Assembly: GCA_017459965.1 (NCBI GenBank) | Contig: JAFUBW010000007.1 | Location: 1 to 57,106 of the forward strand | DNA from: Bacilli bacterium | Lineage (GTDB): Bacteria > Bacillota_I > Bacilli_A > RF39 > UBA660 | Length of the DNA stretch: 57,106 bases | Reading direction: 5' to 3' | Shown here: positions 1-57,106 of the stretch, one piece after another | How the letters are laid out: every line of letters begins with the position of its first letter | Numbering within the stretch: the first letter of the stretch is position 1 | Program-made: the position numbers and the translations under genes | The notes under the pieces: model-generated | The model's input: only the letters and a program-made list of their open reading frames with translations | The model's database searches: none | Told to the model about the DNA's origin: nothing

Positions 1-264
1 GAAACTTATCAAAGATTATTTAAAACTACTGAAGAAGATATTAAAACTGCAAACGAAAAATTAGAAAAATTAAAAGAAGAAATTTCTAGTATAAATGAAG
101 ATTCCTCTTGTTATGTTGAATATTTAGATATAATTAAAAGTTTTCTTGATATGAAAAATCCAACAAGAGAGATTATGAATAGATTAATTGATAAAATATA
201 TGTAACTAAAGATAAAAAACTAGAAATTCATTATAGAATTAAAAAAAGTGAAGTATTAGTATAA
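1..264 (+). CDS. Large serine recombinase, C-terminal end (partial)
   Basis: An open frame enters from the window edge in frame 1 and stops at TAA 262-264, giving 87 residues. It has a lysine/glutamate-rich coiled-coil stretch followed by the end typical of large serine recombinases: an LIDKIYV-like strand, a charged turn and an IHYRIK-like strand. The catalytic N-terminal resolvase domain would lie outside the window, so the family call rests on the tail alone. Its own terminator follows at 277-295, and the truncated spoIVA gene begins about 65 bases beyond the stop. The position suggests it is the integrase or excisionase of an element inserted in spoIVA. It could instead be a remnant. Confidence 0.72.
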   Translation, partial: ETYQRLFKTTEEDIKTANEKLEKLKEEISSINEDSSCYVEYLDIIKSFLDMKNPTREIMNRLIDKIYVTKDKKLEIHYRIKKSEVLV

Positions 265-276
265 GAAAAATACAGG

Positions 277-295
277 TTGCTTTTGAGCAATTTTT
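277..295 (+). terminator. Rho-independent terminator of the recombinase gene
   Basis: A TTGCT/AGCAA stem with a four-base loop is followed by five Ts. It lies just after the recombinase stop and before any spoIVA homology, so it belongs to the inserted element and puts the element end downstream of about 295. Confidence 0.6.
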
Positions 296-1447
296 AAAAA
301 GACTTATGGGTATCACAAAAACAGGTCATACTGGTATGATGAAGATATTCCTTTTGTAGAGGCAGCTGAAATAGGTACTGAAAAAGTAATAAGAGATCAT
401 TCTACAATAGGAATTGTAGTAACTACAGATGGAAGTTTTACAGATATACCTAGAAATAGTTATGTAGAATGTGAAACAGAAGTAATAGATGAACTAAAAG
501 AAATAGGTAAACCATTTATAGTACTTTTAAATTCAGCACATCCAAGTCTTCCTGAAACAGAAAGATTAGCTGATAAATTAAAAGAAGAACATAATGTACC
601 TGTTATACCAATAAACTGTGAAAATATGAATGAAAAAGATGTATATAATATATTAAAAGAAGCCTTATATGAATTTCCAGTGCTTAATATAAAAGTAAAT
701 ATACCAGATTGGATCGGAACACTTAATCCATCTCATCCAATAAAGAAAGTATATATAGATGAAATAAAAAATAGCGTTATACAAGTTGATAAATTAAAAG
801 ATATAGAAACTATTAATAATAATTTTACTAGAAATGAAAAAATAGAAAAAGCATATATTTCAGAAGTAGATCCATCAACTGGGGAAGTAACTATTACATT
901 AAGTGCTCCTAATAATTTATATGATGAAGTATTAAAAGAAATAATAGGTACAAATATTAATAGTAGATCAGCACTTCTTTCTATATTTCAAGAGTATAAT
1001 GATACTAAAGAAGAATTTGAACAATATAAGAGTGCTTTAAAACAAGTAAAATCAACAGGTTATGGAATTGCTATGCCAACATTAAGAGATATGAAATTAG
1101 ATACACCAGAAGTAATAAAACAATCAGGAAGATATGGAGTTAAATTAAAAGCAGTCGCACCATCTATACATATGATAAGAGTAGATGTGGAATCAACATT
1201 TGAACCAATTATAGGTTCAGAACTTCAATCAAAAGAATTAATTGATTACTTAACTAAAAATAAAGAAGAGGGTAAAGATGCCATTTGGAAAAGTGAAATC
1301 TTTGGAAGAAGTTTAGATTCAATTGTACAAGAAGGTATACAAGCAAAACTTTCTTTAATGCCAGATAATTTAAGATATAAACTTCAAAATACAATGACTA
1401 AATTAGTTAATAAAGGATCTAATAATATGATAGCTATAGTTTTATAG
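287..1447 (+). CDS. spoIVA: Stage IV sporulation protein A, 3' part (gene interrupted)
   Basis: SpoIVA is the ATPase that polymerises on the forespore surface to form the basement layer of the spore coat. From about base 332 the frame reads as SpoIVA through to the family's C-terminus (WYDEDIPF, AAEIGT, HSTIGIVVTTDG, YGIAMPTL, APSIHMI, FGRSL, AKLSLMP, IAIVL). About 371 of the usual ~492 residues are present. The missing N-terminal ~120 residues would carry the Walker A and Walker B ATP-binding motifs. An in-frame TGA at 284 ends the open frame upstream. The first ATG in frame is internal (626) and lacks a sensible ribosome site, so this is a split gene and not a short independent one. The remaining frame has no lesions, as expected if the 5' part is rejoined by excision during sporulation. 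A fixed insertion or an assembly join is also possible. Confidence 0.9.
   Translation, partial: AIFKKTYGYHKNRSYWYDEDIPFVEAAEIGTEKVIRDHSTIGIVVTTDGSFTDIPRNSYVECETEVIDELKEIGKPFIVLLNSAHPSLPETERLADKLKEEHNVPVIPINCENMNEKDVYNILKEALYEFPVLNIKVNIPDWIGTLNPSHPIKKVYIDEIKNSVIQVDKLKDIETINNNFTRNEKIEKAYISEVDPSTGEVTITLSAPNNLYDEVLKEIIGTNINSRSALLSIFQEYNDTKEEFEQYKSALKQVKSTGYGIAMPTLRDMKLDTPEVIKQSGRYGVKLKAVAPSIHMIRVDVESTFEPIIGSELQSKELIDYLTKNKEEGKDAIWKSEIFGRSLDSIVQEGIQAKLSLMPDNLRYKLQNTMTKLVNKGSNNMIAIVL
326..339 (+). other. Candidate recombination crossover site (att junction) in spoIVA
   Basis: A 14-base dyad has six-base arms, TCATAC and GTATGA, around a central TG at 332-333. It sits where recognisable SpoIVA sequence begins (the Trp-Tyr-Asp codons start at 332). 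Large serine recombinases cut at a non-palindromic central dinucleotide flanked by inverted arms, so form and place both fit. The assignment is inference: the partner junction is outside the window and the dyad could arise by chance from Tyr-Trp-Tyr codons. Confidence 0.4.
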
Positions 1448-1457
1448 CTATTTTTTT
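1430..1457 (+). terminator. spoIVA terminator
   Basis: A nine-base stem (ATAGCTATA/TATAGCTAT) with a GTTT loop overlaps the end of spoIVA and runs into seven Ts. Confidence 0.8.
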
Positions 1458-1458
1458 C

Positions 1459-1486
1459 TTGAAAAAAATACAATATAGTATATAAT
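1459..1486 (+). promoter_or_regulatory. Sigma-A promoter for the gene at 1512
   Basis: TTGAAA at 1459-1464 and TATAAT at 1481-1486 are separated by 16 bases and lie just after the spoIVA terminator. Confidence 0.6.
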
Positions 1487-1511
1487 ATATAAATCAATAA
1501 GAGGTGATATT

Positions 1512-2411
1512 GTGAAAAAAGAAACTTTATATGAAATATATTCATTATTAAAAGAAGATACAACAAAGATAACAGATTCACTTTATAAATTAATGTTATT
1601 AAATTCTGGTAGTGAAGAAATATTTTTAAAGTTATGTAAGAATAATGTTGTTAATAATGAAACTTTTGATTATTTTATAGATATATCTGAATGCTTAGAT
1701 GATATTGGTGATAAAATAATAAAAGATGATCTTACTAATTTAATAATAGATATTTCTACTGATGATTATATTATTAATAATAACGATTATAATTACATTT
1801 TAGAAAGTATTATATTTTTACTTGATTTTGAATATATTAAAGAATTTGAAATTTATGAAGATTATGAAATGGATTATTATAAATCTATAGTATTAAGTGA
1901 ATTTATTAGATTTTTACAAAGTATGAAAAAAATAGATTTAAATAAAGTATATGATCATGACATCACTGAAATAATAGATGCTTATAGAATGATGCTTGGA
2001 GGATTATATAATACAACAACAAGTAATCCAGAATTATCACAAAATCAAATGTATTTAGATAGAATTAGATATTTTATTGATATAATTTCAGATAAAGATA
2101 TATATGAAATGAATGATGATAAATTTATAAGTATGTTAAATGTTATTAAAATAACTGAAAATATAGAAGAATTAAGATATTTGAAAAATATAATCAAAAT
2201 AAAGAAAAATAATGAAACGTTAGATTTTATTGAATCAATTGATAATAAATCTTCTGATGTTAATGAGCTTACAATTGCAAGAATAACTGATGAAATTGGT
2301 CTAAAAAGAAAATATGATTCTAAAATCAATGAAACAGTTATAACAAGAACTATAAATGATTCAAATGAAGAATTAGATATTGTAAAAAAAGTATTAAAAC
2401 CTCTTGATTAA
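1512..2411 (+). CDS. Hypothetical protein, 299 aa
   Basis: I do not recognise this protein. It is acidic, rich in Asn, Asp, Ile and Glu, has no signal peptide or membrane segment, and reads as mostly helical. The start is GTG at 1512, chosen because GAGGTGAT lies a few bases upstream. It has its own sigma-A promoter and stands alone between spoIVA and the rpsO leader, so neither neighbour shares its transcript clearly. Codon use matches the surrounding chromosomal genes. A spore-related role is possible from position but nothing in the sequence supports it. Confidence 0.75.
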   Translation: MKKETLYEIYSLLKEDTTKITDSLYKLMLLNSGSEEIFLKLCKNNVVNNETFDYFIDISECLDDIGDKIIKDDLTNLIIDISTDDYIINNNDYNYILESIIFLLDFEYIKEFEIYEDYEMDYYKSIVLSEFIRFLQSMKKIDLNKVYDHDITEIIDAYRMMLGGLYNTTTSNPELSQNQMYLDRIRYFIDIISDKDIYEMNDDKFISMLNVIKITENIEELRYLKNIIKIKKNNETLDFIESIDNKSSDVNELTIARITDEIGLKRKYDSKINETVITRTINDSNEELDIVKKVLKPLD

Positions 2412-2432
2412 AATAAAAAAATATTGTATATT
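2404..2432 (+). promoter_or_regulatory. Sigma-A promoter of rpsO
   Basis: TTGATT at 2404-2409 overlaps the stop codon of the upstream gene. After a 17-base spacer comes TATATT at 2427-2432. The structured rpsO leader begins immediately downstream. Confidence 0.5.
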
Positions 2433-2516
2433 ATTACTAGCGTTCTCGTGGTGAATTGGATTTTTCCGACCATTTGCTAGGTGAACAGCTGTAAATATAG
2501 GAAAGGAAAAAAGAAA
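2433..2516 (+). promoter_or_regulatory. rpsO 5' leader, probable S15 autoregulatory RNA
   Basis: The leader is noticeably richer in G+C than its surroundings. CTAGC at 2437-2441 can pair with GCTAG at 2476-2480, enclosing an inner hairpin TTGGA/TCCGA (2456-2460 with 2465-2469). Ribosomal protein S15 is known to repress its own mRNA through such leader structures in several bacterial groups. That this one does so is inference from position and folding potential. Confidence 0.5.
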
Positions 2517-2783
2517 ATGTTAAAGAAAGAAGTAAAAGAAAAAATTATTAAAGAATATGCAACTCATGAAGGTGATACAGGTTCACCAGAAGTACAAATT
2601 GCAATTCTTACAAAAGAAATTAATATATTAACAGATCATTTAAAAGTTAATATCCATGATTTCCATTCTAAAAAAGGTTTACTTATGAAAGTAGGTAAAA
2701 GAAGAAACTTACTTGGATATCTAAAGAAAACAGATATTAACAGATATAGAACTTTAATTCAAAAATTAGGTTTAAGAAAATAA
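2517..2783 (+). CDS. rpsO: 30S ribosomal protein S15
   Basis: S15 binds 16S rRNA early in assembly of the 30S platform. The 88-residue protein has the family hallmarks [11 protein letters not shown], then [24 protein letters not shown] and a C-terminal LIQKLGLRK. An upstream in-frame ATG exists at 2481, but the start at 2517 gives the conserved length and follows the purine run GGAAAGGAAAAAAG. It is followed by a terminator and then pnp, the conserved rpsO-pnp order. Expression is probably controlled through the structured leader. Confidence 0.97.
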
Positions 2784-2803
2784 GCACAATATGTGCTTTT
2801 TTT
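2783..2803 (+). terminator. rpsO terminator
   Basis: AGCAC/GTGCT stem with a five-base loop followed by seven Ts, directly at the rpsO stop. Some transcripts may read through into pnp. Confidence 0.8.
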
Positions 2804-2832
2804 GATAAAAATATTAAAATTAATGTTATAAT
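2802..2832 (+). promoter_or_regulatory. pnp promoter with extended -10
   Basis: TTGATA at 2802-2807 and TATAAT at 2827-2832 have a long 19-base spacer, compensated by the extended element TGT just before the -10. Confidence 0.55.
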
Positions 2833-2853
2833 AGAATTATGCCGGAGGTTATT

Positions 2854-5022
2854 ATGAGTAAAAAAATATATGAATTAGATTTTAGAGGAAGAAAATTAGT
2901 TGTTGAACACGGTGAATATGCTAAACAAGCACATGGTTCTGTTTTAGTAAGATATGGAGATACAGTAGTACTTTCAACTGTTGTAGTATCTAAAAATGCT
3001 AATATATTAAGTGATTTCTTCCCACTTATGGTTTTATATCAAGAAAAATTATATTCAGTAGGTAAAATACCTGGTGGATTTATTAAAAGAGAAGGAAGAC
3101 CAACAGATGCCGCTACACTTGCTGCAAGAATGATTGATAGACCAATGAGACCAATGTTCCCAGAAGATTTTAGAAATGAAGTACAAGTTGTTAATACAAT
3201 TTTATCTGTTGATCCAGATTATTCTCCAGAACTTTCTGCTATGTTTGGATCATCTCTTGCAACTAGTATTTCTAAAATACCATTTGATGGACCAATCGCT
3301 GGTGTTAAAGTTGGAAGGGTAAATGGAGAGTTTATTATTAATCCTACTCCTGCTGAACTAGAAATTTCTGATATAGATTTAACTGTCGCAGGTACTAAAT
3401 ATGCTATAAACATGGTTGAAGCTGGTTCTAAAGAAGTATCAGAAGAAGATATGCTTGATGCATTAATGTTTGGTCATGAAGCTGTTAAAGAGTTATGTGA
3501 ATTCCAAGAAAAGATTATTGCTGAAATAGGCGAAGAAAAAATGGAATATGAACACTTAGAAATAAGTGATGAGCTTAGAAAAGAAGTAGAAGAACTTGCT
3601 AGTGATAAACTAGATGAAGCTATGAGAATTAAAGAAAAACTAGCTAAATATGAAGCAATAGATAAAGTTAAAGAAGAAGTAGTAACTAAATATGAAGAAG
3701 AAAATAGTGATCTTGAAAGAGAAGAATTAACTGAACTTATTACAAAAGTTAAATTAGTACTTGAATCAATTGAATATGATATATTTAGAAGTATTACAGT
3801 TAATGAAAAAACAAGAGCAGATGGAAGAGCAATGGATGAAATTAGACCTCTTTCAACTGAAATAGATGTTTTACCAAGAACTCATGGTTCTGCAGTATTT
3901 ACAAGAGGTGAAACACAAGCAATGGCTATTACTACACTTGGTGCATTAAATGAATATCAAGCACTAGATGGTCTTAGTTTAGAAGCTGAAAAACATTTTA
4001 TGCTTCATTATAATTTCCCACAATTCTCAGTTGGTGAAACAGGAAGATATGGATCACCAGGAAGAAGAGAAATAGGTCATGGAGCTTTAGGTGAAAGATG
4101 TTTAAAACAAGTAATGCCATCTGAAGAAGAATTTCCATATACAGTAAGAGTAGTATCAGAAATACTTGAATCAAATGGGTCAAGTTCACAAGCTACTATA
4201 TGTGCTGGATGTCTATCATTAATGGCAGCAGGTGTTCCAATTAAAGCACCAGTTGCTGGTATTGCTATGGGACTTATAACTTCAAAAGATGAAAAAGATT
4301 ATACAATACTTACTGATATTCAAGGTATGGAAGATCACTTAGGTGATATGGACTTTAAAGTAGGCGGAACAAGAGAAGGTATTTGTTCACTACAAATGGA
4401 TATAAAAATTAAAGGTATAACTAAACAAATATTAAAAGAAGCTTTAGCACAAGCTAAAAAAGCTAGAATGCAAATACTTGATGTAATGGAAAAAGAAATA
4501 GCTAAACCTAGAGAAGAAGTTAGTAAATATGCTCCAAAAACAGTAACATTTATGATTAATCCAGATAAGATTAAAGATGTTATTGGTAAAGGTGGAGATA
4601 TGATTACTAAGATTATATTAGAAGCTAGTAATGTACAAGCTGTTAATGAAATAGGTGCAGTTAAAGTAGATATAGAAGATGATGGTAGAGTAATTATCTA
4701 TCATAATGATAAAGAAGTTATTGAGAAGACAAGAGAAATGATTGAAAATGTTGCAAGAGAAGTTGAAATTGGACAAATTTATACTGGTACAGTTGTTGAT
4801 GTTCTAGACTTTGGATGTTTTGTTAAATTATGGGAAGGATGCGAAGGATTCTTACATGTTTCTCAAATTGCTCATGAAAGAGTTGAAAAACCATCAGATG
4901 TATTATCAGTTGGTGACGAAGTAATTGTAAAAGCAACTGGGTATGATAAAAAGGGTAAACTTAATTTATCAAGAAAAGAAGCTTTACCAAAACCAAAGAA
5001 AGAAGAAACTAAGGCTGAATAA
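2854..5022 (+). CDS. pnp: Polyribonucleotide nucleotidyltransferase (PNPase)
   Basis: PNPase degrades RNA 3' to 5' by phosphorolysis. The 722-residue protein has the full layout: first RNase PH domain (about 1-145), helical linker, second RNase PH domain (about 310-540), KH domain with GKGGD near residue 580, and a C-terminal S1 domain (GTVVDVLDFGCFV) ending in a charged tail. The ATG at 2854 is chosen because GGAGG at 2844-2848 sits six bases upstream; the in-frame ATG at 2839 lies before that ribosome site. A terminator overlaps its 3' end. With RNase J next door, two RNA-decay enzymes flank one small gene. Confidence 0.97.
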   Translation: MSKKIYELDFRGRKLVVEHGEYAKQAHGSVLVRYGDTVVLSTVVVSKNANILSDFFPLMVLYQEKLYSVGKIPGGFIKREGRPTDAATLAARMIDRPMRPMFPEDFRNEVQVVNTILSVDPDYSPELSAMFGSSLATSISKIPFDGPIAGVKVGRVNGEFIINPTPAELEISDIDLTVAGTKYAINMVEAGSKEVSEEDMLDALMFGHEAVKELCEFQEKIIAEIGEEKMEYEHLEISDELRKEVEELASDKLDEAMRIKEKLAKYEAIDKVKEEVVTKYEEENSDLEREELTELITKVKLVLESIEYDIFRSITVNEKTRADGRAMDEIRPLSTEIDVLPRTHGSAVFTRGETQAMAITTLGALNEYQALDGLSLEAEKHFMLHYNFPQFSVGETGRYGSPGRREIGHGALGERCLKQVMPSEEEFPYTVRVVSEILESNGSSSQATICAGCLSLMAAGVPIKAPVAGIAMGLITSKDEKDYTILTDIQGMEDHLGDMDFKVGGTREGICSLQMDIKIKGITKQILKEALAQAKKARMQILDVMEKEIAKPREEVSKYAPKTVTFMINPDKIKDVIGKGGDMITKIILEASNVQAVNEIGAVKVDIEDDGRVIIYHNDKEVIEKTREMIENVAREVEIGQIYTGTVVDVLDFGCFVKLWEGCEGFLHVSQIAHERVEKPSDVLSVGDEVIVKATGYDKKGKLNLSRKEALPKPKKEETKAE

Positions 5023-5033
5023 CCTTAGTTTTT
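5007..5033 (+). terminator. pnp terminator
   Basis: AACTAAGG/CCTTAGTT stem, eight-base loop, then Ts. The left arm lies inside the last codons of pnp. Confidence 0.8.
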
Positions 5034-5065
5034 GTATATTTAATGTAAAAATAATATAAATTAAG

Positions 5066-5094
5066 TTGATAAAATAAAAAAATAAGAGTATATT
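5066..5094 (+). promoter_or_regulatory. Sigma-A promoter for the gene at 5115
   Basis: TTGATA at 5066-5071, 17-base spacer, TATATT at 5089-5094. Confidence 0.6.
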
Positions 5095-5114
5095 GAAAAT
5101 AACGGAGGGATAAT

Positions 5115-5465
5115 ATGGATGAAATGGATATTAAAAAATATAATGATATAAAAAAAATAATTGATACTTATAAACAAATAGTTCCTGAGATAAAAATTGT
5201 ATTTCAATCTAATGAAAATGAAAAGAACAATTCTTTTGCTTCTTATCAATTTCCTACTGATAAATATAATGAAGATGTATATAATATATTAAAAAAATTT
5301 GCAGAGTTAGATTTTGAAATAAATAAAAGAAATAATAATAAAGTAGGAACAGTTACTAATTTTAGATTTTATGATGCTATAAATAATACAGCTATAGGAT
5401 TATATAATTATCATCATAGTTTAGAATTCTTAGATAGTATGATTGATAAACAAATGACTTTATAA
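5115..5465 (+). CDS. Hypothetical protein, 116 aa
   Basis: I do not recognise this protein. It is soluble and charged, with a helical N-terminal part and no membrane segment, signal peptide or cysteine. A good GGAGG ribosome site lies before the ATG at 5115, and it has its own promoter. It faces the RNase J gene and shares a bidirectional terminator with it, so it is a single-gene unit. Codon use matches the neighbours. Confidence 0.75.
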   Translation: MDEMDIKKYNDIKKIIDTYKQIVPEIKIVFQSNENEKNNSFASYQFPTDKYNEDVYNILKKFAELDFEINKRNNNKVGTVTNFRFYDAINNTAIGLYNYHHSLEFLDSMIDKQMTL

Positions 5466-5497
5466 AAAAATAACGATTAATTTAATCGTTATTTTTT
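5464..5497. terminator. Bidirectional terminator between the 5115 gene and RNase J
   Basis: A perfect 12-base inverted repeat centred on 5481 has an A run on its left and a T run on its right, so it can stop transcription from both sides. Confidence 0.85.
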
Positions 5498-7164
5498 ATA
5501 TCCATAATAACAGGTAAAACTATTGGCTTTCTACCAGTTTTTTCAAGTATAAACGGACTTATTTCATTACTAATTTGATTTTTTAAATCAGTATAATTAA
5601 ATTTCTTATTTTTTAATTCTCTATTAATTACTTCAGTAGCTTTTTCTTCAATTTGTTTTAATAATTCTTCATTTTCATTTACTAATACAAACCCTCTTGT
5701 TGTAATATTAACTTTTCCAAGTAATTGTTTAGTTTTATAATTGATATTACATATAACTACTAAAATACCATCTTTAGACATTATTTTTCTATCTTTAATA
5801 ACAACAGTACCTATATCACCAATTCTATTACCATCTACATATATATCATAACAAGGGAAACTTCTATCTCTTTTAACTTTACCATTTAAAACAGATAACA
5901 TATCTCCATTTTGCATAATAAATATATTTTCTTTTGGTATATCACATGAAATACCTAAATTAGAATGAGCTTTAAGCATTCTATATTCACCATGGATTGG
6001 CATTAAATATTTAGGTTTCATTAATCTAAGCATTAACTTTAATTCTTCTTGATTACCATGTCCTGATGAATGTATTTCATTAAGTGATGTATTTGTATAT
6101 GTTTTTATACCTCTAAGTGCTAATTTATTAAGTGTTTGAGAAACTGCATAAGCATTACCTGGAATTGGCGATGATGAGAAAATAACAGTATCATTTGGAT
6201 TAAGTTTAATTTTCTTATCAGTACCATTTGCCATACGAGAAAGAGCTGCTAGTGGTTCACCTTGAGAACCTGTACATAAAAGACATACTTCTTCACCTTT
6301 TAATGTATTTGCTTCTTCAGGTGTAACAAATATATTTTTATCTGTAATATATCCACATTCTAAAGCTATTTCTATTTGAGTTTCCATACTTCTACCAAAT
6401 ATAGCAACTTTTCTATTATTCTTTTTACATGTTTCAATTATATGTTTAAGTCTATAAACATTAGATGCAAAAGTAGCAATTATAATTCTTCCTTGTATCT
6501 TTTGAAATAAATCATTTAAAGTAGCATCTACTTTAGATTCAGATAAACTCATACCTGGATTTAAAGCATTTGTACTTTCACTCATTAAAAGTGTTACTCC
6601 ATTTTCACCTATTCTAGCCATTTTTTGAAGATTAGCCATAGGGCCAATTGGAGTAAAATCAAATTTAAAGTCACCAGTTTCAACAATAGTACCATTTGAT
6701 GTATGTACTACAATTGCAAAACTATCTGGGATAGAGTGAGTTGTTGAAATAAATTCTATTTCAAAATTTTTAAATTTATATTTACTATTTTCATCAAATA
6801 TAATTATATTATCATAACCGATATTTCTATCTTCTAATTTCTTTTTAATAAGATTTGCTGCTTGTCTTGGCGCATATATCGCTGGTATATTAACCGATTG
6901 AAGTAAAAAAGAAATACTACCAATATGATCTTCATGACCATGAGTTATAAATAAACCTTTTATTTTATCTTCGTTCTTCTTTAAAAAACTAAAATCAGGT
7001 ATTACATAATCTATACCAAGTAAACCTTCTTCAGGAAATAGAACGCCGCTATCAATAATAATTAATTCATTACCATGCATTATCGCATACATGTTTTTTC
7101 CTACTTCCCCAAGTCCACCAAGTGCGCAAACTTTAGTATCTAAAGTATTATCAAAAATTTTCAT
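5482..7164 (-). CDS. rnj: Ribonuclease J
   Basis: RNase J is the 5' exonuclease and endonuclease central to mRNA decay in low-GC Gram-positives. The 560-residue protein carries the beta-lactamase-fold metal site THGHEDHIG (about residues 74-82), the beta-CASP region with SESTNALNPG and TGSQGEP, PIHGEYRM, and a C-terminal domain after about residue 450. Reading starts at 7164, not the upstream in-frame ATG at 7179, because AAAGGAG lies between the two ATGs. It has its own promoter. Only one paralogue is visible here, so whether it is J1 or J2 type cannot be decided. Confidence 0.95.
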   Translation of the reverse strand: MKIFDNTLDTKVCALGGLGEVGKNMYAIMHGNELIIIDSGVLFPEEGLLGIDYVIPDFSFLKKNEDKIKGLFITHGHEDHIGSISFLLQSVNIPAIYAPRQAANLIKKKLEDRNIGYDNIIIFDENSKYKFKNFEIEFISTTHSIPDSFAIVVHTSNGTIVETGDFKFDFTPIGPMANLQKMARIGENGVTLLMSESTNALNPGMSLSESKVDATLNDLFQKIQGRIIIATFASNVYRLKHIIETCKKNNRKVAIFGRSMETQIEIALECGYITDKNIFVTPEEANTLKGEEVCLLCTGSQGEPLAALSRMANGTDKKIKLNPNDTVIFSSSPIPGNAYAVSQTLNKLALRGIKTYTNTSLNEIHSSGHGNQEELKLMLRLMKPKYLMPIHGEYRMLKAHSNLGISCDIPKENIFIMQNGDMLSVLNGKVKRDRSFPCYDIYVDGNRIGDIGTVVIKDRKIMSKDGILVVICNINYKTKQLLGKVNITTRGFVLVNENEELLKQIEEKATEVINRELKNKKFNYTDLKNQISNEISPFILEKTGRKPIVLPVIMDIKNND

Positions 7165-7210
7165 TTTTTCTCCTTTCATAAAATTAAAGTTAATAAGATT
7201 AACGCTATTA

Positions 7211-7239
7211 ATTATACACTTATTTTAATATTTTTTCAA
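7211..7239 (-). promoter_or_regulatory. Sigma-A promoter of RNase J
   Basis: On the minus strand, TTGAAA (7239-7234), a 17-base spacer and TATAAT (7216-7211) precede the gene by about 45 bases. Confidence 0.6.
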
Positions 7240-7244
7240 GTAAA

Positions 7245-7269
7245 GAAAAAAACTATCAATAAATAGTTT
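7245..7269 (-). terminator. rodA terminator (minus strand)
   Basis: AAACTAT/ATAGTTT stem spanning the rodA stop codon, followed on the minus strand by a run of Ts. Confidence 0.65.
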
Positions 7270-8368
7270 CTTTTTTTGTTATATTTAATATAATTCCGAT
7301 TATAATCATATAACTAATTAAACTAGAACCACCATAACTAATAAAAGGAAGAGTAATACCAGTAATTGGCATTAAACCAATATTCATTCCTATATTTTGT
7401 ATTTGCCCAAATAAAAGCATTCCAAGTATCCCAGAAATTATTAACTTATTTTGAAAATTACATTTCATAGCAATTCTTAATATATTTAAATCAAAATATA
7501 ATATTATAAGAATTAATATTAGAGATGCGATAAATCCAAAATTACTTGCGAATATTGAAAAAATAAAATCTGTTTGAGGTTCAGGAAAATAGATAGGAGT
7601 TTTATTAAAACCATGTCCAAATATACCAGCAGATCCTACTGCTGCCATTGCATTTGTAAGCTGCATTCCAGAACCATTTTTAAAATCTACTAATCTATCC
7701 ATTCTATAAAAGAATTTAGTACCAAAAATATTTATAAATGTATCTTGATATTTAAAAAATAATATTAAAAAAGCAGATGATAATAAAGTAATTATTATAA
7801 TTAAAGTAATAAACCATCTATACCTAATACCATATACAAAAAGCATTACTATAAGAATCATGAAAAATATAAATATAATCCCAGTATCAGGTTCTAAAAA
7901 TATAAAGAAAGAAGGTATTAAAGTAAGAATAAAACAATTAAATATTATTTTTAATTCATTTTTAAATGTTTTTTTAATATCTTTATGCTTATTTAAGTAA
8001 TTAGAAAGTACTAAAATTAATATTATTTTCATAAATTCAGAAGGTTGAAAAGAACCAATCATAGGTATAGTAAACCAACATTTCGCACCATTAGATTCTG
8101 TTCCAAAAAATAAAACAAGTATTAAAAAAATATTTCCTATAATATATAAAACAAATGAATATCTATAAAAAAAATCACTTTTTAAATTACTAATTAAAAA
8201 AATTATAATAAATCCAATTATATACCATATAATTTGTTTAATAAATAAATTATTATAACTAGTTGGTAAAAGAAAGCTACTACTATATATACATAATATA
8301 CTTATTATCATAAATACGAATATAGGAATTAATATTTTTAAAATAGTATAATTATATCTTTTAATCAT
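7256..8368 (-). CDS. rodA: RodA/FtsW-family peptidoglycan polymerase
   Basis: SEDS-family glycosyltransferases polymerise lipid II into glycan strands together with a class B PBP. The 370-residue protein has about ten membrane segments and the family motifs SFQPSEFMKI near residue 125 and MPITGITLPFISYGGSS near the C-terminus, matching the RodA/FtsW signature. The start at 8368 follows GGTGA; a longer in-frame start at 8425 has no ribosome site. The stop is TGA. It is monocistronic on the minus strand. Assignment to RodA over FtsW or SpoVE is by overall look only. Confidence 0.85.
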   Translation of the reverse strand: MIKRYNYTILKILIPIFVFMIISILCIYSSSFLLPTSYNNLFIKQIIWYIIGFIIIFLISNLKSDFFYRYSFVLYIIGNIFLILVLFFGTESNGAKCWFTIPMIGSFQPSEFMKIILILVLSNYLNKHKDIKKTFKNELKIIFNCFILTLIPSFFIFLEPDTGIIFIFFMILIVMLFVYGIRYRWFITLIIIITLLSSAFLILFFKYQDTFINIFGTKFFYRMDRLVDFKNGSGMQLTNAMAAVGSAGIFGHGFNKTPIYFPEPQTDFIFSIFASNFGFIASLILILIILYFDLNILRIAMKCNFQNKLIISGILGMLLFGQIQNIGMNIGLMPITGITLPFISYGGSSLISYMIIIGIILNITKKETIY

Positions 8369-8450
8369 AAAATCACCATTTTTAGTATAATCAAATTTAA
8401 AGGAAATATTTGTCAAACTAAGCATAAAATTATAAAAAGGATGTGTTTAT

Positions 8451-8765
8451 ATGAAAAAGAAGTTACCAAATATTTATAAAGGTAAAGTTAAACAATCACA
8501 AAATCAAAAACAAAGTATATTAAGTAAATTTAAAGATTACAAAGAAGAAGATACTATCATGAATGAAGAAAAAAATATTAATAGGCAAATAAAAGATATA
8601 TTTCATTCGCCAAATTATGTATATAAAGCAGATGTTAATATTACTACATTACAAGGTGAAACAATAAAAAAAACTATCATTGGTAGAACCAATAATAGTT
8701 TAATAACAATAGATGATGAACTTATAGATGTTAGCAAAATATCTAAAATTGATTTTTTAGATTAA
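8451..8765 (+). CDS. Hypothetical protein, 104 aa
   Basis: I do not recognise this protein. The first 50 residues are lysine- and glutamine-rich and look disordered. The last 45 form a small beta-strand unit (KADVNITTL, KTIIGRTNNSLITIDDELI, ISKIDF) like short domains in some spore-coat-associated proteins, but this is only a resemblance. It is convergent with the coat protein gene on the other strand, and their ends overlap by four bases with no terminator visible between them. Confidence 0.7.
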   Translation: MKKKLPNIYKGKVKQSQNQKQSILSKFKDYKEEDTIMNEEKNINRQIKDIFHSPNYVYKADVNITTLQGETIKKTIIGRTNNSLITIDDELIDVSKISKIDFLD

Positions 8766-9160
8766 ACATTTTCTATAAATGTATCACCTAAACATCTAAT
8801 ACTACAAATACATTCTAAATTCATAGTAAAGAATGATTCAGTAGCAGTATAAGTACCATCTTCATTTGCGATTAAAACTCTGAATGTAGCACAACAATTA
8901 TCTATTTTTTCTACTCTAAATACTGATGAAGTAGCCTCTGGATCTACAACTCTAGTTGTAGGAGCACTCCAAGGAGTTACACCATTACTATTACAAGTAT
9001 AAAGTATAACTGGTCTTGTATTATAATATAGACATGCGAATTGTCCTAAACTAGGTTTATCACAGCTATCTATACAATCTTCTTCTCTATCAGCATTTTT
9101 TTGAAGTAAATAAATAACTTTTAATATATCGCTAATACAATTACAATTATTCTTGCACAT
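8762..9160 (-). CDS. CotY/CotZ-like spore coat protein
   Basis: CotY and CotZ are cysteine-rich proteins of the coat crust, held together by disulphides. The 133-residue protein has 12 cysteines (CKNNCNC at the start, a CC pair and an LECICSIRC end) and the typical core: TRPVILYTC, then TTRVVDPE, SVFRVEKID, CCATFRVL. The start at 9160 is set by GGGGTGG upstream. Together with spoIVA it is direct evidence of sporulation genes here. A weak mother-cell-type promoter candidate lies upstream. Confidence 0.88.
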   Translation of the reverse strand: MCKNNCNCISDILKVIYLLQKNADREEDCIDSCDKPSLGQFACLYYNTRPVILYTCNSNGVTPWSAPTTRVVDPEATSSVFRVEKIDNCCATFRVLIANEDGTYTATESFFTMNLECICSIRCLGDTFIENV

Positions 9161-9195
9161 ATTATATTCCACCCCTTTAATTATATTTTCTATTA

Positions 9196-9222
9196 TAGAA
9201 TATTCGCACATAAGATAAAAGT
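9196..9222 (-). promoter_or_regulatory. Possible sigma-K-like promoter of the coat gene
   Basis: On the minus strand, AC at 9222-9221 is followed after 16 bases by AATATTCTA (9204-9196), close to the sigma-K pattern AC-N17-CATANNNTA. One mismatch and a short motif make it weak. It is listed because late mother-cell control is expected for a CotY/Z gene. Confidence 0.25.
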
Positions 9223-9282
9223 GTAGGTATTTTGACTTGTTTTTTTATATTTTTATAGTATAATATATTTAAGGTGATAGAT

Positions 9283-9600
9283 ATGAATTATTATCAATAT
9301 TTAATAATATTCGCAATTTTACTATTTATAGTAATAATAGTTTTAAAAGCTAATAAAAAAGATTTTTATATAGAATCAAATAAATTAGTGGATTATTTAG
9401 GTGGAAAAGATAATATCATTTCAATGGAAGTAAATATGTCTAGATTTAAAGTTACATTAAATGATGTTTCAAAAGTAAATAAAGAAGCAATTCAAAAATT
9501 AGGAGCCAAAGGTATAGTAGAAATAGATAATCAATTAAAAATAATACTTGGGCCTAATGCAGAAAAATTACTTAAATATATAGAGCAATTAAAGAAATAG
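9283..9600 (+). CDS. Membrane-anchored EIIB-like protein lacking the phosphorylated Cys
   Basis: The 105-residue protein has one N-terminal membrane helix (about 5-22) and then a domain that aligns with the IIB domain of glucose-type PTS permeases: LVDYLGGKDNI, then a segment ending SRFKVTL, DVSKV, KLGAKGIVEI, LGPNAEKL. In true EIIB the motif reads D-A-C-x-T-R and the Cys is phosphorylated. Here it reads E-V-N-M-S-R, with Asn51 in place of Cys, so phosphotransfer is not possible. No PTS genes are nearby. A sensory or structural role is inferred. The start ATG at 9283 follows AAGGTGAT. Confidence 0.75.
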   Translation: MNYYQYLIIFAILLFIVIIVLKANKKDFYIESNKLVDYLGGKDNIISMEVNMSRFKVTLNDVSKVNKEAIQKLGAKGIVEIDNQLKIILGPNAEKLLKYIEQLKK

Positions 9601-9618
9601 AAATATTTCTTTTTTTTT
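9591..9618 (+). terminator. Terminator after the EIIB-like gene
   Basis: AAAGAAAT/ATTTCTTT stem overlapping the stop codon, followed by a T run. Confidence 0.7.
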
Positions 9619-9626
9619 ATATTTAT

Positions 9627-9655
9627 AGGGGAATTTTTAAAAAAATAACGAATAT
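9627..9655 (+). promoter_or_regulatory. Sigma-H-like promoter (copy 1)
   Basis: AGGGGAATT at 9627-9635, 11-base A/T spacer, AACGAATAT at 9647-9655. This matches the Spo0H consensus RNAGGAWWW-N11/12-RNNGAATWW with one deviation in the -35. The same arrangement with the same spacing occurs at 35006-35034. Both lead to a gene whose GAGGTG ribosome site begins within about ten bases of the -10. Confidence 0.6.
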
Positions 9656-9676
9656 ATATATTGAGGTGTTTTTTTT

Positions 9677-10000
9677 ATGCAACAAATTTTATATATTCAA
9701 AAGTATATCTATATATATAAAGATAATTATACTATTAGAGATATAGATTTAAATATTTTATTTGATATAAATATAAGAAAAATAATTAAGAAACATTATA
9801 AAATTTTTGATGATAATTATTGTTATAGAATTAATAATCATTATTTATTAAAAAAAGAAGGGATTATTTTAATTTCTATGCTTATTAATTCTTATTATTT
9901 AATTGAAATAACAAGTATAATTCTAAATACAATTGAAATGTTAGAAAAAATAAATAAGAAAATTATTCTAAATAAAATATCAATAGATAGTAATGTTTAA
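9677..10000 (+). CDS. Hypothetical protein, 107 aa, behind a sigma-H-like promoter
   Basis: I do not recognise this protein. It is rich in Ile, Tyr, Asn and Lys, with an amphipathic or weakly hydrophobic stretch around residues 60-85 and no clear signal peptide. GAGGTG precedes the ATG at 9677. The upstream sigma-H-like element implies expression at the transition to stationary phase or early sporulation, and co-regulation with the adhesin gene at 35053. The strong base bias makes sequence-based recognition hard. Confidence 0.65.
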   Translation: MQQILYIQKYIYIYKDNYTIRDIDLNILFDINIRKIIKKHYKIFDDNYCYRINNHYLLKKEGIILISMLINSYYLIEITSIILNTIEMLEKINKKIILNKISIDSNV

Positions 10001-10007
10001 AAGTATA

Positions 10008-10036
10008 ATAAAACAAATAGAATAATCTATTTGTTT
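10008..10036. terminator. Terminator between convergent genes
   Basis: AAACAAATAG (10011-10020) pairs with CTATTTGTTT (10027-10036). On the minus strand the stem is followed by TTTTATTAT, so it mainly serves the phosphoesterase gene. Confidence 0.6.
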
Positions 10037-10896
10037 GTTAATCTATATAAGTTATATGATGGCCTATTAAATAATCTAAAATTATAATCAGATACTCCTA
10101 TACCACTAGATATATAAAAGTTAGTATTATTAACTTTATAATATGGTTTATAATAATTTTTTGCATGTTTTGGAAGTACAACTGCTCCATAAAACGGAAT
10201 TCTTACTTGACCATTATGAGAATGTCCTGCAAGAACTAAATCATAATTATATCTTTCTATTTTTTCTATATCATCTGGATAATGCATTATATTAATCTTA
10301 TAATTATAAAATTTATCTTTAAAGACATCTTCTAAGTAATTTGTATCAGCTTTGGTAGAAAGTCCGCTTATTAAAATAGTTTCATTATTTGTATTATAAA
10401 TAACATCATAATTATTATTTAAATTAATAAAATTAGATGAATCCATCATTGAAATATATTTATCAAATTTATTATCATGATTACCACTTATATAGTAGTT
10501 ACCATAAGTGCTATTTAATTTTTTTAATTCTTCAATAATACTAGCCATTTGAGTATCATTTATTTTAGTATCTTTATCAATAAAATCACCAGTAAAAACT
10601 ATAATATCAGGTTTAGTTTTATTAATATCTTTAACTAAGTTTTTAAGTTCATCTAAATACATAGTTCTACCATAATGAAAATCAGAAAAATGTGCTATTT
10701 TAAGTCCATTATAAGTATCAGTAATATTATTTGATTTTATATGATATTCTTTAACAAATAATCCACTAGTACCCAAATATCTAGAATAAATTATTATAAG
10801 CGTCGCAATTAAAATAATAGAAAAGAAAAATTTTCTAATTGGATGTCTTTTTTCTTCTACATAATCTTCTTCTTCAATATCAAAATCTTTTTCCAT
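10027..10896 (-). CDS. Membrane-anchored metallophosphoesterase (YkuE-like)
   Basis: The 289-residue protein has a short acidic cytoplasmic start, one membrane helix (about 18-40) and an extracellular calcineurin-like phosphoesterase domain. Metal ligands are visible in order: DFH, TGDFID, GNHDN, and AGHSHNGQV. In B. subtilis the relative YkuE is a cell-wall metallophosphoesterase; the substrate here is unknown. The start at 10896 is chosen because AAGGAG lies nine bases before it; the longer in-frame GTG at 10917 precedes that ribosome site. The CPBP protease gene just upstream probably shares its transcript. Confidence 0.88.
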   Translation of the reverse strand: MEKDFDIEEEDYVEEKRHPIRKFFFSIILIATLIIIYSRYLGTSGLFVKEYHIKSNNITDTYNGLKIAHFSDFHYGRTMYLDELKNLVKDINKTKPDIIVFTGDFIDKDTKINDTQMASIIEELKKLNSTYGNYYISGNHDNKFDKYISMMDSSNFINLNNNYDVIYNTNNETILISGLSTKADTNYLEDVFKDKFYNYKINIMHYPDDIEKIERYNYDLVLAGHSHNGQVRIPFYGAVVLPKHAKNYYKPYYKVNNTNFYISSGIGVSDYNFRLFNRPSYNLYRLTNK

Positions 10897-10920
10897 ATCT
10901 TTAAACTCCTTATTCACCTA

Positions 10921-11586
10921 TTAACCCCCTATAAATTGTACAATTAAAAGTATTAGGTTATGAACACTATGAAGTGTAATTGTAGTAAATATATTATTAC
11001 TTTTATAATATATGTATGAAAAATCTATACCCATAATTATATAAGGAATAATCATTAAAAAATCATTAAATGAATTACTAGTTATACTTATATGTACACT
11101 ACCAAATACTAAACCACTAAGTATAACGAATAATATATTATCTTTAATAACATTTCTAAAAGTTTTTCTAAAAGTAATTTCCTCTACAATTGGCGCATAT
11201 ATTACTGTGGAAAAACTCATATAAATAGGTAATATTTTAATATATTGTCTTACTAATGATTCATTTTGTGATGTTTCAATGCCAGTTATATTAGATATTA
11301 TATAACTACTAATCCACATCAATAATATACCTATAATATATATAGGAATATATTTTATAATACTCTTTAATTTTAATTTAGATATATCATCTTTTAATTC
11401 TTTTCTATACACAAATATTAAAAATATTAGATATATTATATTAGTTATTAATAAATATATACATTTCTCGTAATTATTATTTAAATCTATTTTTAATAAA
11501 TCAACAACTAAAATACATAATAGTTGATATATAAAATAAAATAAGAATATAAATACATTAAATAATATCTTTTTTTTATCTTTCAT
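10921..11586 (-). CDS. CPBP-family intramembrane metalloprotease
   Basis: CAAX-processing/bacteriocin-processing (Abi) proteases are multi-pass glutamic-type or metal-type membrane peptidases. The 221-residue protein has about seven membrane segments and all three signature motifs: EEITFRKTFR (about 136-145), FGSVH, and HSVHN near the C-terminus. Its stop lies a few bases before the phosphoesterase gene, suggesting a two-gene operon. In bacteria such proteins act in bacteriocin self-immunity, protein secretion or envelope processing; nothing here selects one. Confidence 0.85.
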   Translation of the reverse strand: MKDKKKILFNVFIFLFYFIYQLLCILVVDLLKIDLNNNYEKCIYLLITNIIYLIFLIFVYRKELKDDISKLKLKSIIKYIPIYIIGILLMWISSYIISNITGIETSQNESLVRQYIKILPIYMSFSTVIYAPIVEEITFRKTFRNVIKDNILFVILSGLVFGSVHISITSNSFNDFLMIIPYIIMGIDFSYIYYKSNNIFTTITLHSVHNLILLIVQFIGG

Positions 11587-11649
11587 ATTTTACCTCTAGA
11601 ATAATTATACCAAAACCTTTAAATATTTTAAATATTTTAAGATATTTTA

Positions 11650-11677
11650 TTGAAAAATAATTATTTTGTGTTATACT
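11650..11677 (+). promoter_or_regulatory. Promoter of the rimP-nusA-infB operon
   Basis: TTGAAA at 11650-11655, 16-base spacer, TATACT at 11672-11677. Confidence 0.65.
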
Positions 11678-11700
11678 ATAGTTGTTATTAATTTACAGCG

Positions 11701-11722
11701 AGAGTGAGGTTTTCCTCACTCT
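11701..11722 (+). promoter_or_regulatory. Strong leader hairpin upstream of rimP
   Basis: AGAGTGAGG pairs perfectly with CCTCACTCT around a TTTT loop. It is the most GC-rich stem in the region and has no long T run after it, so it is more likely a leader element (RNA stability or NusA-linked control) than a terminator. Confidence 0.5.
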
Positions 11723-11744
11723 TTATAAATACTAGGAGGTATGA

Positions 11745-11990
11745 ATGGAAGAAAAGATTCGAAAGTTAATTGAAAAAGACTTAGAAAAAGAAAAAATATC
11801 AGTAGTAGATATATATTTTGAAGAAGAATATAATCAAGAAAATTTATATATTATTATTGATAAAAAACCATATGTAGATATTGATACATGCGTACTTGCA
11901 ACTAATATAATTAATCCCATATTAGATAAAGAGGATTTAATTGAAGAAAGTTACATACTTAATGTATGTTCAAAAGGAGAGGATGAGTAA
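11745..11990 (+). CDS. rimP: Ribosome maturation factor RimP, N-terminal domain only
   Basis: RimP assists 30S maturation. The 81 residues cover only the N-terminal alpha/beta domain: KIRKLIEKDLEKE, then VDIYFEEE, LYIIIDK, VDIDTCVLATNIINPILD, and YILNVCSKGEDE at the point where full-length RimP has its SSPGLDRPL motif. The SH3-like C-terminal domain (about 70 residues) is absent, and the stop overlaps the possible start of nusA. First gene of the nusA operon, its normal place. AGGAGG precedes the ATG. It could be a lineage-specific short form or a truncation. Confidence 0.8.
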   Translation: MEEKIRKLIEKDLEKEKISVVDIYFEEEYNQENLYIIIDKKPYVDIDTCVLATNIINPILDKEDLIEESYILNVCSKGEDE

Positions 11991-11991
11991 A

Positions 11992-13074
11992 ATGAATGGT
12001 GAAGAATTTTTAAGAGCTGCTAAAGAATTAGCAGATGTTAGAGGTATTACATTAGATGAAATATTCACTGATATAGAAACAGCTTTAAATGCTGCATATA
12101 AAAGAAATTATGGAGCATCTAATTCTAAAGTAATATTAGATAAAGATACTGGTAAGATTAAAGTTATATCTTATAAAGTAATTGTTGATGAAATAAATAT
12201 GGAAGAGGAAGAAGATGCTCAAGTATTACTTGAAGAACTAGATAATCCAGAAGATTTTAAAGTAGGAGATGTAATTGAAGAAGAAGTAACTCCTAAAGAT
12301 TTTGGTAGAGTTGCAGCTTCTACTTGTAAACAAGTATTTACACAAAAAATAAGAGAAGCTGAAAGAGCTAGTATTATGGATGAATTTGATGGTAAAGAAG
12401 GAGAACTTCTTGTAGGAACACTAGCTAGAGAAGATAAATTAAATTACTATGTTGATTTAGGAAGAGCGCATGGTATACTTCCTAAAAAAGATATTATACC
12501 AGGTGAAGAATTAAAAATGGGATCAAGTATAAAAGTATATGTATCTAAAATAGAATTAGGTCAAAAAGGTGGTCCTGTAATACTTTTATCAAGAAGTCAT
12601 TATGGTTTTGTTAAAAGATTACTTGAACTTGAAATTCCAGAATTAAACGATGGTACAATAATTCTTTATAGTGTTGCAAGAGATCCAGGTAGTAGAAGTA
12701 AAATAGCAGTTTATTCAGAAAATGAAAGAGTAGATGCTGTTGGTGCTTGTATTGGCGAAAAAGGTATTAGAATAAATAATATTTCTAATGAATTAAATGG
12801 TGAAAAAATAGATGTAGTAAGATATGATAGGGATTTAAAACAATTTATAAAAAATGCACTATCACCAGCAAAGGATGTAGAAGTATATATAATGGATGAA
12901 AAAAATACAGAAGCACTTGTAATTGCTGAAGGTGATAATTTATCACTAGCAATAGGTAAAAAAGGACAAAATGTAAAACTTGCTGCAAGACTTACTAAAT
13001 GTAAGATAGATGTTAAAACAGCATCTCAAGCGCAAGAAGAAGGAATAAATATATATAAATATTATGAAGCGTAG
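11992..13074 (+). CDS. nusA: Transcription termination/antitermination factor NusA
   Basis: NusA binds RNA polymerase and modulates pausing and termination. The 360-residue protein has the N-terminal polymerase-binding domain (to about 130), an S1 domain (LVGTLAREDKLNYYVDLG), KH1 (VDAVGACIGEKGIRI) and KH2 (LSLAIGKKGQNVKLA). It ends soon after KH2, without the C-terminal acidic repeats of enteric NusA. ATG 11992 is placed after GAGG; an in-frame ATG at 11983 overlaps the rimP stop and has an unusually close ribosome site, so the start is uncertain by three codons. Confidence 0.95.
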   Translation: MNGEEFLRAAKELADVRGITLDEIFTDIETALNAAYKRNYGASNSKVILDKDTGKIKVISYKVIVDEINMEEEEDAQVLLEELDNPEDFKVGDVIEEEVTPKDFGRVAASTCKQVFTQKIREAERASIMDEFDGKEGELLVGTLAREDKLNYYVDLGRAHGILPKKDIIPGEELKMGSSIKVYVSKIELGQKGGPVILLSRSHYGFVKRLLELEIPELNDGTIILYSVARDPGSRSKIAVYSENERVDAVGACIGEKGIRINNISNELNGEKIDVVRYDRDLKQFIKNALSPAKDVEVYIMDEKNTEALVIAEGDNLSLAIGKKGQNVKLAARLTKCKIDVKTASQAQEEGINIYKYYEA

Positions 13075-13083
13075 GTGATATAA

Positions 13084-13353
13084 ATGAAACAAAAAAAAAT
13101 ACCACTAAGAACATGCGTTGTAACAAATGAAAAATATGAAAAAAAAGATTTAATTAGAATTGTTAAAAATAATGAAGGAAAAGTATTTGTAGATACTACA
13201 GGAAGAGCTAATGGAAGAGGTGCTTATATAAAAAAAGATATAGAAGTACTTGAAAAAGCTAAAAATTCTAAAATACTAGATAAAAGATTAGAAACAAATA
13301 TTGATGATGTAGTATATGAAGAACTTTCGAATATAATTAATAGTAAAAATTAA
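13084..13353 (+). CDS. rnpM: RnpM/YlxR family RNA-binding protein
   Basis: The 89-residue protein has the family signature PLRTCVVTN near the start, DLIRIVKN, then GRANGRGAYIKKD. Members have been described as modulators of RNase P and lie between nusA and infB in Firmicutes. Here it begins ten bases after nusA. The ylxQ (L7Ae-like) gene that usually follows is absent, and infB starts 18 bases downstream. Confidence 0.93.
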   Translation: MKQKKIPLRTCVVTNEKYEKKDLIRIVKNNEGKVFVDTTGRANGRGAYIKKDIEVLEKAKNSKILDKRLETNIDDVVYEELSNIINSKN

Positions 13354-13371
13354 TAGAAAGAGGTGATATTT

Positions 13372-15510
13372 ATGATGAGTGTTATAGAATATGCACAAGA
13401 TATAAATATGGATGTAGAAGTAGTACTTAAAAAAGCTATTGAACTAGGTTATGCTAAAGAAAAAGAAGATATTTTAAGTGAAGACGCTGTAATAGATTTA
13501 GATAATGTACTTACCATGAATACAGAGGAAGAAGAACCAACTTATTTAGAAGAAATAACAGAAGAAAAAGACTATGATTTAGAAGAAGAACTTGAAGATA
13601 AAGCAGAAGAACTCGCATCCGCATCTAACATAAAATTTGATGATACTGTTAAAAAACAAAAGTTAAAGAAAAAAAGTGAAGTATCTAAAGAAGACATAAA
13701 TGCTAAAAGAAAAGCAATGTATAAAAACAAAGAAAAACTAACTAATAATGAAGTAAAAGAAGATGAAAATGTTATTATTTATAAAGAAGGAATGACAGTT
13801 AGTGAACTTGCTAAAGAACTTGATGTAAATGCTACTGAAGTTATTAAAAAATTAATGAATTTAGGTATTATGGCAAGTTTAAATAACTCACTTTCTTATG
13901 ATGATGTAGAAATGATTGTTATAGATTATGATAAAACACTTAAAAGCTTTGAATCACAAGATATAACTAACTTTGAAAAACTAGAAATAAATGATGATGA
14001 AAAAGATTTAGAGCCAAGACCTGCTGTTGTAACAATAATGGGACATGTAGATCATGGTAAAACATCACTACTTGATTATATAAGACATTCACATGTAACA
14101 GATGGTGAATTTGGTGGAATAACACAACATATAGGTGCTTATCAAATAGAAAAAAATGGTAAAAAAATTACATTTATAGATACTCCAGGACATGCTGCAT
14201 TTACTGAAATGAGAGCAAGAGGAGCATCTGTTACTGATATAGTTATAGTAATAGTTGCAGCTGATGATGGTGTAATGCCTCAAACTGAAGAAGCAATAGA
14301 TCATGCAAAAGCAGCAAATGTTCCTATATTAGTTGCAGTTAATAAAATAGATAAACCAGGAGCAAATCCAGAAAAAGTTATGAATGAAATGGCTGCAAGA
14401 GGACTTACACCAGAAGAATGGGGCGGAGATGTAATATATACTAATATCTCTTGTAAAACAGGTGAAGGAATAGATAAATTATTAGAAAATATTCAACTTG
14501 TATCTGAAATAGAAGATTTAAAGGCAAATCCAAATAGATATGCTATGGGTACTGTAATAGAATCTAAACTTGATAAAAATGTAGGTTCAACAGTAACACT
14601 TCTTGTACAAAATGGAACACTTAGACTTGGTGATCCAATAGTTGTTGGTACAACTTATGGTAAGGTTAGAACACTTAAAAATGATTTAGGAAAAGAAGTA
14701 GTAGAAGCAAGACCATCTACTCCAGTAGAAATAACAGGTTTATCTGAGGTTCCATCTTCAGGTGATAGATTTATGGCTTTTGAAACTGAAAAAGAAGCTA
14801 AATCAATTGCTGAAAATAGAGCACTTCAAGCAAAAATGAAAAAAGATAAAGCAAATAAAGCAGTATCTTTAGATGATTTATTTAATAAAATACAATCAGG
14901 TATTAAAGAAATAAATGTAGTACTTAAAACAGATGTTAAAGGTACTGAAGAAGCTGTTAAAAATGCACTTTCTAAAATAGAAGTAGAAGATGTAAGAGTA
15001 AAAGTTATTAGAAGTGGAGTCGGTACTATTACTGAATCTGATATAGTACTGGCTAATGCATCAGATGCAATTATTATTGGTTTTAATGTAAGACCAAGTG
15101 CAAAAACTTTAGAAGTTGCAAAAGAATATAATGTAGATATTAGGCTTCATAATATTATTTATAAACTTGTTGAAGAAATGGAAGATGCTATGAAAGGTAT
15201 GCTTGATCCAGAATATGAAGAAAAGGTAATAGGAACTGCAGAAGTTAGAAAATTATTTAAATTCTCTAAAGTAGGAACTATCGCAGGATCTATGGTAACT
15301 GATGGAATAATTAAATCAGATGCTAAAGCAAGACTTGTTAGAGATGGTGTAGTAGTTTATGATGGAGAAATAAATACTATTCAAAAAGAAAAAGATCAAG
15401 CTAAAGAAGTAAAACAAGGATTTGAATGTGGTATTACTTTAGTAAACTTTAGTGATATAAAAGAAGGAGATATCATTGAAGCTTATGAAATGGTTGAAAT
15501 AAAAAGATAA
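13372..15510 (+). CDS. infB: Translation initiation factor IF-2
   Basis: IF-2 is the GTPase that places initiator tRNA on the ribosome. The 712-residue protein has a short acidic N-terminal region, IF2_N ([21 protein letters not shown]), a G domain with [17 protein letters not shown] and NKIDKP, then domains II-IV. The ATG at 13372 follows GAGGTGAT; an in-frame GTG at 13363 is part of that site. It is fourth in the rimP-nusA-rnpM-infB operon. The short N-terminus is typical of streamlined genomes. Confidence 0.96.
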
Positions 15511-15531
15511 TCATTTTAAAGGGGGTAAAAA

Positions 15532-16044
15532 ATGATTAATTCAAAAAATACAGATTTAATAATTTTAACTATAGATGAACATATAAAATTATTAAATAGA
15601 TTAGGATATGAAATAAATACACCTTTAGAAGATATACCAAATTATAGTTATGTAGGTATTTATTATAAAGATAAAGAAATAGGTAAACTTTCATATGAAG
15701 AAAAAAATATGTTTTATCTATACAGAGATAAAAGAATTGTAGGTAACAGAGATTTATCAAAAATAAAATTCAATAAAAGAAAAGAAAAAAATGTAAGAAG
15801 TATGGTTCATATTAATATTAATCATAGGGGATTACATATTAATTGTTTTAATCAATTAATTAATGATGATAGAAATTATATAAGAATATCTGATGGTGAA
15901 AATATAATAATTACAAAATTATTAGATAATGATGAAATAAAAGTTGAAAGTTTGTTATCATCTATAAATGATAATGAAATACTAGGTATATTACAAATGC
16001 CTTATAGTAAAAAACTTACCTATCATATGAATGGAGTGAATTGA
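15532..16044 (+). CDS. Hypothetical protein between infB and rbfA, 170 aa
   Basis: I do not recognise this protein. It occupies the place of ylxP in B. subtilis but is nearly twice that length and shows none of its sequence. It appears as a beta-rich soluble protein with short strands (YVGIYYKDKEIGKL, MVHININHRGLHI, IRISDGENIIITKL). No membrane segment or cysteine cluster. GGGGGT precedes the ATG, and its TGA stop lies two bases before rbfA, so it is co-translated with the initiation-factor operon. A role in ribosome assembly or translation is inferred from position only. Confidence 0.7.
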   Translation: MINSKNTDLIILTIDEHIKLLNRLGYEINTPLEDIPNYSYVGIYYKDKEIGKLSYEEKNMFYLYRDKRIVGNRDLSKIKFNKRKEKNVRSMVHININHRGLHINCFNQLINDDRNYIRISDGENIIITKLLDNDEIKVESLLSSINDNEILGILQMPYSKKLTYHMNGVN

Positions 16045-16046
16045 TT

Positions 16047-16391
16047 ATGAGTATAAAAGTTCAAAGACTAGCGCATGTTTTAGCAAAAGAAATAAGTAGT
16101 ATATTAATGCTTGAAGTAAAAGATGAAGATATTAAATTTGTTACCGTTACACATGTAGATTTATCTTCAGATTTATCATATGCAAAAGTTTATTGCACTG
16201 TTTTAGATGATGAAAAAAAGGATAATACCATAAAAGAATTAAATAATGCTAAAGGTTTTATTAGAAATGAACTTATAAAAAGAAAAATTCAAATGAGAAA
16301 AATTCCAGAACTTTCATTTATTTATGATGAATCTATAGAATATGGTAATAAAATAGAAAAACTAATAGAAGAAATACATAAAGAAGATTAA
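16047..16391 (+). CDS. rbfA: Ribosome-binding factor A
   Basis: RbfA is a KH-fold factor for late 30S maturation. The 114-residue protein shows RLAHVLAKEISSIL, FVTVTHVDLSSDLSYAKVYCTVLD, NAKGFIRNELIKRKIQMRKIPELSFIYDES split over three adjacent family segments. The ATG at 16047 follows GGAGTGA. It closes the operon with a terminator. TruB, normally next, lies 3.5 kb away after four inserted genes. Confidence 0.94.
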   Translation: MSIKVQRLAHVLAKEISSILMLEVKDEDIKFVTVTHVDLSSDLSYAKVYCTVLDDEKKDNTIKELNNAKGFIRNELIKRKIQMRKIPELSFIYDESIEYGNKIEKLIEEIHKED

Positions 16392-16407
16392 AAAATCTTC
16401 TTTTTTT
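16381..16407 (+). terminator. Terminator of the nusA-infB-rbfA operon
   Basis: AAGAAGATT/AATCTTCTT stem overlapping the rbfA stop, followed by a T run. Confidence 0.8.
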
Positions 16408-16474
16408 CTTATTTTCTATTTTCTAAATAATTATTTTAAGTTATAATAATATTAATAATGGTAGGTGAAGTATT

Positions 16475-17395
16475 ATGAATATATTAAATAATTTAGGAAT
16501 ATCTTACAAGGCTAATTATTTAATTCAAGGAAATCAAATAGAAAGGTGTAATACTTCAAGTAAATTAAATGTTTTAAATACAGAATTAATGCTTAGAACA
16601 GATGGTAAAGATTCTAATATAGATAATATATTAAAAAATTATAATGGCAATATAGTATTTCATTTACCTGCTATTAATCCTGATTTATCTAATTTAGATG
16701 TAGTAAATAATGTAGTAAAAGATTTAAAAAAACATAATATAAAACTAGTAACAATTGATGCTTCAAATTTATCACTTGATTTATTTGAATGGTCTACTAT
16801 AGAAGAACAAAAGAATTATTTTTTAAATATGGTAACTGCAATCGCAACACTTGCATCAAATAAAGTAGAAGTTGCGGTTCAAAATTTAAAAACAAATGAT
16901 CCAGAATCTAAATTTGGAAGTACTATGAGTCAAATAACAGATCTTTTAGTATATTCTAAAAGATTACTTACAAAAGATTTTGGCTTTAAAGAAGAAGAAG
17001 CAGATAATTATGTGGGTATTTCACTTAATGTAGATAATATAAACTTAATTGATGAAAAAGAAAGCATAATTAATTATCTTGAAGTATTTGATAATTATAT
17101 AAAATGTATTAAAATTCATGATAATAAACATTTAGATGAAGTATTAGATTTTATTAAAGATAAAGATATACCTTTATTTATGCAAACTAAATCTGATTTA
17201 GATGAAATAGAAAAAGAATATAATATGTTTCAAGATAAAATAATTAATTATATGAGTAAAAACGGGTTAGAAGTAACAAATGTTAAAAAAGTATTAAAAC
17301 AAGATAACAAAGGTTTTTCAAATATAATTATATATACAATGATTGTTTTAACATTAATAATAGTAGTTTTAATGTTCTTGGTAAAACTACGCTAA
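16475..17395 (+). CDS. Tail-anchored TIM-barrel protein, degenerate AP-endonuclease/sugar-isomerase fold
   Basis: The 306-residue protein has the strand spacing of the xylose-isomerase-like/AP endonuclease 2 family and a single C-terminal membrane helix (about 283-304) before a basic end, so the barrel would face the cytoplasm. Where active members carry Glu, Asp and Glu metal ligands at strand ends, this one reads VAVQN, SLNVDN and PLFMQT, with Gln or Asn; IHDN is kept. It is therefore probably a non-catalytic relative. It precedes two secreted murein-hydrolase-like genes that have their own promoter. AGGTGA precedes the ATG. Family assignment is moderate, function unknown. Confidence 0.6.
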   Translation: MNILNNLGISYKANYLIQGNQIERCNTSSKLNVLNTELMLRTDGKDSNIDNILKNYNGNIVFHLPAINPDLSNLDVVNNVVKDLKKHNIKLVTIDASNLSLDLFEWSTIEEQKNYFLNMVTAIATLASNKVEVAVQNLKTNDPESKFGSTMSQITDLLVYSKRLLTKDFGFKEEEADNYVGISLNVDNINLIDEKESIINYLEVFDNYIKCIKIHDNKHLDEVLDFIKDKDIPLFMQTKSDLDEIEKEYNMFQDKIINYMSKNGLEVTNVKKVLKQDNKGFSNIIIYTMIVLTLIIVVLMFLVKLR

Positions 17396-17398
17396 AAT

Positions 17399-17427
17399 TT
17401 GACTATAATACTAAAATATGGTATTAT
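17399..17427 (+). promoter_or_regulatory. Sigma-A promoter of the cell-wall hydrolase pair
   Basis: TTGACT at 17399-17404, 17-base spacer, TATTAT at 17422-17427. A small GCTTT/AAAGC hairpin lies in the leader before the ribosome site GAGGTGA. Confidence 0.65.
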
Positions 17428-17462
17428 TATTGTGCTTTGCGAGAAAAGCGTGAGGTGAAAAA

Positions 17463-18056
17463 ATGAAAATATTTCGGTTAATAAATGAAAAGGTTATTAT
17501 GGCTTTTCTATTATCAATGGGAGTTATAATATCAGTTTCAAGTTATTTATCAAATACATCAAAAGAAGACTTACAAAATGCACTTGCATCTGTAAGTATG
17601 GTAAAAGAAAATAAAAAAGAAAATGTAGTAGAAACATTAGACTTAATAGAAGAACCAACTAAATTAGATGGTTTAACAATAAGAAAAAAATCTTATGATG
17701 AGATGACATTTCAAGAAGTAAATGAAGCACTTAATGCTGGTACTTTAGAACTTAAATATAGTGATTTATATACTTATGCTTCTACAAGATTAACTAAAAA
17801 TAAAGGTGCTATTTATTTTAATGGTCATAAAGAAACATATTATTCACAAAATGTTTTACCAGGATATTCATTACAAATACCAGGTAGACACGTTGCAGCT
17901 GATGGTACTGTAAGAGATGCGCAAGGTTATATTACAGTGGCTGCTAATACATCTTATATGAGTAAAGGTACTATATTAATAACTTCACTTGGACCTGCAA
18001 AAGTATATGACTCAGGTTGTGCATATGGAGTAATAGATATATATACAAACTGGTAA
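17463..18056 (+). CDS. Secreted/membrane-anchored protein with 3D-like cell-wall domain
   Basis: The 197-residue protein has an N-terminal membrane or signal segment (about 10-28), a linker, and a C-terminal domain ending VYDSGCAYGVIDIYTNW, which resembles the 3D domain of bacterial lytic enzymes (a GYITVAA strand, MSKGTILIT, DSG and ID-Y residues). Family members cleave glycan strands. Its first ~90 residues are clearly paralogous to those of the next gene. The double-psi-barrel match is partial, so activity is not certain. Good ribosome site GAGGTGA. Confidence 0.65.
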   Translation: MKIFRLINEKVIMAFLLSMGVIISVSSYLSNTSKEDLQNALASVSMVKENKKENVVETLDLIEEPTKLDGLTIRKKSYDEMTFQEVNEALNAGTLELKYSDLYTYASTRLTKNKGAIYFNGHKETYYSQNVLPGYSLQIPGRHVAADGTVRDAQGYITVAANTSYMSKGTILITSLGPAKVYDSGCAYGVIDIYTNW

Positions 18057-18060
18057 AATT

Positions 18061-18083
18061 GGTCCATTTTAATGGACCTTTTA
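18061..18083 (+). terminator. Hairpin between the two hydrolase genes
   Basis: GGTCCAT/ATGGACC stem with four Ts after it. The short T run suggests a partial terminator that lets some transcription reach the second gene, which has no clear promoter of its own. Confidence 0.6.
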
Positions 18084-18098
18084 TATTAGAGGTGAAAT

Positions 18099-18725
18099 AT
18101 GAATATATTTAAAATAATTAATGAAAAAGTATTAGCTGTTTTCTTAATATCTATGATGAGTATAATATCAGTATCAAACTATTTATCTAATGTTGATAAG
18201 AAAGACTTACAAAATGCATTCGCTTCTATAAATTTAAAAGAAGAAAATAAGGAAGAAACAATAGATAATATAGAAACAGGTAAAGATGATGGCTTAACTA
18301 AAAGAGTTATAGTTTATGATAATATGACATTAAGTGAACTATCTGATAAATTAAATAGATCTATGAAAGATACATTAACTGGTAAAGGTGAATTACTTGC
18401 TAGTTATTCACTTGAAAAAGGTGTAGATCCTTATATTGCACTTTCTATTATATTACTTGAATCAGGTTGTAATAGTGGTAAATGTTCAGGTTTAACAAGA
18501 AATTGTTATAACTTTGGAGGACAAAAAGGAAGCCCATCTTGTAATGGAGGATCATATAAAGCATTTAATTCTGTTGATGATGGATTAAAAGGTTTTATAG
18601 ATAATCTATCAGGATATTATGCAAAGGGTTTAAATACACCAGAAAAAATGAATTCAAGATATGCAACTAGTAGTACATGGGCTATAAAAGTAAGAAACTA
18701 TGAAAGAAATATAAAAGCAAAATAA
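18099..18725 (+). CDS. Membrane-anchored glucosaminidase-domain protein
   Basis: The 208-residue protein has a membrane/signal segment (about 10-28) and a linker shared with its neighbour. It ends in a glucosaminidase/lysozyme-like domain (about 100-205): LLASYSLEKGVDPYIALSII, then LESGC (Glu as candidate acid), NCYNFGGQKG, SYKAFNSVDDGLKGFIDNL and STWAIKVRNYE. Such domains hydrolyse peptidoglycan glycan chains. Four cysteines in the domain may form disulphides. It is the second gene behind the promoter at 17399. Confidence 0.82.
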   Translation: MNIFKIINEKVLAVFLISMMSIISVSNYLSNVDKKDLQNAFASINLKEENKEETIDNIETGKDDGLTKRVIVYDNMTLSELSDKLNRSMKDTLTGKGELLASYSLEKGVDPYIALSIILLESGCNSGKCSGLTRNCYNFGGQKGSPSCNGGSYKAFNSVDDGLKGFIDNLSGYYAKGLNTPEKMNSRYATSSTWAIKVRNYERNIKAK

Positions 18726-18751
18726 TACACAAAATGTGTATTATTTTTTTT
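18721..18751. terminator. Bidirectional terminator, hydrolase gene / YhcG
   Basis: AATAATACACA/TGTGTATTATT stem (11 bp) with a T run on the plus strand, between two convergent genes. Confidence 0.8.
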
Positions 18752-18761
18752 ATTTTATTCA

Positions 18762-19790
18762 TTAATCGTTACTTTCTTCTTCGTCTATATCAATATACAG
18801 ATTTAAATCTTTTTTTGTTGGTAAATTTTCCATATAATCAATTGGTAATTTATCTAATATTTTATATTCACTTACTCCTATTGGTTTATTAATATACTTT
18901 AGTGTATAATCAACTATTTTATTATTTTTACTTTGGCATAGAATTATACCAATAGAAGGATTATCATCTTTATCCTTAACTTGTTCATCTAAAACTTGCA
19001 AATAAAATCCTACTTTACTACCATATTCAGGAACAAATGCATCTATCTTTAATTCAACTGCAATATAACATTTTAATTTAGTATGATAAAAAAGTAAATC
19101 TATATAGAAATCTTTATTACCAACAGTTAATTTATATTGATTACCTATAAAAGAAAACCCATTACCAAATTCTAATAATACATTCTTTAATCTTTCTAAC
19201 ATTTTATTTTCTAGTACCTTTTCTTTATAATCATCAGTTAACTCGATAAAATCAAATACATATGGGTCTTTCATCATATTAGATGCTAATTCACTATTTT
19301 TCTTTAAGGTCATATTGAAATTATTATGTTTTATATTTTCTATTTGTCTTTGATATAAATTTGTATTTATTTGATATATAAGTATATTTTTTGACCATCC
19401 TTCTTCTATGCATCTTTTAATATACCATTTTCTAATAATATTATTTTTAATCTTTTCAAGTAAAATAATATTATGAGTCCATGGCAATTGTGCAACCAGT
19501 TGCACAAATTCCAAATCATCATGATATTCACTATAAAATGTTTTCATATATTTCAAATTTCTTACCGAAAAACCTTTTTGATTTGGATATGCAATTTTAA
19601 GTTCAAATGCTAATTTATCTAAAAATTTATTTCCCCATGTTGAATTGTCATAAAGAACTTTACCAATTCTATAATATAAATTAACCAAATTAATATTAGC
19701 ATTCATTATAATTCCTAATTGTGTTTCATTAATATCTTTCTTTATATCATTAATTACATTATTAAATGTTTTATTAATTTCTTCAATCAT
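18762..19790 (-). CDS. YhcG-type PDDEXK nuclease (DUF1016)
   Basis: The 342-residue protein matches the YhcG family: an N-terminal helical domain (residues 1-150, with YRIGKVLYDN, GFSVRNLKYMK and LPWTHNIILLEKI) and a C-terminal PDDEXK nuclease domain holding FYIDLLFYH and AVELKI, that is D-x(n)-ExK, plus a downstream GFYLQVLDEQ. Members occur with restriction-modification and other defence genes and are predicted to act on branched or foreign DNA. Here it stands alone, inserted between rbfA and truB, with no methylase or helicase near. Start ATG at 19790 preceded by GGAGG. Confidence 0.88.
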   Translation of the reverse strand: MIEEINKTFNNVINDIKKDINETQLGIIMNANINLVNLYYRIGKVLYDNSTWGNKFLDKLAFELKIAYPNQKGFSVRNLKYMKTFYSEYHDDLEFVQLVAQLPWTHNIILLEKIKNNIIRKWYIKRCIEEGWSKNILIYQINTNLYQRQIENIKHNNFNMTLKKNSELASNMMKDPYVFDFIELTDDYKEKVLENKMLERLKNVLLEFGNGFSFIGNQYKLTVGNKDFYIDLLFYHTKLKCYIAVELKIDAFVPEYGSKVGFYLQVLDEQVKDKDDNPSIGIILCQSKNNKIVDYTLKYINKPIGVSEYKILDKLPIDYMENLPTKKDLNLYIDIDEEESND

Positions 19791-19893
19791 AATGTACCTC
19801 CTACAATATATATTCGCTTTTTTTAATATAAAATCCCCTAAAAAAATGAAAAAAATTTAAAAAAATGATATTATATAAAAAAGGTGAATTATT

Positions 19894-20736
19894 ATGGATG
19901 GAATATTAATTATTAATAAAGAAAAAGGTATAACTTCAAGAGATGTAGTAAATAAAGTATGTAACAAACTAGGAACTAAAAAGGTAGGTCATACAGGTAC
20001 ACTTGATCCACTCGCAACAGGTGTACTTGTTCTAGCTGTTGGTAAAGCATTAAAATTAGTAGATGATATAACATCGTTAAATAAAGAGTATTTAGCAGAA
20101 GTTACACTTGGTATTAAAACAGATACCTTAGATATAACAGGTAATATATTAGAAGAAAAAGAAGTACATATTACAAAAGAAGAATTAATAAATGTACTAA
20201 GTTCATTTATAGGACCTTATCATATGACAGTACCTATTTATAGCGCGGTTAAAGTAAATGGTAAAAAATTATATGAATATGCAAGAGAACGTAAAGAAGT
20301 AGATTTACCTGTAAAAGATGTATTTATAAATAATATAGAACTAATATCATTTGAAGATAATAAATTCACTTTTAAATGTAATGTTTCAAAGGGAACATAT
20401 ATAAGAAGTTTAATAAATGATATATGTAATAAATTAAATGTAATAGGTACAATGAGTAATCTAAAAAGAACAAAACAAGGAAGTTTTGATATAAAGGATT
20501 CTATATCTATAGAAGATGTAAATGAAAATAAATTAATACCTATGGAAAAAGTAATAGATATACCTAAAATAGATGTAGATGAATATCTATTAACAAGAAT
20601 AAAACATGGAAACAAGTTAGAAAATAGGTATAATTTACCAAAACTTGCATTCATATATCAAAATAAATTAATCGCAATTTATATACCTGATCCAGAAGAT
20701 TCAAAAAAGATAAAACCAAAGACTGTTTTTATATAA
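19894..20736 (+). CDS. truB: tRNA pseudouridine-55 synthase TruB
   Basis: TruB makes pseudouridine 55 in the T loop of tRNA. The 280-residue protein shows GILIINKEKGITS, KVGHTGTLDPLATGVL with the catalytic Asp38, then NKEYLAEVTLGIKTDTLD and VSKGTYIRSLINDI. Length is typical for a TruB without a long PUA extension. AAAGGTGA precedes the ATG. It normally follows rbfA; here four genes separate them. Confidence 0.96.
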   Translation: MDGILIINKEKGITSRDVVNKVCNKLGTKKVGHTGTLDPLATGVLVLAVGKALKLVDDITSLNKEYLAEVTLGIKTDTLDITGNILEEKEVHITKEELINVLSSFIGPYHMTVPIYSAVKVNGKKLYEYARERKEVDLPVKDVFINNIELISFEDNKFTFKCNVSKGTYIRSLINDICNKLNVIGTMSNLKRTKQGSFDIKDSISIEDVNENKLIPMEKVIDIPKIDVDEYLLTRIKHGNKLENRYNLPKLAFIYQNKLIAIYIPDPEDSKKIKPKTVFI

Positions 20737-20752
20737 AAATGGTCTTTTTTTT
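20718..20752 (+). terminator. truB terminator
   Basis: AAAGAC/GTCTTT arms extend through wobble and TTTTT/AAAAA pairs, then eight Ts. Confidence 0.75.
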
Positions 20753-20779
20753 ATACAAAAAAAGTAAAAAAAAGTAAAT

Positions 20780-20807
20780 TTGACACATTTTAAAACCATG
20801 TTATACT
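20780..20807 (+). promoter_or_regulatory. Near-consensus sigma-A promoter
   Basis: Perfect TTGACA at 20780-20785, 16-base spacer, TATACT at 20802-20807. One of the best promoters in the window; it drives the unknown gene at 20827. Confidence 0.75.
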
Positions 20808-20826
20808 TAAATAAAGGAGGGTTAAA

Positions 20827-21666
20827 ATGATCAGTAGAAGAACAACTTTATTAATAGCAGATATAATATGTAATGAGTTTACTCATAGAGTTTATGATTC
20901 AAATTCTAGAAGATACACATCCAGAATATCAGAAGATTTATTAAGGAATTTTCTCTTTGAATTTAATATAGATGGTTTTACGATTAATAAGATTTGTAAA
21001 TGCTATTATAATAAGAGTGATTTAAAAAAACAAATATTAGATATGCATACAGGCTATTTTTACAACAAAACTGAATATAATTCATTTGTTTCACTAGGTC
21101 AAAAGGATATAAAAGGTATAGCAATAGGGATTTTGTATAAGAAGTTACAACCAGAAAGTTTGAATTCTTTAGAAAATCTTTTAAGAATAGATGGATATAT
21201 TTATGAAAAAGAAAAAATATATGAAATAAATACGGATGTAGATGATAAAGCAAATATTATAAAAAATCAATTTTATAAGTTTGGATTTAATAATCAAGAA
21301 GAATTTGATACATTTTATGCAAATATGAATGAACATTTTGAGAATTCTAAATGGGAGGATTCTATACATAATAGTAGAAAATTATATGAAATAGTATTAA
21401 AAGAATGTGCAATATACTATTCCAAAAATATAGCTAAAGACAATATTGATTTATCAAATGCAAAACCTGTTGATATAAGGTTATATTTAGAAAAAAACAA
21501 TTATTTTTCTGAAGATGAATCTAATATAATACAGTATTATTATAAATATCTTAGCAATATCGGATCACATCCTAAATTAGCTTTAGAAGAACAAGCAGAT
21601 TTTTCTAGAGTAATGTCTATTAATACAATTTTATATGCAATCAATAGATTAGATAAATTTAAGTAA
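20827..21666 (+). CDS. Unknown protein with HEPN/Abi_C-like C-terminal domain, 279 aa
   Basis: I do not recognise the N-terminal half, which is helical and charged and could bind nucleic acid. The C-terminal part (about 170-279) has the helix pattern of abortive-infection C-terminal/HEPN-like domains: DSIHNSRKLYEIVLKE, then YFSEDESNIIQYYYKYL and SNIGSHPK in the position of the usual RN-x-x-x-H or G-x-H motif. It is monocistronic with a very strong promoter and GGAGG ribosome site. With YhcG 1 kb away, a defence role is possible but unproven. Confidence 0.6.
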   Translation: MISRRTTLLIADIICNEFTHRVYDSNSRRYTSRISEDLLRNFLFEFNIDGFTINKICKCYYNKSDLKKQILDMHTGYFYNKTEYNSFVSLGQKDIKGIAIGILYKKLQPESLNSLENLLRIDGYIYEKEKIYEINTDVDDKANIIKNQFYKFGFNNQEEFDTFYANMNEHFENSKWEDSIHNSRKLYEIVLKECAIYYSKNIAKDNIDLSNAKPVDIRLYLEKNNYFSEDESNIIQYYYKYLSNIGSHPKLALEEQADFSRVMSINTILYAINRLDKFK

Positions 21667-21703
21667 GTATTAATATAAAAAAATATAAAAAATTTAACTT
21701 TTA

Positions 21704-21712
21704 TGTTATAAT
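21704..21712 (+). promoter_or_regulatory. Extended -10 promoter of the exopolysaccharide cluster
   Basis: TGTTATAAT, an extended -10 element, 30 bases before the first exopolysaccharide gene. No convincing -35 at 17 bases. Confidence 0.4.
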
Positions 21713-21741
21713 TATAATGGACTAAAAAGGAAGTAGTAGAT

Positions 21742-22425
21742 ATGTATAAATATGTTAAGAGATTTTTAGATTTTTTATTATCATTTATTTTATTAATAAT
21801 TTTATTTATACCTATGTGTATTATTTCTCTATTAATTAAAATAGAAGATAAAGGTTTTTCTGTTTTTAGACAAGAAAGAACTGGTAAAGATGGTAAAACA
21901 TTTGAACTTTTAAAATTCAGAAGTATGAAAATAAATAATAATGTAAGAGATTTTTCTAAATGTGATGAATATACAAAAATAGGTAAATTTATTAGAAAGA
22001 CATCACTTGATGAACTTCCACAACTATTTAATATATTAAAAGGTGATATGTCCTTTATAGGACCAAGACCATGGATACCAGAATATTATGAAAATATGAA
22101 TGAAAATCAAAGACATAAATATGATGTTTTACCAGGCTTAACTGGTCTTGCACAAGCAAGTGGAAGAAATGGTATATCTATATTTGATAAAATAAATTAT
22201 GATTTAGAATATGTAGAAAAATATTCATTTAAAGAAGATTTATATGTAGTATTTAAAACTATATATACAGTACTTAAAAAAGAAGATGTAGATATAGGTA
22301 AACAAGGAATAAAAAGCGAACTTGATCAATTAAAAGATTATAATAAAACTAGTATAGATAATCAAACTGATGTTTCTAATAAACAAGAAGTAAGTGATTT
22401 AGAAGAACAATTAGTTGGGGCATAA
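21742..22425 (+). CDS. Undecaprenyl-phosphate sugar phosphotransferase (priming transferase)
   Basis: Priming transferases move a sugar-1-phosphate onto undecaprenyl phosphate to start polysaccharide repeat units. The 227-residue protein has the N-terminal membrane helix (about 9-32) and family motifs FRQERTGKDGKTFELLKFRSMK, split here as FRQERTGKDG and LLKFRSMK, then LDELPQLFNILKGDMSFIGP and LPGLTGLAQASGRN. It is the single-domain EpsL/WecA-unrelated type. A Gln/Asp/Ser-rich tail of ~30 residues follows. First gene of the exopolysaccharide cluster; codon use is native. Confidence 0.93.
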   Translation: MYKYVKRFLDFLLSFILLIILFIPMCIISLLIKIEDKGFSVFRQERTGKDGKTFELLKFRSMKINNNVRDFSKCDEYTKIGKFIRKTSLDELPQLFNILKGDMSFIGPRPWIPEYYENMNENQRHKYDVLPGLTGLAQASGRNGISIFDKINYDLEYVEKYSFKEDLYVVFKTIYTVLKKEDVDIGKQGIKSELDQLKDYNKTSIDNQTDVSNKQEVSDLEEQLVGA

Positions 22426-22436
22426 AAGTAATAAAA

Positions 22437-22464
22437 AAGCCTGCAATCATATGCAGACTTTATT
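22437..22464 (+). terminator. Weak hairpin after the priming transferase
   Basis: CTGCA/TGCAG stem with outer AG/CT pairs across one mismatch, followed by a broken T run. It may attenuate transcription into the glycosyltransferase genes. Confidence 0.35.
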
Positions 22465-22485
22465 TATGTTAGAAAGTGTAGTGAT

Positions 22486-23238
22486 ATGATGGAAGATTTA
22501 ATAAGCATTATTACTCCTGTATATAATGCAGAAAAATTTTTATCTGATACAATTAATACTGTTTTAAATCAATCATACACAAATTTAGAATTAATTTTAG
22601 TAGATGATTGTTCTTATGATAATAGTATTAATGTTATTAAAAATATTAAGGATAAAAGAATAAAATTAATAAAAAATAAAATAAATTCAAAAGCAGCAAT
22701 AACAAGAAATAATGGTATAAAAAAAGCTAAAGGAAGATATATATGTTTTTTAGATGCTGATGATTTATGGGATAAAGAAAAACTTGAAAAACAAGTAAAA
22801 TTTATGAAAGAAAAGAATTGTGCTTTTTCTTTTACTGGTTATGAATTTGCAGATGAAAAGGGAAGACCTAATGGAAAAAAAGTATTTATACCAGAAAGAA
22901 TTAATTATAAACAAGCACTAAAAAATACTACAATATGGACAAGTACTGTAATGTTTGATATGGATAAATTATCTAAAGAAGATATATATATGCCTATAGT
23001 AGATAGAGGACAAGATACAGCAACTTGGTGGAAAGTTTTAAAAAAAGTAGATTATGCTTATGGACTTAATGAAATATTATCTTTTTATAGAAGAACAAAT
23101 AATTCACTTTCATCAAATAAAATAACTGCGCTTAAAAGAACATGGAATTTATATAGAAATGTAGAACATTTAAATATAATTTCAAGTTTCTATAATTTTA
23201 CAATCTATTGTTTTAATGCAGTAAAAAGGAGAATATAG
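22486..23238 (+). CDS. Family 2 glycosyltransferase
   Basis: The 250-residue GT-A enzyme starts ISIITPVYNAEKFLSDTI, followed by SYTNLELILVDDCSYDN, RNNGIKKAKGRYICF and the metal-binding LDADDLWDKEK. It would transfer a sugar to the lipid-linked repeat unit; donor and acceptor cannot be read. Start is ATG 22486 or 22489. It ends two bases before the TupA-like gene. It resembles LPS/EPS GT2 enzymes that add Gal or Glc. Confidence 0.9.
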   Translation: MMEDLISIITPVYNAEKFLSDTINTVLNQSYTNLELILVDDCSYDNSINVIKNIKDKRIKLIKNKINSKAAITRNNGIKKAKGRYICFLDADDLWDKEKLEKQVKFMKEKNCAFSFTGYEFADEKGRPNGKKVFIPERINYKQALKNTTIWTSTVMFDMDKLSKEDIYMPIVDRGQDTATWWKVLKKVDYAYGLNEILSFYRRTNNSLSSNKITALKRTWNLYRNVEHLNIISSFYNFTIYCFNAVKRRI

Positions 23239-23240
23239 AA

Positions 23241-24122
23241 ATGAAGAAGAGTATTATTTATATGTCAAAAAGATTTTTTGAATTATTAACAAAAATATCT
23301 CCATTATTAAGTTGTAAATTACTATATTTTATAAGAACAAAAAAAATACCTAATTTAAAAAAACCAATAACTTTTAATGAAAAAACTACTTATTTAAAAC
23401 TAAATAATTATTCTAAAAACGATTTGGTTGTAAAATGTGCTGATAAATATGAAGTGAGAAAATATGTTGAAGATAAAGGCTATAGTAAATTATTAAATGA
23501 ATTATATGGAGTATATGATAACTTTGATGAAATTGATTTTGAAAAATTACCAAATAAATTTGCATTAAAATGTACTCATGGATGTGCATATAATATAATT
23601 TGTTCAGATAAATCAAAATTTAATAAAGAAGAAGCAAGAAAAAAAGTTAACAAATGGATGAAAGAAAAATATGGATATGCTACAACAGAACTTCATTATA
23701 CAAAAATAAAACCTAAAATTATAATTGAAAAATATTTATGTGATAATAATAGTAAAATGCCAATTGATTATAAATTTTATTGTTTTAATGGTAAGGCAAA
23801 ATGTATATTAGTGTGTTCAGAAAGAGAAAATAATCTTAGATTAAGTTATTATGATTTAAATTGGGATAGGCTTAATTATGAAAAAAAATCATGGAGTTCA
23901 GATAAAAATATAAAAAAACCAATTAATTTAGACAAGATGATAAAAACATCTGAAGATTTATCAAAAGATTTTCCCTATGTTAGAGTAGATTTATATAATG
24001 ATAATGGTAATATAATTTTTGGGGAATTAACATTTACTCCTGCATGTTGTTGTGCACCCTATTATAGTAAAATAGGAAATGAAAAATTAGGTGAAATGTT
24101 GGTGATTAGTAGTGAAAAATGA
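23241..24122 (+). CDS. TupA-like ATP-grasp protein (copy 1)
   Basis: The 293-residue protein belongs to the TupA-like ATP-grasp family of polysaccharide clusters, named for teichuronopeptide synthesis, where an acidic group or amino acid is ligated. Landmarks are TFNEKTTYLKL, CADKYEVRKYV, FALKCTHGCAYNII, IDYKFYCFNGKAKCILVC, FPYVRVDLY and GELTFTPA. A paralogue lies at 27138. The C-terminus is Cys-rich (CCCAP). GGAG precedes the ATG at 23241, and its TGA overlaps the next gene. Confidence 0.87.
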   Translation: MKKSIIYMSKRFFELLTKISPLLSCKLLYFIRTKKIPNLKKPITFNEKTTYLKLNNYSKNDLVVKCADKYEVRKYVEDKGYSKLLNELYGVYDNFDEIDFEKLPNKFALKCTHGCAYNIICSDKSKFNKEEARKKVNKWMKEKYGYATTELHYTKIKPKIIIEKYLCDNNSKMPIDYKFYCFNGKAKCILVCSERENNLRLSYYDLNWDRLNYEKKSWSSDKNIKKPINLDKMIKTSEDLSKDFPYVRVDLYNDNGNIIFGELTFTPACCCAPYYSKIGNEKLGEMLVISSEK

Positions 24123-24909
24123 AGTACAAGTTCTTTTATCCATAATGAATGAAAAGAATCCTAATAAACATTTAGAAAAAATGAATATAAAAAGTAATTA
24201 TGTTGTCATTAATCAAATTACTAATGATAATATAAAAAAAATTAATACACTTGATAAATATAATAAAATAATTTCTATAATTGACAAAGGGTTAAGTAAG
24301 AGTAGAAATTTAGCAATAAAAAATTGCACTTGCAAAATAGGTTTAATATCAGATGATGATATGTATTATGTGGATAATTATCAAGAAATAATTTTAAATG
24401 CTTATTCAAAATATAAAGATGCTGATATAATAGCTTTTGCAGTTGAACATGAAAATAAAAAATTTGAAAAAAGACTTTTTAAAGAAGGACGCTTAAGATA
24501 TATTAAATCGCTACGAATATCATCTGTTCAGATGACAATAAAGACTGAAAGTATTAGGTCGAAAAACATAAAATTTGATGAACAATTCGGATCTGGTAGT
24601 GAATACTATATGGGCGAAGAAAATATATTTATGTATGATTGTTTGAAAAACAAATTAAAAATATATTATGTCCCTAAAAAAATAGGAATTTTAAAAGAAA
24701 TAAATGAATCAAATTGGTTTAAAGGATATACAAAGGACTTTTTTTTAGTAAAGGGTAGTGTATTTTATAGAATGTCAAAAGAATTATATATTCCATTAAT
24801 TTTTCAATTTGCAATACGAAAGAGAAAATATTTTAATAATATTAATTTATTCACGGCTATAAAATATATGCTTGAAGGAGCAAACAAATATAAAAAGGTG
24901 ATAAAATGA
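24112..24909 (+). CDS. Glycosyltransferase, GT-A type
   Basis: The 265-residue protein begins VQVLLSIMNEKN-like and carries KGLSKSRNLAIKNC, then LISDDDMYYVDNY (DDD as metal site) and an acceptor half with GEENIFMYDCLKN. This fits the GT2 superfamily, in a divergent subfamily seen in wzy-type clusters. The start is GTG at 24112, 11 bases inside the previous gene, after GGTGATT. Its stop overlaps the wzy start by four bases. Codon use differs from native genes (more TTG, TCG, CGC). Confidence 0.8.
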   Translation: MKNEVQVLLSIMNEKNPNKHLEKMNIKSNYVVINQITNDNIKKINTLDKYNKIISIIDKGLSKSRNLAIKNCTCKIGLISDDDMYYVDNYQEIILNAYSKYKDADIIAFAVEHENKKFEKRLFKEGRLRYIKSLRISSVQMTIKTESIRSKNIKFDEQFGSGSEYYMGEENIFMYDCLKNKLKIYYVPKKIGILKEINESNWFKGYTKDFFLVKGSVFYRMSKELYIPLIFQFAIRKRKYFNNINLFTAIKYMLEGANKYKKVIK

Positions 24910-26126
24910 AAAAAAATATCTCAAATAGATTAGATTTAATTTTAGCAATAACAATATCAATGTTTTGTTTGACAACAATAATAGGATCGTTAAAACTGTT
25001 AAATTTAAATTTTGCAATTTTGAATTTTGCATTTACTATTATTCCATGGATATTAATAATTTTTACAAATAAATTTAAATTTCCTAAAAAATTCTTTATA
25101 TATTTTATTTTGATTTTTTCATTAAAAACATTGTCATTAATGCATAATTCATATGGCGAAAGTAAATATGATTTGTTAACAAATTTATATTATTATGTTT
25201 CTTTTTTTGTTAGTTTCTTTGCAATATATTTTTGCTATTTACCTAATTTTGATAATAAAATATTTTTAAAGAAAACATGTTATGTTGTTATTATTTTTAC
25301 ATTAATATTTTGTATTTATAATTTGTATATAAATAAAGGTAATTTTAATTATATATCTATTGCAAACAGTAGTTATGATTTGAAATTCGCATCATTTTTT
25401 TCTAACAGGAATAATTTTGGTAAATTTTTGTTTTTATCCATTGTATTATTATTGTTTTCAGAAAAAAATAATTATATTGGTAAAAAATTTTTTGCTCTTT
25501 TGTTTATTTTTATAATATTTAATCTTTTATTAACTTTTTCTAGAACTGCTATATTTTGTACAATGATATTTTTAATTTTTAACATTCCATTTGATAAATT
25601 AAAAAACAAAAAGGCATTTTTATTTATTCCTATAATAGTTATTTTTTTATTATTATCTATAAATTATATCAATTCAAATAAAGCGTTTGTAGACAAGTTT
25701 TATATAAGAGAAAATTCTGGATTTACAGGAAGAGATAATATATGGAGAAATGCTTTAAGTATTATAAAAAATAATGCAATATTAGGTGTAGGGGAAATTA
25801 AATCACAAAAACTTTTAAATAAATTGACATCAAATAGTTATTATCACAATTCATTTTTAAAGGAATTTGCTATGTATGGAATTTTTGAAGGAATCATATT
25901 AATATTGTTTATGCTATTTTTCGTACAAAAATTATTTTGCACTTTCAGTTATAATACAGAAAAAAAATATATTTTTGGTTTATTTATAAGTTTAATTTTA
26001 TATAGTTTGTTTGAAGAATTTATTTTCTTTGGGACTGGATATATTAATTTTATGTATTCATTCTATTTATTTTGCTTTATTCCAATATTAACATATACAT
26101 ATAAAGGTGGGGGAAAAATTGATTAA
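24906..26126 (+). CDS. O-antigen polymerase/ligase-like membrane protein (Wzy)
   Basis: The 406-residue protein has about eleven membrane helices and an external loop holding FTGRDNIWRNAL, then GVGEIKSQKLL and SYYHNSFLKEFAMYG, the pattern of O-antigen ligase/Wzy polymerases. It would join repeat units after flipping. Starts within the preceding gene (ATGA overlap) after AAGGTGATAAA. Frequent TTG Leu and TTT/GTT codons suggest recent transfer. Specific linkage unknown. Confidence 0.85.
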   Translation: MKKNISNRLDLILAITISMFCLTTIIGSLKLLNLNFAILNFAFTIIPWILIIFTNKFKFPKKFFIYFILIFSLKTLSLMHNSYGESKYDLLTNLYYYVSFFVSFFAIYFCYLPNFDNKIFLKKTCYVVIIFTLIFCIYNLYINKGNFNYISIANSSYDLKFASFFSNRNNFGKFLFLSIVLLLFSEKNNYIGKKFFALLFIFIIFNLLLTFSRTAIFCTMIFLIFNIPFDKLKNKKAFLFIPIIVIFLLLSINYINSNKAFVDKFYIRENSGFTGRDNIWRNALSIIKNNAILGVGEIKSQKLLNKLTSNSYYHNSFLKEFAMYGIFEGIILILFMLFFVQKLFCTFSYNTEKKYIFGLFISLILYSLFEEFIFFGTGYINFMYSFYLFCFIPILTYTYKGGGKID

Positions 26127-27111
26127 CAAAATTGTTTCTGTTGTAATAACAACATATAATACTAACGGAAGTTTAAAAAGAGCTATAGATAGCATATTAA
26201 ATCAAACATATTCTAATATTGAAATTTTGGTGGTAGATGATAATAATCCAAAAACAACAGGTAGAATAAAAACTGAAAAAATAATGCATGAATATAAAGA
26301 CAATTACAAAATAAAATATATAAAACATACACAAAATTTAAATGGAGCATTTGCTAGAAACACAGGTATAAAATATTCTCGTGGAGAATATATTTGTTTT
26401 TTGGATGATGATGATTTCTATTTGCCTAATCGAATACAAAAAAGTGTGGAGTATTTAGAGAAAAATAAAAATTATGAAGGTGTTTTAGTTGGTGTAGGAT
26501 TTTTCAAAAAAAGGAAATTATTTGATATTAAAAAATATAAGAAATGTGGGAATTTACAATTAGATTTATTACTAAATAATAATTTTCTAGGAACAGGAAG
26601 TAATATCTTTATCAAATCGGAATGTATCAAAAAACTAAAAGACTTTGATACTAGATTTTTAAGATTTCAAGATGTTGAATTCATGATTAGATTTTTTGAT
26701 TATTACGATGTTGGCTGTATAAGTAATATTATGATAATCAAAGATTCAAAGAGTTTTTCAAATGTTCCAAATTATGATAAAATGGAAAAAATGGTGAATT
26801 TGTTTTTAAAAAAATTTGAAAATACAATCTTAAAATATAATAAAGAAGATCAGAAAGAAATATATGACAAATATAAAGCAATATTATTTGGTTGCGCTCT
26901 CAACACAAAAAACAAAAAATTAATACAATTACGAAAACATGAAATAAAAAAAGTGAGAAAATTAACATTAAAAGAAAAAATTAAAAGTATTTTTTTCTTT
27001 ATTAACTTTTCTGGTAAAACCATAAGAATTGATAAAATTAGCAAGTACTCTGGAGAATTTTTGAATAATGATTTAGAATATTTGTTAAATATAAAAAATA
27101 TAAAACAATGA
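26119..27111 (+). CDS. Family 2 glycosyltransferase
   Basis: The 331-residue GT-A enzyme reads VSVVITTYNTNGSLKRAIDSI, NIEILVVDDNNPK, GAFARNTGIKYSRGEYICFLDDDDF (given in parts: ARNTGIK, FLDDDDF). TTG at 26119 is taken as start because GGTGGGGG lies just upstream; a GTG at 26107 is inside that site's region. It overlaps the end of wzy by eight bases. A ~90-residue charged tail follows the catalytic domain. Confidence 0.87.
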   Translation: MINKIVSVVITTYNTNGSLKRAIDSILNQTYSNIEILVVDDNNPKTTGRIKTEKIMHEYKDNYKIKYIKHTQNLNGAFARNTGIKYSRGEYICFLDDDDFYLPNRIQKSVEYLEKNKNYEGVLVGVGFFKKRKLFDIKKYKKCGNLQLDLLLNNNFLGTGSNIFIKSECIKKLKDFDTRFLRFQDVEFMIRFFDYYDVGCISNIMIIKDSKSFSNVPNYDKMEKMVNLFLKKFENTILKYNKEDQKEIYDKYKAILFGCALNTKNKKLIQLRKHEIKKVRKLTLKEKIKSIFFFINFSGKTIRIDKISKYSGEFLNNDLEYLLNIKNIKQ

Positions 27112-27137
27112 TTCAACAAAAATTACGGAGGTATAAA

Positions 27138-28010
27138 ATGAAAAACAAAATTAAAAATATACTAATGAATATTTTATATCATATGCCAAAACCGATTGCA
27201 CATAAAATTTTATATTTTCATAACACAAAAAAATTTTTAAATTTAACAAATCCTAAAAATTTCAACGAAAAAATACATTATTTAATTGTTTATAAATATG
27301 GTAAGAAAGAATCAATACTAGCAGATAAAATACAGGTGAAAAAATATATTATATCTAAAAATATAAATAATTTATATATTCCAAAGGCATTAAAAATATA
27401 TAATAACGTAAATGATATAGATTTAAATGAATTACCCAGCGCATTTGTATTAAAGTGTAATCATGGTTCGGGGGATGCTGAAATATGTGATAATAAAAAA
27501 ACATTTGATTTTGATTTGGCTAAAAAGAAATTGAATAAGGCATTAAAAACTAATTTTGCTAAAAATCAATTAGAATATCACTATAAATACATTAAGCCAT
27601 ATGTATTTGCCGAAGAATATTTATTTGATAGTAAAAATAAAAATCCTATAGATTATAAATTTTATTGTAAAGGTGGTAAAGTAAAATCTATATTAGTTTG
27701 TTCCCAACGCGAAAAAGGATTAAAATTGAACGAATATGATACAAATTGGAATGAACTTGAAGTTTTGAAAAAGGAATATAAAGGGGATATAGTGTTACCT
27801 AAGCCAAAAAAATTAAAAGATATGATAAAAATATCAGAAAAAATATCTGCTGATTTTCCGTTTGTAAGGGTAGATTTATATGAAATAAATGAAAAAATTT
27901 ATTTTGGAGAATTAACATTTACTCCTGCTGGAGGTTTTTGTCATTACTATGATGAATCTTCATTACTTCTGCATGCAGATCTAATTGATATAACTGATTA
28001 TAATAAATAG
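27138..28010 (+). CDS. TupA-like ATP-grasp protein (copy 2)
   Basis: The 290-residue paralogue of the protein at 23241 has the same landmarks in order: NFNEKIHYLIV, LADKIQVKKYI, FVLKCNHGSGD, EEYLFD, IDYKFYCKGGKVKSILVC, FPFVRVDLY, GELTFTPAGG. GGAGG at about 27126 fixes the ATG at 27138; an upstream ATG at 27108 lacks a site. Two copies in one cluster suggest two modification steps or two different substrates. Composition again differs from native genes. Confidence 0.87.
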   Translation: MKNKIKNILMNILYHMPKPIAHKILYFHNTKKFLNLTNPKNFNEKIHYLIVYKYGKKESILADKIQVKKYIISKNINNLYIPKALKIYNNVNDIDLNELPSAFVLKCNHGSGDAEICDNKKTFDFDLAKKKLNKALKTNFAKNQLEYHYKYIKPYVFAEEYLFDSKNKNPIDYKFYCKGGKVKSILVCSQREKGLKLNEYDTNWNELEVLKKEYKGDIVLPKPKKLKDMIKISEKISADFPFVRVDLYEINEKIYFGELTFTPAGGFCHYYDESSLLLHADLIDITDYNK

Positions 28011-28027
28011 AAATGAAGTGATTATAT

Positions 28028-29317
28028 ATGAAAAATATCAAAAATATGTTTAAACATGCAACTGTAAAAAATAGTGCTTGGATAATAGGTGAAAGAGTAA
28101 TTCAAATGATTATTTCCTTTATAATAACTATGATATCTGCGCGATATTTAGGACCATCAAATTACGGAGTACTAAGTTATGGCGCATCATTTGTAACATT
28201 TTTTACAGCTATAGTTAAATTGGGTTTGGATGGAATAATTGTAAAAGAACTTATTGATAATCCAGATAAAGAAGGTAAACTATTAGGGACATCTTTGTTT
28301 TTTAGAATTATTTCTTCATTTATATCAATTTTATTAATCTTATTATGTGTATATATATTGAAACCAAATAATAAATTAATTATTGTTACTTCATTTTTAC
28401 AATCAATCGCATTAGTATTTCAAGCGTTGTCATTTTTGGATTATTGGTATCAGTCAAAATTAAAATCAAAATATGTTTCTATTGCAAAAAGTTTATCATA
28501 TATTATGGTTTCTGCATATAAATTTTTCTTACTATTTTCTAAAGCAGATATTAAATGGTTTGCTTTATCAAATGCATTTGATTATTTTTTAATATGCATT
28601 TTACTATTTATATTTTATAAATTTAACAAAGGACCAAAATTACAAATTGATTATAAATTAGGAATAAATTTACTTAAAAAAAGCTATCATTTTATAATAT
28701 CTGGAATCATGGTTGTTATTTATACTCAGATTGATAAAATAATGATAGGTAGTATTCTTGATGAAACCAGTGTTGGAATATATGCTGCAGCACTTTCATT
28801 ACACACTGCTTATTCATTTTTGCCTGATGCCATAATTACATCTGCCAGACCAACTGTTTTTAATGCACTTAAACAAGATAGGTCACTATATAAGAAAAGA
28901 CTTATGCAAACTTTTTGTTTAGTATTTTGGCTTTGTTTTATTTGTTCGTTAGGAATTACAATTTTTTCAAAACTAATAATCGATGTAGTTTATGGAGAAA
29001 AATATTTAAATGCAATGGGATCTTTGTTAATACTAGCGTGGGCAGTACCATTTTCTAATATTGGTAATGTTAGAGGAATATGGATTGTTGGCGAAGAAAA
29101 ACAAAAATATGCAAAGAAATATTTGATTTTAAGTACAATATTGAATATTATATTAAATGCTATATTAATATCAAAAATAGGAATTGCTGGTGCCGCAGTT
29201 GCAACGTTGATAACTGAGATATTTCAAGCATTTATTGCACCATTATTTTACAAAGATACAATAGAAGTTACAAAAATAGCTTTAAATGGAATATTTTTTA
29301 AATTTAATATGAAGTAA
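28028..29317 (+). CDS. Polysaccharide flippase (Wzx/MATE-like)
   Basis: Wzx flips the lipid-linked repeat unit across the membrane. The 429-residue protein has about twelve helices and family features: ITMISARYLGPSNYGVLSYGAS near the N-terminus, QIDKIMIGSI around residue 235, and a GIAGAAVATL helix near the end. Ends at a terminator, closing the transferred core of the cluster. The next gene has its own promoter. Confidence 0.92.
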   Translation: MKNIKNMFKHATVKNSAWIIGERVIQMIISFIITMISARYLGPSNYGVLSYGASFVTFFTAIVKLGLDGIIVKELIDNPDKEGKLLGTSLFFRIISSFISILLILLCVYILKPNNKLIIVTSFLQSIALVFQALSFLDYWYQSKLKSKYVSIAKSLSYIMVSAYKFFLLFSKADIKWFALSNAFDYFLICILLFIFYKFNKGPKLQIDYKLGINLLKKSYHFIISGIMVVIYTQIDKIMIGSILDETSVGIYAAALSLHTAYSFLPDAIITSARPTVFNALKQDRSLYKKRLMQTFCLVFWLCFICSLGITIFSKLIIDVVYGEKYLNAMGSLLILAWAVPFSNIGNVRGIWIVGEEKQKYAKKYLILSTILNIILNAILISKIGIAGAAVATLITEIFQAFIAPLFYKDTIEVTKIALNGIFFKFNMK

Positions 29318-29341
29318 AAACTTCAAAAAAAGAAGTTTTTT
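29316..29341 (+). terminator. Terminator after wzx
   Basis: AAAAACTTC/GAAGTTTTT stem with a seven-base A loop and Ts. Confidence 0.75.
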
Positions 29342-29359
29342 ATTATAAAATTCATTGAT

Positions 29360-29388
29360 TTGCAAAAAAAATAAAAATAATATAGAAT
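29360..29388 (+). promoter_or_regulatory. Sigma-A promoter of the UDP-sugar dehydrogenase gene
   Basis: TTGCAA at 29360-29365, 17-base spacer, TAGAAT at 29383-29388. Confidence 0.5.
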
Positions 29389-29420
29389 AGGTAACTTATA
29401 AAAAAGAAAGGGAAGTATTT

Positions 29421-30587
29421 ATGAAAATAGCAGTCGCAGGAACAGGATATGTAGGATTATCACTTGCTACTTTACTTAGTCAAAATAATGAAGTAGTCGC
29501 ACTTGATGTAATAAAAGAAAAAGTTGATATGATTAATAATCGAATATCACCTATAAAAGATGAATATATAGAAAAATATTTTAAAGAGAAAGATCTTAAT
29601 TTAAAAGCTACTTTAGATTATAAAGAAGCATTTGAAGGAGCAGATTATATCATAATTAGTACACCTACTAATTATGATGATGAAAAGAATTTCTTTGATA
29701 CATCATCAGTTGAAGATATAATTAAGAAAGTAAAATCAATGAATATAAATACTACTATGGTAGTTAAATCTACTATACCAGTAGGATTTATAAAGGGTGT
29801 TAAAGAAAAATATGATATTGATAATATATTTTTCTCACCAGAATTCTTAAGAGAAGGAAAAGCATTATATGATAACTTATATCCATCTAGAATAATAGTA
29901 GGTGAAAAAAGTAAAAGAGCAGAAGTATTTGCTAATTTATTAAAAGATGCATCATTAAAAGATGATGTAGTAATAAAATATATGGATTCTACTGAAGCAG
30001 AAGCTGTTAAATTATTTGCTAATACTTATTTAGCACTTAGAGTATCTTATTTTAATGAACTAGATACATATGCTGAAATAAAGGGATTAAATACTAAAGA
30101 TATAATAGATGGTGTATGTTTAGATCCAAGAATAGGTGATTTTTATAATAATCCATCTTTTGGATATGGAGGATATTGTTTACCAAAAGATACTAAACAA
30201 TTAAAAGCAAATTATAAAGATGTACCACAAGATATAATAGATGCAATTGTTAAATCTAATGATACTAGAAAAGATCATATTGCAGAGATGATTATTAAAA
30301 AAGGTGTTAAAATAGTAGGTATTTATAGACTTACTATGAAAACAGATTCAGATAACTTTAGAGCAAGTGCTATTCAAGGAGTAATTGAAAGACTTAAAAA
30401 TAAAGGACTAAATATAATTATATATGAGCCAACTTTATCAGTAGATAATTTTAATGGATGTGAAGTAATAAATAACTTTGAAGAATTCAATAATAAAAGT
30501 GATATTATTTTAGTTAATAGAAATGATGAAAATGTTAAAAAATTAACTAAAGAAATATATACAAGAGATATATTCTCAAGAGATTAA
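29421..30587 (+). CDS. ugd: UDP-glucose/nucleotide-sugar 6-dehydrogenase
   Basis: Oxidises UDP-hexose to UDP-uronic acid with NAD+, giving the acidic sugar for the polysaccharide. The 388-residue protein has the N-terminal Rossmann motif AGTGYVGLSLATLL, STPTNYD, the SPEFLREGKALYD segment, and the catalytic Cys in GYGGYCLPKDTKQL near residue 255, then the C-terminal UDP-binding domain. This is the compact form typical of Firmicutes. GGGAAG precedes the ATG. Codon use is native. Confidence 0.94.
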   Translation: MKIAVAGTGYVGLSLATLLSQNNEVVALDVIKEKVDMINNRISPIKDEYIEKYFKEKDLNLKATLDYKEAFEGADYIIISTPTNYDDEKNFFDTSSVEDIIKKVKSMNINTTMVVKSTIPVGFIKGVKEKYDIDNIFFSPEFLREGKALYDNLYPSRIIVGEKSKRAEVFANLLKDASLKDDVVIKYMDSTEAEAVKLFANTYLALRVSYFNELDTYAEIKGLNTKDIIDGVCLDPRIGDFYNNPSFGYGGYCLPKDTKQLKANYKDVPQDIIDAIVKSNDTRKDHIAEMIIKKGVKIVGIYRLTMKTDSDNFRASAIQGVIERLKNKGLNIIIYEPTLSVDNFNGCEVINNFEEFNNKSDIILVNRNDENVKKLTKEIYTRDIFSRD

Positions 30588-30614
30588 AATACTATTTAAA
30601 ATAGTATTTTTTTT
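30586..30614 (+). terminator. ugd terminator
   Basis: AAAATACTAT/ATAGTATTTT stem, five-base loop, eight Ts. Confidence 0.8.
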
Positions 30615-30649
30615 ATTTAATTAAATATAATAAAAATAAAGGTGATTTT

Positions 30650-30751
30650 ATGAAATATATATTATTATTTATAGGAGGTAGTTTTATAATATTTATTATA
30701 TTATTTTTATATTGCTCTTTAAAATTATCAAGTATATCGGATGATAAGTAA
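30650..30751 (+). CDS. Small membrane protein, 33 aa, possibly truncated
   Basis: A short frame with a good ribosome site (AAAGGTGATTTT before ATG) encodes one hydrophobic helix and SSISDDK before TAA. The same frame then stays open for 36 more codons and encodes a second hydrophobic stretch (LLLILLFFSIGSIILSIGG) that runs into the ribosome site and start of the next gene. It may be a real one-helix peptide or a two-helix protein cut by a nonsense codon. No family is recognised. Confidence 0.4.
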   Translation: MKYILLFIGGSFIIFIILFLYCSLKLSSISDDK

Positions 30752-30815
30752 AATCTATTATTAATATTGCTTTTTTTTAGTATTGGTAGTATAATTTTAT
30801 CTATAGGAGGCAATT

Positions 30816-31340
30816 ATGAAGAAATTATTAGTATTTTTATTTGTGGCATTTATAAGTATTACTAGTGTTAGTGCAATGAGTGAAGATGAATTAAAGACAA
30901 AATTAACTGATACATACAAAGTAAATGGAGCAACTTATAAAGCATCTGATTCTCAAAAAACTGCTATTAAACAATATTTAAATCAATATGAAGTTTCGAG
31001 TTCTGATGCTGATTATATTGTTTCTAAATTAAATGAAGCCTTAGATATTTTAAAAAATAGTGGTAAAACAAGATTTTATGATATGACAAAATCTGATAAA
31101 AATAAAATTATTGCTTTAGTTAGTGATGTAGCTACTAATACTTCAGTAAAAGTTGCAATTGTAAAAGGTAATTTAGTTGTTTATAAACCAGGAACAAGTG
31201 ATATCTTTTATGAAACACCAATAAATCCAGTTAATGGAGATATTGTTCAAACTAGTAGAGGTTTAACAGTTGCTATTGCAGGTGTTATATCTGCTATTGG
31301 TATTGCGATTGCTTTAAGAAAAGTAAAGGTAAATGCATAG
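30816..31340 (+). CDS. Secreted surface protein with C-terminal anchor, sortase neighbour
   Basis: The 174-residue protein has a clean signal peptide (MKKLLVFLFVAFISITSVSA), a helical, lysine/serine-rich exported domain, and a C-terminal sorting-like end: IVQTS at 143-147, a hydrophobic segment and a basic tail RKVKVNA. IVQTS follows the LPxTG pattern only loosely. It overlaps the start of a sortase gene by eight bases, which supports the idea that it is that sortase's substrate. GGAGG precedes the ATG. The exported domain is not recognised. Confidence 0.75.
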   Translation: MKKLLVFLFVAFISITSVSAMSEDELKTKLTDTYKVNGATYKASDSQKTAIKQYLNQYEVSSSDADYIVSKLNEALDILKNSGKTRFYDMTKSDKNKIIALVSDVATNTSVKVAIVKGNLVVYKPGTSDIFYETPINPVNGDIVQTSRGLTVAIAGVISAIGIAIALRKVKVNA

Positions 31341-31977
31341 ATTGAATAAGAACAAAGCAAAGGCAATTGTTAAAAATTTAGCAGTTGCTTTTTTCTTTAC
31401 ATCGTTTTTTATTTTCCTGGTTTTAATTATATTTCAAAAGAAAATTGATAAAACAATTACATTAATAAATAAGGTAGCAGTTGTAAGTGCATCTAATGAT
31501 AAGAAAAAAGCAAATATAAAAATGAATAAATTAGAAAAAAGATTAATTGAATACCCTAGTTATGGTGATGTATTTGGAACTATTAAGATTCCATCACAAT
31601 CTATAGAAGTAAGCATTTATCATGGAGATGCTCTAAGACTTTTAAAATATGGAGTTGGACATCATGCTGGTACATATTTTCCTGGTGAAGGTGGAACTAT
31701 TTTAATCGCAGGACATAATACATATGCCCAATTTAGAAATTTACCTAATATAAAAGGAAATGATGAAATAATTATAGATGCAATTTATGGGACTTATACA
31801 TATAAAGTTGAAAAAACAGAAATAATAGATGCAAAACAATTAAACGAATCTTTATCTATTAATGATGAAAAAGAAGAATTAATACTTTATACTTGTTATC
31901 CTGTGGATACACCAGGTTTTAAAACAAAGAGATTTGTTGTATATGCTAGTTTGGTAGGTGATAACAATGAAAAATAA
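31333..31977 (+). CDS. Sortase, class D-like
   Basis: Sortases cleave a sorting motif and attach surface proteins to the wall. The 214-residue protein has an N-terminal membrane anchor (about 15-36), then GTIKIPSQSIEVSIYHGD, the catalytic His in LIAGHNTYAQFRNL, the catalytic Cys in LILYTCYP and the Arg in KTKRFVVYA. HHAGTYFPGEGGT fits class D enzymes. It lies between its likely substrate and a membrane protein, overlapping both, so the three form one operon. Confidence 0.92.
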   Translation: MHRLNKNKAKAIVKNLAVAFFFTSFFIFLVLIIFQKKIDKTITLINKVAVVSASNDKKKANIKMNKLEKRLIEYPSYGDVFGTIKIPSQSIEVSIYHGDALRLLKYGVGHHAGTYFPGEGGTILIAGHNTYAQFRNLPNIKGNDEIIIDAIYGTYTYKVEKTEIIDAKQLNESLSINDEKEELILYTCYPVDTPGFKTKRFVVYASLVGDNNEK

Positions 31978-32791
31978 AATTAAAAAAGTATCTGGCTATG
32001 TATTTTTATTTATTCAATCATTAATTTTGTTATCAATTACTATACTATTAGTATTAAGATTAACTGTTTTAGATAAATCTTTTATTAAAAATGAATTAAA
32101 CAAGAATAATTATTATAAAAAAATAAATGATGAAATAAAAACTGAAATGACATATTATACCGATCAATCTGGTTTTGATGATAGTATTCTTGATAATATA
32201 TTTTCACTTATTGATATAAAGAATACAACTAATAGTTTTATTTCTAGTATATATAATGGGGAAACATATACAGTAAATACATCGCAAATAGAAGAAAAAT
32301 TAAATAACAATATAAATAAATATATTGAAAATGAACATTTTCAAATAGTAGATCAGGAACAGTTAAATAAATTTGTTAAACAAATAGCATCAGTTTATAG
32401 TGATGAAATAAAACTAATGGGATATCTTGATAAGGTATGCAAATACATACCAAAACTAATAGATTTTATTGATTATGCTATAGTGGTATTGTTTGCTTTA
32501 TTTGTATTATTATTAATACTTAATGAAAAATTAATAAAAAGAAGAGATTATAGTGTAATTCTATATACAAGTGGATTTATTATATTATTTATTATTATTG
32601 GATTTAGAAGTAGCATAGATATTAAAAATTTATTAATTTATAGTAAAACAATCAGTAATACATTTATATCAATAATAAAATATTTATTTAATGTATATTT
32701 ATTAATATCACTTATTTATATTGGAGTAGGTTTAATAATAGATATATTAAAAAAAGATAAAAAAAGAAGACATAAAAAAGCAATTATTTAA
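31967..32791 (+). CDS. Membrane protein of the sortase cassette
   Basis: The 274-residue protein has an N-terminal helix (about 8-30), a long extracellular helical region (about 35-165), then four membrane helices and a basic KKDKKRRHKK tail. No enzyme motif is visible. It overlaps the sortase gene by 11 bases; ATG 31967 follows AGGTGA. Coupling to a sortase and a secreted protein suggests a helper for surface presentation, but no family is recognised. Confidence 0.7.
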   Translation: MKNKIKKVSGYVFLFIQSLILLSITILLVLRLTVLDKSFIKNELNKNNYYKKINDEIKTEMTYYTDQSGFDDSILDNIFSLIDIKNTTNSFISSIYNGETYTVNTSQIEEKLNNNINKYIENEHFQIVDQEQLNKFVKQIASVYSDEIKLMGYLDKVCKYIPKLIDFIDYAIVVLFALFVLLLILNEKLIKRRDYSVILYTSGFIILFIIIGFRSSIDIKNLLIYSKTISNTFISIIKYLFNVYLLISLIYIGVGLIIDILKKDKKRRHKKAII

Positions 32792-32800
32792 TTGCTTTTT
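32775..32800 (+). terminator. Terminator of the sortase cassette
   Basis: AAAAAGCAATT/AATTGCTTTTT stem across the stop codon. Confidence 0.75.
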
Positions 32801-32801
32801 A

Positions 32802-32830
32802 TTTACAAAATAACTAAATAATAGTATAAT
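32802..32830 (+). promoter_or_regulatory. Sigma-A promoter of the BY-kinase/phosphatase pair
   Basis: TTTACA at 32802-32807, 17-base spacer, perfect TATAAT at 32825-32830. Confidence 0.65.
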
Positions 32831-32862
32831 ATATCATAGTTTTAATCTAGAGGAGTATGTTT

Positions 32863-34230
32863 ATGGAAGAAATAAATATAAAAGATTTCTTAGAATATTT
32901 AAAAAAATATATTTTAATAATATTAGCAGTCATTGCTATATTCTTAATAGCAGTTGTTTTATATGATAAAAATATTAAAGTACCAATGTATAGTTCAAGT
33001 ACTACAATAGTTCTTACTCAAACAAATCAAGCACAAGAAACTACAATTACACAAAATGATTTACAAATCAATTCAAAACTAGTTTCAACATACAGTGAAA
33101 TAGTTAAAAGTAAATTAGTACTTCAACAAGTTATAAATGATTTAAATTTAGATTATACATATAAAGAATTATATAAAAATGTATTTGTTGAAAATGTACA
33201 AAATACTGAAATATTAAAAGTATCGATTCAAGATAAAGATGCGAATAATTCTGCTATGATTGCAAATAAAATTGCTAAAGTATTCTCAAAAGAAGTATCT
33301 AAAATATATGAATTGAATAATGTAAGTATAATAGATAAGGCACAAGTACCTAAAGATGTATCTAATAATACATTAAAAAGAGATATGATATTAGCTATAT
33401 TCGCAGGTATATTTGGATCAATCGCAGTTATATTTGTAATATATTATTTTGATGACACTATTAAACTTTCTGAAAACTTAGAAGAAGAAATAGATATGCC
33501 AGTAGTTGCTAAAGTATTTAAAAGTGACATATCTTCAAAAAATGGACCTAATGTTGAGTTATTACTTGATAAATATCCTAAATCAGTAGTATCTGAAAGT
33601 ATAAAAACACTTAGAACAAATTTACAATTTTCTGAAGTAGATGAGGAGTTAAAAACACTTCTTATAACTAGTTCTATTCCAAACGAAGGTAAAAGTTTTA
33701 TAAGTGCTAATTTAGCTATTTCCTTTGTTCAAGCAGGTAAAAAAGTATTAATCATAGATTGTGACATGAGAAAAGGAAGACAACACAAAATATTTAAAAC
33801 ATCAAATATAAAAGGGTTATCTGATTTATTAATAGATGATATTTCAAATTATGCTTCTTATATTAAGAAAACACATATTAATAATCTTTACTTGATGACT
33901 AGAGGTACAATCCCACCAAATCCAAGTGAATTATTAAATTCAAAAAAGAATAAGTTACTTATTGAAAAACTTAAGAATAAATTTCACTATATAATATTTG
34001 ATGGTGTTCCTTGTAATGGACTTCCAGATTCAATAATTATGGCTACTTTAGTGGATAAAGTACTAATTGTATCAAGGGATGGTTCAACTCCAAAATCTGT
34101 TTTAGAAACAACTAAAAAATCATTAGAAAAAGTTAATGCAGATATAGCGGGAGTAATATTAAACGATATAAATAAAAAAGGATATTTATATAGTAAATAC
34201 TATAGTTACTATGAGGAAAAAGAAAAATGA
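32863..34230 (+). CDS. Fused chain-length regulator and BY-kinase (CpsC-CpsD type)
   Basis: One 455-residue chain joins a Wzz/CpsC module (membrane helices at about 17-34 and 175-195 around an extracellular domain) to a cytoplasmic tyrosine kinase. The kinase shows Walker A in SSIPNEGKSF (about 270-279), Walker A' in VLIIDCDMRKGRQHK, and a Tyr-rich C-terminus (YLYSKYYSYY), the usual autophosphorylation cluster. Most Firmicutes split these modules into two proteins. GAGGAG precedes ATG 32863. It controls length and export of the polysaccharide together with the next gene's phosphatase. Confidence 0.92.
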   Translation: MEEINIKDFLEYLKKYILIILAVIAIFLIAVVLYDKNIKVPMYSSSTTIVLTQTNQAQETTITQNDLQINSKLVSTYSEIVKSKLVLQQVINDLNLDYTYKELYKNVFVENVQNTEILKVSIQDKDANNSAMIANKIAKVFSKEVSKIYELNNVSIIDKAQVPKDVSNNTLKRDMILAIFAGIFGSIAVIFVIYYFDDTIKLSENLEEEIDMPVVAKVFKSDISSKNGPNVELLLDKYPKSVVSESIKTLRTNLQFSEVDEELKTLLITSSIPNEGKSFISANLAISFVQAGKKVLIIDCDMRKGRQHKIFKTSNIKGLSDLLIDDISNYASYIKKTHINNLYLMTRGTIPPNPSELLNSKKNKLLIEKLKNKFHYIIFDGVPCNGLPDSIIMATLVDKVLIVSRDGSTPKSVLETTKKSLEKVNADIAGVILNDINKKGYLYSKYYSYYEEKEK

Positions 34231-34934
34231 TAGATGTACACTCTCATATTTTATATGGTATTGATGATGGATCAAGAAATATAGAAGAAAGTATAAAAAT
34301 TATTGAAAGTTATAATAAAATGGGTATTAAAGATATAATTGCGACACCCCATTATATTAATGATTCTTCTTATGTAAGTAGTAAAGATAATAATCTAAAA
34401 ATACTTAATAATTTACAAAATCAATTAATAAAAAGAAATATTGATACTAAGTTATATTTAGGTAACGAAATATATATTGATGAAAAAATAGAAGATTTAT
34501 TAAAAGAAGGAATAATTAGTTCATTAAATAATTCCAAGTATTTACTTATAGAACTTCCTATGAGTGGTAAAAAAGATAATTATTATGATATATTTATTGA
34601 TTTAATAAATAATGGTTATAAAGTTGTTTTAGCCCATCCAGAAAGATATATTTCATTTCAAAAAGATTTTAATAGAATATATGAACTTGATGAAATAGGT
34701 GTATTATTTCAATGTAATTTAGGAAGTATTATTGGAGAATATGGTAGTAAAGCTAAAAAGACAATAAAAAGATTATTAAAAGAAGATTTAGTTTTTATGC
34801 TTGGAACAGATATACATCGTGATAAAGGTAAATATTTATTTATAAATAAAGCAATTAAAAAAATAAGTAAATATACGCCTAAAGATAAATTAGAAAAAAT
34901 TACAGAAAAGAATGCTAAGAAAATAATTTCTTAG
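34227..34934 (+). CDS. PHP-family protein-tyrosine phosphatase (CpsB/YwqE type)
   Basis: This phosphatase reverses BY-kinase autophosphorylation. The 235-residue protein starts MIDVHSHILYGIDDGS, the metal-binding PHP signature, and carries ATPHY, GNEIYID, LAHPERY and GTDIHRD with the remaining His/Asp ligands. It overlaps the kinase stop by four bases (ATGA), so the two are translationally coupled. Manganese dependence is known for the family. Confidence 0.93.
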   Translation: MIDVHSHILYGIDDGSRNIEESIKIIESYNKMGIKDIIATPHYINDSSYVSSKDNNLKILNNLQNQLIKRNIDTKLYLGNEIYIDEKIEDLLKEGIISSLNNSKYLLIELPMSGKKDNYYDIFIDLINNGYKVVLAHPERYISFQKDFNRIYELDEIGVLFQCNLGSIIGEYGSKAKKTIKRLLKEDLVFMLGTDIHRDKGKYLFINKAIKKISKYTPKDKLEKITEKNAKKIIS

Positions 34935-34943
34935 TATTTTTTT
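34915..34943 (+). terminator. Terminator of the kinase/phosphatase operon
   Basis: CTAAGAAA/TTTCTTAG stem, four-base loop, then TATTTTTTT, overlapping the stop codon. Confidence 0.75.
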
Positions 34944-35005
34944 ATTGATAAAATATACAGTTAGTTAATTATTATTAAATTTTTTTATTTTTTTTTAACT
35001 TTTTT

Positions 35006-35034
35006 AGGGGAATTTTTATTTTTTTAGCGAATAT
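35006..35034 (+). promoter_or_regulatory. Sigma-H-like promoter (copy 2)
   Basis: AGGGGAATT at 35006-35014, 11-base T-rich spacer, AGCGAATAT at 35026-35034, followed by GAGGTG and the adhesin ATG at 35053. It has the same -35, spacer length and core -10 as the element at 9627-9655. Confidence 0.6.
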
Positions 35035-35052
35035 ATACTATGAGGTGAAAAA

Positions 35053-36774
35053 ATGAAAGGAAAAATAATCACATTAATTTTAGGAATAATTGGGGTTTGG
35101 GTTAGTATATGTGATGTTCATGCTTTAGAGAATGACTCTAATCTTACTACACAGTATATTGATAACACTTATGCTTATCATTATAAGAATGGTGTCCTTA
35201 GAAGTTATGGCAAACTTCCTTTTAGATATCAAAATGGAATTCTTGTTTATTGTATTGAACCTGATAGAGTAATTAATTATAATACTTATAATTCAACTGA
35301 TAACTGGTCTTTAACTGGTTACTCAGAAGATATTAAAAAACAAATGGAGTTGATCGCATATTATGGATATGAGTATCCAGGTCATAATACAGTTAAGTAT
35401 TATATGGCTACTCAAGAATTAATATGGCTTTATTCTGATGATTCTGTTAAATGGATGGATTCATATTCGACAGATGGCTCAAAAGGAAATCAAATAAATA
35501 TAGATGCTGAAAAGAATGAAATAAAAAGATTAATAGATAATCACAAAAAGATTCCATCTTTTACTAGAATTACTCAGGGTATTAATTTAAAAAATCAATG
35601 GACATATACAGATACTAATAATGTTCTTTCTGATTTTAATGTACAAACTAATATAAGATATGAAAAAAATGGTAATACATTTAAAGTATATGGAGATAAA
35701 TTTGGAAGTTATCCAATTAATTTTACTAAAACAGTAAACAATAATAAATCTACAATAGTCTATTATCATAATAATGATAGTCAGATGATGGCATCTTTTG
35801 GTTTAAATGATACAATTACTACAAATATGACCATAAATGTAACAGGGACATATTTAATAATCGAAAAGAAAGATTTTAATACAAAAGAACCAATAAGACA
35901 AAAAGATATAACCTTTAAAGTTAAAAACCTAAATACAAATACATATGTAAATGAAAATCTAAAAACAAGATCTGGTGGAACTGCAATAATATTACTTTCA
36001 CCAGGTAAATATGAAATAGAAGAAGTAATACCACCTGAAGGGTATACTTTATCAAAAGAAAAAATGATTGTTGAAATAAATGATGATATACCACTTACAA
36101 ATGGAGATTATCATATTGATTTTTATAATGATAAACCTGTAGGTAAAATAAAAATAAATAAAAAAGATGAAGAAGGAAATAAACTAAATGGAGTAGAAAT
36201 AGGTTTATTTGATAAAGATCATAATAAATTATCTTCTATTATTACAAATGGTAATGATTACTTTAATAATTTACCATTAGGGACTTACTTTATAAAAGAA
36301 TTAGATACATTAGAAGGTTATATTTTAGATGATAAAGAATATAAAGTGAATTTAGAATATGTAGATAATAAAACTTATACTGTTGAAAAAGATTTAAACT
36401 TAATTAATGAAAAAATCAAGTGTGATATAGTTTATATATCTTCAGAAAAAATAAAAGGTATTAAAATAAATGTATATGATGAAAAAGGTAATATTGTTTA
36501 TGAAGGAGAAACTAATAAAGAAGGATTACTTACTATAAGTAATCTTCCGTATGGTAAATATATAATAAAACAAATAAAAGTACCAAATGGATATATATTA
36601 AATGAAGATGAATATATATTTTATGTTAATGATAGTACATGTAATAGTAAGATAAATATTTCAAATGATAAAACAATTATGCCAATTACAACAACAACTG
36701 TTAGTAATACTATCGCATTAAGTTTATTTTTACTTGGTTTAGGATTAATAGGTTATGTTAAAAAGAATAATTAG
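35053..36774 (+). CDS. Thioester-domain surface adhesin with CnaB/SpaA repeats
   Basis: The 573-residue protein has a signal peptide (about 1-24) and a thioester domain: Cys67 in LVYCIEPDRVI and Gln121 in MATQELIW are the pair that forms the internal thioester able to bind host surfaces covalently. Then come three SpaA/CnaB-like beta-sandwich domains (about 275-360, 362-455 and 458-540), each with PxGKYxIxE- or LPxGTYxIKE-like signatures. The end has MPITT (543-547), a membrane helix and KKNN, a non-standard sorting signal. Its sortase overlaps the 3' end. A sigma-H-like promoter drives it. Confidence 0.87.
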   Translation: MKGKIITLILGIIGVWVSICDVHALENDSNLTTQYIDNTYAYHYKNGVLRSYGKLPFRYQNGILVYCIEPDRVINYNTYNSTDNWSLTGYSEDIKKQMELIAYYGYEYPGHNTVKYYMATQELIWLYSDDSVKWMDSYSTDGSKGNQINIDAEKNEIKRLIDNHKKIPSFTRITQGINLKNQWTYTDTNNVLSDFNVQTNIRYEKNGNTFKVYGDKFGSYPINFTKTVNNNKSTIVYYHNNDSQMMASFGLNDTITTNMTINVTGTYLIIEKKDFNTKEPIRQKDITFKVKNLNTNTYVNENLKTRSGGTAIILLSPGKYEIEEVIPPEGYTLSKEKMIVEINDDIPLTNGDYHIDFYNDKPVGKIKINKKDEEGNKLNGVEIGLFDKDHNKLSSIITNGNDYFNNLPLGTYFIKELDTLEGYILDDKEYKVNLEYVDNKTYTVEKDLNLINEKIKCDIVYISSEKIKGIKINVYDEKGNIVYEGETNKEGLLTISNLPYGKYIIKQIKVPNGYILNEDEYIFYVNDSTCNSKINISNDKTIMPITTTTVSNTIALSLFLLGLGLIGYVKKNN

Positions 36775-37270
36775 TATAATTATGATAAGTATATCTATAA
36801 TTATACTTTTTTATGATTATAAAAAGACTAATAATAATAAAGAAATTATAGATGAAATAATACAAGATAAAGGAAATAATATTTATGATGGATATATTTA
36901 TATTCCTAAATTGGATTATAAAAATGTTATAAGTAAAAACAATGTACTTGATGAAAATAAAGTATATATGTTAAGCGATAAAAAATTAATAAGTAATGAA
37001 TATGGAAATATAATACTCGCAGGTCATAATAATAAATATGTATTTTCTAATATATATAAACTTTCTATTAATGATGAAATAATTATAAGTGATTTTAAAA
37101 ATAAATATAGTTATACTGTTTATATAATAAAATATATAAATATTAAAGATAAAAGTGTACTAGATAATATATATAATGATAAAATACTAACCTTAATAAC
37201 ATGCACAAACAATACTCAAACTAGATATATTGTACAATCTAAATTTAATCACATAATTTCACATAATTAA
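36755..37270 (+). CDS. Sortase for the thioester adhesin
   Basis: The 171-residue protein is a small sortase: N-terminal membrane anchor (about 3-20), YDGYIYIPKL, the catalytic His in ILAGHNNKYVF, the catalytic Cys in LTLITCTNN and Arg in TRYIVQSK. It overlaps the adhesin gene by 20 bases. It is shorter and quite different from the sortase at 31333, which fits the different sorting motif of its neighbour. Confidence 0.87.
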   Translation: MLKRIISIIMISISIIILFYDYKKTNNNKEIIDEIIQDKGNNIYDGYIYIPKLDYKNVISKNNVLDENKVYMLSDKKLISNEYGNIILAGHNNKYVFSNIYKLSINDEIIISDFKNKYSYTVYIIKYINIKDKSVLDNIYNDKILTLITCTNNTQTRYIVQSKFNHIISHN

Positions 37271-37395
37271 TACATTTTTTCTCTTTAATAATCTTTTATT
37301 ATTAAAGTGTAAGAAGAAAATACTCCATTAAAGGAGGTGATGTTATAATAGAATAGGAAAAAATATATGATATAATATAAATGAAGGTGATGACT

Positions 37396-38058
37396 ATGTA
37401 TAAAATAGGTTTAGTAGAAGATGAAAAAGACTTAAATAAACTTATTACAAGTTATTTAGAAAAAGAAGAATATGAAGTAGTATCTTTTACTAAAGGTCAG
37501 GATGCACTTGATTTTATAGATAATAATAATGATATACAACTATGGATACTCGATATAATGCTAGAAGATGATATCACAGGTTATGATATTATCAAAAAAG
37601 TTAAGGAGAAAAATGAAGAAATTCCAGTAATATTTTCATCTGCTAGAGATGAGTCTATTGATAAAATAATGGGACTTGAATTAGGATCTGATGATTATCT
37701 TGCTAAACCATATTCTCCAAAAGAACTAGTACTTAGAGTTAAAAATATACTAAAAAGAGTCTATAGTAAAGACTTTCATAAAATAAAATATAATGACTAT
37801 GAAATAAATACCGAAGAAAGAACTGTTTATTTAAATGACAAAAGAATTAATCTTACTACACTTGAATTTGAATTATTATTATATTTATTAAATAATAAGA
37901 ATAAATCTTTAACTAGAGAAATGATTCTAAGTGAAGTATGGGATAGTGATTATTTTGGAAGTGATAGAGTTGTTGATGATTCTATTAGAAGACTTAGAAA
38001 GAAAATGCCAGAACTAAATATTAATACAGTATATGGATTTGGGTATAGATTATCATGA
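37396..38058 (+). CDS. OmpR-family response regulator
   Basis: The 220-residue protein has a receiver domain with VEDE acidic pocket, phospho-acceptor Asp53 in LWILDIM, the Ser/Thr switch in IFSSARD and Lys in AKPYSPKEL, then a winged-helix DNA-binding domain ending VYGFGYRLS. ATG 37396 follows AAGGTGA; a longer in-frame ATG at 37381 lacks a site. It overlaps the kinase gene by four bases. Position right after the adhesin/polysaccharide genes suggests envelope sensing. Confidence 0.94.
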   Translation: MYKIGLVEDEKDLNKLITSYLEKEEYEVVSFTKGQDALDFIDNNNDIQLWILDIMLEDDITGYDIIKKVKEKNEEIPVIFSSARDESIDKIMGLELGSDDYLAKPYSPKELVLRVKNILKRVYSKDFHKIKYNDYEINTEERTVYLNDKRINLTTLEFELLLYLLNNKNKSLTREMILSEVWDSDYFGSDRVVDDSIRRLRKKMPELNINTVYGFGYRLS

Positions 38059-39326
38059 AAAAATATAAAATAGATTTATCAAAACAATTAATAATTATCA
38101 CAATAGTTTCTCTTTTAATAATGATAATATCTATATCACTTATATTACCAAAATCACTTGAGCCATTCTTTGAACAAACAGTATTTTCATATTTATCACA
38201 ACCACTTAATTTATCACTTAATGAAACATCATTAAATAAAGGACAAGATGTTGCGTATATCATATACAGAAATGATGGAACTTATATAAGTTCTAATTAT
38301 AAAAAAATATTAAATATTGATGATTATTCAAAAATATTAAAGTATACAAATGAAAAACAAGGATCATTTACATATAAAACTCACAAATACTATTATTTTA
38401 AAAAATTTGATAATGGAAATGATGTTATCGCAATAACTAATGATAATTACATAAAGATGCTTAGAAGAGATTATTTAGGTATTGTAATACCAATTGTTAT
38501 AATTACTTATTTAATTATAATTGTTCTTTTAACTTTATGGTCTAGATTTATTGTTAATAGATTAGAAAAATTAAAGATAAAAGTAGATAATATTAATAAT
38601 CCTAATATTAATGTAATTAAAAATAAATATGAATTTGATGATGAAATAATGTTACTTGATAATACTATTGATGAAATGAAAGAAATTATATTATCTCAAG
38701 ATAAATATAAATCTGAAATGTATCAAAATATATCACATGATTTCAAAACACCAATAACAGTAATAAAATCCTACATTGAAGCTTATAGAGATAATGTTGA
38801 AAATATAGATAATGTTATTAATGTAAGTGAAGAACAAATTCAAAAATTAGAAAAAAAAGTAAAAACCCTATTAGAATTAAATAAAATTACATATTTACAA
38901 AACTCCTATAAAAACGATGAAAAAATAAATATATATCCTACTATAGAATCTATAGTAGATAAATATAAAATTATTAATAAAAATATAAAATATGAAATCA
39001 AATGTGATAAAAAAAATATTTTATATAACGGAAATACTGATATATGGGATTCAATAGTAAATAATTTACTTAGTAATGCGATTAGATATGCAAAAGAAAA
39101 AATTGTAATTACTATAAAAAATGATAATATAACATTTTATAATGATGGTGATAAAATAGATGAAAATGTAATAAATAATTTATTTGAACCATACAAGAAA
39201 GGAAAAAAAGGTGAAAATGGTATTGGCTTATCAATTGTAAAAGGCAACTGCAATTTGATAGGTTATAATGTAATGGCAAAAAATAAAAAAAATGGTGTTG
39301 AATTTATAATTAGTAAAAGGAATTAA
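38055..39326 (+). CDS. Membrane sensor histidine kinase
   Basis: The 423-residue protein has two membrane helices (about 10-30 and 140-162) around a ~110-residue extracellular sensor, a HAMP-like linker, the phospho-acceptor His228 in NISHDFKTPITVIKSYIEA (H box) and an ATPase domain with NLLSNAIRYAKE (N box), NDGDKI (G1) and GENGIGLSIVKG (G2). The stretch resembles VanS-type kinases. Partner of the regulator overlapping upstream. Confidence 0.94.
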   Translation: MKKYKIDLSKQLIIITIVSLLIMIISISLILPKSLEPFFEQTVFSYLSQPLNLSLNETSLNKGQDVAYIIYRNDGTYISSNYKKILNIDDYSKILKYTNEKQGSFTYKTHKYYYFKKFDNGNDVIAITNDNYIKMLRRDYLGIVIPIVIITYLIIIVLLTLWSRFIVNRLEKLKIKVDNINNPNINVIKNKYEFDDEIMLLDNTIDEMKEIILSQDKYKSEMYQNISHDFKTPITVIKSYIEAYRDNVENIDNVINVSEEQIQKLEKKVKTLLELNKITYLQNSYKNDEKINIYPTIESIVDKYKIINKNIKYEIKCDKKNILYNGNTDIWDSIVNNLLSNAIRYAKEKIVITIKNDNITFYNDGDKIDENVINNLFEPYKKGKKGENGIGLSIVKGNCNLIGYNVMAKNKKNGVEFIISKRN

Positions 39327-39341
39327 AAATTCCTTTTTTTT
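39315..39341 (+). terminator. Terminator of the two-component system
   Basis: AAAAGGAATT/AATTCCTTTT stem over the stop codon with a T run. Confidence 0.8.
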
Positions 39342-39378
39342 ATGTTATAATATTTTTGAATGAAAGAGGTGTTTTATT

Positions 39379-39972
39379 ATGGATAAAGAAAAAAGTATTA
39401 ATAATTTTTCAATAGTTGCTTTTATTTTATCATTCTTATTATTTCCAGTTGGATTAATATTATCAATAATTGGACTTGTAAGATGTAAAAATTATAGGAA
39501 AGAGGAAGGAAAAAATCCAAAATATTTTGCATTTAATATTGTAGGTTTAATTGTTTCAATATTAGGATTTCTAATTACATTATTCATTATTGGAATAGTA
39601 GCTTTAGTATTTGGAATTTTATCTTCTAACGAAAAATATGTAGATGGTAACTATACATGTTATTATCCAAATTCTTATATACCAGCTGTATCTGCAGAAT
39701 TTAAAGATCATAATTTTAGATGGGCTAAATATGGTGATGAAAAAAACAATGCTATATATGGTACATATAGATTAAATGGAGTAACTATTAATAATGGCGA
39801 TTATACTTATAAATTAAGAATAAGACCAAAAACAATTAATACAACTACTAGAGTAAATTCGAAAAAAAATTATGATGTAGTAATTAATAAAGTAAATAAT
39901 AAAATTACAATTACTTTTGATAATGGTACAAAATATAATTGTACTAAAAGGAATATAAGTAATGAGTTTTAA
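39379..39972 (+). CDS. Membrane protein with DUF4190-like N-terminus, 197 aa
   Basis: Two membrane helices (about 10-32 and 48-80) separated by a short basic loop ([14 protein letters not shown]) form a DUF4190-like anchor. The exported C-terminal ~115 residues begin [11 protein letters not shown] and look like a small beta-barrel or lipocalin-like unit ending in [10 protein letters not shown], with two conserved-looking cysteines. Ribosome site GAGGTG. Overlaps dusB by 11 bases. Function unknown. Confidence 0.7.
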
Positions 39973-40936
39973 AATAGGCAATGTTTATTTAGATAATAAT
40001 GTAGTACTTGCGCCTATGGCAGGTATTTGTAATAGTGCTTTTAGAAGAATAGTTAAAGAATATGGTGTAGGTTTAGTATACTGTGAAATGGTATCTGATA
40101 AAGCATTAATGTATGATAGTGAAAAAACTAAGAAAATGCTTTATATGACAGATTATGAAAGACCAATAGCACAACAAATATTTGGTAGTGACAAAGAAAG
40201 TTTTGTTATAGCTGCTAAAAAAGTATATGATCTTATGAAACCAGATATAATTGATATTAATATGGGGTGTCCCGTACCAAAAGTCGCTGTTAAATCACAA
40301 GCAGGAGCCGCTCTACTTAAAAATCCTGAAAAAATTAAAGAAATAGTAAGTGCTGTAGTAGATGCAGTGCCAGTGCCAGTTACAGTTAAAATAAGAAGTG
40401 GATGGGATAGTAAAAGTATTAATGCTATAGAAGTTGCTAAAATATGTGAAGAAGCAGGTGCTAGTGCTATTACAGTACATCCAAGAACAAGATCTCAAGG
40501 TTATGAAGGAAAAGCTGATTGGAACATTATAAAAGATGTTAAAGAATCTGTATCAATACCAGTTATAGGTAATGGTGATATAAAAACTGTAGAAGATGCT
40601 AAGAGAATGATAGATGAAACAGGTTGTGATGCTATCATGATAGGTCGTGCATCTTTAGGTAACCCATATTTATTTAAACAAGTTATTCATTATCTAAATA
40701 CAGGTGAAAAATTAGAAGATTTAAGTGCACAAGAAAAAATAGATTTAACTATTAAACATTTTAATTATTTATTAGATATAAAACCAGAAAAAACAGCAGT
40801 TTTAGAAATGAGAACACATGCTGCTTGGTATATAAAAGGAATTAATGGTTCAAAAGAAATAAAAAATAAAATATTTAAGTGTACTACTAAAGAAGAATTA
40901 TTAAAAATATTAGTAGATTATAAATCAATATTATGA
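39962..40936 (+). CDS. dusB: tRNA-dihydrouridine synthase
   Basis: This FMN enzyme reduces uridines in tRNA. The 324-residue protein shows [28 protein letters not shown] with the catalytic Cys in its usual place, [28 protein letters not shown] (in parts [15 protein letters not shown]) and IGNGDI...IGRASLGNP. It precedes lysS as dusB does in B. subtilis. Start ATG 39962 after AAAGGA inside the preceding gene. Confidence 0.94.
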
Positions 40937-40985
40937 TATAATTGATAAAGTTTAAAGGTTTTAACTAAATTAAGGAGTTGTTAGA

Positions 40986-42458
40986 ATGAGAGAATTGACA
41001 GAACAAGAAATAGTAAGAAGAGAGAAATTAGATGAAATAAGTAAAGTATGTAATCCTTATCCAGCAAAATTTGAAAGGACTCATACTCTAAAAGAAGTAA
41101 AATTGTTAGAAGATGGTACTAAAGATGTAAAAATAGCAGGTAGAGTTGTTTTTGCAAGAAAAATGGGGAAACTTTCTTTTGTTAGAATTAGAGATTTAGA
41201 AGGATCTTTTCAATTAGAATTTAAAATAGATTTATTAGGTGAAGAAAAGTATTCATTCTTTAAAAAACTAATAGATGGTGGAGATTTCATAGGTGCAACT
41301 GGAGAAATATTTACTACACAAACAGGTGAAAAAACTTTAAGAGTAGAAGATTTTGAATTCTTAGGTAAAGCACTAAGACCATTACCAGAAAAATTTCATG
41401 GACTTTCTGATACAGAAATTAAATATAGACAACGTTATGTAGACTTAATAATGAATGAAGATTCTAGAGAAATATTCTTAGGAAGAAGTAAATTTTATTC
41501 ATTCCTTAGAAAATATTTAGGGGAACATGGATTTTTAGAAGTTGAAACACCTATTGTTCAAACATCAGTATCGGGAGCATCTGCTAAACCTTTTTTTACT
41601 CATCATAATGCACTTGATTTAGATTGTAATTTAAGAATAGCACCTGAATGTTACTTAAAAGAATGTATCGCTGGTGGATTTGATAGAGTATTCGAACTTG
41701 CTAAATGTTTTAGAAACGAAGGAATGGATTCAGAACATTTACAAGAATTTACTCAAGTAGAATGGTATGCATCATATTGGAATTTTGAGGATAATATTAA
41801 ATTTTATCAAGATTTCATAAGATCATTATTAATGGAATTAAAAGGAACAACTAAAATATCATATCAAGGTGAAGAATTAGATTTTGGAACTGAATGGCCA
41901 AGAATTAATTATGTAGAAGAAATGAAAAAAATATTAGGGGATGATTTCTTAGATATAGATAATACTTTCGATTTAAAACAAAGAGTAGTTGATAAAGGAT
42001 TATTTACCTTAGAAGAATTAGAAGATTATAAATCAGTATCTCAAGTAATAGATTTTGTTTATAAAAAAACAATTAGAGAAGGAATTATTCAGCCTACAAT
42101 TATTTATAATTATCCTGCAGTTTTAATACCACTTGCAAGAAGAAATGATAATGATGAAAGAATTATTGATGTTTTTCAAGTGCTTGCAAGAGGAACTGAA
42201 CTTTGTAAGGCATATTCAGAACTTGTTAATCCAAGTCAGCAAAGAAAAACTTTTGAAGATCAATTAAAAGCAAAAGCTGAAGGTGATGATGAAACAATGG
42301 ATCTTGATGAAGATTATTTACTTGCTATGGAACAAGGTATGCCACCAATATCAGGATTAGGCTTTGGAATAGATAGATTAATGATGCTTATATATGATGC
42401 ACAAAATATTAGAGATGTTGTATTATTTCCAACAATGAAACCAATTGAAAAGAAGTAA
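40986..42458 (+). CDS. lysS: Lysyl-tRNA synthetase, class II
   Basis: The 490-residue enzyme has an N-terminal OB-fold anticodon domain (to about 140), motif 1 around FLEVETPIVQTSVSGA, motif 2 in CFRNEGMDSEHLQEFT, and motif 3 in GLGFGIDRLMML. The C-terminal part LCKAYSELVNPSQQRKTFEDQ matches LysRS. Motif 2 reads EHLQEFTQVEWYASY where most bacterial LysRS read xHNPEFTxxExYxAY, so this is a divergent variant. AAGGAG precedes the ATG. No T-box was seen upstream. Confidence 0.92.
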   Translation: MRELTEQEIVRREKLDEISKVCNPYPAKFERTHTLKEVKLLEDGTKDVKIAGRVVFARKMGKLSFVRIRDLEGSFQLEFKIDLLGEEKYSFFKKLIDGGDFIGATGEIFTTQTGEKTLRVEDFEFLGKALRPLPEKFHGLSDTEIKYRQRYVDLIMNEDSREIFLGRSKFYSFLRKYLGEHGFLEVETPIVQTSVSGASAKPFFTHHNALDLDCNLRIAPECYLKECIAGGFDRVFELAKCFRNEGMDSEHLQEFTQVEWYASYWNFEDNIKFYQDFIRSLLMELKGTTKISYQGEELDFGTEWPRINYVEEMKKILGDDFLDIDNTFDLKQRVVDKGLFTLEELEDYKSVSQVIDFVYKKTIREGIIQPTIIYNYPAVLIPLARRNDNDERIIDVFQVLARGTELCKAYSELVNPSQQRKTFEDQLKAKAEGDDETMDLDEDYLLAMEQGMPPISGLGFGIDRLMMLIYDAQNIRDVVLFPTMKPIEKK

Positions 42459-42482
42459 TTTGCCAAAAATTACTTTTTTTTT
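42453..42482 (+). terminator. lysS terminator
   Basis: AAGTAATTT/AAATTACTT stem followed by eight Ts. Confidence 0.8.
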
Positions 42483-42493
42483 ATGTTTATTTG

Positions 42494-42502
42494 TGCTATA
42501 AT
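42494..42502 (+). promoter_or_regulatory. Extended -10 promoter of the permease gene
   Basis: TGCTATAAT lies 75 bases before the permease start. The long leader that follows has several purine runs but no clear hairpin. Confidence 0.45.
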
Positions 42503-42576
42503 TTTTATAAGGAGATTAGAGGTGAGATAAAGGATATACAAGGAAAAATAAAATACATAATTAGGAGGGAAATAAA

Positions 42577-44112
42577 TTGAAAAAATATAATGTATTTAAA
42601 GTTTTATTAATTGCGTTATTTGTAGCAATTATTTGTAGTTTTTTAATTCCACAATCACAAATTGGATATACTGGAATTGAAAAAGGATTAATTAATCCAA
42701 TTACTTTTGTTGATTCAATTTCAAATGGATTAACATCATTTAGTGTATTTATTTCATCATTTATTTATATCTTAAGTATTGGAATATTTTATGCAGTACT
42801 TAAGAAAACTGATAAATATGATGATGTTATAAACAATACAGCAGCAAAATTTAAAAATAAAAAATTATTCATTGTAATAAGTGTATTAATTTTTGGACTT
42901 TTAACTGCTGTTATTGGTGAAATATTTGCACTTTTATTCTTAGTACCAGCATTCATAGATATTGCTAAGAAGTTAGGTTATAATAGTAAACAAGCTATTT
43001 TATCAACTGTAGGTGCTATTATTATTGGTTCAACAGGTAGTTTATATACTAACTATGCAAATCAAATATTAAAAACAACTGTATCTTCTAATATTGTTGT
43101 TAAATTAATAATTTTAGCTATATATCTATTAGCTTTAATATTATTTGTAATATTAGGTTCAAAACCAGTTGATACAAAATTAGAAAAGAAAAAAGTAGCA
43201 AAAGGTTTACCTATTTCTATAGCATTTGATGTTATATTAGTTTTATTAATAGTAGGTATGGTTCCTTGGAATGCATATTTTGGATTTGAAGGATTTACTG
43301 ATTTCCATAATGCATTAGTTGATTTTAAATTATTCAAAGTTTCATTATTTAATGCGGTACTTGGTACAACATTAGTAGCATTTGGTGAATGGACAATATA
43401 TTCATTAACTGTATTAATACTTGTAGTATCAGTAGTACTTGCAATTATATATAGAATTAAAGTTGATGGATTATTAGAATCAATTTCACAAGGAATAAGA
43501 AAATCTTTACCATATGCAATGATTTTAATAATTGCAAATACAATATTAGTTGGAGTATATAATTCTGGATTCTTTATTACAGTAATTGATTCAGTAGGTA
43601 AAATGAAAGATTCAATTTTATCATCAGTTACTTTATCAGGATTATCTGCTTTAGTATATCCAGACTACACATATGCTAGTCAATTCACTTTATCAACACT
43701 CGCAGCTGTAATCTCTAAAACTGCAATATTCACAACACTTGCAGTTATATTCCAAGTAGTTTACTCATTAGTATTATTAGTGTCACCAACAAGTGTATTA
43801 TTATTAATGGCATTAAGATATGAACAAGTAAGCTATAAAGATTGGTTTAAATATATTTATAAATTCTTCTTAGGATTATTAATTGTATTATTAGTAATCG
43901 CAATGATTATAGGTGGAAAATATGTTAAAACTATATCATATGTTGTTCTTGCTGTATTAGTAGTTATATTAGCTTTATTATTTGTTTTAACAGGTAATAA
44001 AAAAACTGCAAAACCAAGCAAGAAATTAGTTAAAAAAGAAGTTAAAAAAGAGGTTACTAAAAAGAAAACACCAAAGAAAACAGCTAAAAAGAAAAATAAT
44101 AAAAAGAAATAA
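42577..44112 (+). CDS. YfcC/C4-dicarboxylate-type permease with lysine-rich tail
   Basis: The 511-residue membrane protein has about twelve helices and resembles the YfcC/DcuC-like anaerobic carboxylate or amino-acid antiporter superfamily (FGLLTAVIGEIFALLFLVPA, STVGAIIIGSTGSLYTNYA, LVYPDYTYASQF). The substrate cannot be read. The final ~37 residues are almost all Lys with Thr, Pro and Val (KKLVKKEVKKEVTKKKTPKK), a strongly basic cytoplasmic tail not usual for the family. TTG at 42577 is the start, set by AGGAGGGA. It sits between lysS and clpC. Confidence 0.7.
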   Translation: MKKYNVFKVLLIALFVAIICSFLIPQSQIGYTGIEKGLINPITFVDSISNGLTSFSVFISSFIYILSIGIFYAVLKKTDKYDDVINNTAAKFKNKKLFIVISVLIFGLLTAVIGEIFALLFLVPAFIDIAKKLGYNSKQAILSTVGAIIIGSTGSLYTNYANQILKTTVSSNIVVKLIILAIYLLALILFVILGSKPVDTKLEKKKVAKGLPISIAFDVILVLLIVGMVPWNAYFGFEGFTDFHNALVDFKLFKVSLFNAVLGTTLVAFGEWTIYSLTVLILVVSVVLAIIYRIKVDGLLESISQGIRKSLPYAMILIIANTILVGVYNSGFFITVIDSVGKMKDSILSSVTLSGLSALVYPDYTYASQFTLSTLAAVISKTAIFTTLAVIFQVVYSLVLLVSPTSVLLLMALRYEQVSYKDWFKYIYKFFLGLLIVLLVIAMIIGGKYVKTISYVVLAVLVVILALLFVLTGNKKTAKPSKKLVKKEVKKEVTKKKTPKKTAKKKNNKKK

Positions 44113-44130
44113 AAATATTTCTTTTTTTTT
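44101..44130 (+). terminator. Permease terminator
   Basis: AAAAGAAAT/ATTTCTTTT stem plus T run, partly formed by the Lys codons at the gene end. Confidence 0.7.
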
Positions 44131-44188
44131 GTATAAATTTTATTAAAAAAACCATATATATCATAGAATTAATTAAAGGAGGATATAT

Positions 44189-46435
44189 ATGTTTGGTAGA
44201 TTTAGTGAAGACGCTCAAAAAATATTAGTACTTTCAAAAAAAGAAATGTGTGAATTAAAACATCAATACATAGGGAGTGAACATTTACTTCTTGCAATGC
44301 TTAAAAATGATAATACTATAATTAATAAATTTAAAAAATATAATGTAACTTATAAAATATTTAAAGACCAATTAATAGATATTGTTGGTATTGGAGATAA
44401 TGATAGTGATTTAATTATATATACCTCACTTTTAAAAAGAATATTAGAAAATCTAATAATAGATTCAAAAGAAACGGGAGCAGAAATAACACCAATATCT
44501 TTATTGCTTAGTTTATTAAATGAGGGAGAAGGAACTGCGATTAGAATTTTATTATCTTTAGGAGTAGATATTAATAAATTATATCTAGATTTTATTAATA
44601 AAACTTCTATTAAAAAATCTAAAATGCAAAGATTATCAATTGAAGAATTAACTGTGGATATTACAAAAAAAGCAAAAAATAATGAATTAGATCCAGTTGT
44701 AGATAGAGATATGGAAATTAATAGAGTAATTGAAATATTATCTAGAAGATGTAAGAATAATCCTATATTAATTGGTCCTGCAGGTGTTGGTAAAACTGCT
44801 ATTGTTGAAGAACTATCAAAAAGAATTATTGATGGAAATGTACCTATATCACTTAAAAATAAAAGAATTTTATCATTAGATATGGCAACAACAGTCGCAG
44901 GTACTAAATATAGAGGTGAATTTGAAGAGAGAATAAAAAAGATAATAAAAGAACTAGAAGATAATGATGATATTATTGTATTTATAGATGAAATACATAC
45001 ATTAGTGGGTGCTGGTGGTGCAGAAGGTGCGATTGATGCTTCTAATATTTTTAAACCTGCTCTTGCAAGAGGTAAAATGAGAATAATTGGTGCTACAACT
45101 ACTGAAGAATATAAGAAATTTATTGAAAAAGATAATGCTTTAGATAGAAGATTTCAAAAAGTATTTATTGAAGAACCTAATAAGGATAGTTTAAAAAATA
45201 TATTGATGAATTTAAAAATAATATATGAAAATTTTCATGGTGTTAAAATAAGTGAAGATATTATTGATAAAATAATAGAATATTCAGATAAATATATATA
45301 TGATAGATATGAACCTGATAAATCAATAGATATATTAGATGAAGTATGTACAAAAGTATCATTAAAAGAAGAAAAAGAAGAATCAGAATTATCTAAATTA
45401 TCAAATGAATTAAATAAGGTAAAAAAACAAAAAAATAATGCCATAATAAATCAAAAATATGATAATGCATACACATTAAAAGAAAAAGAGCAAAGAATAA
45501 TAGATAAAATTAATAAATTAAAATTAAAAATAATAAATAAAAGAAAAATAAAAAAAGTAAAAATAGAAGATGTATTAAATGTTATAAGTATGAAAACAAA
45601 AATTCCAATTTATGAAATAAATAATGATATTGATAAACAAATAGAAAACATGAATAAATTATTAAAGGATAATATAATTGGTCAAGAAGAAGCTATTAAT
45701 AAATTAATTGAAATAACTAAGAAAATAAAACTTGGTATAAAAGAAAAAAATAAAAGCTATTCAGTGCTATTTTGTGGTCCAACAGGAGTAGGTAAAACTT
45801 ATTTATCAAAATTATTCGCTAAAGCTTTAGTAGGAGATAATATTATAAAACTTGATATGAGTGAATATTCAGATAGTATGTCTATTAATAAATTAATAGG
45901 TTCTCCGGCTGGATATGTAGGTTATGAAGATAATAAGAATATACTAGAACAAATAAGAAATAAGCCATATTCTGTACTTATATTAGATGAAATAGAAAAA
46001 GCTCATAAATCTGTTATTAATTTCTTTTTAAACATACTCGATGAAGGAAATTGTAAAGATTCTAATGGTAGAGTTATTAGATTTGATAATGTAGTTATTA
46101 TTATGACTAGTAACGCATATACATCTAAAGATTTAATGGGATTTAATAAGAATGTTAAAAATAATACTTTAGAAGAGTTTTTTTCAAAAGAATTTATAAA
46201 TAGAATTGATGAAATAATTACATTTAATAAATTTACTAAAGATGATATAAATAAAATAATATTAAAAGAAGCAAGTAAATGTTATAAAAAATATAATAAA
46301 GATGATATTTTAAGTTTAGATATAATAAATAAAATAATAAATGATTCAAATTATGAAGAATTGGGAGTTAGAAAATTATGTAGGATGGTTAGAAAAGAAA
46401 TAGAAAATGATATAATAACAAAAATATTTTCTTAA
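44189..46435 (+). CDS. clpC: ClpC-type AAA+ unfoldase
   Basis: ClpC unfolds proteins for ClpP. The 748-residue protein has the N domain (1-140, FSEDAQKILVLSKKE, GSEHLLLAML), AAA1 with GPAGVGKTAI and VFIDEIHT, a middle coiled-coil region shorter than in ClpB, and AAA2 with GPTGVGKTYL and LILDEIEKAH. MGFN after TSNAYTSKDL is in the place of the ClpP-docking tripeptide, so ClpP partnership is likely. GGAGG precedes the ATG. No ctsR, mcsA or mcsB gene is next to it and no CtsR operator was seen. Somewhat shorter than the usual ~810 residues. Confidence 0.92.
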   Translation: MFGRFSEDAQKILVLSKKEMCELKHQYIGSEHLLLAMLKNDNTIINKFKKYNVTYKIFKDQLIDIVGIGDNDSDLIIYTSLLKRILENLIIDSKETGAEITPISLLLSLLNEGEGTAIRILLSLGVDINKLYLDFINKTSIKKSKMQRLSIEELTVDITKKAKNNELDPVVDRDMEINRVIEILSRRCKNNPILIGPAGVGKTAIVEELSKRIIDGNVPISLKNKRILSLDMATTVAGTKYRGEFEERIKKIIKELEDNDDIIVFIDEIHTLVGAGGAEGAIDASNIFKPALARGKMRIIGATTTEEYKKFIEKDNALDRRFQKVFIEEPNKDSLKNILMNLKIIYENFHGVKISEDIIDKIIEYSDKYIYDRYEPDKSIDILDEVCTKVSLKEEKEESELSKLSNELNKVKKQKNNAIINQKYDNAYTLKEKEQRIIDKINKLKLKIINKRKIKKVKIEDVLNVISMKTKIPIYEINNDIDKQIENMNKLLKDNIIGQEEAINKLIEITKKIKLGIKEKNKSYSVLFCGPTGVGKTYLSKLFAKALVGDNIIKLDMSEYSDSMSINKLIGSPAGYVGYEDNKNILEQIRNKPYSVLILDEIEKAHKSVINFFLNILDEGNCKDSNGRVIRFDNVVIIMTSNAYTSKDLMGFNKNVKNNTLEEFFSKEFINRIDEIITFNKFTKDDINKIILKEASKCYKKYNKDDILSLDIINKIINDSNYEELGVRKLCRMVRKEIENDIITKIFS

Positions 46436-46436
46436 G

Positions 46437-46465
46437 AAAAAGACTATTAATTAATAGTCTTTTTA
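46437..46465 (+). terminator. clpC terminator
   Basis: A perfect 14-base-arm palindrome AAAAAGACTATTAA/TTAATAGTCTTTTT, immediately after the stop. Confidence 0.8.
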
Positions 46466-46492
46466 TGGTAAAATATACATGAAGGTGATTAT

Positions 46493-47884
46493 ATGAAATT
46501 TTATAATACTTTAACAAGAAAAGTAGAAGAATTTATACCAAATGAAAAAGGTAAAGTTAAATTTTATACATGTGGACCAACTGTATATCATGATCAACAT
46601 ATTGGTAATATGAGAAATTATATAGGACATGATATTTTAGATAAAACATTAAGATATTTAGGATATGATGTACTTAGAATTATGAATATAACAGATGTAG
46701 GACATTTAACAAGTGATTCAGATTCTGGTGAAGATAAAATGGTTAAAAGTGCTAAAGAATCACATAAAAGTGTTATGGATATTGCAAAATATTATACAGA
46801 ACAATTTTTTAATGATTTTAAATTAATTAACAATAGAGTTCCAGATATAGTAAAACCAGCAACCGGTGAAATAGATATGTATATTAAAATAATAACTAAA
46901 TTATTAGATGAAGAATATGCATATATTGAAGGTGGTAATGTATATTTTGATACATCAAAATTAGATGATTATTATAAACTTACAAATCATAAAGAAGATG
47001 AAATGGTTGTAGGTGTAAGGGATGGTGTTGAATTTGATAGTAATAAACATAATCAAGCAGATTTTGTACTTTGGTTTACTAAATCAAAATTTGATGACCA
47101 AGAATTAAAATGGGATTCACCATGGGGATATGGATATCCAGGATGGCATATTGAATGTTCAGGTATATCAATTAAATACGCAGGTGAATATTTAGATATA
47201 CATGGTGGTGGTGTAGATAATATATTTCCACATCATACAAATGAAATCGCGCAATCTGAAAGTTATTTAGGGCATAAATGGTGTAATTATTGGTTTCATA
47301 ATGAACATTTAATGGATAATTCAGGTAAAATGAGTAAAAGTAAAGGTGCAACTCTTACAGTTACTTATTTAAAAGATCAAGGTTATGACCCATTAGCTTT
47401 TAGATTTATGTGTTTAAATTCTCATTATAGAAAACAATTGATATTTTCATATGAAGCATTAAAACAATCAGAAGAAACATTAAATAAATTAAAAAACAAA
47501 ATATCAAATATAAAAGATGATAATAATTTTAATGAAGATGATTTTAATAAATATAATAATGAATTTAAGAATACTTTAGAAAATGATCTTAACACTGCAA
47601 ATGCAATAACTATAATATATAATATATTAAAAGATAATGAATTATCGGGTAACACTAAATTAAAATTAATTAAATCTTTTGATGAAGTATTATCTTTAGA
47701 TTTAATAAAAGAAGATAATATAGATAATGAATTATTAGATAAAGTTAATAAATTAATTGAGGAAAGACAAAATTATAAAAAAGAAAAAAATTATGAAAAA
47801 GCAGATCAAATAAGAGAGAAAATAGAATCACTTGGTGTAACAATAAAAGATACTAGAGATGGAGTTGAAATAATATGGAATTAA
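46493..47884 (+). CDS. cysS: Cysteinyl-tRNA synthetase
   Basis: The 463-residue class I synthetase shows the zinc/HIGH region YTCGPTVYHDQHIGNMRNY, the GWHIECS zinc-binding segment, and KMSKSKGATLTV. The C-terminal helical anticodon domain ends in the typical EKADQIREKIESLGV. It follows clpC, as in the more distant clpC...cysS order of B. subtilis. GAAGGTGA precedes the ATG. It overlaps the zinc peptidase gene by ten bases. Confidence 0.96.
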   Translation: MKFYNTLTRKVEEFIPNEKGKVKFYTCGPTVYHDQHIGNMRNYIGHDILDKTLRYLGYDVLRIMNITDVGHLTSDSDSGEDKMVKSAKESHKSVMDIAKYYTEQFFNDFKLINNRVPDIVKPATGEIDMYIKIITKLLDEEYAYIEGGNVYFDTSKLDDYYKLTNHKEDEMVVGVRDGVEFDSNKHNQADFVLWFTKSKFDDQELKWDSPWGYGYPGWHIECSGISIKYAGEYLDIHGGGVDNIFPHHTNEIAQSESYLGHKWCNYWFHNEHLMDNSGKMSKSKGATLTVTYLKDQGYDPLAFRFMCLNSHYRKQLIFSYEALKQSEETLNKLKNKISNIKDDNNFNEDDFNKYNNEFKNTLENDLNTANAITIIYNILKDNELSGNTKLKLIKSFDEVLSLDLIKEDNIDNELLDKVNKLIEERQNYKKEKNYEKADQIREKIESLGVTIKDTRDGVEIIWN

Positions 47885-48546
47885 TATTTGTTTTTGTAGC
47901 ATTCTTAGTAGTATCGCTTTCTCAATTAATACTTAGAAATACATATTCTAAATATAAAGAAATAGAAATTAATTCTAATCTTACTGGTAAAGAAGTTGCA
48001 CAAAGAATACTTAAAGCAAATGGATTAGATGATATTGATATAGTAGAAATATCTGGAGAACTATCTGATAACTTTAATAATAGTAAAAGAAGAGTAAGCT
48101 TATCATCTGATATATATCATGGAAGAAGTATTGCATCTTGTGCAGTAGCAGCTCATGAATGTGGTCATGCTGTTCAATATAAAGTAGGATATGTTCCAAT
48201 AAAAATAAGAAATATACTAGTACCATTTGTTAATATAGGTAATACTTTAGGTTATATAGTAATAGCAATTTCACTAGCAGCATCACTTACTAAATTATTT
48301 ACAATAGGTTTAATATTAATATCATTTGCACTTATATTTCAACTAGTTACACTTCCATGTGAATTTGATGCATCAAGAAGAGCAAATAAAATGTTATTAG
48401 AAATGGGGCTAGTAACAGATGATGAACATGATGGAACAAAAGCTATGCTTAAAGCAGCTGCATTTACTTATGTAGCAGGTTTAATGTCTAGTATACTTCA
48501 AGTATTAAGATTAGTTTATATATTTTCAGGAAGAAATAGAGATTAA
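47875..48546 (+). CDS. YugP-like zinc metallopeptidase, membrane-bound
   Basis: The 223-residue protein has an N-terminal membrane helix (1-20), a domain with the zinc motif HECGH at residues 94-98 (AAHECGHAVQYKVGY), two central membrane helices (about 120-165) and CEFDASRRANKMLLEMG, the third-ligand segment of the neutral zinc metallopeptidase_2 family. The substrate is unknown. It begins inside cysS and is probably co-transcribed with it. Confidence 0.9.
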   Translation: MELIFVFVAFLVVSLSQLILRNTYSKYKEIEINSNLTGKEVAQRILKANGLDDIDIVEISGELSDNFNNSKRRVSLSSDIYHGRSIASCAVAAHECGHAVQYKVGYVPIKIRNILVPFVNIGNTLGYIVIAISLAASLTKLFTIGLILISFALIFQLVTLPCEFDASRRANKMLLEMGLVTDDEHDGTKAMLKAAAFTYVAGLMSSILQVLRLVYIFSGRNRD

Positions 48547-48563
48547 TAATAGTTAATCTTTTT
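48540..48563 (+). terminator. Terminator after the zinc peptidase
   Basis: AGATTAA/TTAATCT stem with five Ts. Confidence 0.65.
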
Positions 48564-48586
48564 CTTTTAATATTAATATATTTTAC

Positions 48587-48615
48587 TTGATTTTTATATT
48601 TATATATGTTAAAAT
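48587..48615 (+). promoter_or_regulatory. rplS promoter
   Basis: TTGATT at 48587-48592, 17-base spacer with TGT before TAAAAT at 48610-48615. Confidence 0.55.
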
Positions 48616-48619
48616 TGTT

Positions 48620-48683
48620 ATTGCATGAAAGCAATCCGCTGTTATTTTATATGATTGCTGGGTAGAAAAGGAGTGACAATCGT
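48620..48683 (+). promoter_or_regulatory. rplS leader (probable L19 autoregulatory leader)
   Basis: TTGC at 48621 can pair with GCAA at about 48631 around ATGAAA, while the same GCAATC segment (48631-48636) can instead pair with GATTGC (48653-48658). The two helices exclude each other. The short GC-richer leader directly before rplS resembles the L19 leader family known from Firmicutes. Regulation by L19 is inferred. Confidence 0.55.
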
Positions 48684-49025
48684 ATGAGTAATATTATTGA
48701 TAAGATTACTGCTAAACAAATTAATCCTAACATTCCTGAATTTAGAGTTGGAGATACTGTAAGAGTAGATGTTAAGATTATTGAAGGTAAAAGAGAAAGA
48801 ATCCAAGCTTTCGAAGGCGTTGTAGTTGCTAAAAGAAGCGGTGGAGTATCTGAAACTTTCACTGTTAGAAAAATGTCAAGTGGTATTGGTGTTGAAAGAA
48901 TATTTCCAGTAAACTCACCAAAAATTGATAAAATAACAGTTGTAAGAAAAGGTAGAGTAAGAAGAGCAAAACTAACTTTCTTAAGAGGTTTAGTTGGTAC
49001 ATACAGAATAAAAGAAAGAAAATAA
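48684..49025 (+). CDS. rplS: 50S ribosomal protein L19
   Basis: L19 lies at the interface of the ribosomal subunits. The 113-residue protein has the expected [26 protein letters not shown] (in parts [21 protein letters not shown]), [23 protein letters not shown] and the basic C-terminus RAKLTFLRG. Full length. GGAGTGA precedes the ATG. It is separated from trmD/rpsP, its frequent neighbours. Confidence 0.97.
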
Positions 49026-49047
49026 GGCTTATAACGTCTTATTTTTT
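49021..49047 (+). terminator. rplS terminator
   Basis: AATAAGGC/GTCTTATT stem with one wobble pair, then six Ts. Confidence 0.65.
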
Positions 49048-49077
49048 GCTTTGAAAGATAAAAAGAAGGGTGATAAT

Positions 49078-49602
49078 ATGAGTAATAATATAAAAGAAAT
49101 AATCAAAACTGTAATAACTTATGTAGGTATAGTATTAATTGTAATAATAATTAGAATATTTTTTATAGATCCAGTTAGAGTAGATGGTAGAAGTATGAAT
49201 ACTACACTTAAAAATGGTGAAGTTATGTTATTAAATAAAATAATATATAAAAGACATGATATAAAAAGATTTGATATTGTTGTTATAAAAGAACAAAATA
49301 AACTTATTATAAAAAGAGTTATTGGAATGCCAGGAGAAACAATTTCATATAAAGATAATGTTCTATACATTAATGGTGAAAAAATGGAAGACCCTTATCC
49401 TTCTTCAACTACAGATGATTTTTCTATTGAAGATATTGGACATACAAAAGTACCAGGGGATACTTATTTTGTAATGGGTGATAATAGAAGTGACTCATTA
49501 GATAGTAGATATCCTCAAGTAGGAGTTATTAATAAAACTCAAATACTTGGCCGTGCCAGATTTGTTATATGGCCAATAAATAGATTTGGTATTGTAAAAT
49601 AA
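49078..49602 (+). CDS. lepB: Signal peptidase I
   Basis: It removes signal peptides from exported proteins. The 174-residue protein has one N-terminal membrane helix (about 10-30), catalytic Ser39 in VDGRSMNTT, catalytic Lys79 in IIKRVIGMPGE, and the GDNRSDSLDSR box. Gram-positive short form. ATG 49078 follows AAGGGTGAT; a longer frame start at 49051 has no site. It could process the signal peptides of the secreted proteins in this window. Confidence 0.95.
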   Translation: MSNNIKEIIKTVITYVGIVLIVIIIRIFFIDPVRVDGRSMNTTLKNGEVMLLNKIIYKRHDIKRFDIVVIKEQNKLIIKRVIGMPGETISYKDNVLYINGEKMEDPYPSSTTDDFSIEDIGHTKVPGDTYFVMGDNRSDSLDSRYPQVGVINKTQILGRARFVIWPINRFGIVK

Positions 49603-49622
49603 ACCATTTAGGTTTATTTTTT
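49596..49622 (+). terminator. lepB terminator
   Basis: AAAATAAACC/GGTTTATTTT stem across the stop codon. Confidence 0.75.
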
Positions 49623-49643
49623 CATAATATTGGGGGAATGTAT

Positions 49644-50522
49644 ATGAAAAATTTTATTGTTAGTGATTTACATGGAAATAGTAACATATATAATTCAATA
49701 ATTAGATATTTAGAAAATATAAATAAAGAAGATGAACTTAATTTATATATTAATGGTGATTTAATAGATAGAGGTAAGGATTCTGCATATATGCTTATTG
49801 ATATAAAAGATAGAATTATTAATAATAAAGGCTTTAATATAAAATACTTAGGCGGTAATCATGAACTTATGATGTTTCAAGCGTTATCAGATAATTTTAA
49901 ATTAGTAGAATTAGCAACTTGGTTTTCTAATGGGGGCGGTATTACAAATGATACTCTTCTTGATTTAGTTGATAAAGAAGAAAAAGAGAAAATAGTAAAA
50001 TTTATATCTAAGCTTGATATATATTATAAATTTAAAGAGAAGTTAAATGATAAACAAATTGTTTTAGTACATGCTAAATGTCCTAAAATAGTAAAAGATA
50101 TATGTGATTTAAAAATAAAAGATAATAATAGAGAAGTATATAAATCAGTATGGACTAGAGAAGATGATTTAATGCCTATATTAAATGAAAGTTTAGGTAA
50201 TGATGATTATTTTACCATAATAGGTCATACTCCAGTAAGAAATAAAAAAGGGTATGATTATTATAAAGAATATAATTGTTTAAATATTGATGGTGGGTGC
50301 GGGGCTTATGCATATGGTTATACTGACTATAATCATACACCACTTGTTGAAATAGATGAAAATAACGATAGATTAAATATATTAACATTTAATAACAATA
50401 ATGAAATAATAATGGGTAATTATTTCACAAATGGTAAAAGTATAAAAATGACAGATGAAGAACTTTATAATAAAAGAAAATATATAGATAAAGGCATAAA
50501 GATAAAAAGATTAGAGTATTAA
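49644..50522 (+). CDS. PrpE/ApaH-like serine/threonine-type metallophosphoesterase
   Basis: The 292-residue soluble protein has the calcineurin-like site: SDLHGN, NGDLIDRGKDS, GGNHELM, VLVHAKCP and IGHTPVRN, in the arrangement of bacterial PP2A-like phosphatases and Ap4A hydrolases. Cytoplasmic, no signal peptide. Its physiological substrate (phosphoprotein or dinucleotide) is not readable. ATG 49644 follows GGGGGA by a proper distance; the ATG at 49638 is too close to it. Confidence 0.87.
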   Translation: MKNFIVSDLHGNSNIYNSIIRYLENINKEDELNLYINGDLIDRGKDSAYMLIDIKDRIINNKGFNIKYLGGNHELMMFQALSDNFKLVELATWFSNGGGITNDTLLDLVDKEEKEKIVKFISKLDIYYKFKEKLNDKQIVLVHAKCPKIVKDICDLKIKDNNREVYKSVWTREDDLMPILNESLGNDDYFTIIGHTPVRNKKGYDYYKEYNCLNIDGGCGAYAYGYTDYNHTPLVEIDENNDRLNILTFNNNNEIIMGNYFTNGKSIKMTDEELYNKRKYIDKGIKIKRLEY

Positions 50523-50535
50523 ATATACTCTTTTA
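50513..50535 (+). terminator. Terminator after the phosphoesterase gene
   Basis: AGAGTAT/ATACTCT stem with a short TTTTAT tail. Confidence 0.6.
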
Positions 50536-50565
50536 TGTTATAATTTTTATAAAGGAGTGATTATA

Positions 50566-50922
50566 ATGAAATGTAAAAATTGTAATAAAGAAGTTGATGA
50601 TAATAAAAACTTTTGTCCAAAATGTGGAAACAAATTAGGTGATTATACTTTAATAGTAACAAGAAATAAAAAAACTATGGGATTTGCACTTACCTTTCCT
50701 ATTTATGTAGATGGTAATAAAATATGTGATTTAAAAAATGGAGAAACTATAATCTATAATTTAAAAGAAGGGAAACATACTGTATCTATTAATTCTGTTG
50801 AAAAAAACATGGAAAAAGAATTTATATTAGATGAAGGACATAAATGTTTTGAAATCGTATTTAGCGCACAAATGGGATTTATAGCAGCAAGACCAAATAT
50901 ACATAGTTTTCAATATAAATAG
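50566..50922 (+). CDS. Zinc-ribbon protein, first gene of the TIR operon
   Basis: The 118-residue protein opens with a zinc ribbon (CKNCNKEVDDNKNFCPKCG, residues 2-20, four Cys), followed by a beta-sandwich-like domain with YVDGNKICDLKNGE and YNLKEGKHTVSI, a pattern of small PEGA-like modules. No membrane segment. ATG 50566 follows GGAGTGA. It ends eight bases before the next gene, which begins an unbroken three-gene unit with the DUF1232 and TIR proteins. Confidence 0.75.
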   Translation: MKCKNCNKEVDDNKNFCPKCGNKLGDYTLIVTRNKKTMGFALTFPIYVDGNKICDLKNGETIIYNLKEGKHTVSINSVEKNMEKEFILDEGHKCFEIVFSAQMGFIAARPNIHSFQYK

Positions 50923-50930
50923 GTGATAAT

Positions 50931-51335
50931 ATGAAATTAATGAATAAAAAACAAGCAAATAAAGAATTAAAAAAAGGTTATAAAAAAGCAGAAAAATTAA
51001 TAAAAGATAAAGATAAAACTGAAGAATTTTTACAAAAATTAGAAAAAAAGTTAAAAGAAATACCAAAATTAGGAAATACTTTATCAATGGTTCCTATACT
51101 TATTTCTTTGGTTAGAAGTTATATAAAAGGTGAATATAAAAATGTTCCACTTGGAACTATAATAGCTATTATAAGCGCGCTTTTATATGTATTTATGATG
51201 CTTGATTTTATACCTGATTCAATACCAGGCGCAGGTTATATAGATGATGCACTTGTAATTGGGGCATGTCTTAGATTAATAAGAAGTGATGTTGAAGAAT
51301 ATCAAAAATATAGAAAAGATAATAATTTAATATAA
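50931..51335 (+). CDS. YkvA-like DUF1232 membrane protein
   Basis: The 134-residue protein has a lysine-rich helical N-terminal half and the DUF1232 core: TIIAIISALLYVFMMLDFIPDSIPGAGYIDDALV (in parts ALLYVFMMLDFIPDSIPG, YIDDALVIG). This is a short membrane hairpin with the conserved DxIPD-like motif. Its function is not known in the family. Eleven bases separate it from the TIR gene. Ribosome site AGGTGATA. Confidence 0.85.
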   Translation: MKLMNKKQANKELKKGYKKAEKLIKDKDKTEEFLQKLEKKLKEIPKLGNTLSMVPILISLVRSYIKGEYKNVPLGTIIAIISALLYVFMMLDFIPDSIPGAGYIDDALVIGACLRLIRSDVEEYQKYRKDNNLI

Positions 51336-51346
51336 AGGTGATATAA

Positions 51347-53725
51347 ATGGAAGAAAAAAATTATAAATATGATGCATTTATTAGTTATAGGCATTGTGAT
51401 TTAGATAAATTTGTTGCTGAAAATTTACATAAAATATTAGAAAGTTATGATCTTCCTAAAAATATTAAAGATAAATTAAATATTGAAGGAAAAGCATTTA
51501 AAAGAGTATTTAGAGATCAAGAAGAATTACCACTTTCAAGTAATTTAGAAGATCCAATAATAGAGGCATTAAAGGATTCCAAATATTTAATTGTAATATG
51601 TTCTCCAAGATTAAAAGAATCTCTATGGTGTAAAAAAGAAATAGAAACATTTAAAAAACTAAGAGGAAGAAAAAATATCTTTTGTGTATTAATTGAAGGA
51701 GAACCAAAAGATTCTTTTCCTGAAGAAGTATTATATGATGAAGATAAGAATAAAAAGAAAAAATTAGTTGAACCACTAGCCGCAGATGTACGTGGTCAAG
51801 ATAAAAAAGAAGTATTAAAGAAAATAAAAGAAGAAAAATTAAGATTAATCGCACCAATGTATAATTTAGATTATGATGATTTAAGACAAAGACATAAAAT
51901 GCAAAGACAAAGAAAAATATTAATTACTTCTATAATTATTGCTATTGCAGGTATTTTATTTGCGCTTTATACATCAATTATGCTTATTAAAATAAATAGT
52001 CAACAAAAAACTTTAAAACTACATCAAGCATTATCACTTTCACAAAAGGCTGAAGATTATTTAAAAAAAGATAGTAGATATAATGCTATTAAATCATCTT
52101 ATCAAGCATTAACTAGTTTTAATGGTGTAAAAATGCCATATACACCAGATGCTGAATATGCACTGTCTGAAAGTTTAGGAGTATATAATGCAGGTATATC
52201 ATATAAAGCAATAAATGAAGTACAAACTAAAGGTGTAGTAGATTACATTAAAACAGATGTAGATAATAAATATTTTGCTACTTATGATGAATCAGAAGAA
52301 ATAAATTTATATAATTCAAAAACACTTAAAAAAATAAATACATTTAATGATATATATGGACTATCTATAAATGAAAATTATTTTACTTTTAGTGGAAATA
52401 AAATATTCTCTTATATTAATAAAGATGGAAATATTAAGTTAATAAATCTAAAAAATGGTAAATTAATAAAAGAAATAAAAAAAGAAAAAGAAAAGTTTAC
52501 ATCTATTATTGGTGATAGAAGCGGTAATTATTTATCATATATAGATGAAAGCATTTTATATATTTATAATATAAAAGAAAAAAAGACAATTGGTAGTATT
52601 AAAATAGATGATAAATTTACAAAAGAAATGAGTTTTTCTGATGATAGTAAATATTTATTTATAGGATCATCAAAGAATAGTTTTAATATAAATAGTGAAG
52701 ATGATATAACTATACATGTAATTGAAGTAGATAAAGTAAAAGAAATAAATAATGTTAAATTAGATGCTAATTATATAGAAGATTACATAGAAAAGAATAA
52801 TCACTTATATTTACTTTTAAATAAATCAAATGGCGCAGATTTTAGTATGTTAGTAGTAGATTATGATTTTGTTAATAATGATATTAATTGGTCTAAAACA
52901 TTTGATAATCATTTTGGTAAATTTATGACAAGATCTTATCCAGAAAATTCAAATGATTTAGCAGTTGTTAATTATGATACTGTAAATGTAATAAATATGG
53001 AAAGTGGAAATATAGTAGATGCATTTAATACAACTAGTGAAATAATTAATATATATTCATATTTAAATAATGAAATATATTTAGTATTTAACAAGGATGG
53101 TTCTGTTAATTTTATAAATATGGAATATAGAAATAATATAGAATATAAAGGTAAATTTGAATTTAACTTAGATGATTATATTAAAGTTACTCAAGCAGGT
53201 AAAGGATTCTTACTTGTACCTAGAAATGAAAATAGAGTTATTTATTATGAAGCTAATTCAAATAAAAAAATAAAAGAAGAAAAAATTAAACTAGACTATG
53301 TAAAAGATGATGGTATTAAAATATCAGATTATGATAAAGTTAAAAAAAGTTATAATATTAAAAATAAAAACTTAGTAGATAAAATATTCTATGATACTAA
53401 AAAAGAATTATTATTTGTAAATTATACAAATAATGATTTAGCAGTCTATAATGTAAAAGATAAGAAATTATTAAATATGCTTACTAATGTAGGAAAAGTA
53501 AATCATTATTATGGAAAAGATAAATATAATAGAATTTATATAGGTACTATATCAGATGCATATATCTTAAATAAAGACTATCAAAAAGTAGGTCATATAA
53601 AAGGACTTGCTAAATTAGATAAGAAAAATAATAAAGTAATTATATCGTATAATAGTAAATATTATTCACTACCTATTTATACACTTAATGATCTATTAAA
53701 TAATGCAAAAGATTATTTAAAATAA
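51347..53725 (+). CDS. TIR domain - membrane helix - beta-propeller protein
   Basis: The 792-residue protein starts with a TIR domain (about 6-165): YDAFISYRHCD, then FRDQEELPLSSN, LIVICSPRLKESLWCKKEI with Glu98 in the place of the NADase catalytic Glu. A membrane helix (190-214) follows, then ~570 residues of repeated beta strands with SYINKDGNIKLINLKNG-like and FSDDSKYLFIG-like blades, a WD40-type propeller presumably outside the cell. Bacterial TIR domains often cleave NAD+ or make signalling nucleotides. A transmembrane sensor with cytoplasmic TIR effector is inferred. Last of a three-gene operon. Confidence 0.88.
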   Translation: MEEKNYKYDAFISYRHCDLDKFVAENLHKILESYDLPKNIKDKLNIEGKAFKRVFRDQEELPLSSNLEDPIIEALKDSKYLIVICSPRLKESLWCKKEIETFKKLRGRKNIFCVLIEGEPKDSFPEEVLYDEDKNKKKKLVEPLAADVRGQDKKEVLKKIKEEKLRLIAPMYNLDYDDLRQRHKMQRQRKILITSIIIAIAGILFALYTSIMLIKINSQQKTLKLHQALSLSQKAEDYLKKDSRYNAIKSSYQALTSFNGVKMPYTPDAEYALSESLGVYNAGISYKAINEVQTKGVVDYIKTDVDNKYFATYDESEEINLYNSKTLKKINTFNDIYGLSINENYFTFSGNKIFSYINKDGNIKLINLKNGKLIKEIKKEKEKFTSIIGDRSGNYLSYIDESILYIYNIKEKKTIGSIKIDDKFTKEMSFSDDSKYLFIGSSKNSFNINSEDDITIHVIEVDKVKEINNVKLDANYIEDYIEKNNHLYLLLNKSNGADFSMLVVDYDFVNNDINWSKTFDNHFGKFMTRSYPENSNDLAVVNYDTVNVINMESGNIVDAFNTTSEIINIYSYLNNEIYLVFNKDGSVNFINMEYRNNIEYKGKFEFNLDDYIKVTQAGKGFLLVPRNENRVIYYEANSNKKIKEEKIKLDYVKDDGIKISDYDKVKKSYNIKNKNLVDKIFYDTKKELLFVNYTNNDLAVYNVKDKKLLNMLTNVGKVNHYYGKDKYNRIYIGTISDAYILNKDYQKVGHIKGLAKLDKKNNKVIISYNSKYYSLPIYTLNDLLNNAKDYLK

Positions 53726-53752
53726 AAGAGTAGATGCTATCTACTCTTTTAT
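53724..53752 (+). terminator. Terminator of the TIR operon
   Basis: AAAAGAGTAGAT/ATCTACTCTTTT, a 12-base stem with a GCT loop, starting at the stop codon. Confidence 0.85.
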
Positions 53753-53785
53753 GATATAATTAAAACAGTTTGGAGATAGAGTATT

Positions 53786-54199
53786 ATGAAAAATGGAATA
53801 TATATATCTATAAGACCAGAACATACAAATAGAATAGAAAATTTAATTAAAAACTATGAATTTAGAAATTATATACCAAGAAAGAAAATAGATTATTTAA
53901 TAGTTTATGAAACATTTCCTACATGCAAAATTAAATATATAATAGAAATTGATGATATAGTAGAGTATCCAAATAAAATAGATGAAAACGGATATGGAAA
54001 TAAAGATTTTAATGAAGGATTAAAAAAAGTAAAGTATGCATATCATATTAAACATCTAAAAAAATTATCAAAACCAATTTTATTAAAAAAATTAAGAGAA
54101 AAATATAATTTTACTCCACCACAAAGTTATGCTTATTTTGAGAAATATCCTGAACTTACTAAATTAATTTTTAATGAAAAAAATATAGTCTTAAAATAA
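53786..54199 (+). CDS. PUA/ASCH-like domain protein, 137 aa
   Basis: The N-terminal part has the ASCH/PUA-like pattern IYISIRPEHTNRI, NYEFRNYIP, YLIVYET and IIEIDDIVEYP, seen in small RNA-binding or nucleotide-handling proteins. The C-terminal 40 residues end in FTPPQSYAYFEKYPEL, also found in such proteins. The binding target is unknown. Starts a short run of co-directional genes (PUA-like, flavodoxin, hypothetical) with 16- and 4-base gaps. Confidence 0.7.
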   Translation: MKNGIYISIRPEHTNRIENLIKNYEFRNYIPRKKIDYLIVYETFPTCKIKYIIEIDDIVEYPNKIDENGYGNKDFNEGLKKVKYAYHIKHLKKLSKPILLKKLREKYNFTPPQSYAYFEKYPELTKLIFNEKNIVLK

Positions 54200-54215
54200 T
54201 TAAGAGGTAAAATAT

Positions 54216-54665
54216 ATGAAAATATTAGTTACATATCAAAGTAAAACTGGATTTACAAAAAAATATGCAAATTGGATTAGTGAAGAATTAAATTGTGAAT
54301 TAAAAGAATTAAAAAGAATTAATAGTGAAGATATATTAAAAAATGATCTTATAATTCACGGAGGATGGATTATGGGCGGTATGATTAATGGTTTTGATAA
54401 AATAAAAAAATTAAATCCTAAAAAATTAATAGTATTTGCAGTTGGATATACTCCAAAAAATGAAGTTGATATGAAACAAATAGCTAAATTTAACAACTTA
54501 GGAGAAACGCCTTTTTTCTATTATGAAGGAGGAATGAATCCAAAGAAAATGGGTTTTATAGGAAGAATAATAGTTAAAATGGTAACAAAGCAAAAACTAT
54601 CATATCAAGATAATACCAATAAAGATGAAATAAAGAGTTTAATTAATAAGGTTAAAATGGGGTGA
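54216..54665 (+). CDS. Flavodoxin-domain protein
   Basis: The 149-residue protein begins KILVTYQSKTGFTKKYANWI, the FMN phosphate-binding loop of flavodoxins, followed by DLIIHGGWIMGGMING and LIVFAVGYTP. This resembles the flavodoxin_5/HemG-like group, which reduces partners or acts as a menaquinone-linked oxidase. The C-terminal MGFIGRIIVKMVTKQK fits that group. Partner not identifiable here. Ribosome site GAGGT. Confidence 0.85.
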   Translation: MKILVTYQSKTGFTKKYANWISEELNCELKELKRINSEDILKNDLIIHGGWIMGGMINGFDKIKKLNPKKLIVFAVGYTPKNEVDMKQIAKFNNLGETPFFYYEGGMNPKKMGFIGRIIVKMVTKQKLSYQDNTNKDEIKSLINKVKMG

Positions 54666-54669
54666 AAAT

Positions 54670-54933
54670 ATGAATGATATTAAAACGCCAGAAGAATTAT
54701 TAGACTATATGTCAAATAATATTAATTACGGATATTTAGGAAAAAATGGAAGAGTATATCACTATGATGATTTAGATTTTAACTTAGATTGGTATGAACA
54801 ATATATATTAGAAACTAGTGATGATATATTAAATAATTTATATGGTAATTGCTGGGATCAAGTTGAATTTGAAAGAGATTGGTTTTTAAAAAATGGATAT
54901 GAAATAAAAACTATTTATGAAATAAGGAAATAG
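54670..54933 (+). CDS. Hypothetical protein, 87 aa
   Basis: A small acidic protein beginning with TPEELLDYMSNNINYGY and containing WDQVEFERDWF. It resembles the N-terminal part of short transglutaminase-like/hypothetical proteins in gut Firmicutes, but no family can be named with confidence. Four bases after the flavodoxin gene, with GGGTGA as ribosome site. A repeat unit begins eight bases downstream. Confidence 0.65.
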   Translation: MNDIKTPEELLDYMSNNINYGYLGKNGRVYHYDDLDFNLDWYEQYILETSDDILNNLYGNCWDQVEFERDWFLKNGYEIKTIYEIRK

Positions 54934-54940
54934 TAAAAAA

Positions 54941-54967
54941 TAGATCTTGCATATTTTGCATAAAAAA
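54941..54967 (+). repeat. Dispersed repeat, box A (copy 1)
   Basis: TAGATCTTGCATATTTTGCA followed by TAAAAAA. Near-identical boxes (TATCTTGCATGTTTTATATA and TAGATCTTACATCTTTTATA) occur at 55701-55724 and 56753-56779. The rest of 54968-55077 is AT-rich with no other feature seen. Confidence 0.5.
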
Positions 54968-55077
54968 TGTTAAAATAGGTAAAAAAAGTTAAAATATAAT
55001 GTTTTCAAGTAAAAATTGCTTAGGAATTGACATGGTGAGAACGGATAGTCAAGAGCAAATAAAAAAGAGGTGGAATA

Positions 55078-55593
55078 ATGAAAACTATAATTATAAACGA
55101 AACAAAATTACATGATGATGATATTCAAAAGTTTGGTAATAAAGTAAGAGCAGTTTTATTATCTGATAATAAAATATTAGTCTCGCATTATGGTGGAGTT
55201 ATTTTATTACCAGGTGGTTCAATTGATAAAGGTGAAACAGAAGATGATGCAATTATTAGAGAATTAAAAGAAGAAACAGGAATTGTCTATGATGCAAATA
55301 GTTTAAAAGAATTATTGTTTCTTGAGTACTACCAACCTAATTATCCAACTAGAAGAGATGAGGTTATTAATAGATTAATAAGAACCAAATTTTATTTTGG
55401 TCAATACAGAGGTATTGATTTAAAAAACATTAATAGAACAGAAAATGAAGTAAAAGATAATTTTCATTTAGACTTAATAGAATTAGATGAATTTGCTTCA
55501 TTGATAAATGAATCATCTGAAAATCCAAGAAAAAAATATTTTGATAGAGAGAATCAAGAAGTAATAAAGGTATTAAAAAAAGTTAGAAATTAA
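55078..55593 (+). CDS. NUDIX hydrolase
   Basis: The 171-residue protein has a complete NUDIX box (residues 47-69): G-x5-E-x7-RE-L-x-EE-x-G-I, seen as GSIDKGE, REL and KEETGI. It would hydrolyse a nucleoside diphosphate linked to another group; specificity unknown. The upstream ILLPGG and the later NEVKDNFHLDLIELDEF fit the common small-NUDIX fold. GAGGTGG precedes the ATG. It lies among repeat copies, in the accessory end of the window. Confidence 0.92.
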   Translation: MKTIIINETKLHDDDIQKFGNKVRAVLLSDNKILVSHYGGVILLPGGSIDKGETEDDAIIRELKEETGIVYDANSLKELLFLEYYQPNYPTRRDEVINRLIRTKFYFGQYRGIDLKNINRTENEVKDNFHLDLIELDEFASLINESSENPRKKYFDRENQEVIKVLKKVRN

Positions 55594-55607
55594 ATGAGTT
55601 GATCCAA

Positions 55608-55724
55608 ATGAATGATAATAAAACTAATATAAACTGGTTGATCACAGTTTATCGTAATTTTTGGAAAAATCCTTTATTTATAAGTTTTTGTAAAGATTAA
55701 TATCTTGCATGTTTTATATAAAAA
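55608..55724 (+). repeat. Repeat copy 2 with 30-codon mini-ORF
   Basis: A 30-codon frame (55608-55700, starting MNDNKTNINWL and ending FCKD) is followed by box A at 55701-55724. Twenty-two bases of the frame (AAAACTAATATAAACTGGTT and on to GA) recur exactly in copy 3. The weak GAGTTGA before the ATG and poor conservation of length between copies suggest a decaying element and not a gene. The gap 55725-55834 holds nothing else recognisable. Confidence 0.5.
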
Positions 55725-55834
55725 TAATAGATTTTGATAAATTGATATAAAAATGCCTAAAATATGTTAAAAATGTTGTAGAATTTAAGATATTGATTAC
55801 AACACAGTAACTAACAAACTTGGAGGGGAAGCAT

Positions 55835-56521
55835 ATGCAAGTAATTAAACATGAAAATGAATTTGGATTAATAATATCTTTTCAAGAATTAGATAAACAA
55901 TTTGATTTATCATTTGGTGGGAATGGCGATTTATATTGGACAATTCATTCTAAAAATACAAATGATGATAATAATTTTATAATTACTAAAGAAAATTATG
56001 AAGTATATAGATTATTTGAAGAATTATTTGATGATATTGAAAAAATAAGAATTTTTGATGAAGAATATATTCCTTTTTATCTAGAAATTGAAGAAGAAAA
56101 ACAAGAGTATATTAAAAATCAAAAAGATGAAATAGAATATGAAAAAAATAAATATAGATTATTCAATCATTCAAATTATAATGAATTATTTGATAAAGAA
56201 AATAATACTATTACATGGTATTCAGATGAAACTAATCATGAAGTTGCTAATATCTTAAAAATAAAAAAAGAAAAAGAATTATTTAAATTAGAATTTTATA
56301 TACAACCATATATTGAAGGATATGATAGAGATTTTAATTCTTTATATCATATACCAATTAGATTTAGAAATTCTGGTAGTTCGTATGATCCATTTAATAT
56401 AGTATTTATGAGAATGTATAGAAAAATGAAACAGATTGATGATGTTAATGATTATGGACACCAAATTCATGTAGAAGAATACTTATTTAATCAAAATAAA
56501 GTAAAAAAATTAACCAAATAG
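55835..56521 (+). CDS. Hypothetical protein, 228 aa
   Basis: I do not recognise this protein. It is soluble and acidic with alternating strands and a Glu/Lys-rich helical stretch (about 80-115). The C-terminal half has HIPIRFRNSGSSYDPFNIVFMRMYRKM, given in parts as RFRNSGSSYDPFN and FMRMYRKM, a motif seen in uncharacterised proteins of gut Firmicutes. GGAGGGG fixes ATG 55835. Flanked by repeat copies on both sides, it may be accessory. Confidence 0.7.
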   Translation: MQVIKHENEFGLIISFQELDKQFDLSFGGNGDLYWTIHSKNTNDDNNFIITKENYEVYRLFEELFDDIEKIRIFDEEYIPFYLEIEEEKQEYIKNQKDEIEYEKNKYRLFNHSNYNELFDKENNTITWYSDETNHEVANILKIKKEKELFKLEFYIQPYIEGYDRDFNSLYHIPIRFRNSGSSYDPFNIVFMRMYRKMKQIDDVNDYGHQIHVEEYLFNQNKVKKLTK

Positions 56522-56600
56522 TTTAAATGTCATATGACCTGGAAACTATAGACTATATTTGATTACGGTTTATAGTAACTATAAAAAATGACTCAAAAGT

Positions 56601-56631
56601 AGACGGAATTATACTAAATTTCGTCTTTTTT
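56601..56631 (+). terminator. Terminator in the repeat-rich region
   Basis: AGACGGAATT pairs with AATTTCGTCT (one wobble), then six Ts. It is 80 bases beyond the hypothetical gene. The stretch 56522-56600 shows nothing else. Confidence 0.6.
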
Positions 56632-56664
56632 ATGCTATAATTGAATAGAAATGGAGTGATTCCT

Positions 56665-56779
56665 ATGGATGATAAAACTAATATAAACTGGTTGAGCATA
56701 ATTTAACTAACCCCTTTAACAATCCCTTATAAAATAAGGAAAAATTAAAAACTAGATCTTACATCTTTTATATAAAAAG
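56665..56779 (+). repeat. Repeat copy 3 with truncated mini-ORF
   Basis: GGAGTGA and ATG at 56665 open a 13-codon frame (MDDKTNINWLSII) that shares 22 identical bases with copy 2. It stops early and is followed by CTAACCCCTTTAACAATCCC and box A at 56753-56779. The frame in copy 2 continues, so copy 3 carries a disabling change. Confidence 0.5.
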
Positions 56780-56991
56780 TAAGTAAAAATGTACAAAAGA
56801 CACCAAAAATCATTAAAAATGGTTTTTTTTTATATATTTTTGATAAAGTGATGTTTCCAGCTAACATCACCATAAGATAAGGGATTTATAAAATCATAGG
56901 TAAATCGTAAAATAGTAATATTACGCTCAATTAAAATTAAAAAAATGTGGTATAATTAGAAAGACAAATAGTAATTTGACGGAGAGATAGT
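56780..56991. other. Gene-free region with hairpin and possible inverted repeat copy
   Basis: No gene is seen in 56522-56991 beyond the repeat mini-ORF. GTGATGTT/AACATCAC forms a perfect eight-base stem at 56848-56870. ATAAGGGAT at about 56876 is the inverse of ATCCCTTAT at about 56722, and the minus strand of 56880-56935 resembles the repeat body, so this may be an inverted copy. TGGTATAAT at 56948-56956 is an extended -10 for the next gene. Confidence 0.4.
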
Positions 56992-57106
56992 ATGGCTATT
57001 ATTAAAAACGAAATACCGATTTTGGAGTTTGATACAGAGCAGACAGCAGTTCTTAATCCCACTCATGAAAATCTTGGTTTGAACTTACCCAAGAAATGTG
57101 TGTTCG
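56992..57106 (+). CDS. Nucleoside phosphorylase-like protein, N-terminus (partial)
   Basis: The first 38 codons of a gene run off the window. The protein begins MAIIKNEIPILEFDTEQTAV and continues with NPTHENLGLNLPKKCV, resembling the N-terminus of uridine/purine nucleoside phosphorylase-family proteins. Codon use is clearly richer in G+C (CCC, CTT, TTG, CAG) than in most of the window, which suggests acquisition. GGAG precedes the ATG. The family call is moderate because the catalytic part is not visible. Confidence 0.6.
   Translation, partial: MAIIKNEIPILEFDTEQTAVLNPTHENLGLNLPKKCVF

Follow-up and report, generated by a model that had tools for sequence, protein, structure and literature searches.

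Several sporulation genes are split, with the reading frame preserved, by elements that carry a serine recombinase, namely sigK by skin, spsM by SPbeta, spoVFB by vfbin, gerE by gin and yabG by yin, and gin is not phage-like (PMC5595907, PMC10747680). The elements described here share these properties and, like gin, are not phage-like. They differ from the five in that the target is spoIVA, the hosts are uncultured small-genome Bacilli, one of the two kinds of element (type A) carries a MobV relaxase, and excision is here what we infer. As far as anatomy goes, the likeness to skin, gin and yin appears to hold. No report of an intervening element in spoIVA was found in the literature searched, in which PMC11076785, a phrase match only, concerns SpoIVA function in C. 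sporogenes.

The recombinases nearest to those of the spoIVA elements are TndX of Tn5397 (35.8% identity) and TnpX of Tn4451 (domain structure 2mhc). Tn4451 also includes a MobV relaxase, has a 2-bp core and needs no RDF (PMC5704250). However, its target specificity is low, whereas the spoIVA elements always enter a single codon of a single gene. Genes described as dispensable, such as rumA, are disrupted by IMEs that have a site-specific serine recombinase, and related IMEs of this type share one intragenic site across several species, as the spoIVA elements do (PMC5704250). The integrase of Listeria LI/A118 recognises a zinc-domain motif at attP positions 16-24, with the attB copy 5 bp further in (PMC3783163). 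The motif spacing is the same at spoIVA, where it was read from sequence alone, but the motif, target and recombinase subfamily differ.

The window, i.e. the whole 57,106-nt stretch analysed, is a contig (C13) of a 23-contig draft genome and starts at the contig edge. A SpoIVA profile search of this genome revealed two halves of the gene, one on contig C17 (profile 1-123, positions 178-546, minus strand) and one in the window (profile 120-237, positions 326-679). The interrupted site is occupied in the family by two sister kinds of element, A and B, with TndX/TnpX-like serine recombinases, and the copy in the window is of the MobV-bearing type A. The features of the window at this junction are listed below.

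1-264, plus strand: 3' end of a TndX/TnpX-like large serine recombinase gene (87 codons plus stop; the contig begins inside it)
274-296, plus strand: probable recombinase terminator hairpin (z only -1.0; recurs at type A right ends)
308-316, plus strand: attP half of attR, outer arm GGGTATCAC, a probable zinc-domain motif (positions 16-24 from TG)
317-331, plus strand: inner attP half ending in TCATAC, the last element bases (conservation is with type A elements and not with spoIVA)
326-339, no strand: dyad TCATAC-TG-GTATGA (left arm element, right arm spoIVA)
332-334, plus strand: shared core TGG, the spoIVA Trp codon, with probable crossover at TG 332-333
332-1447, plus strand: 3' segment of spoIVA, 372 codons (Trp included) and stop
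334-352, plus strand: spoIVA coding sequence forming the attB half of attR; zinc-domain-like motif GATATTCCT at 344-352 (positions 11-19)

The 87 recombinase residues in the window are 89–100% identical to those of relatives. The stop codon of the gene occupies 262-264, the hairpin with its U-run lies 3' of it, and the inverted partner of GGGTATCAC, GTGATACCC, is present on C17. Uninterrupted relatives read ...MVKTP-W-YDEDIPF at the site. The C17 junction is aaaacaccaTGG/gtgatgttgaataagtgataccc, the 5' part of spoIVA ending at ...CCA-TGG/GTGATG, and the window junction is gggtatcacaaaaacaggtcatac/TGGtatgatgaa. The sequence common to both is exactly TGG (332-334); hence, TCATAC belongs to the element and TGGTATGA to spoIVA. 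The segment from 308 to about 352 is best explained as the attR of a mobile element that has integrated into spoIVA, which we consider probable jointly with the skin-like interpretation given below. When rejoined, spoIVA of this genome is predicted to have 492 codons. It is very improbable that the halves are instead separate working proteins for which excision is unneeded. Both do remain open, but the 5' part terminates a few codons into the element, and more than 90 codons after the Trp are untranslatable from the 3' part, in which there is no in-frame ATG, GTG or TTG before 626.

The initial annotation placed the crossover core at the 14-bp dyad and the element edge between 295 and the dyad. 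The arms TCATAC (326-331) and GTATGA (334-339) are exact inverted repeats around TG (332-333), as it described, and the dyad is centred on TGG at 332-334, the codon at which SpoIVA coding resumes after the element and which encodes the Trp of MV(K/R)TPW-Y. The alignment that it proposed, of both junctions with uninterrupted spoIVA, gave the TGG core, which includes the TG. The case that it named against itself, the whole dyad being spoIVA coding sequence, does not apply, as the TCATAC arm is part of the element. The edge is located elsewhere, inside the dyad, after 331 at the TGG. Thus, the TG lies inside the shared core, but the dyad as a whole is an element/host hybrid of a kind expected by chance. 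The window includes 59 perfect dyads with 6-nt arms and a 2-nt spacer (~1 per kb; five centred on TG or CA), as compared with 56.7 ± 7 in first-order Markov simulations, and the dyad was therefore rejected as a significant pattern by itself. Its weight comes from its position; the pattern alone carries none. It is the sole such case in the region 296-400. The dyad is perfect at just 8 of the 13 junctions of type A, the left arm being altered in G227 and the right arm in G246, G066, G358 and G281.

In large serine recombinases, direction is set by an asymmetric central dinucleotide. In the spoIVA elements, a three-domain recombinase (Pfam Resolvase, Recombinase and Zn_ribbon_recom in the G010 copy) is encoded beside the att site, and the short core has an asymmetric TG between inverted arms. 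The symmetry of attP and the position of the attB motif 5 bp inward indicate that TG 332-333 is the probable crossover dinucleotide. In 22 attP sites, the mean arm identity was 10.2/24 when centred on TG, 7.95 on GG, and 3.4–8.0 elsewhere. The conserved symmetry extends beyond the dyad, with GTGATACCC at positions 16-24 of each type A arm. The arms are equidistant about TG in all 11 type A sites and in 1 of 11 type B sites; in the remaining type B sites one side is one base longer. In attB, the right arm gives its highest motif score at start 11, which ranks third in the left arm; the two arms combined score highest with the motif at start 11 and the centre at TG, 5 bp further in than the attP copy. 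In single genes, the true TG had a median rank of 8 among about 1400 positions and ranked poorly in G066 and G358. There is a small chance that strands are exchanged at GG (333-334) inside the same core, since a 3-bp core alone cannot separate GG from TG and GG is the second best attP centre; however, TG is the more symmetric of the two in both attP and attB.

The TGG core is further indicated by G016 and G204, where the contigs on either side both stop precisely at TGG, the 3 nt of which are their sole overlap. As all elements seen continue with G after TGG, the overlap would be TGGG if two types of element were mixed. The forks are a hint, taken from contig ends, of coexisting empty and occupied sites, but may instead reflect mixed strains. 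No pair of empty and occupied sites from one strain was seen among the genomes, nor any attP circle in the viral contigs scanned. A search for the right end in G016, G204 and G304 gave the window's own site as the only true match.

Of 386 genomes of the family, 333 had a SpoIVA match over the cut-off. By reading of junctions, 25 of the 333 (about 7%), from 21 genera, have spoIVA split at this Trp codon. This number includes G011, G184 and G304, counted from one flank, and G016 and G204, counted from contig ends. G103 and G124 were treated as equivalent to G011 and G009, respectively, because their scores were equal. Additional split genes were found outside this sample in G005, G002, G008 and G010. 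In G167, G213, G280 and G295 the contigs merely end inside spoIVA, and these were not counted. G008 has an intact, more distant spoIVA beside the split one (L126, L121), and two species may be mixed in its bin.

In seven genomes, a single contig contains a complete element together with the two spoIVA halves that flank it. Type A is complete on single contigs of G010, G327 and G387, where it has a length of 13.4–13.9 kb. In the window's genome, C17, with the 5' part of spoIVA and attL, overlaps by 111 identical bases with the 3130-nt contig C8, which contains the element's first gene and a gene for a 431-aa protein homologous to MobV relaxases, a family assignment made with the G010 copy. The order in the element is therefore C17, C8, an assembly gap and C13, with the recombinase gene last. 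Type B is smaller (3.6–11.1 kb) and consists of the recombinase gene and cargo, for example a single ATPase-like gene in G250 or a gene for a 2740-aa M26-like metallopeptidase in G005. Type A carries its own recombinase and MobV relaxase genes, and no conjugation genes were recognised among the profiled ORFs of three complete elements. A small ORF (38–76 aa), alike in A and B, precedes the recombinase gene in all 11 elements in which this region is assembled; its product had no family match in NCBIfam and is, as a guess, a candidate directionality factor. The motif MYExxEFYxxxGxDxKDxLKSCIYxYY is seen in this product (L120, L114, L203-L207). The start of the window at the edge of a draft contig would fit an assembly or binning artefact, in which a chimeric contig fuses a recombinase gene to spoIVA. 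The same junction is found in about 25 genomes, and chimerism is effectively refuted for the group by this recurrence and the seven single-contig elements; for the window, in whose genome C17 and C8 overlap exactly, it is very improbable.

The order RF39, to which the hosts probably belong, has been predicted to sporulate (PMC10868615), and the window's genus has a sigma-E-like factor, which scores below the cut-off of its model. A two-box promoter model learned from 92 host spoIVA upstream regions converged on GTCATATT and CATATATTTAAATG, which we take to be close to the sigma-E consensus of B. subtilis. In the region before the small ORF and recombinase gene, 7 of 11 elements score 13.3–17.5, which is reached by 2–3 of 81 control upstream regions (the stretch holding spoIVA itself among them), and an eighth scores 10.5, reached by 6 of the 81. 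Thus, 8 of 11 elements have a sigma-E-like promoter in front of their recombinase operon, while that of G183 (type B) is weak (7.6) and G327 and G010 (type A) have no scoring match. The promoter region of the window's own element lies in an unassembled part.

spoIVA acts early in the mother cell and is essential for sporulation. In this it is unlike the dispensable targets of IMEs, which suggests repair by excision. From the two halves, the TGG core, the recurrence, the open rejoined gene with low dN/dS and the sigma-E-like promoters, we judge it probable that this is a skin-like, sporulation-coupled intervening element of spoIVA made by a TndX/TnpX-like recombinase. The recombinase would have recombined the element's attP and the attB located at the TGG (Trp) codon, likely with strand exchange at TG. 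In the mother cell, recombinase produced from the sigma-E-like promoter would then excise the element and restore the 492-codon gene, possibly with the aid of the product of the small ORF in front of the recombinase gene, and the forespore would keep the element. There is about an even chance that a mobilizable lineage uses this one codon as its home family-wide and is excised in the mother cell only, at the sigma-E stage and before skin leaves sigK, so that the cost of the insertion is escaped in a cell that is going to die anyway.

The type A recombinase DNA is identical, over the 478 codons available, in G011, G066, G358 and G281, and the dS of spoIVA among the last three is 0.60–1.04; on these sequences, type A has spread recently between genera. 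Type B in three genomes of the window's genus (G004, G005 and G007) shows a recombinase dS of 0.71–0.84 and a spoIVA dS of 0.54–0.67. The three form one clade in the trees of both the recombinase (95/91) and spoIVA (89/89), and the cargo of G005 and G007 is homologous (65% identity). This is most simply read as one old insertion that was vertically inherited.

The insertion lies inside a sporulation gene, and its precise removal restores the frame; in 23 of 24 cases, the rejoined spoIVA has an open frame of native length. The exception is G358 (L197), which has an early stop at 432 codons due to a frameshift or an assembly error. The dN/dS of spoIVA is 0.05–0.09 in the old type B carriers and 0.025–0.05 in intact sisters, values that show purifying selection on the rejoined gene. 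It is raised to 0.11–0.15 in the window's own spoIVA, and some carriers, including that of the window and the frameshifted G358, may be losing the gene. Such cases would suit an ordinary integrative element that uses a conserved site in spoIVA, knocks out sporulation and is excised rarely and without regulation, the gene looking intact because the insertions are young. The faster evolution of the window's spoIVA than of intact sisters, the frameshift in G358 and the recent type A, with an identical recombinase in four species, are all in line with this explanation. Nevertheless, it is rather unlikely, as the type B insertion predates three species in which spoIVA still has a low dN/dS, and sigma-E-like promoters precede most recombinase operons.

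If the skin-like interpretation is true, spoIVA joins the short list of sporulation genes with excisable elements, and the phenomenon extends to uncultured small-genome gut Bacilli, in about 7% of genomes. The recurrent att site, with both horizontal spread and vertical persistence, makes the question of parasite, passenger or regulator testable by comparison, and the site-specific TndX-like recombinases form a group with a precisely located core.

Several elements have further individual features. The 2740-aa M26/Zmp-like metallopeptidase is cargo of type B in the window's genus in both G005 (L114:4235-12457) and G007, and nearly identical ATPase-like cargo is found in type B of hosts of different genera, G172 and G250 (L203, L205). 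The element of G107 (L171, L158) is a hybrid with a type A-like recombinase gene, the left inner arm TTCATAC and a type B-like left end; the inner arm appears to follow the kind of recombinase. In G184 (L213), the left end at this Trp codon is a variant, TGG-GGTGTTATATAAAAATGGATACC, and a homologue of the first gene of type A is present.
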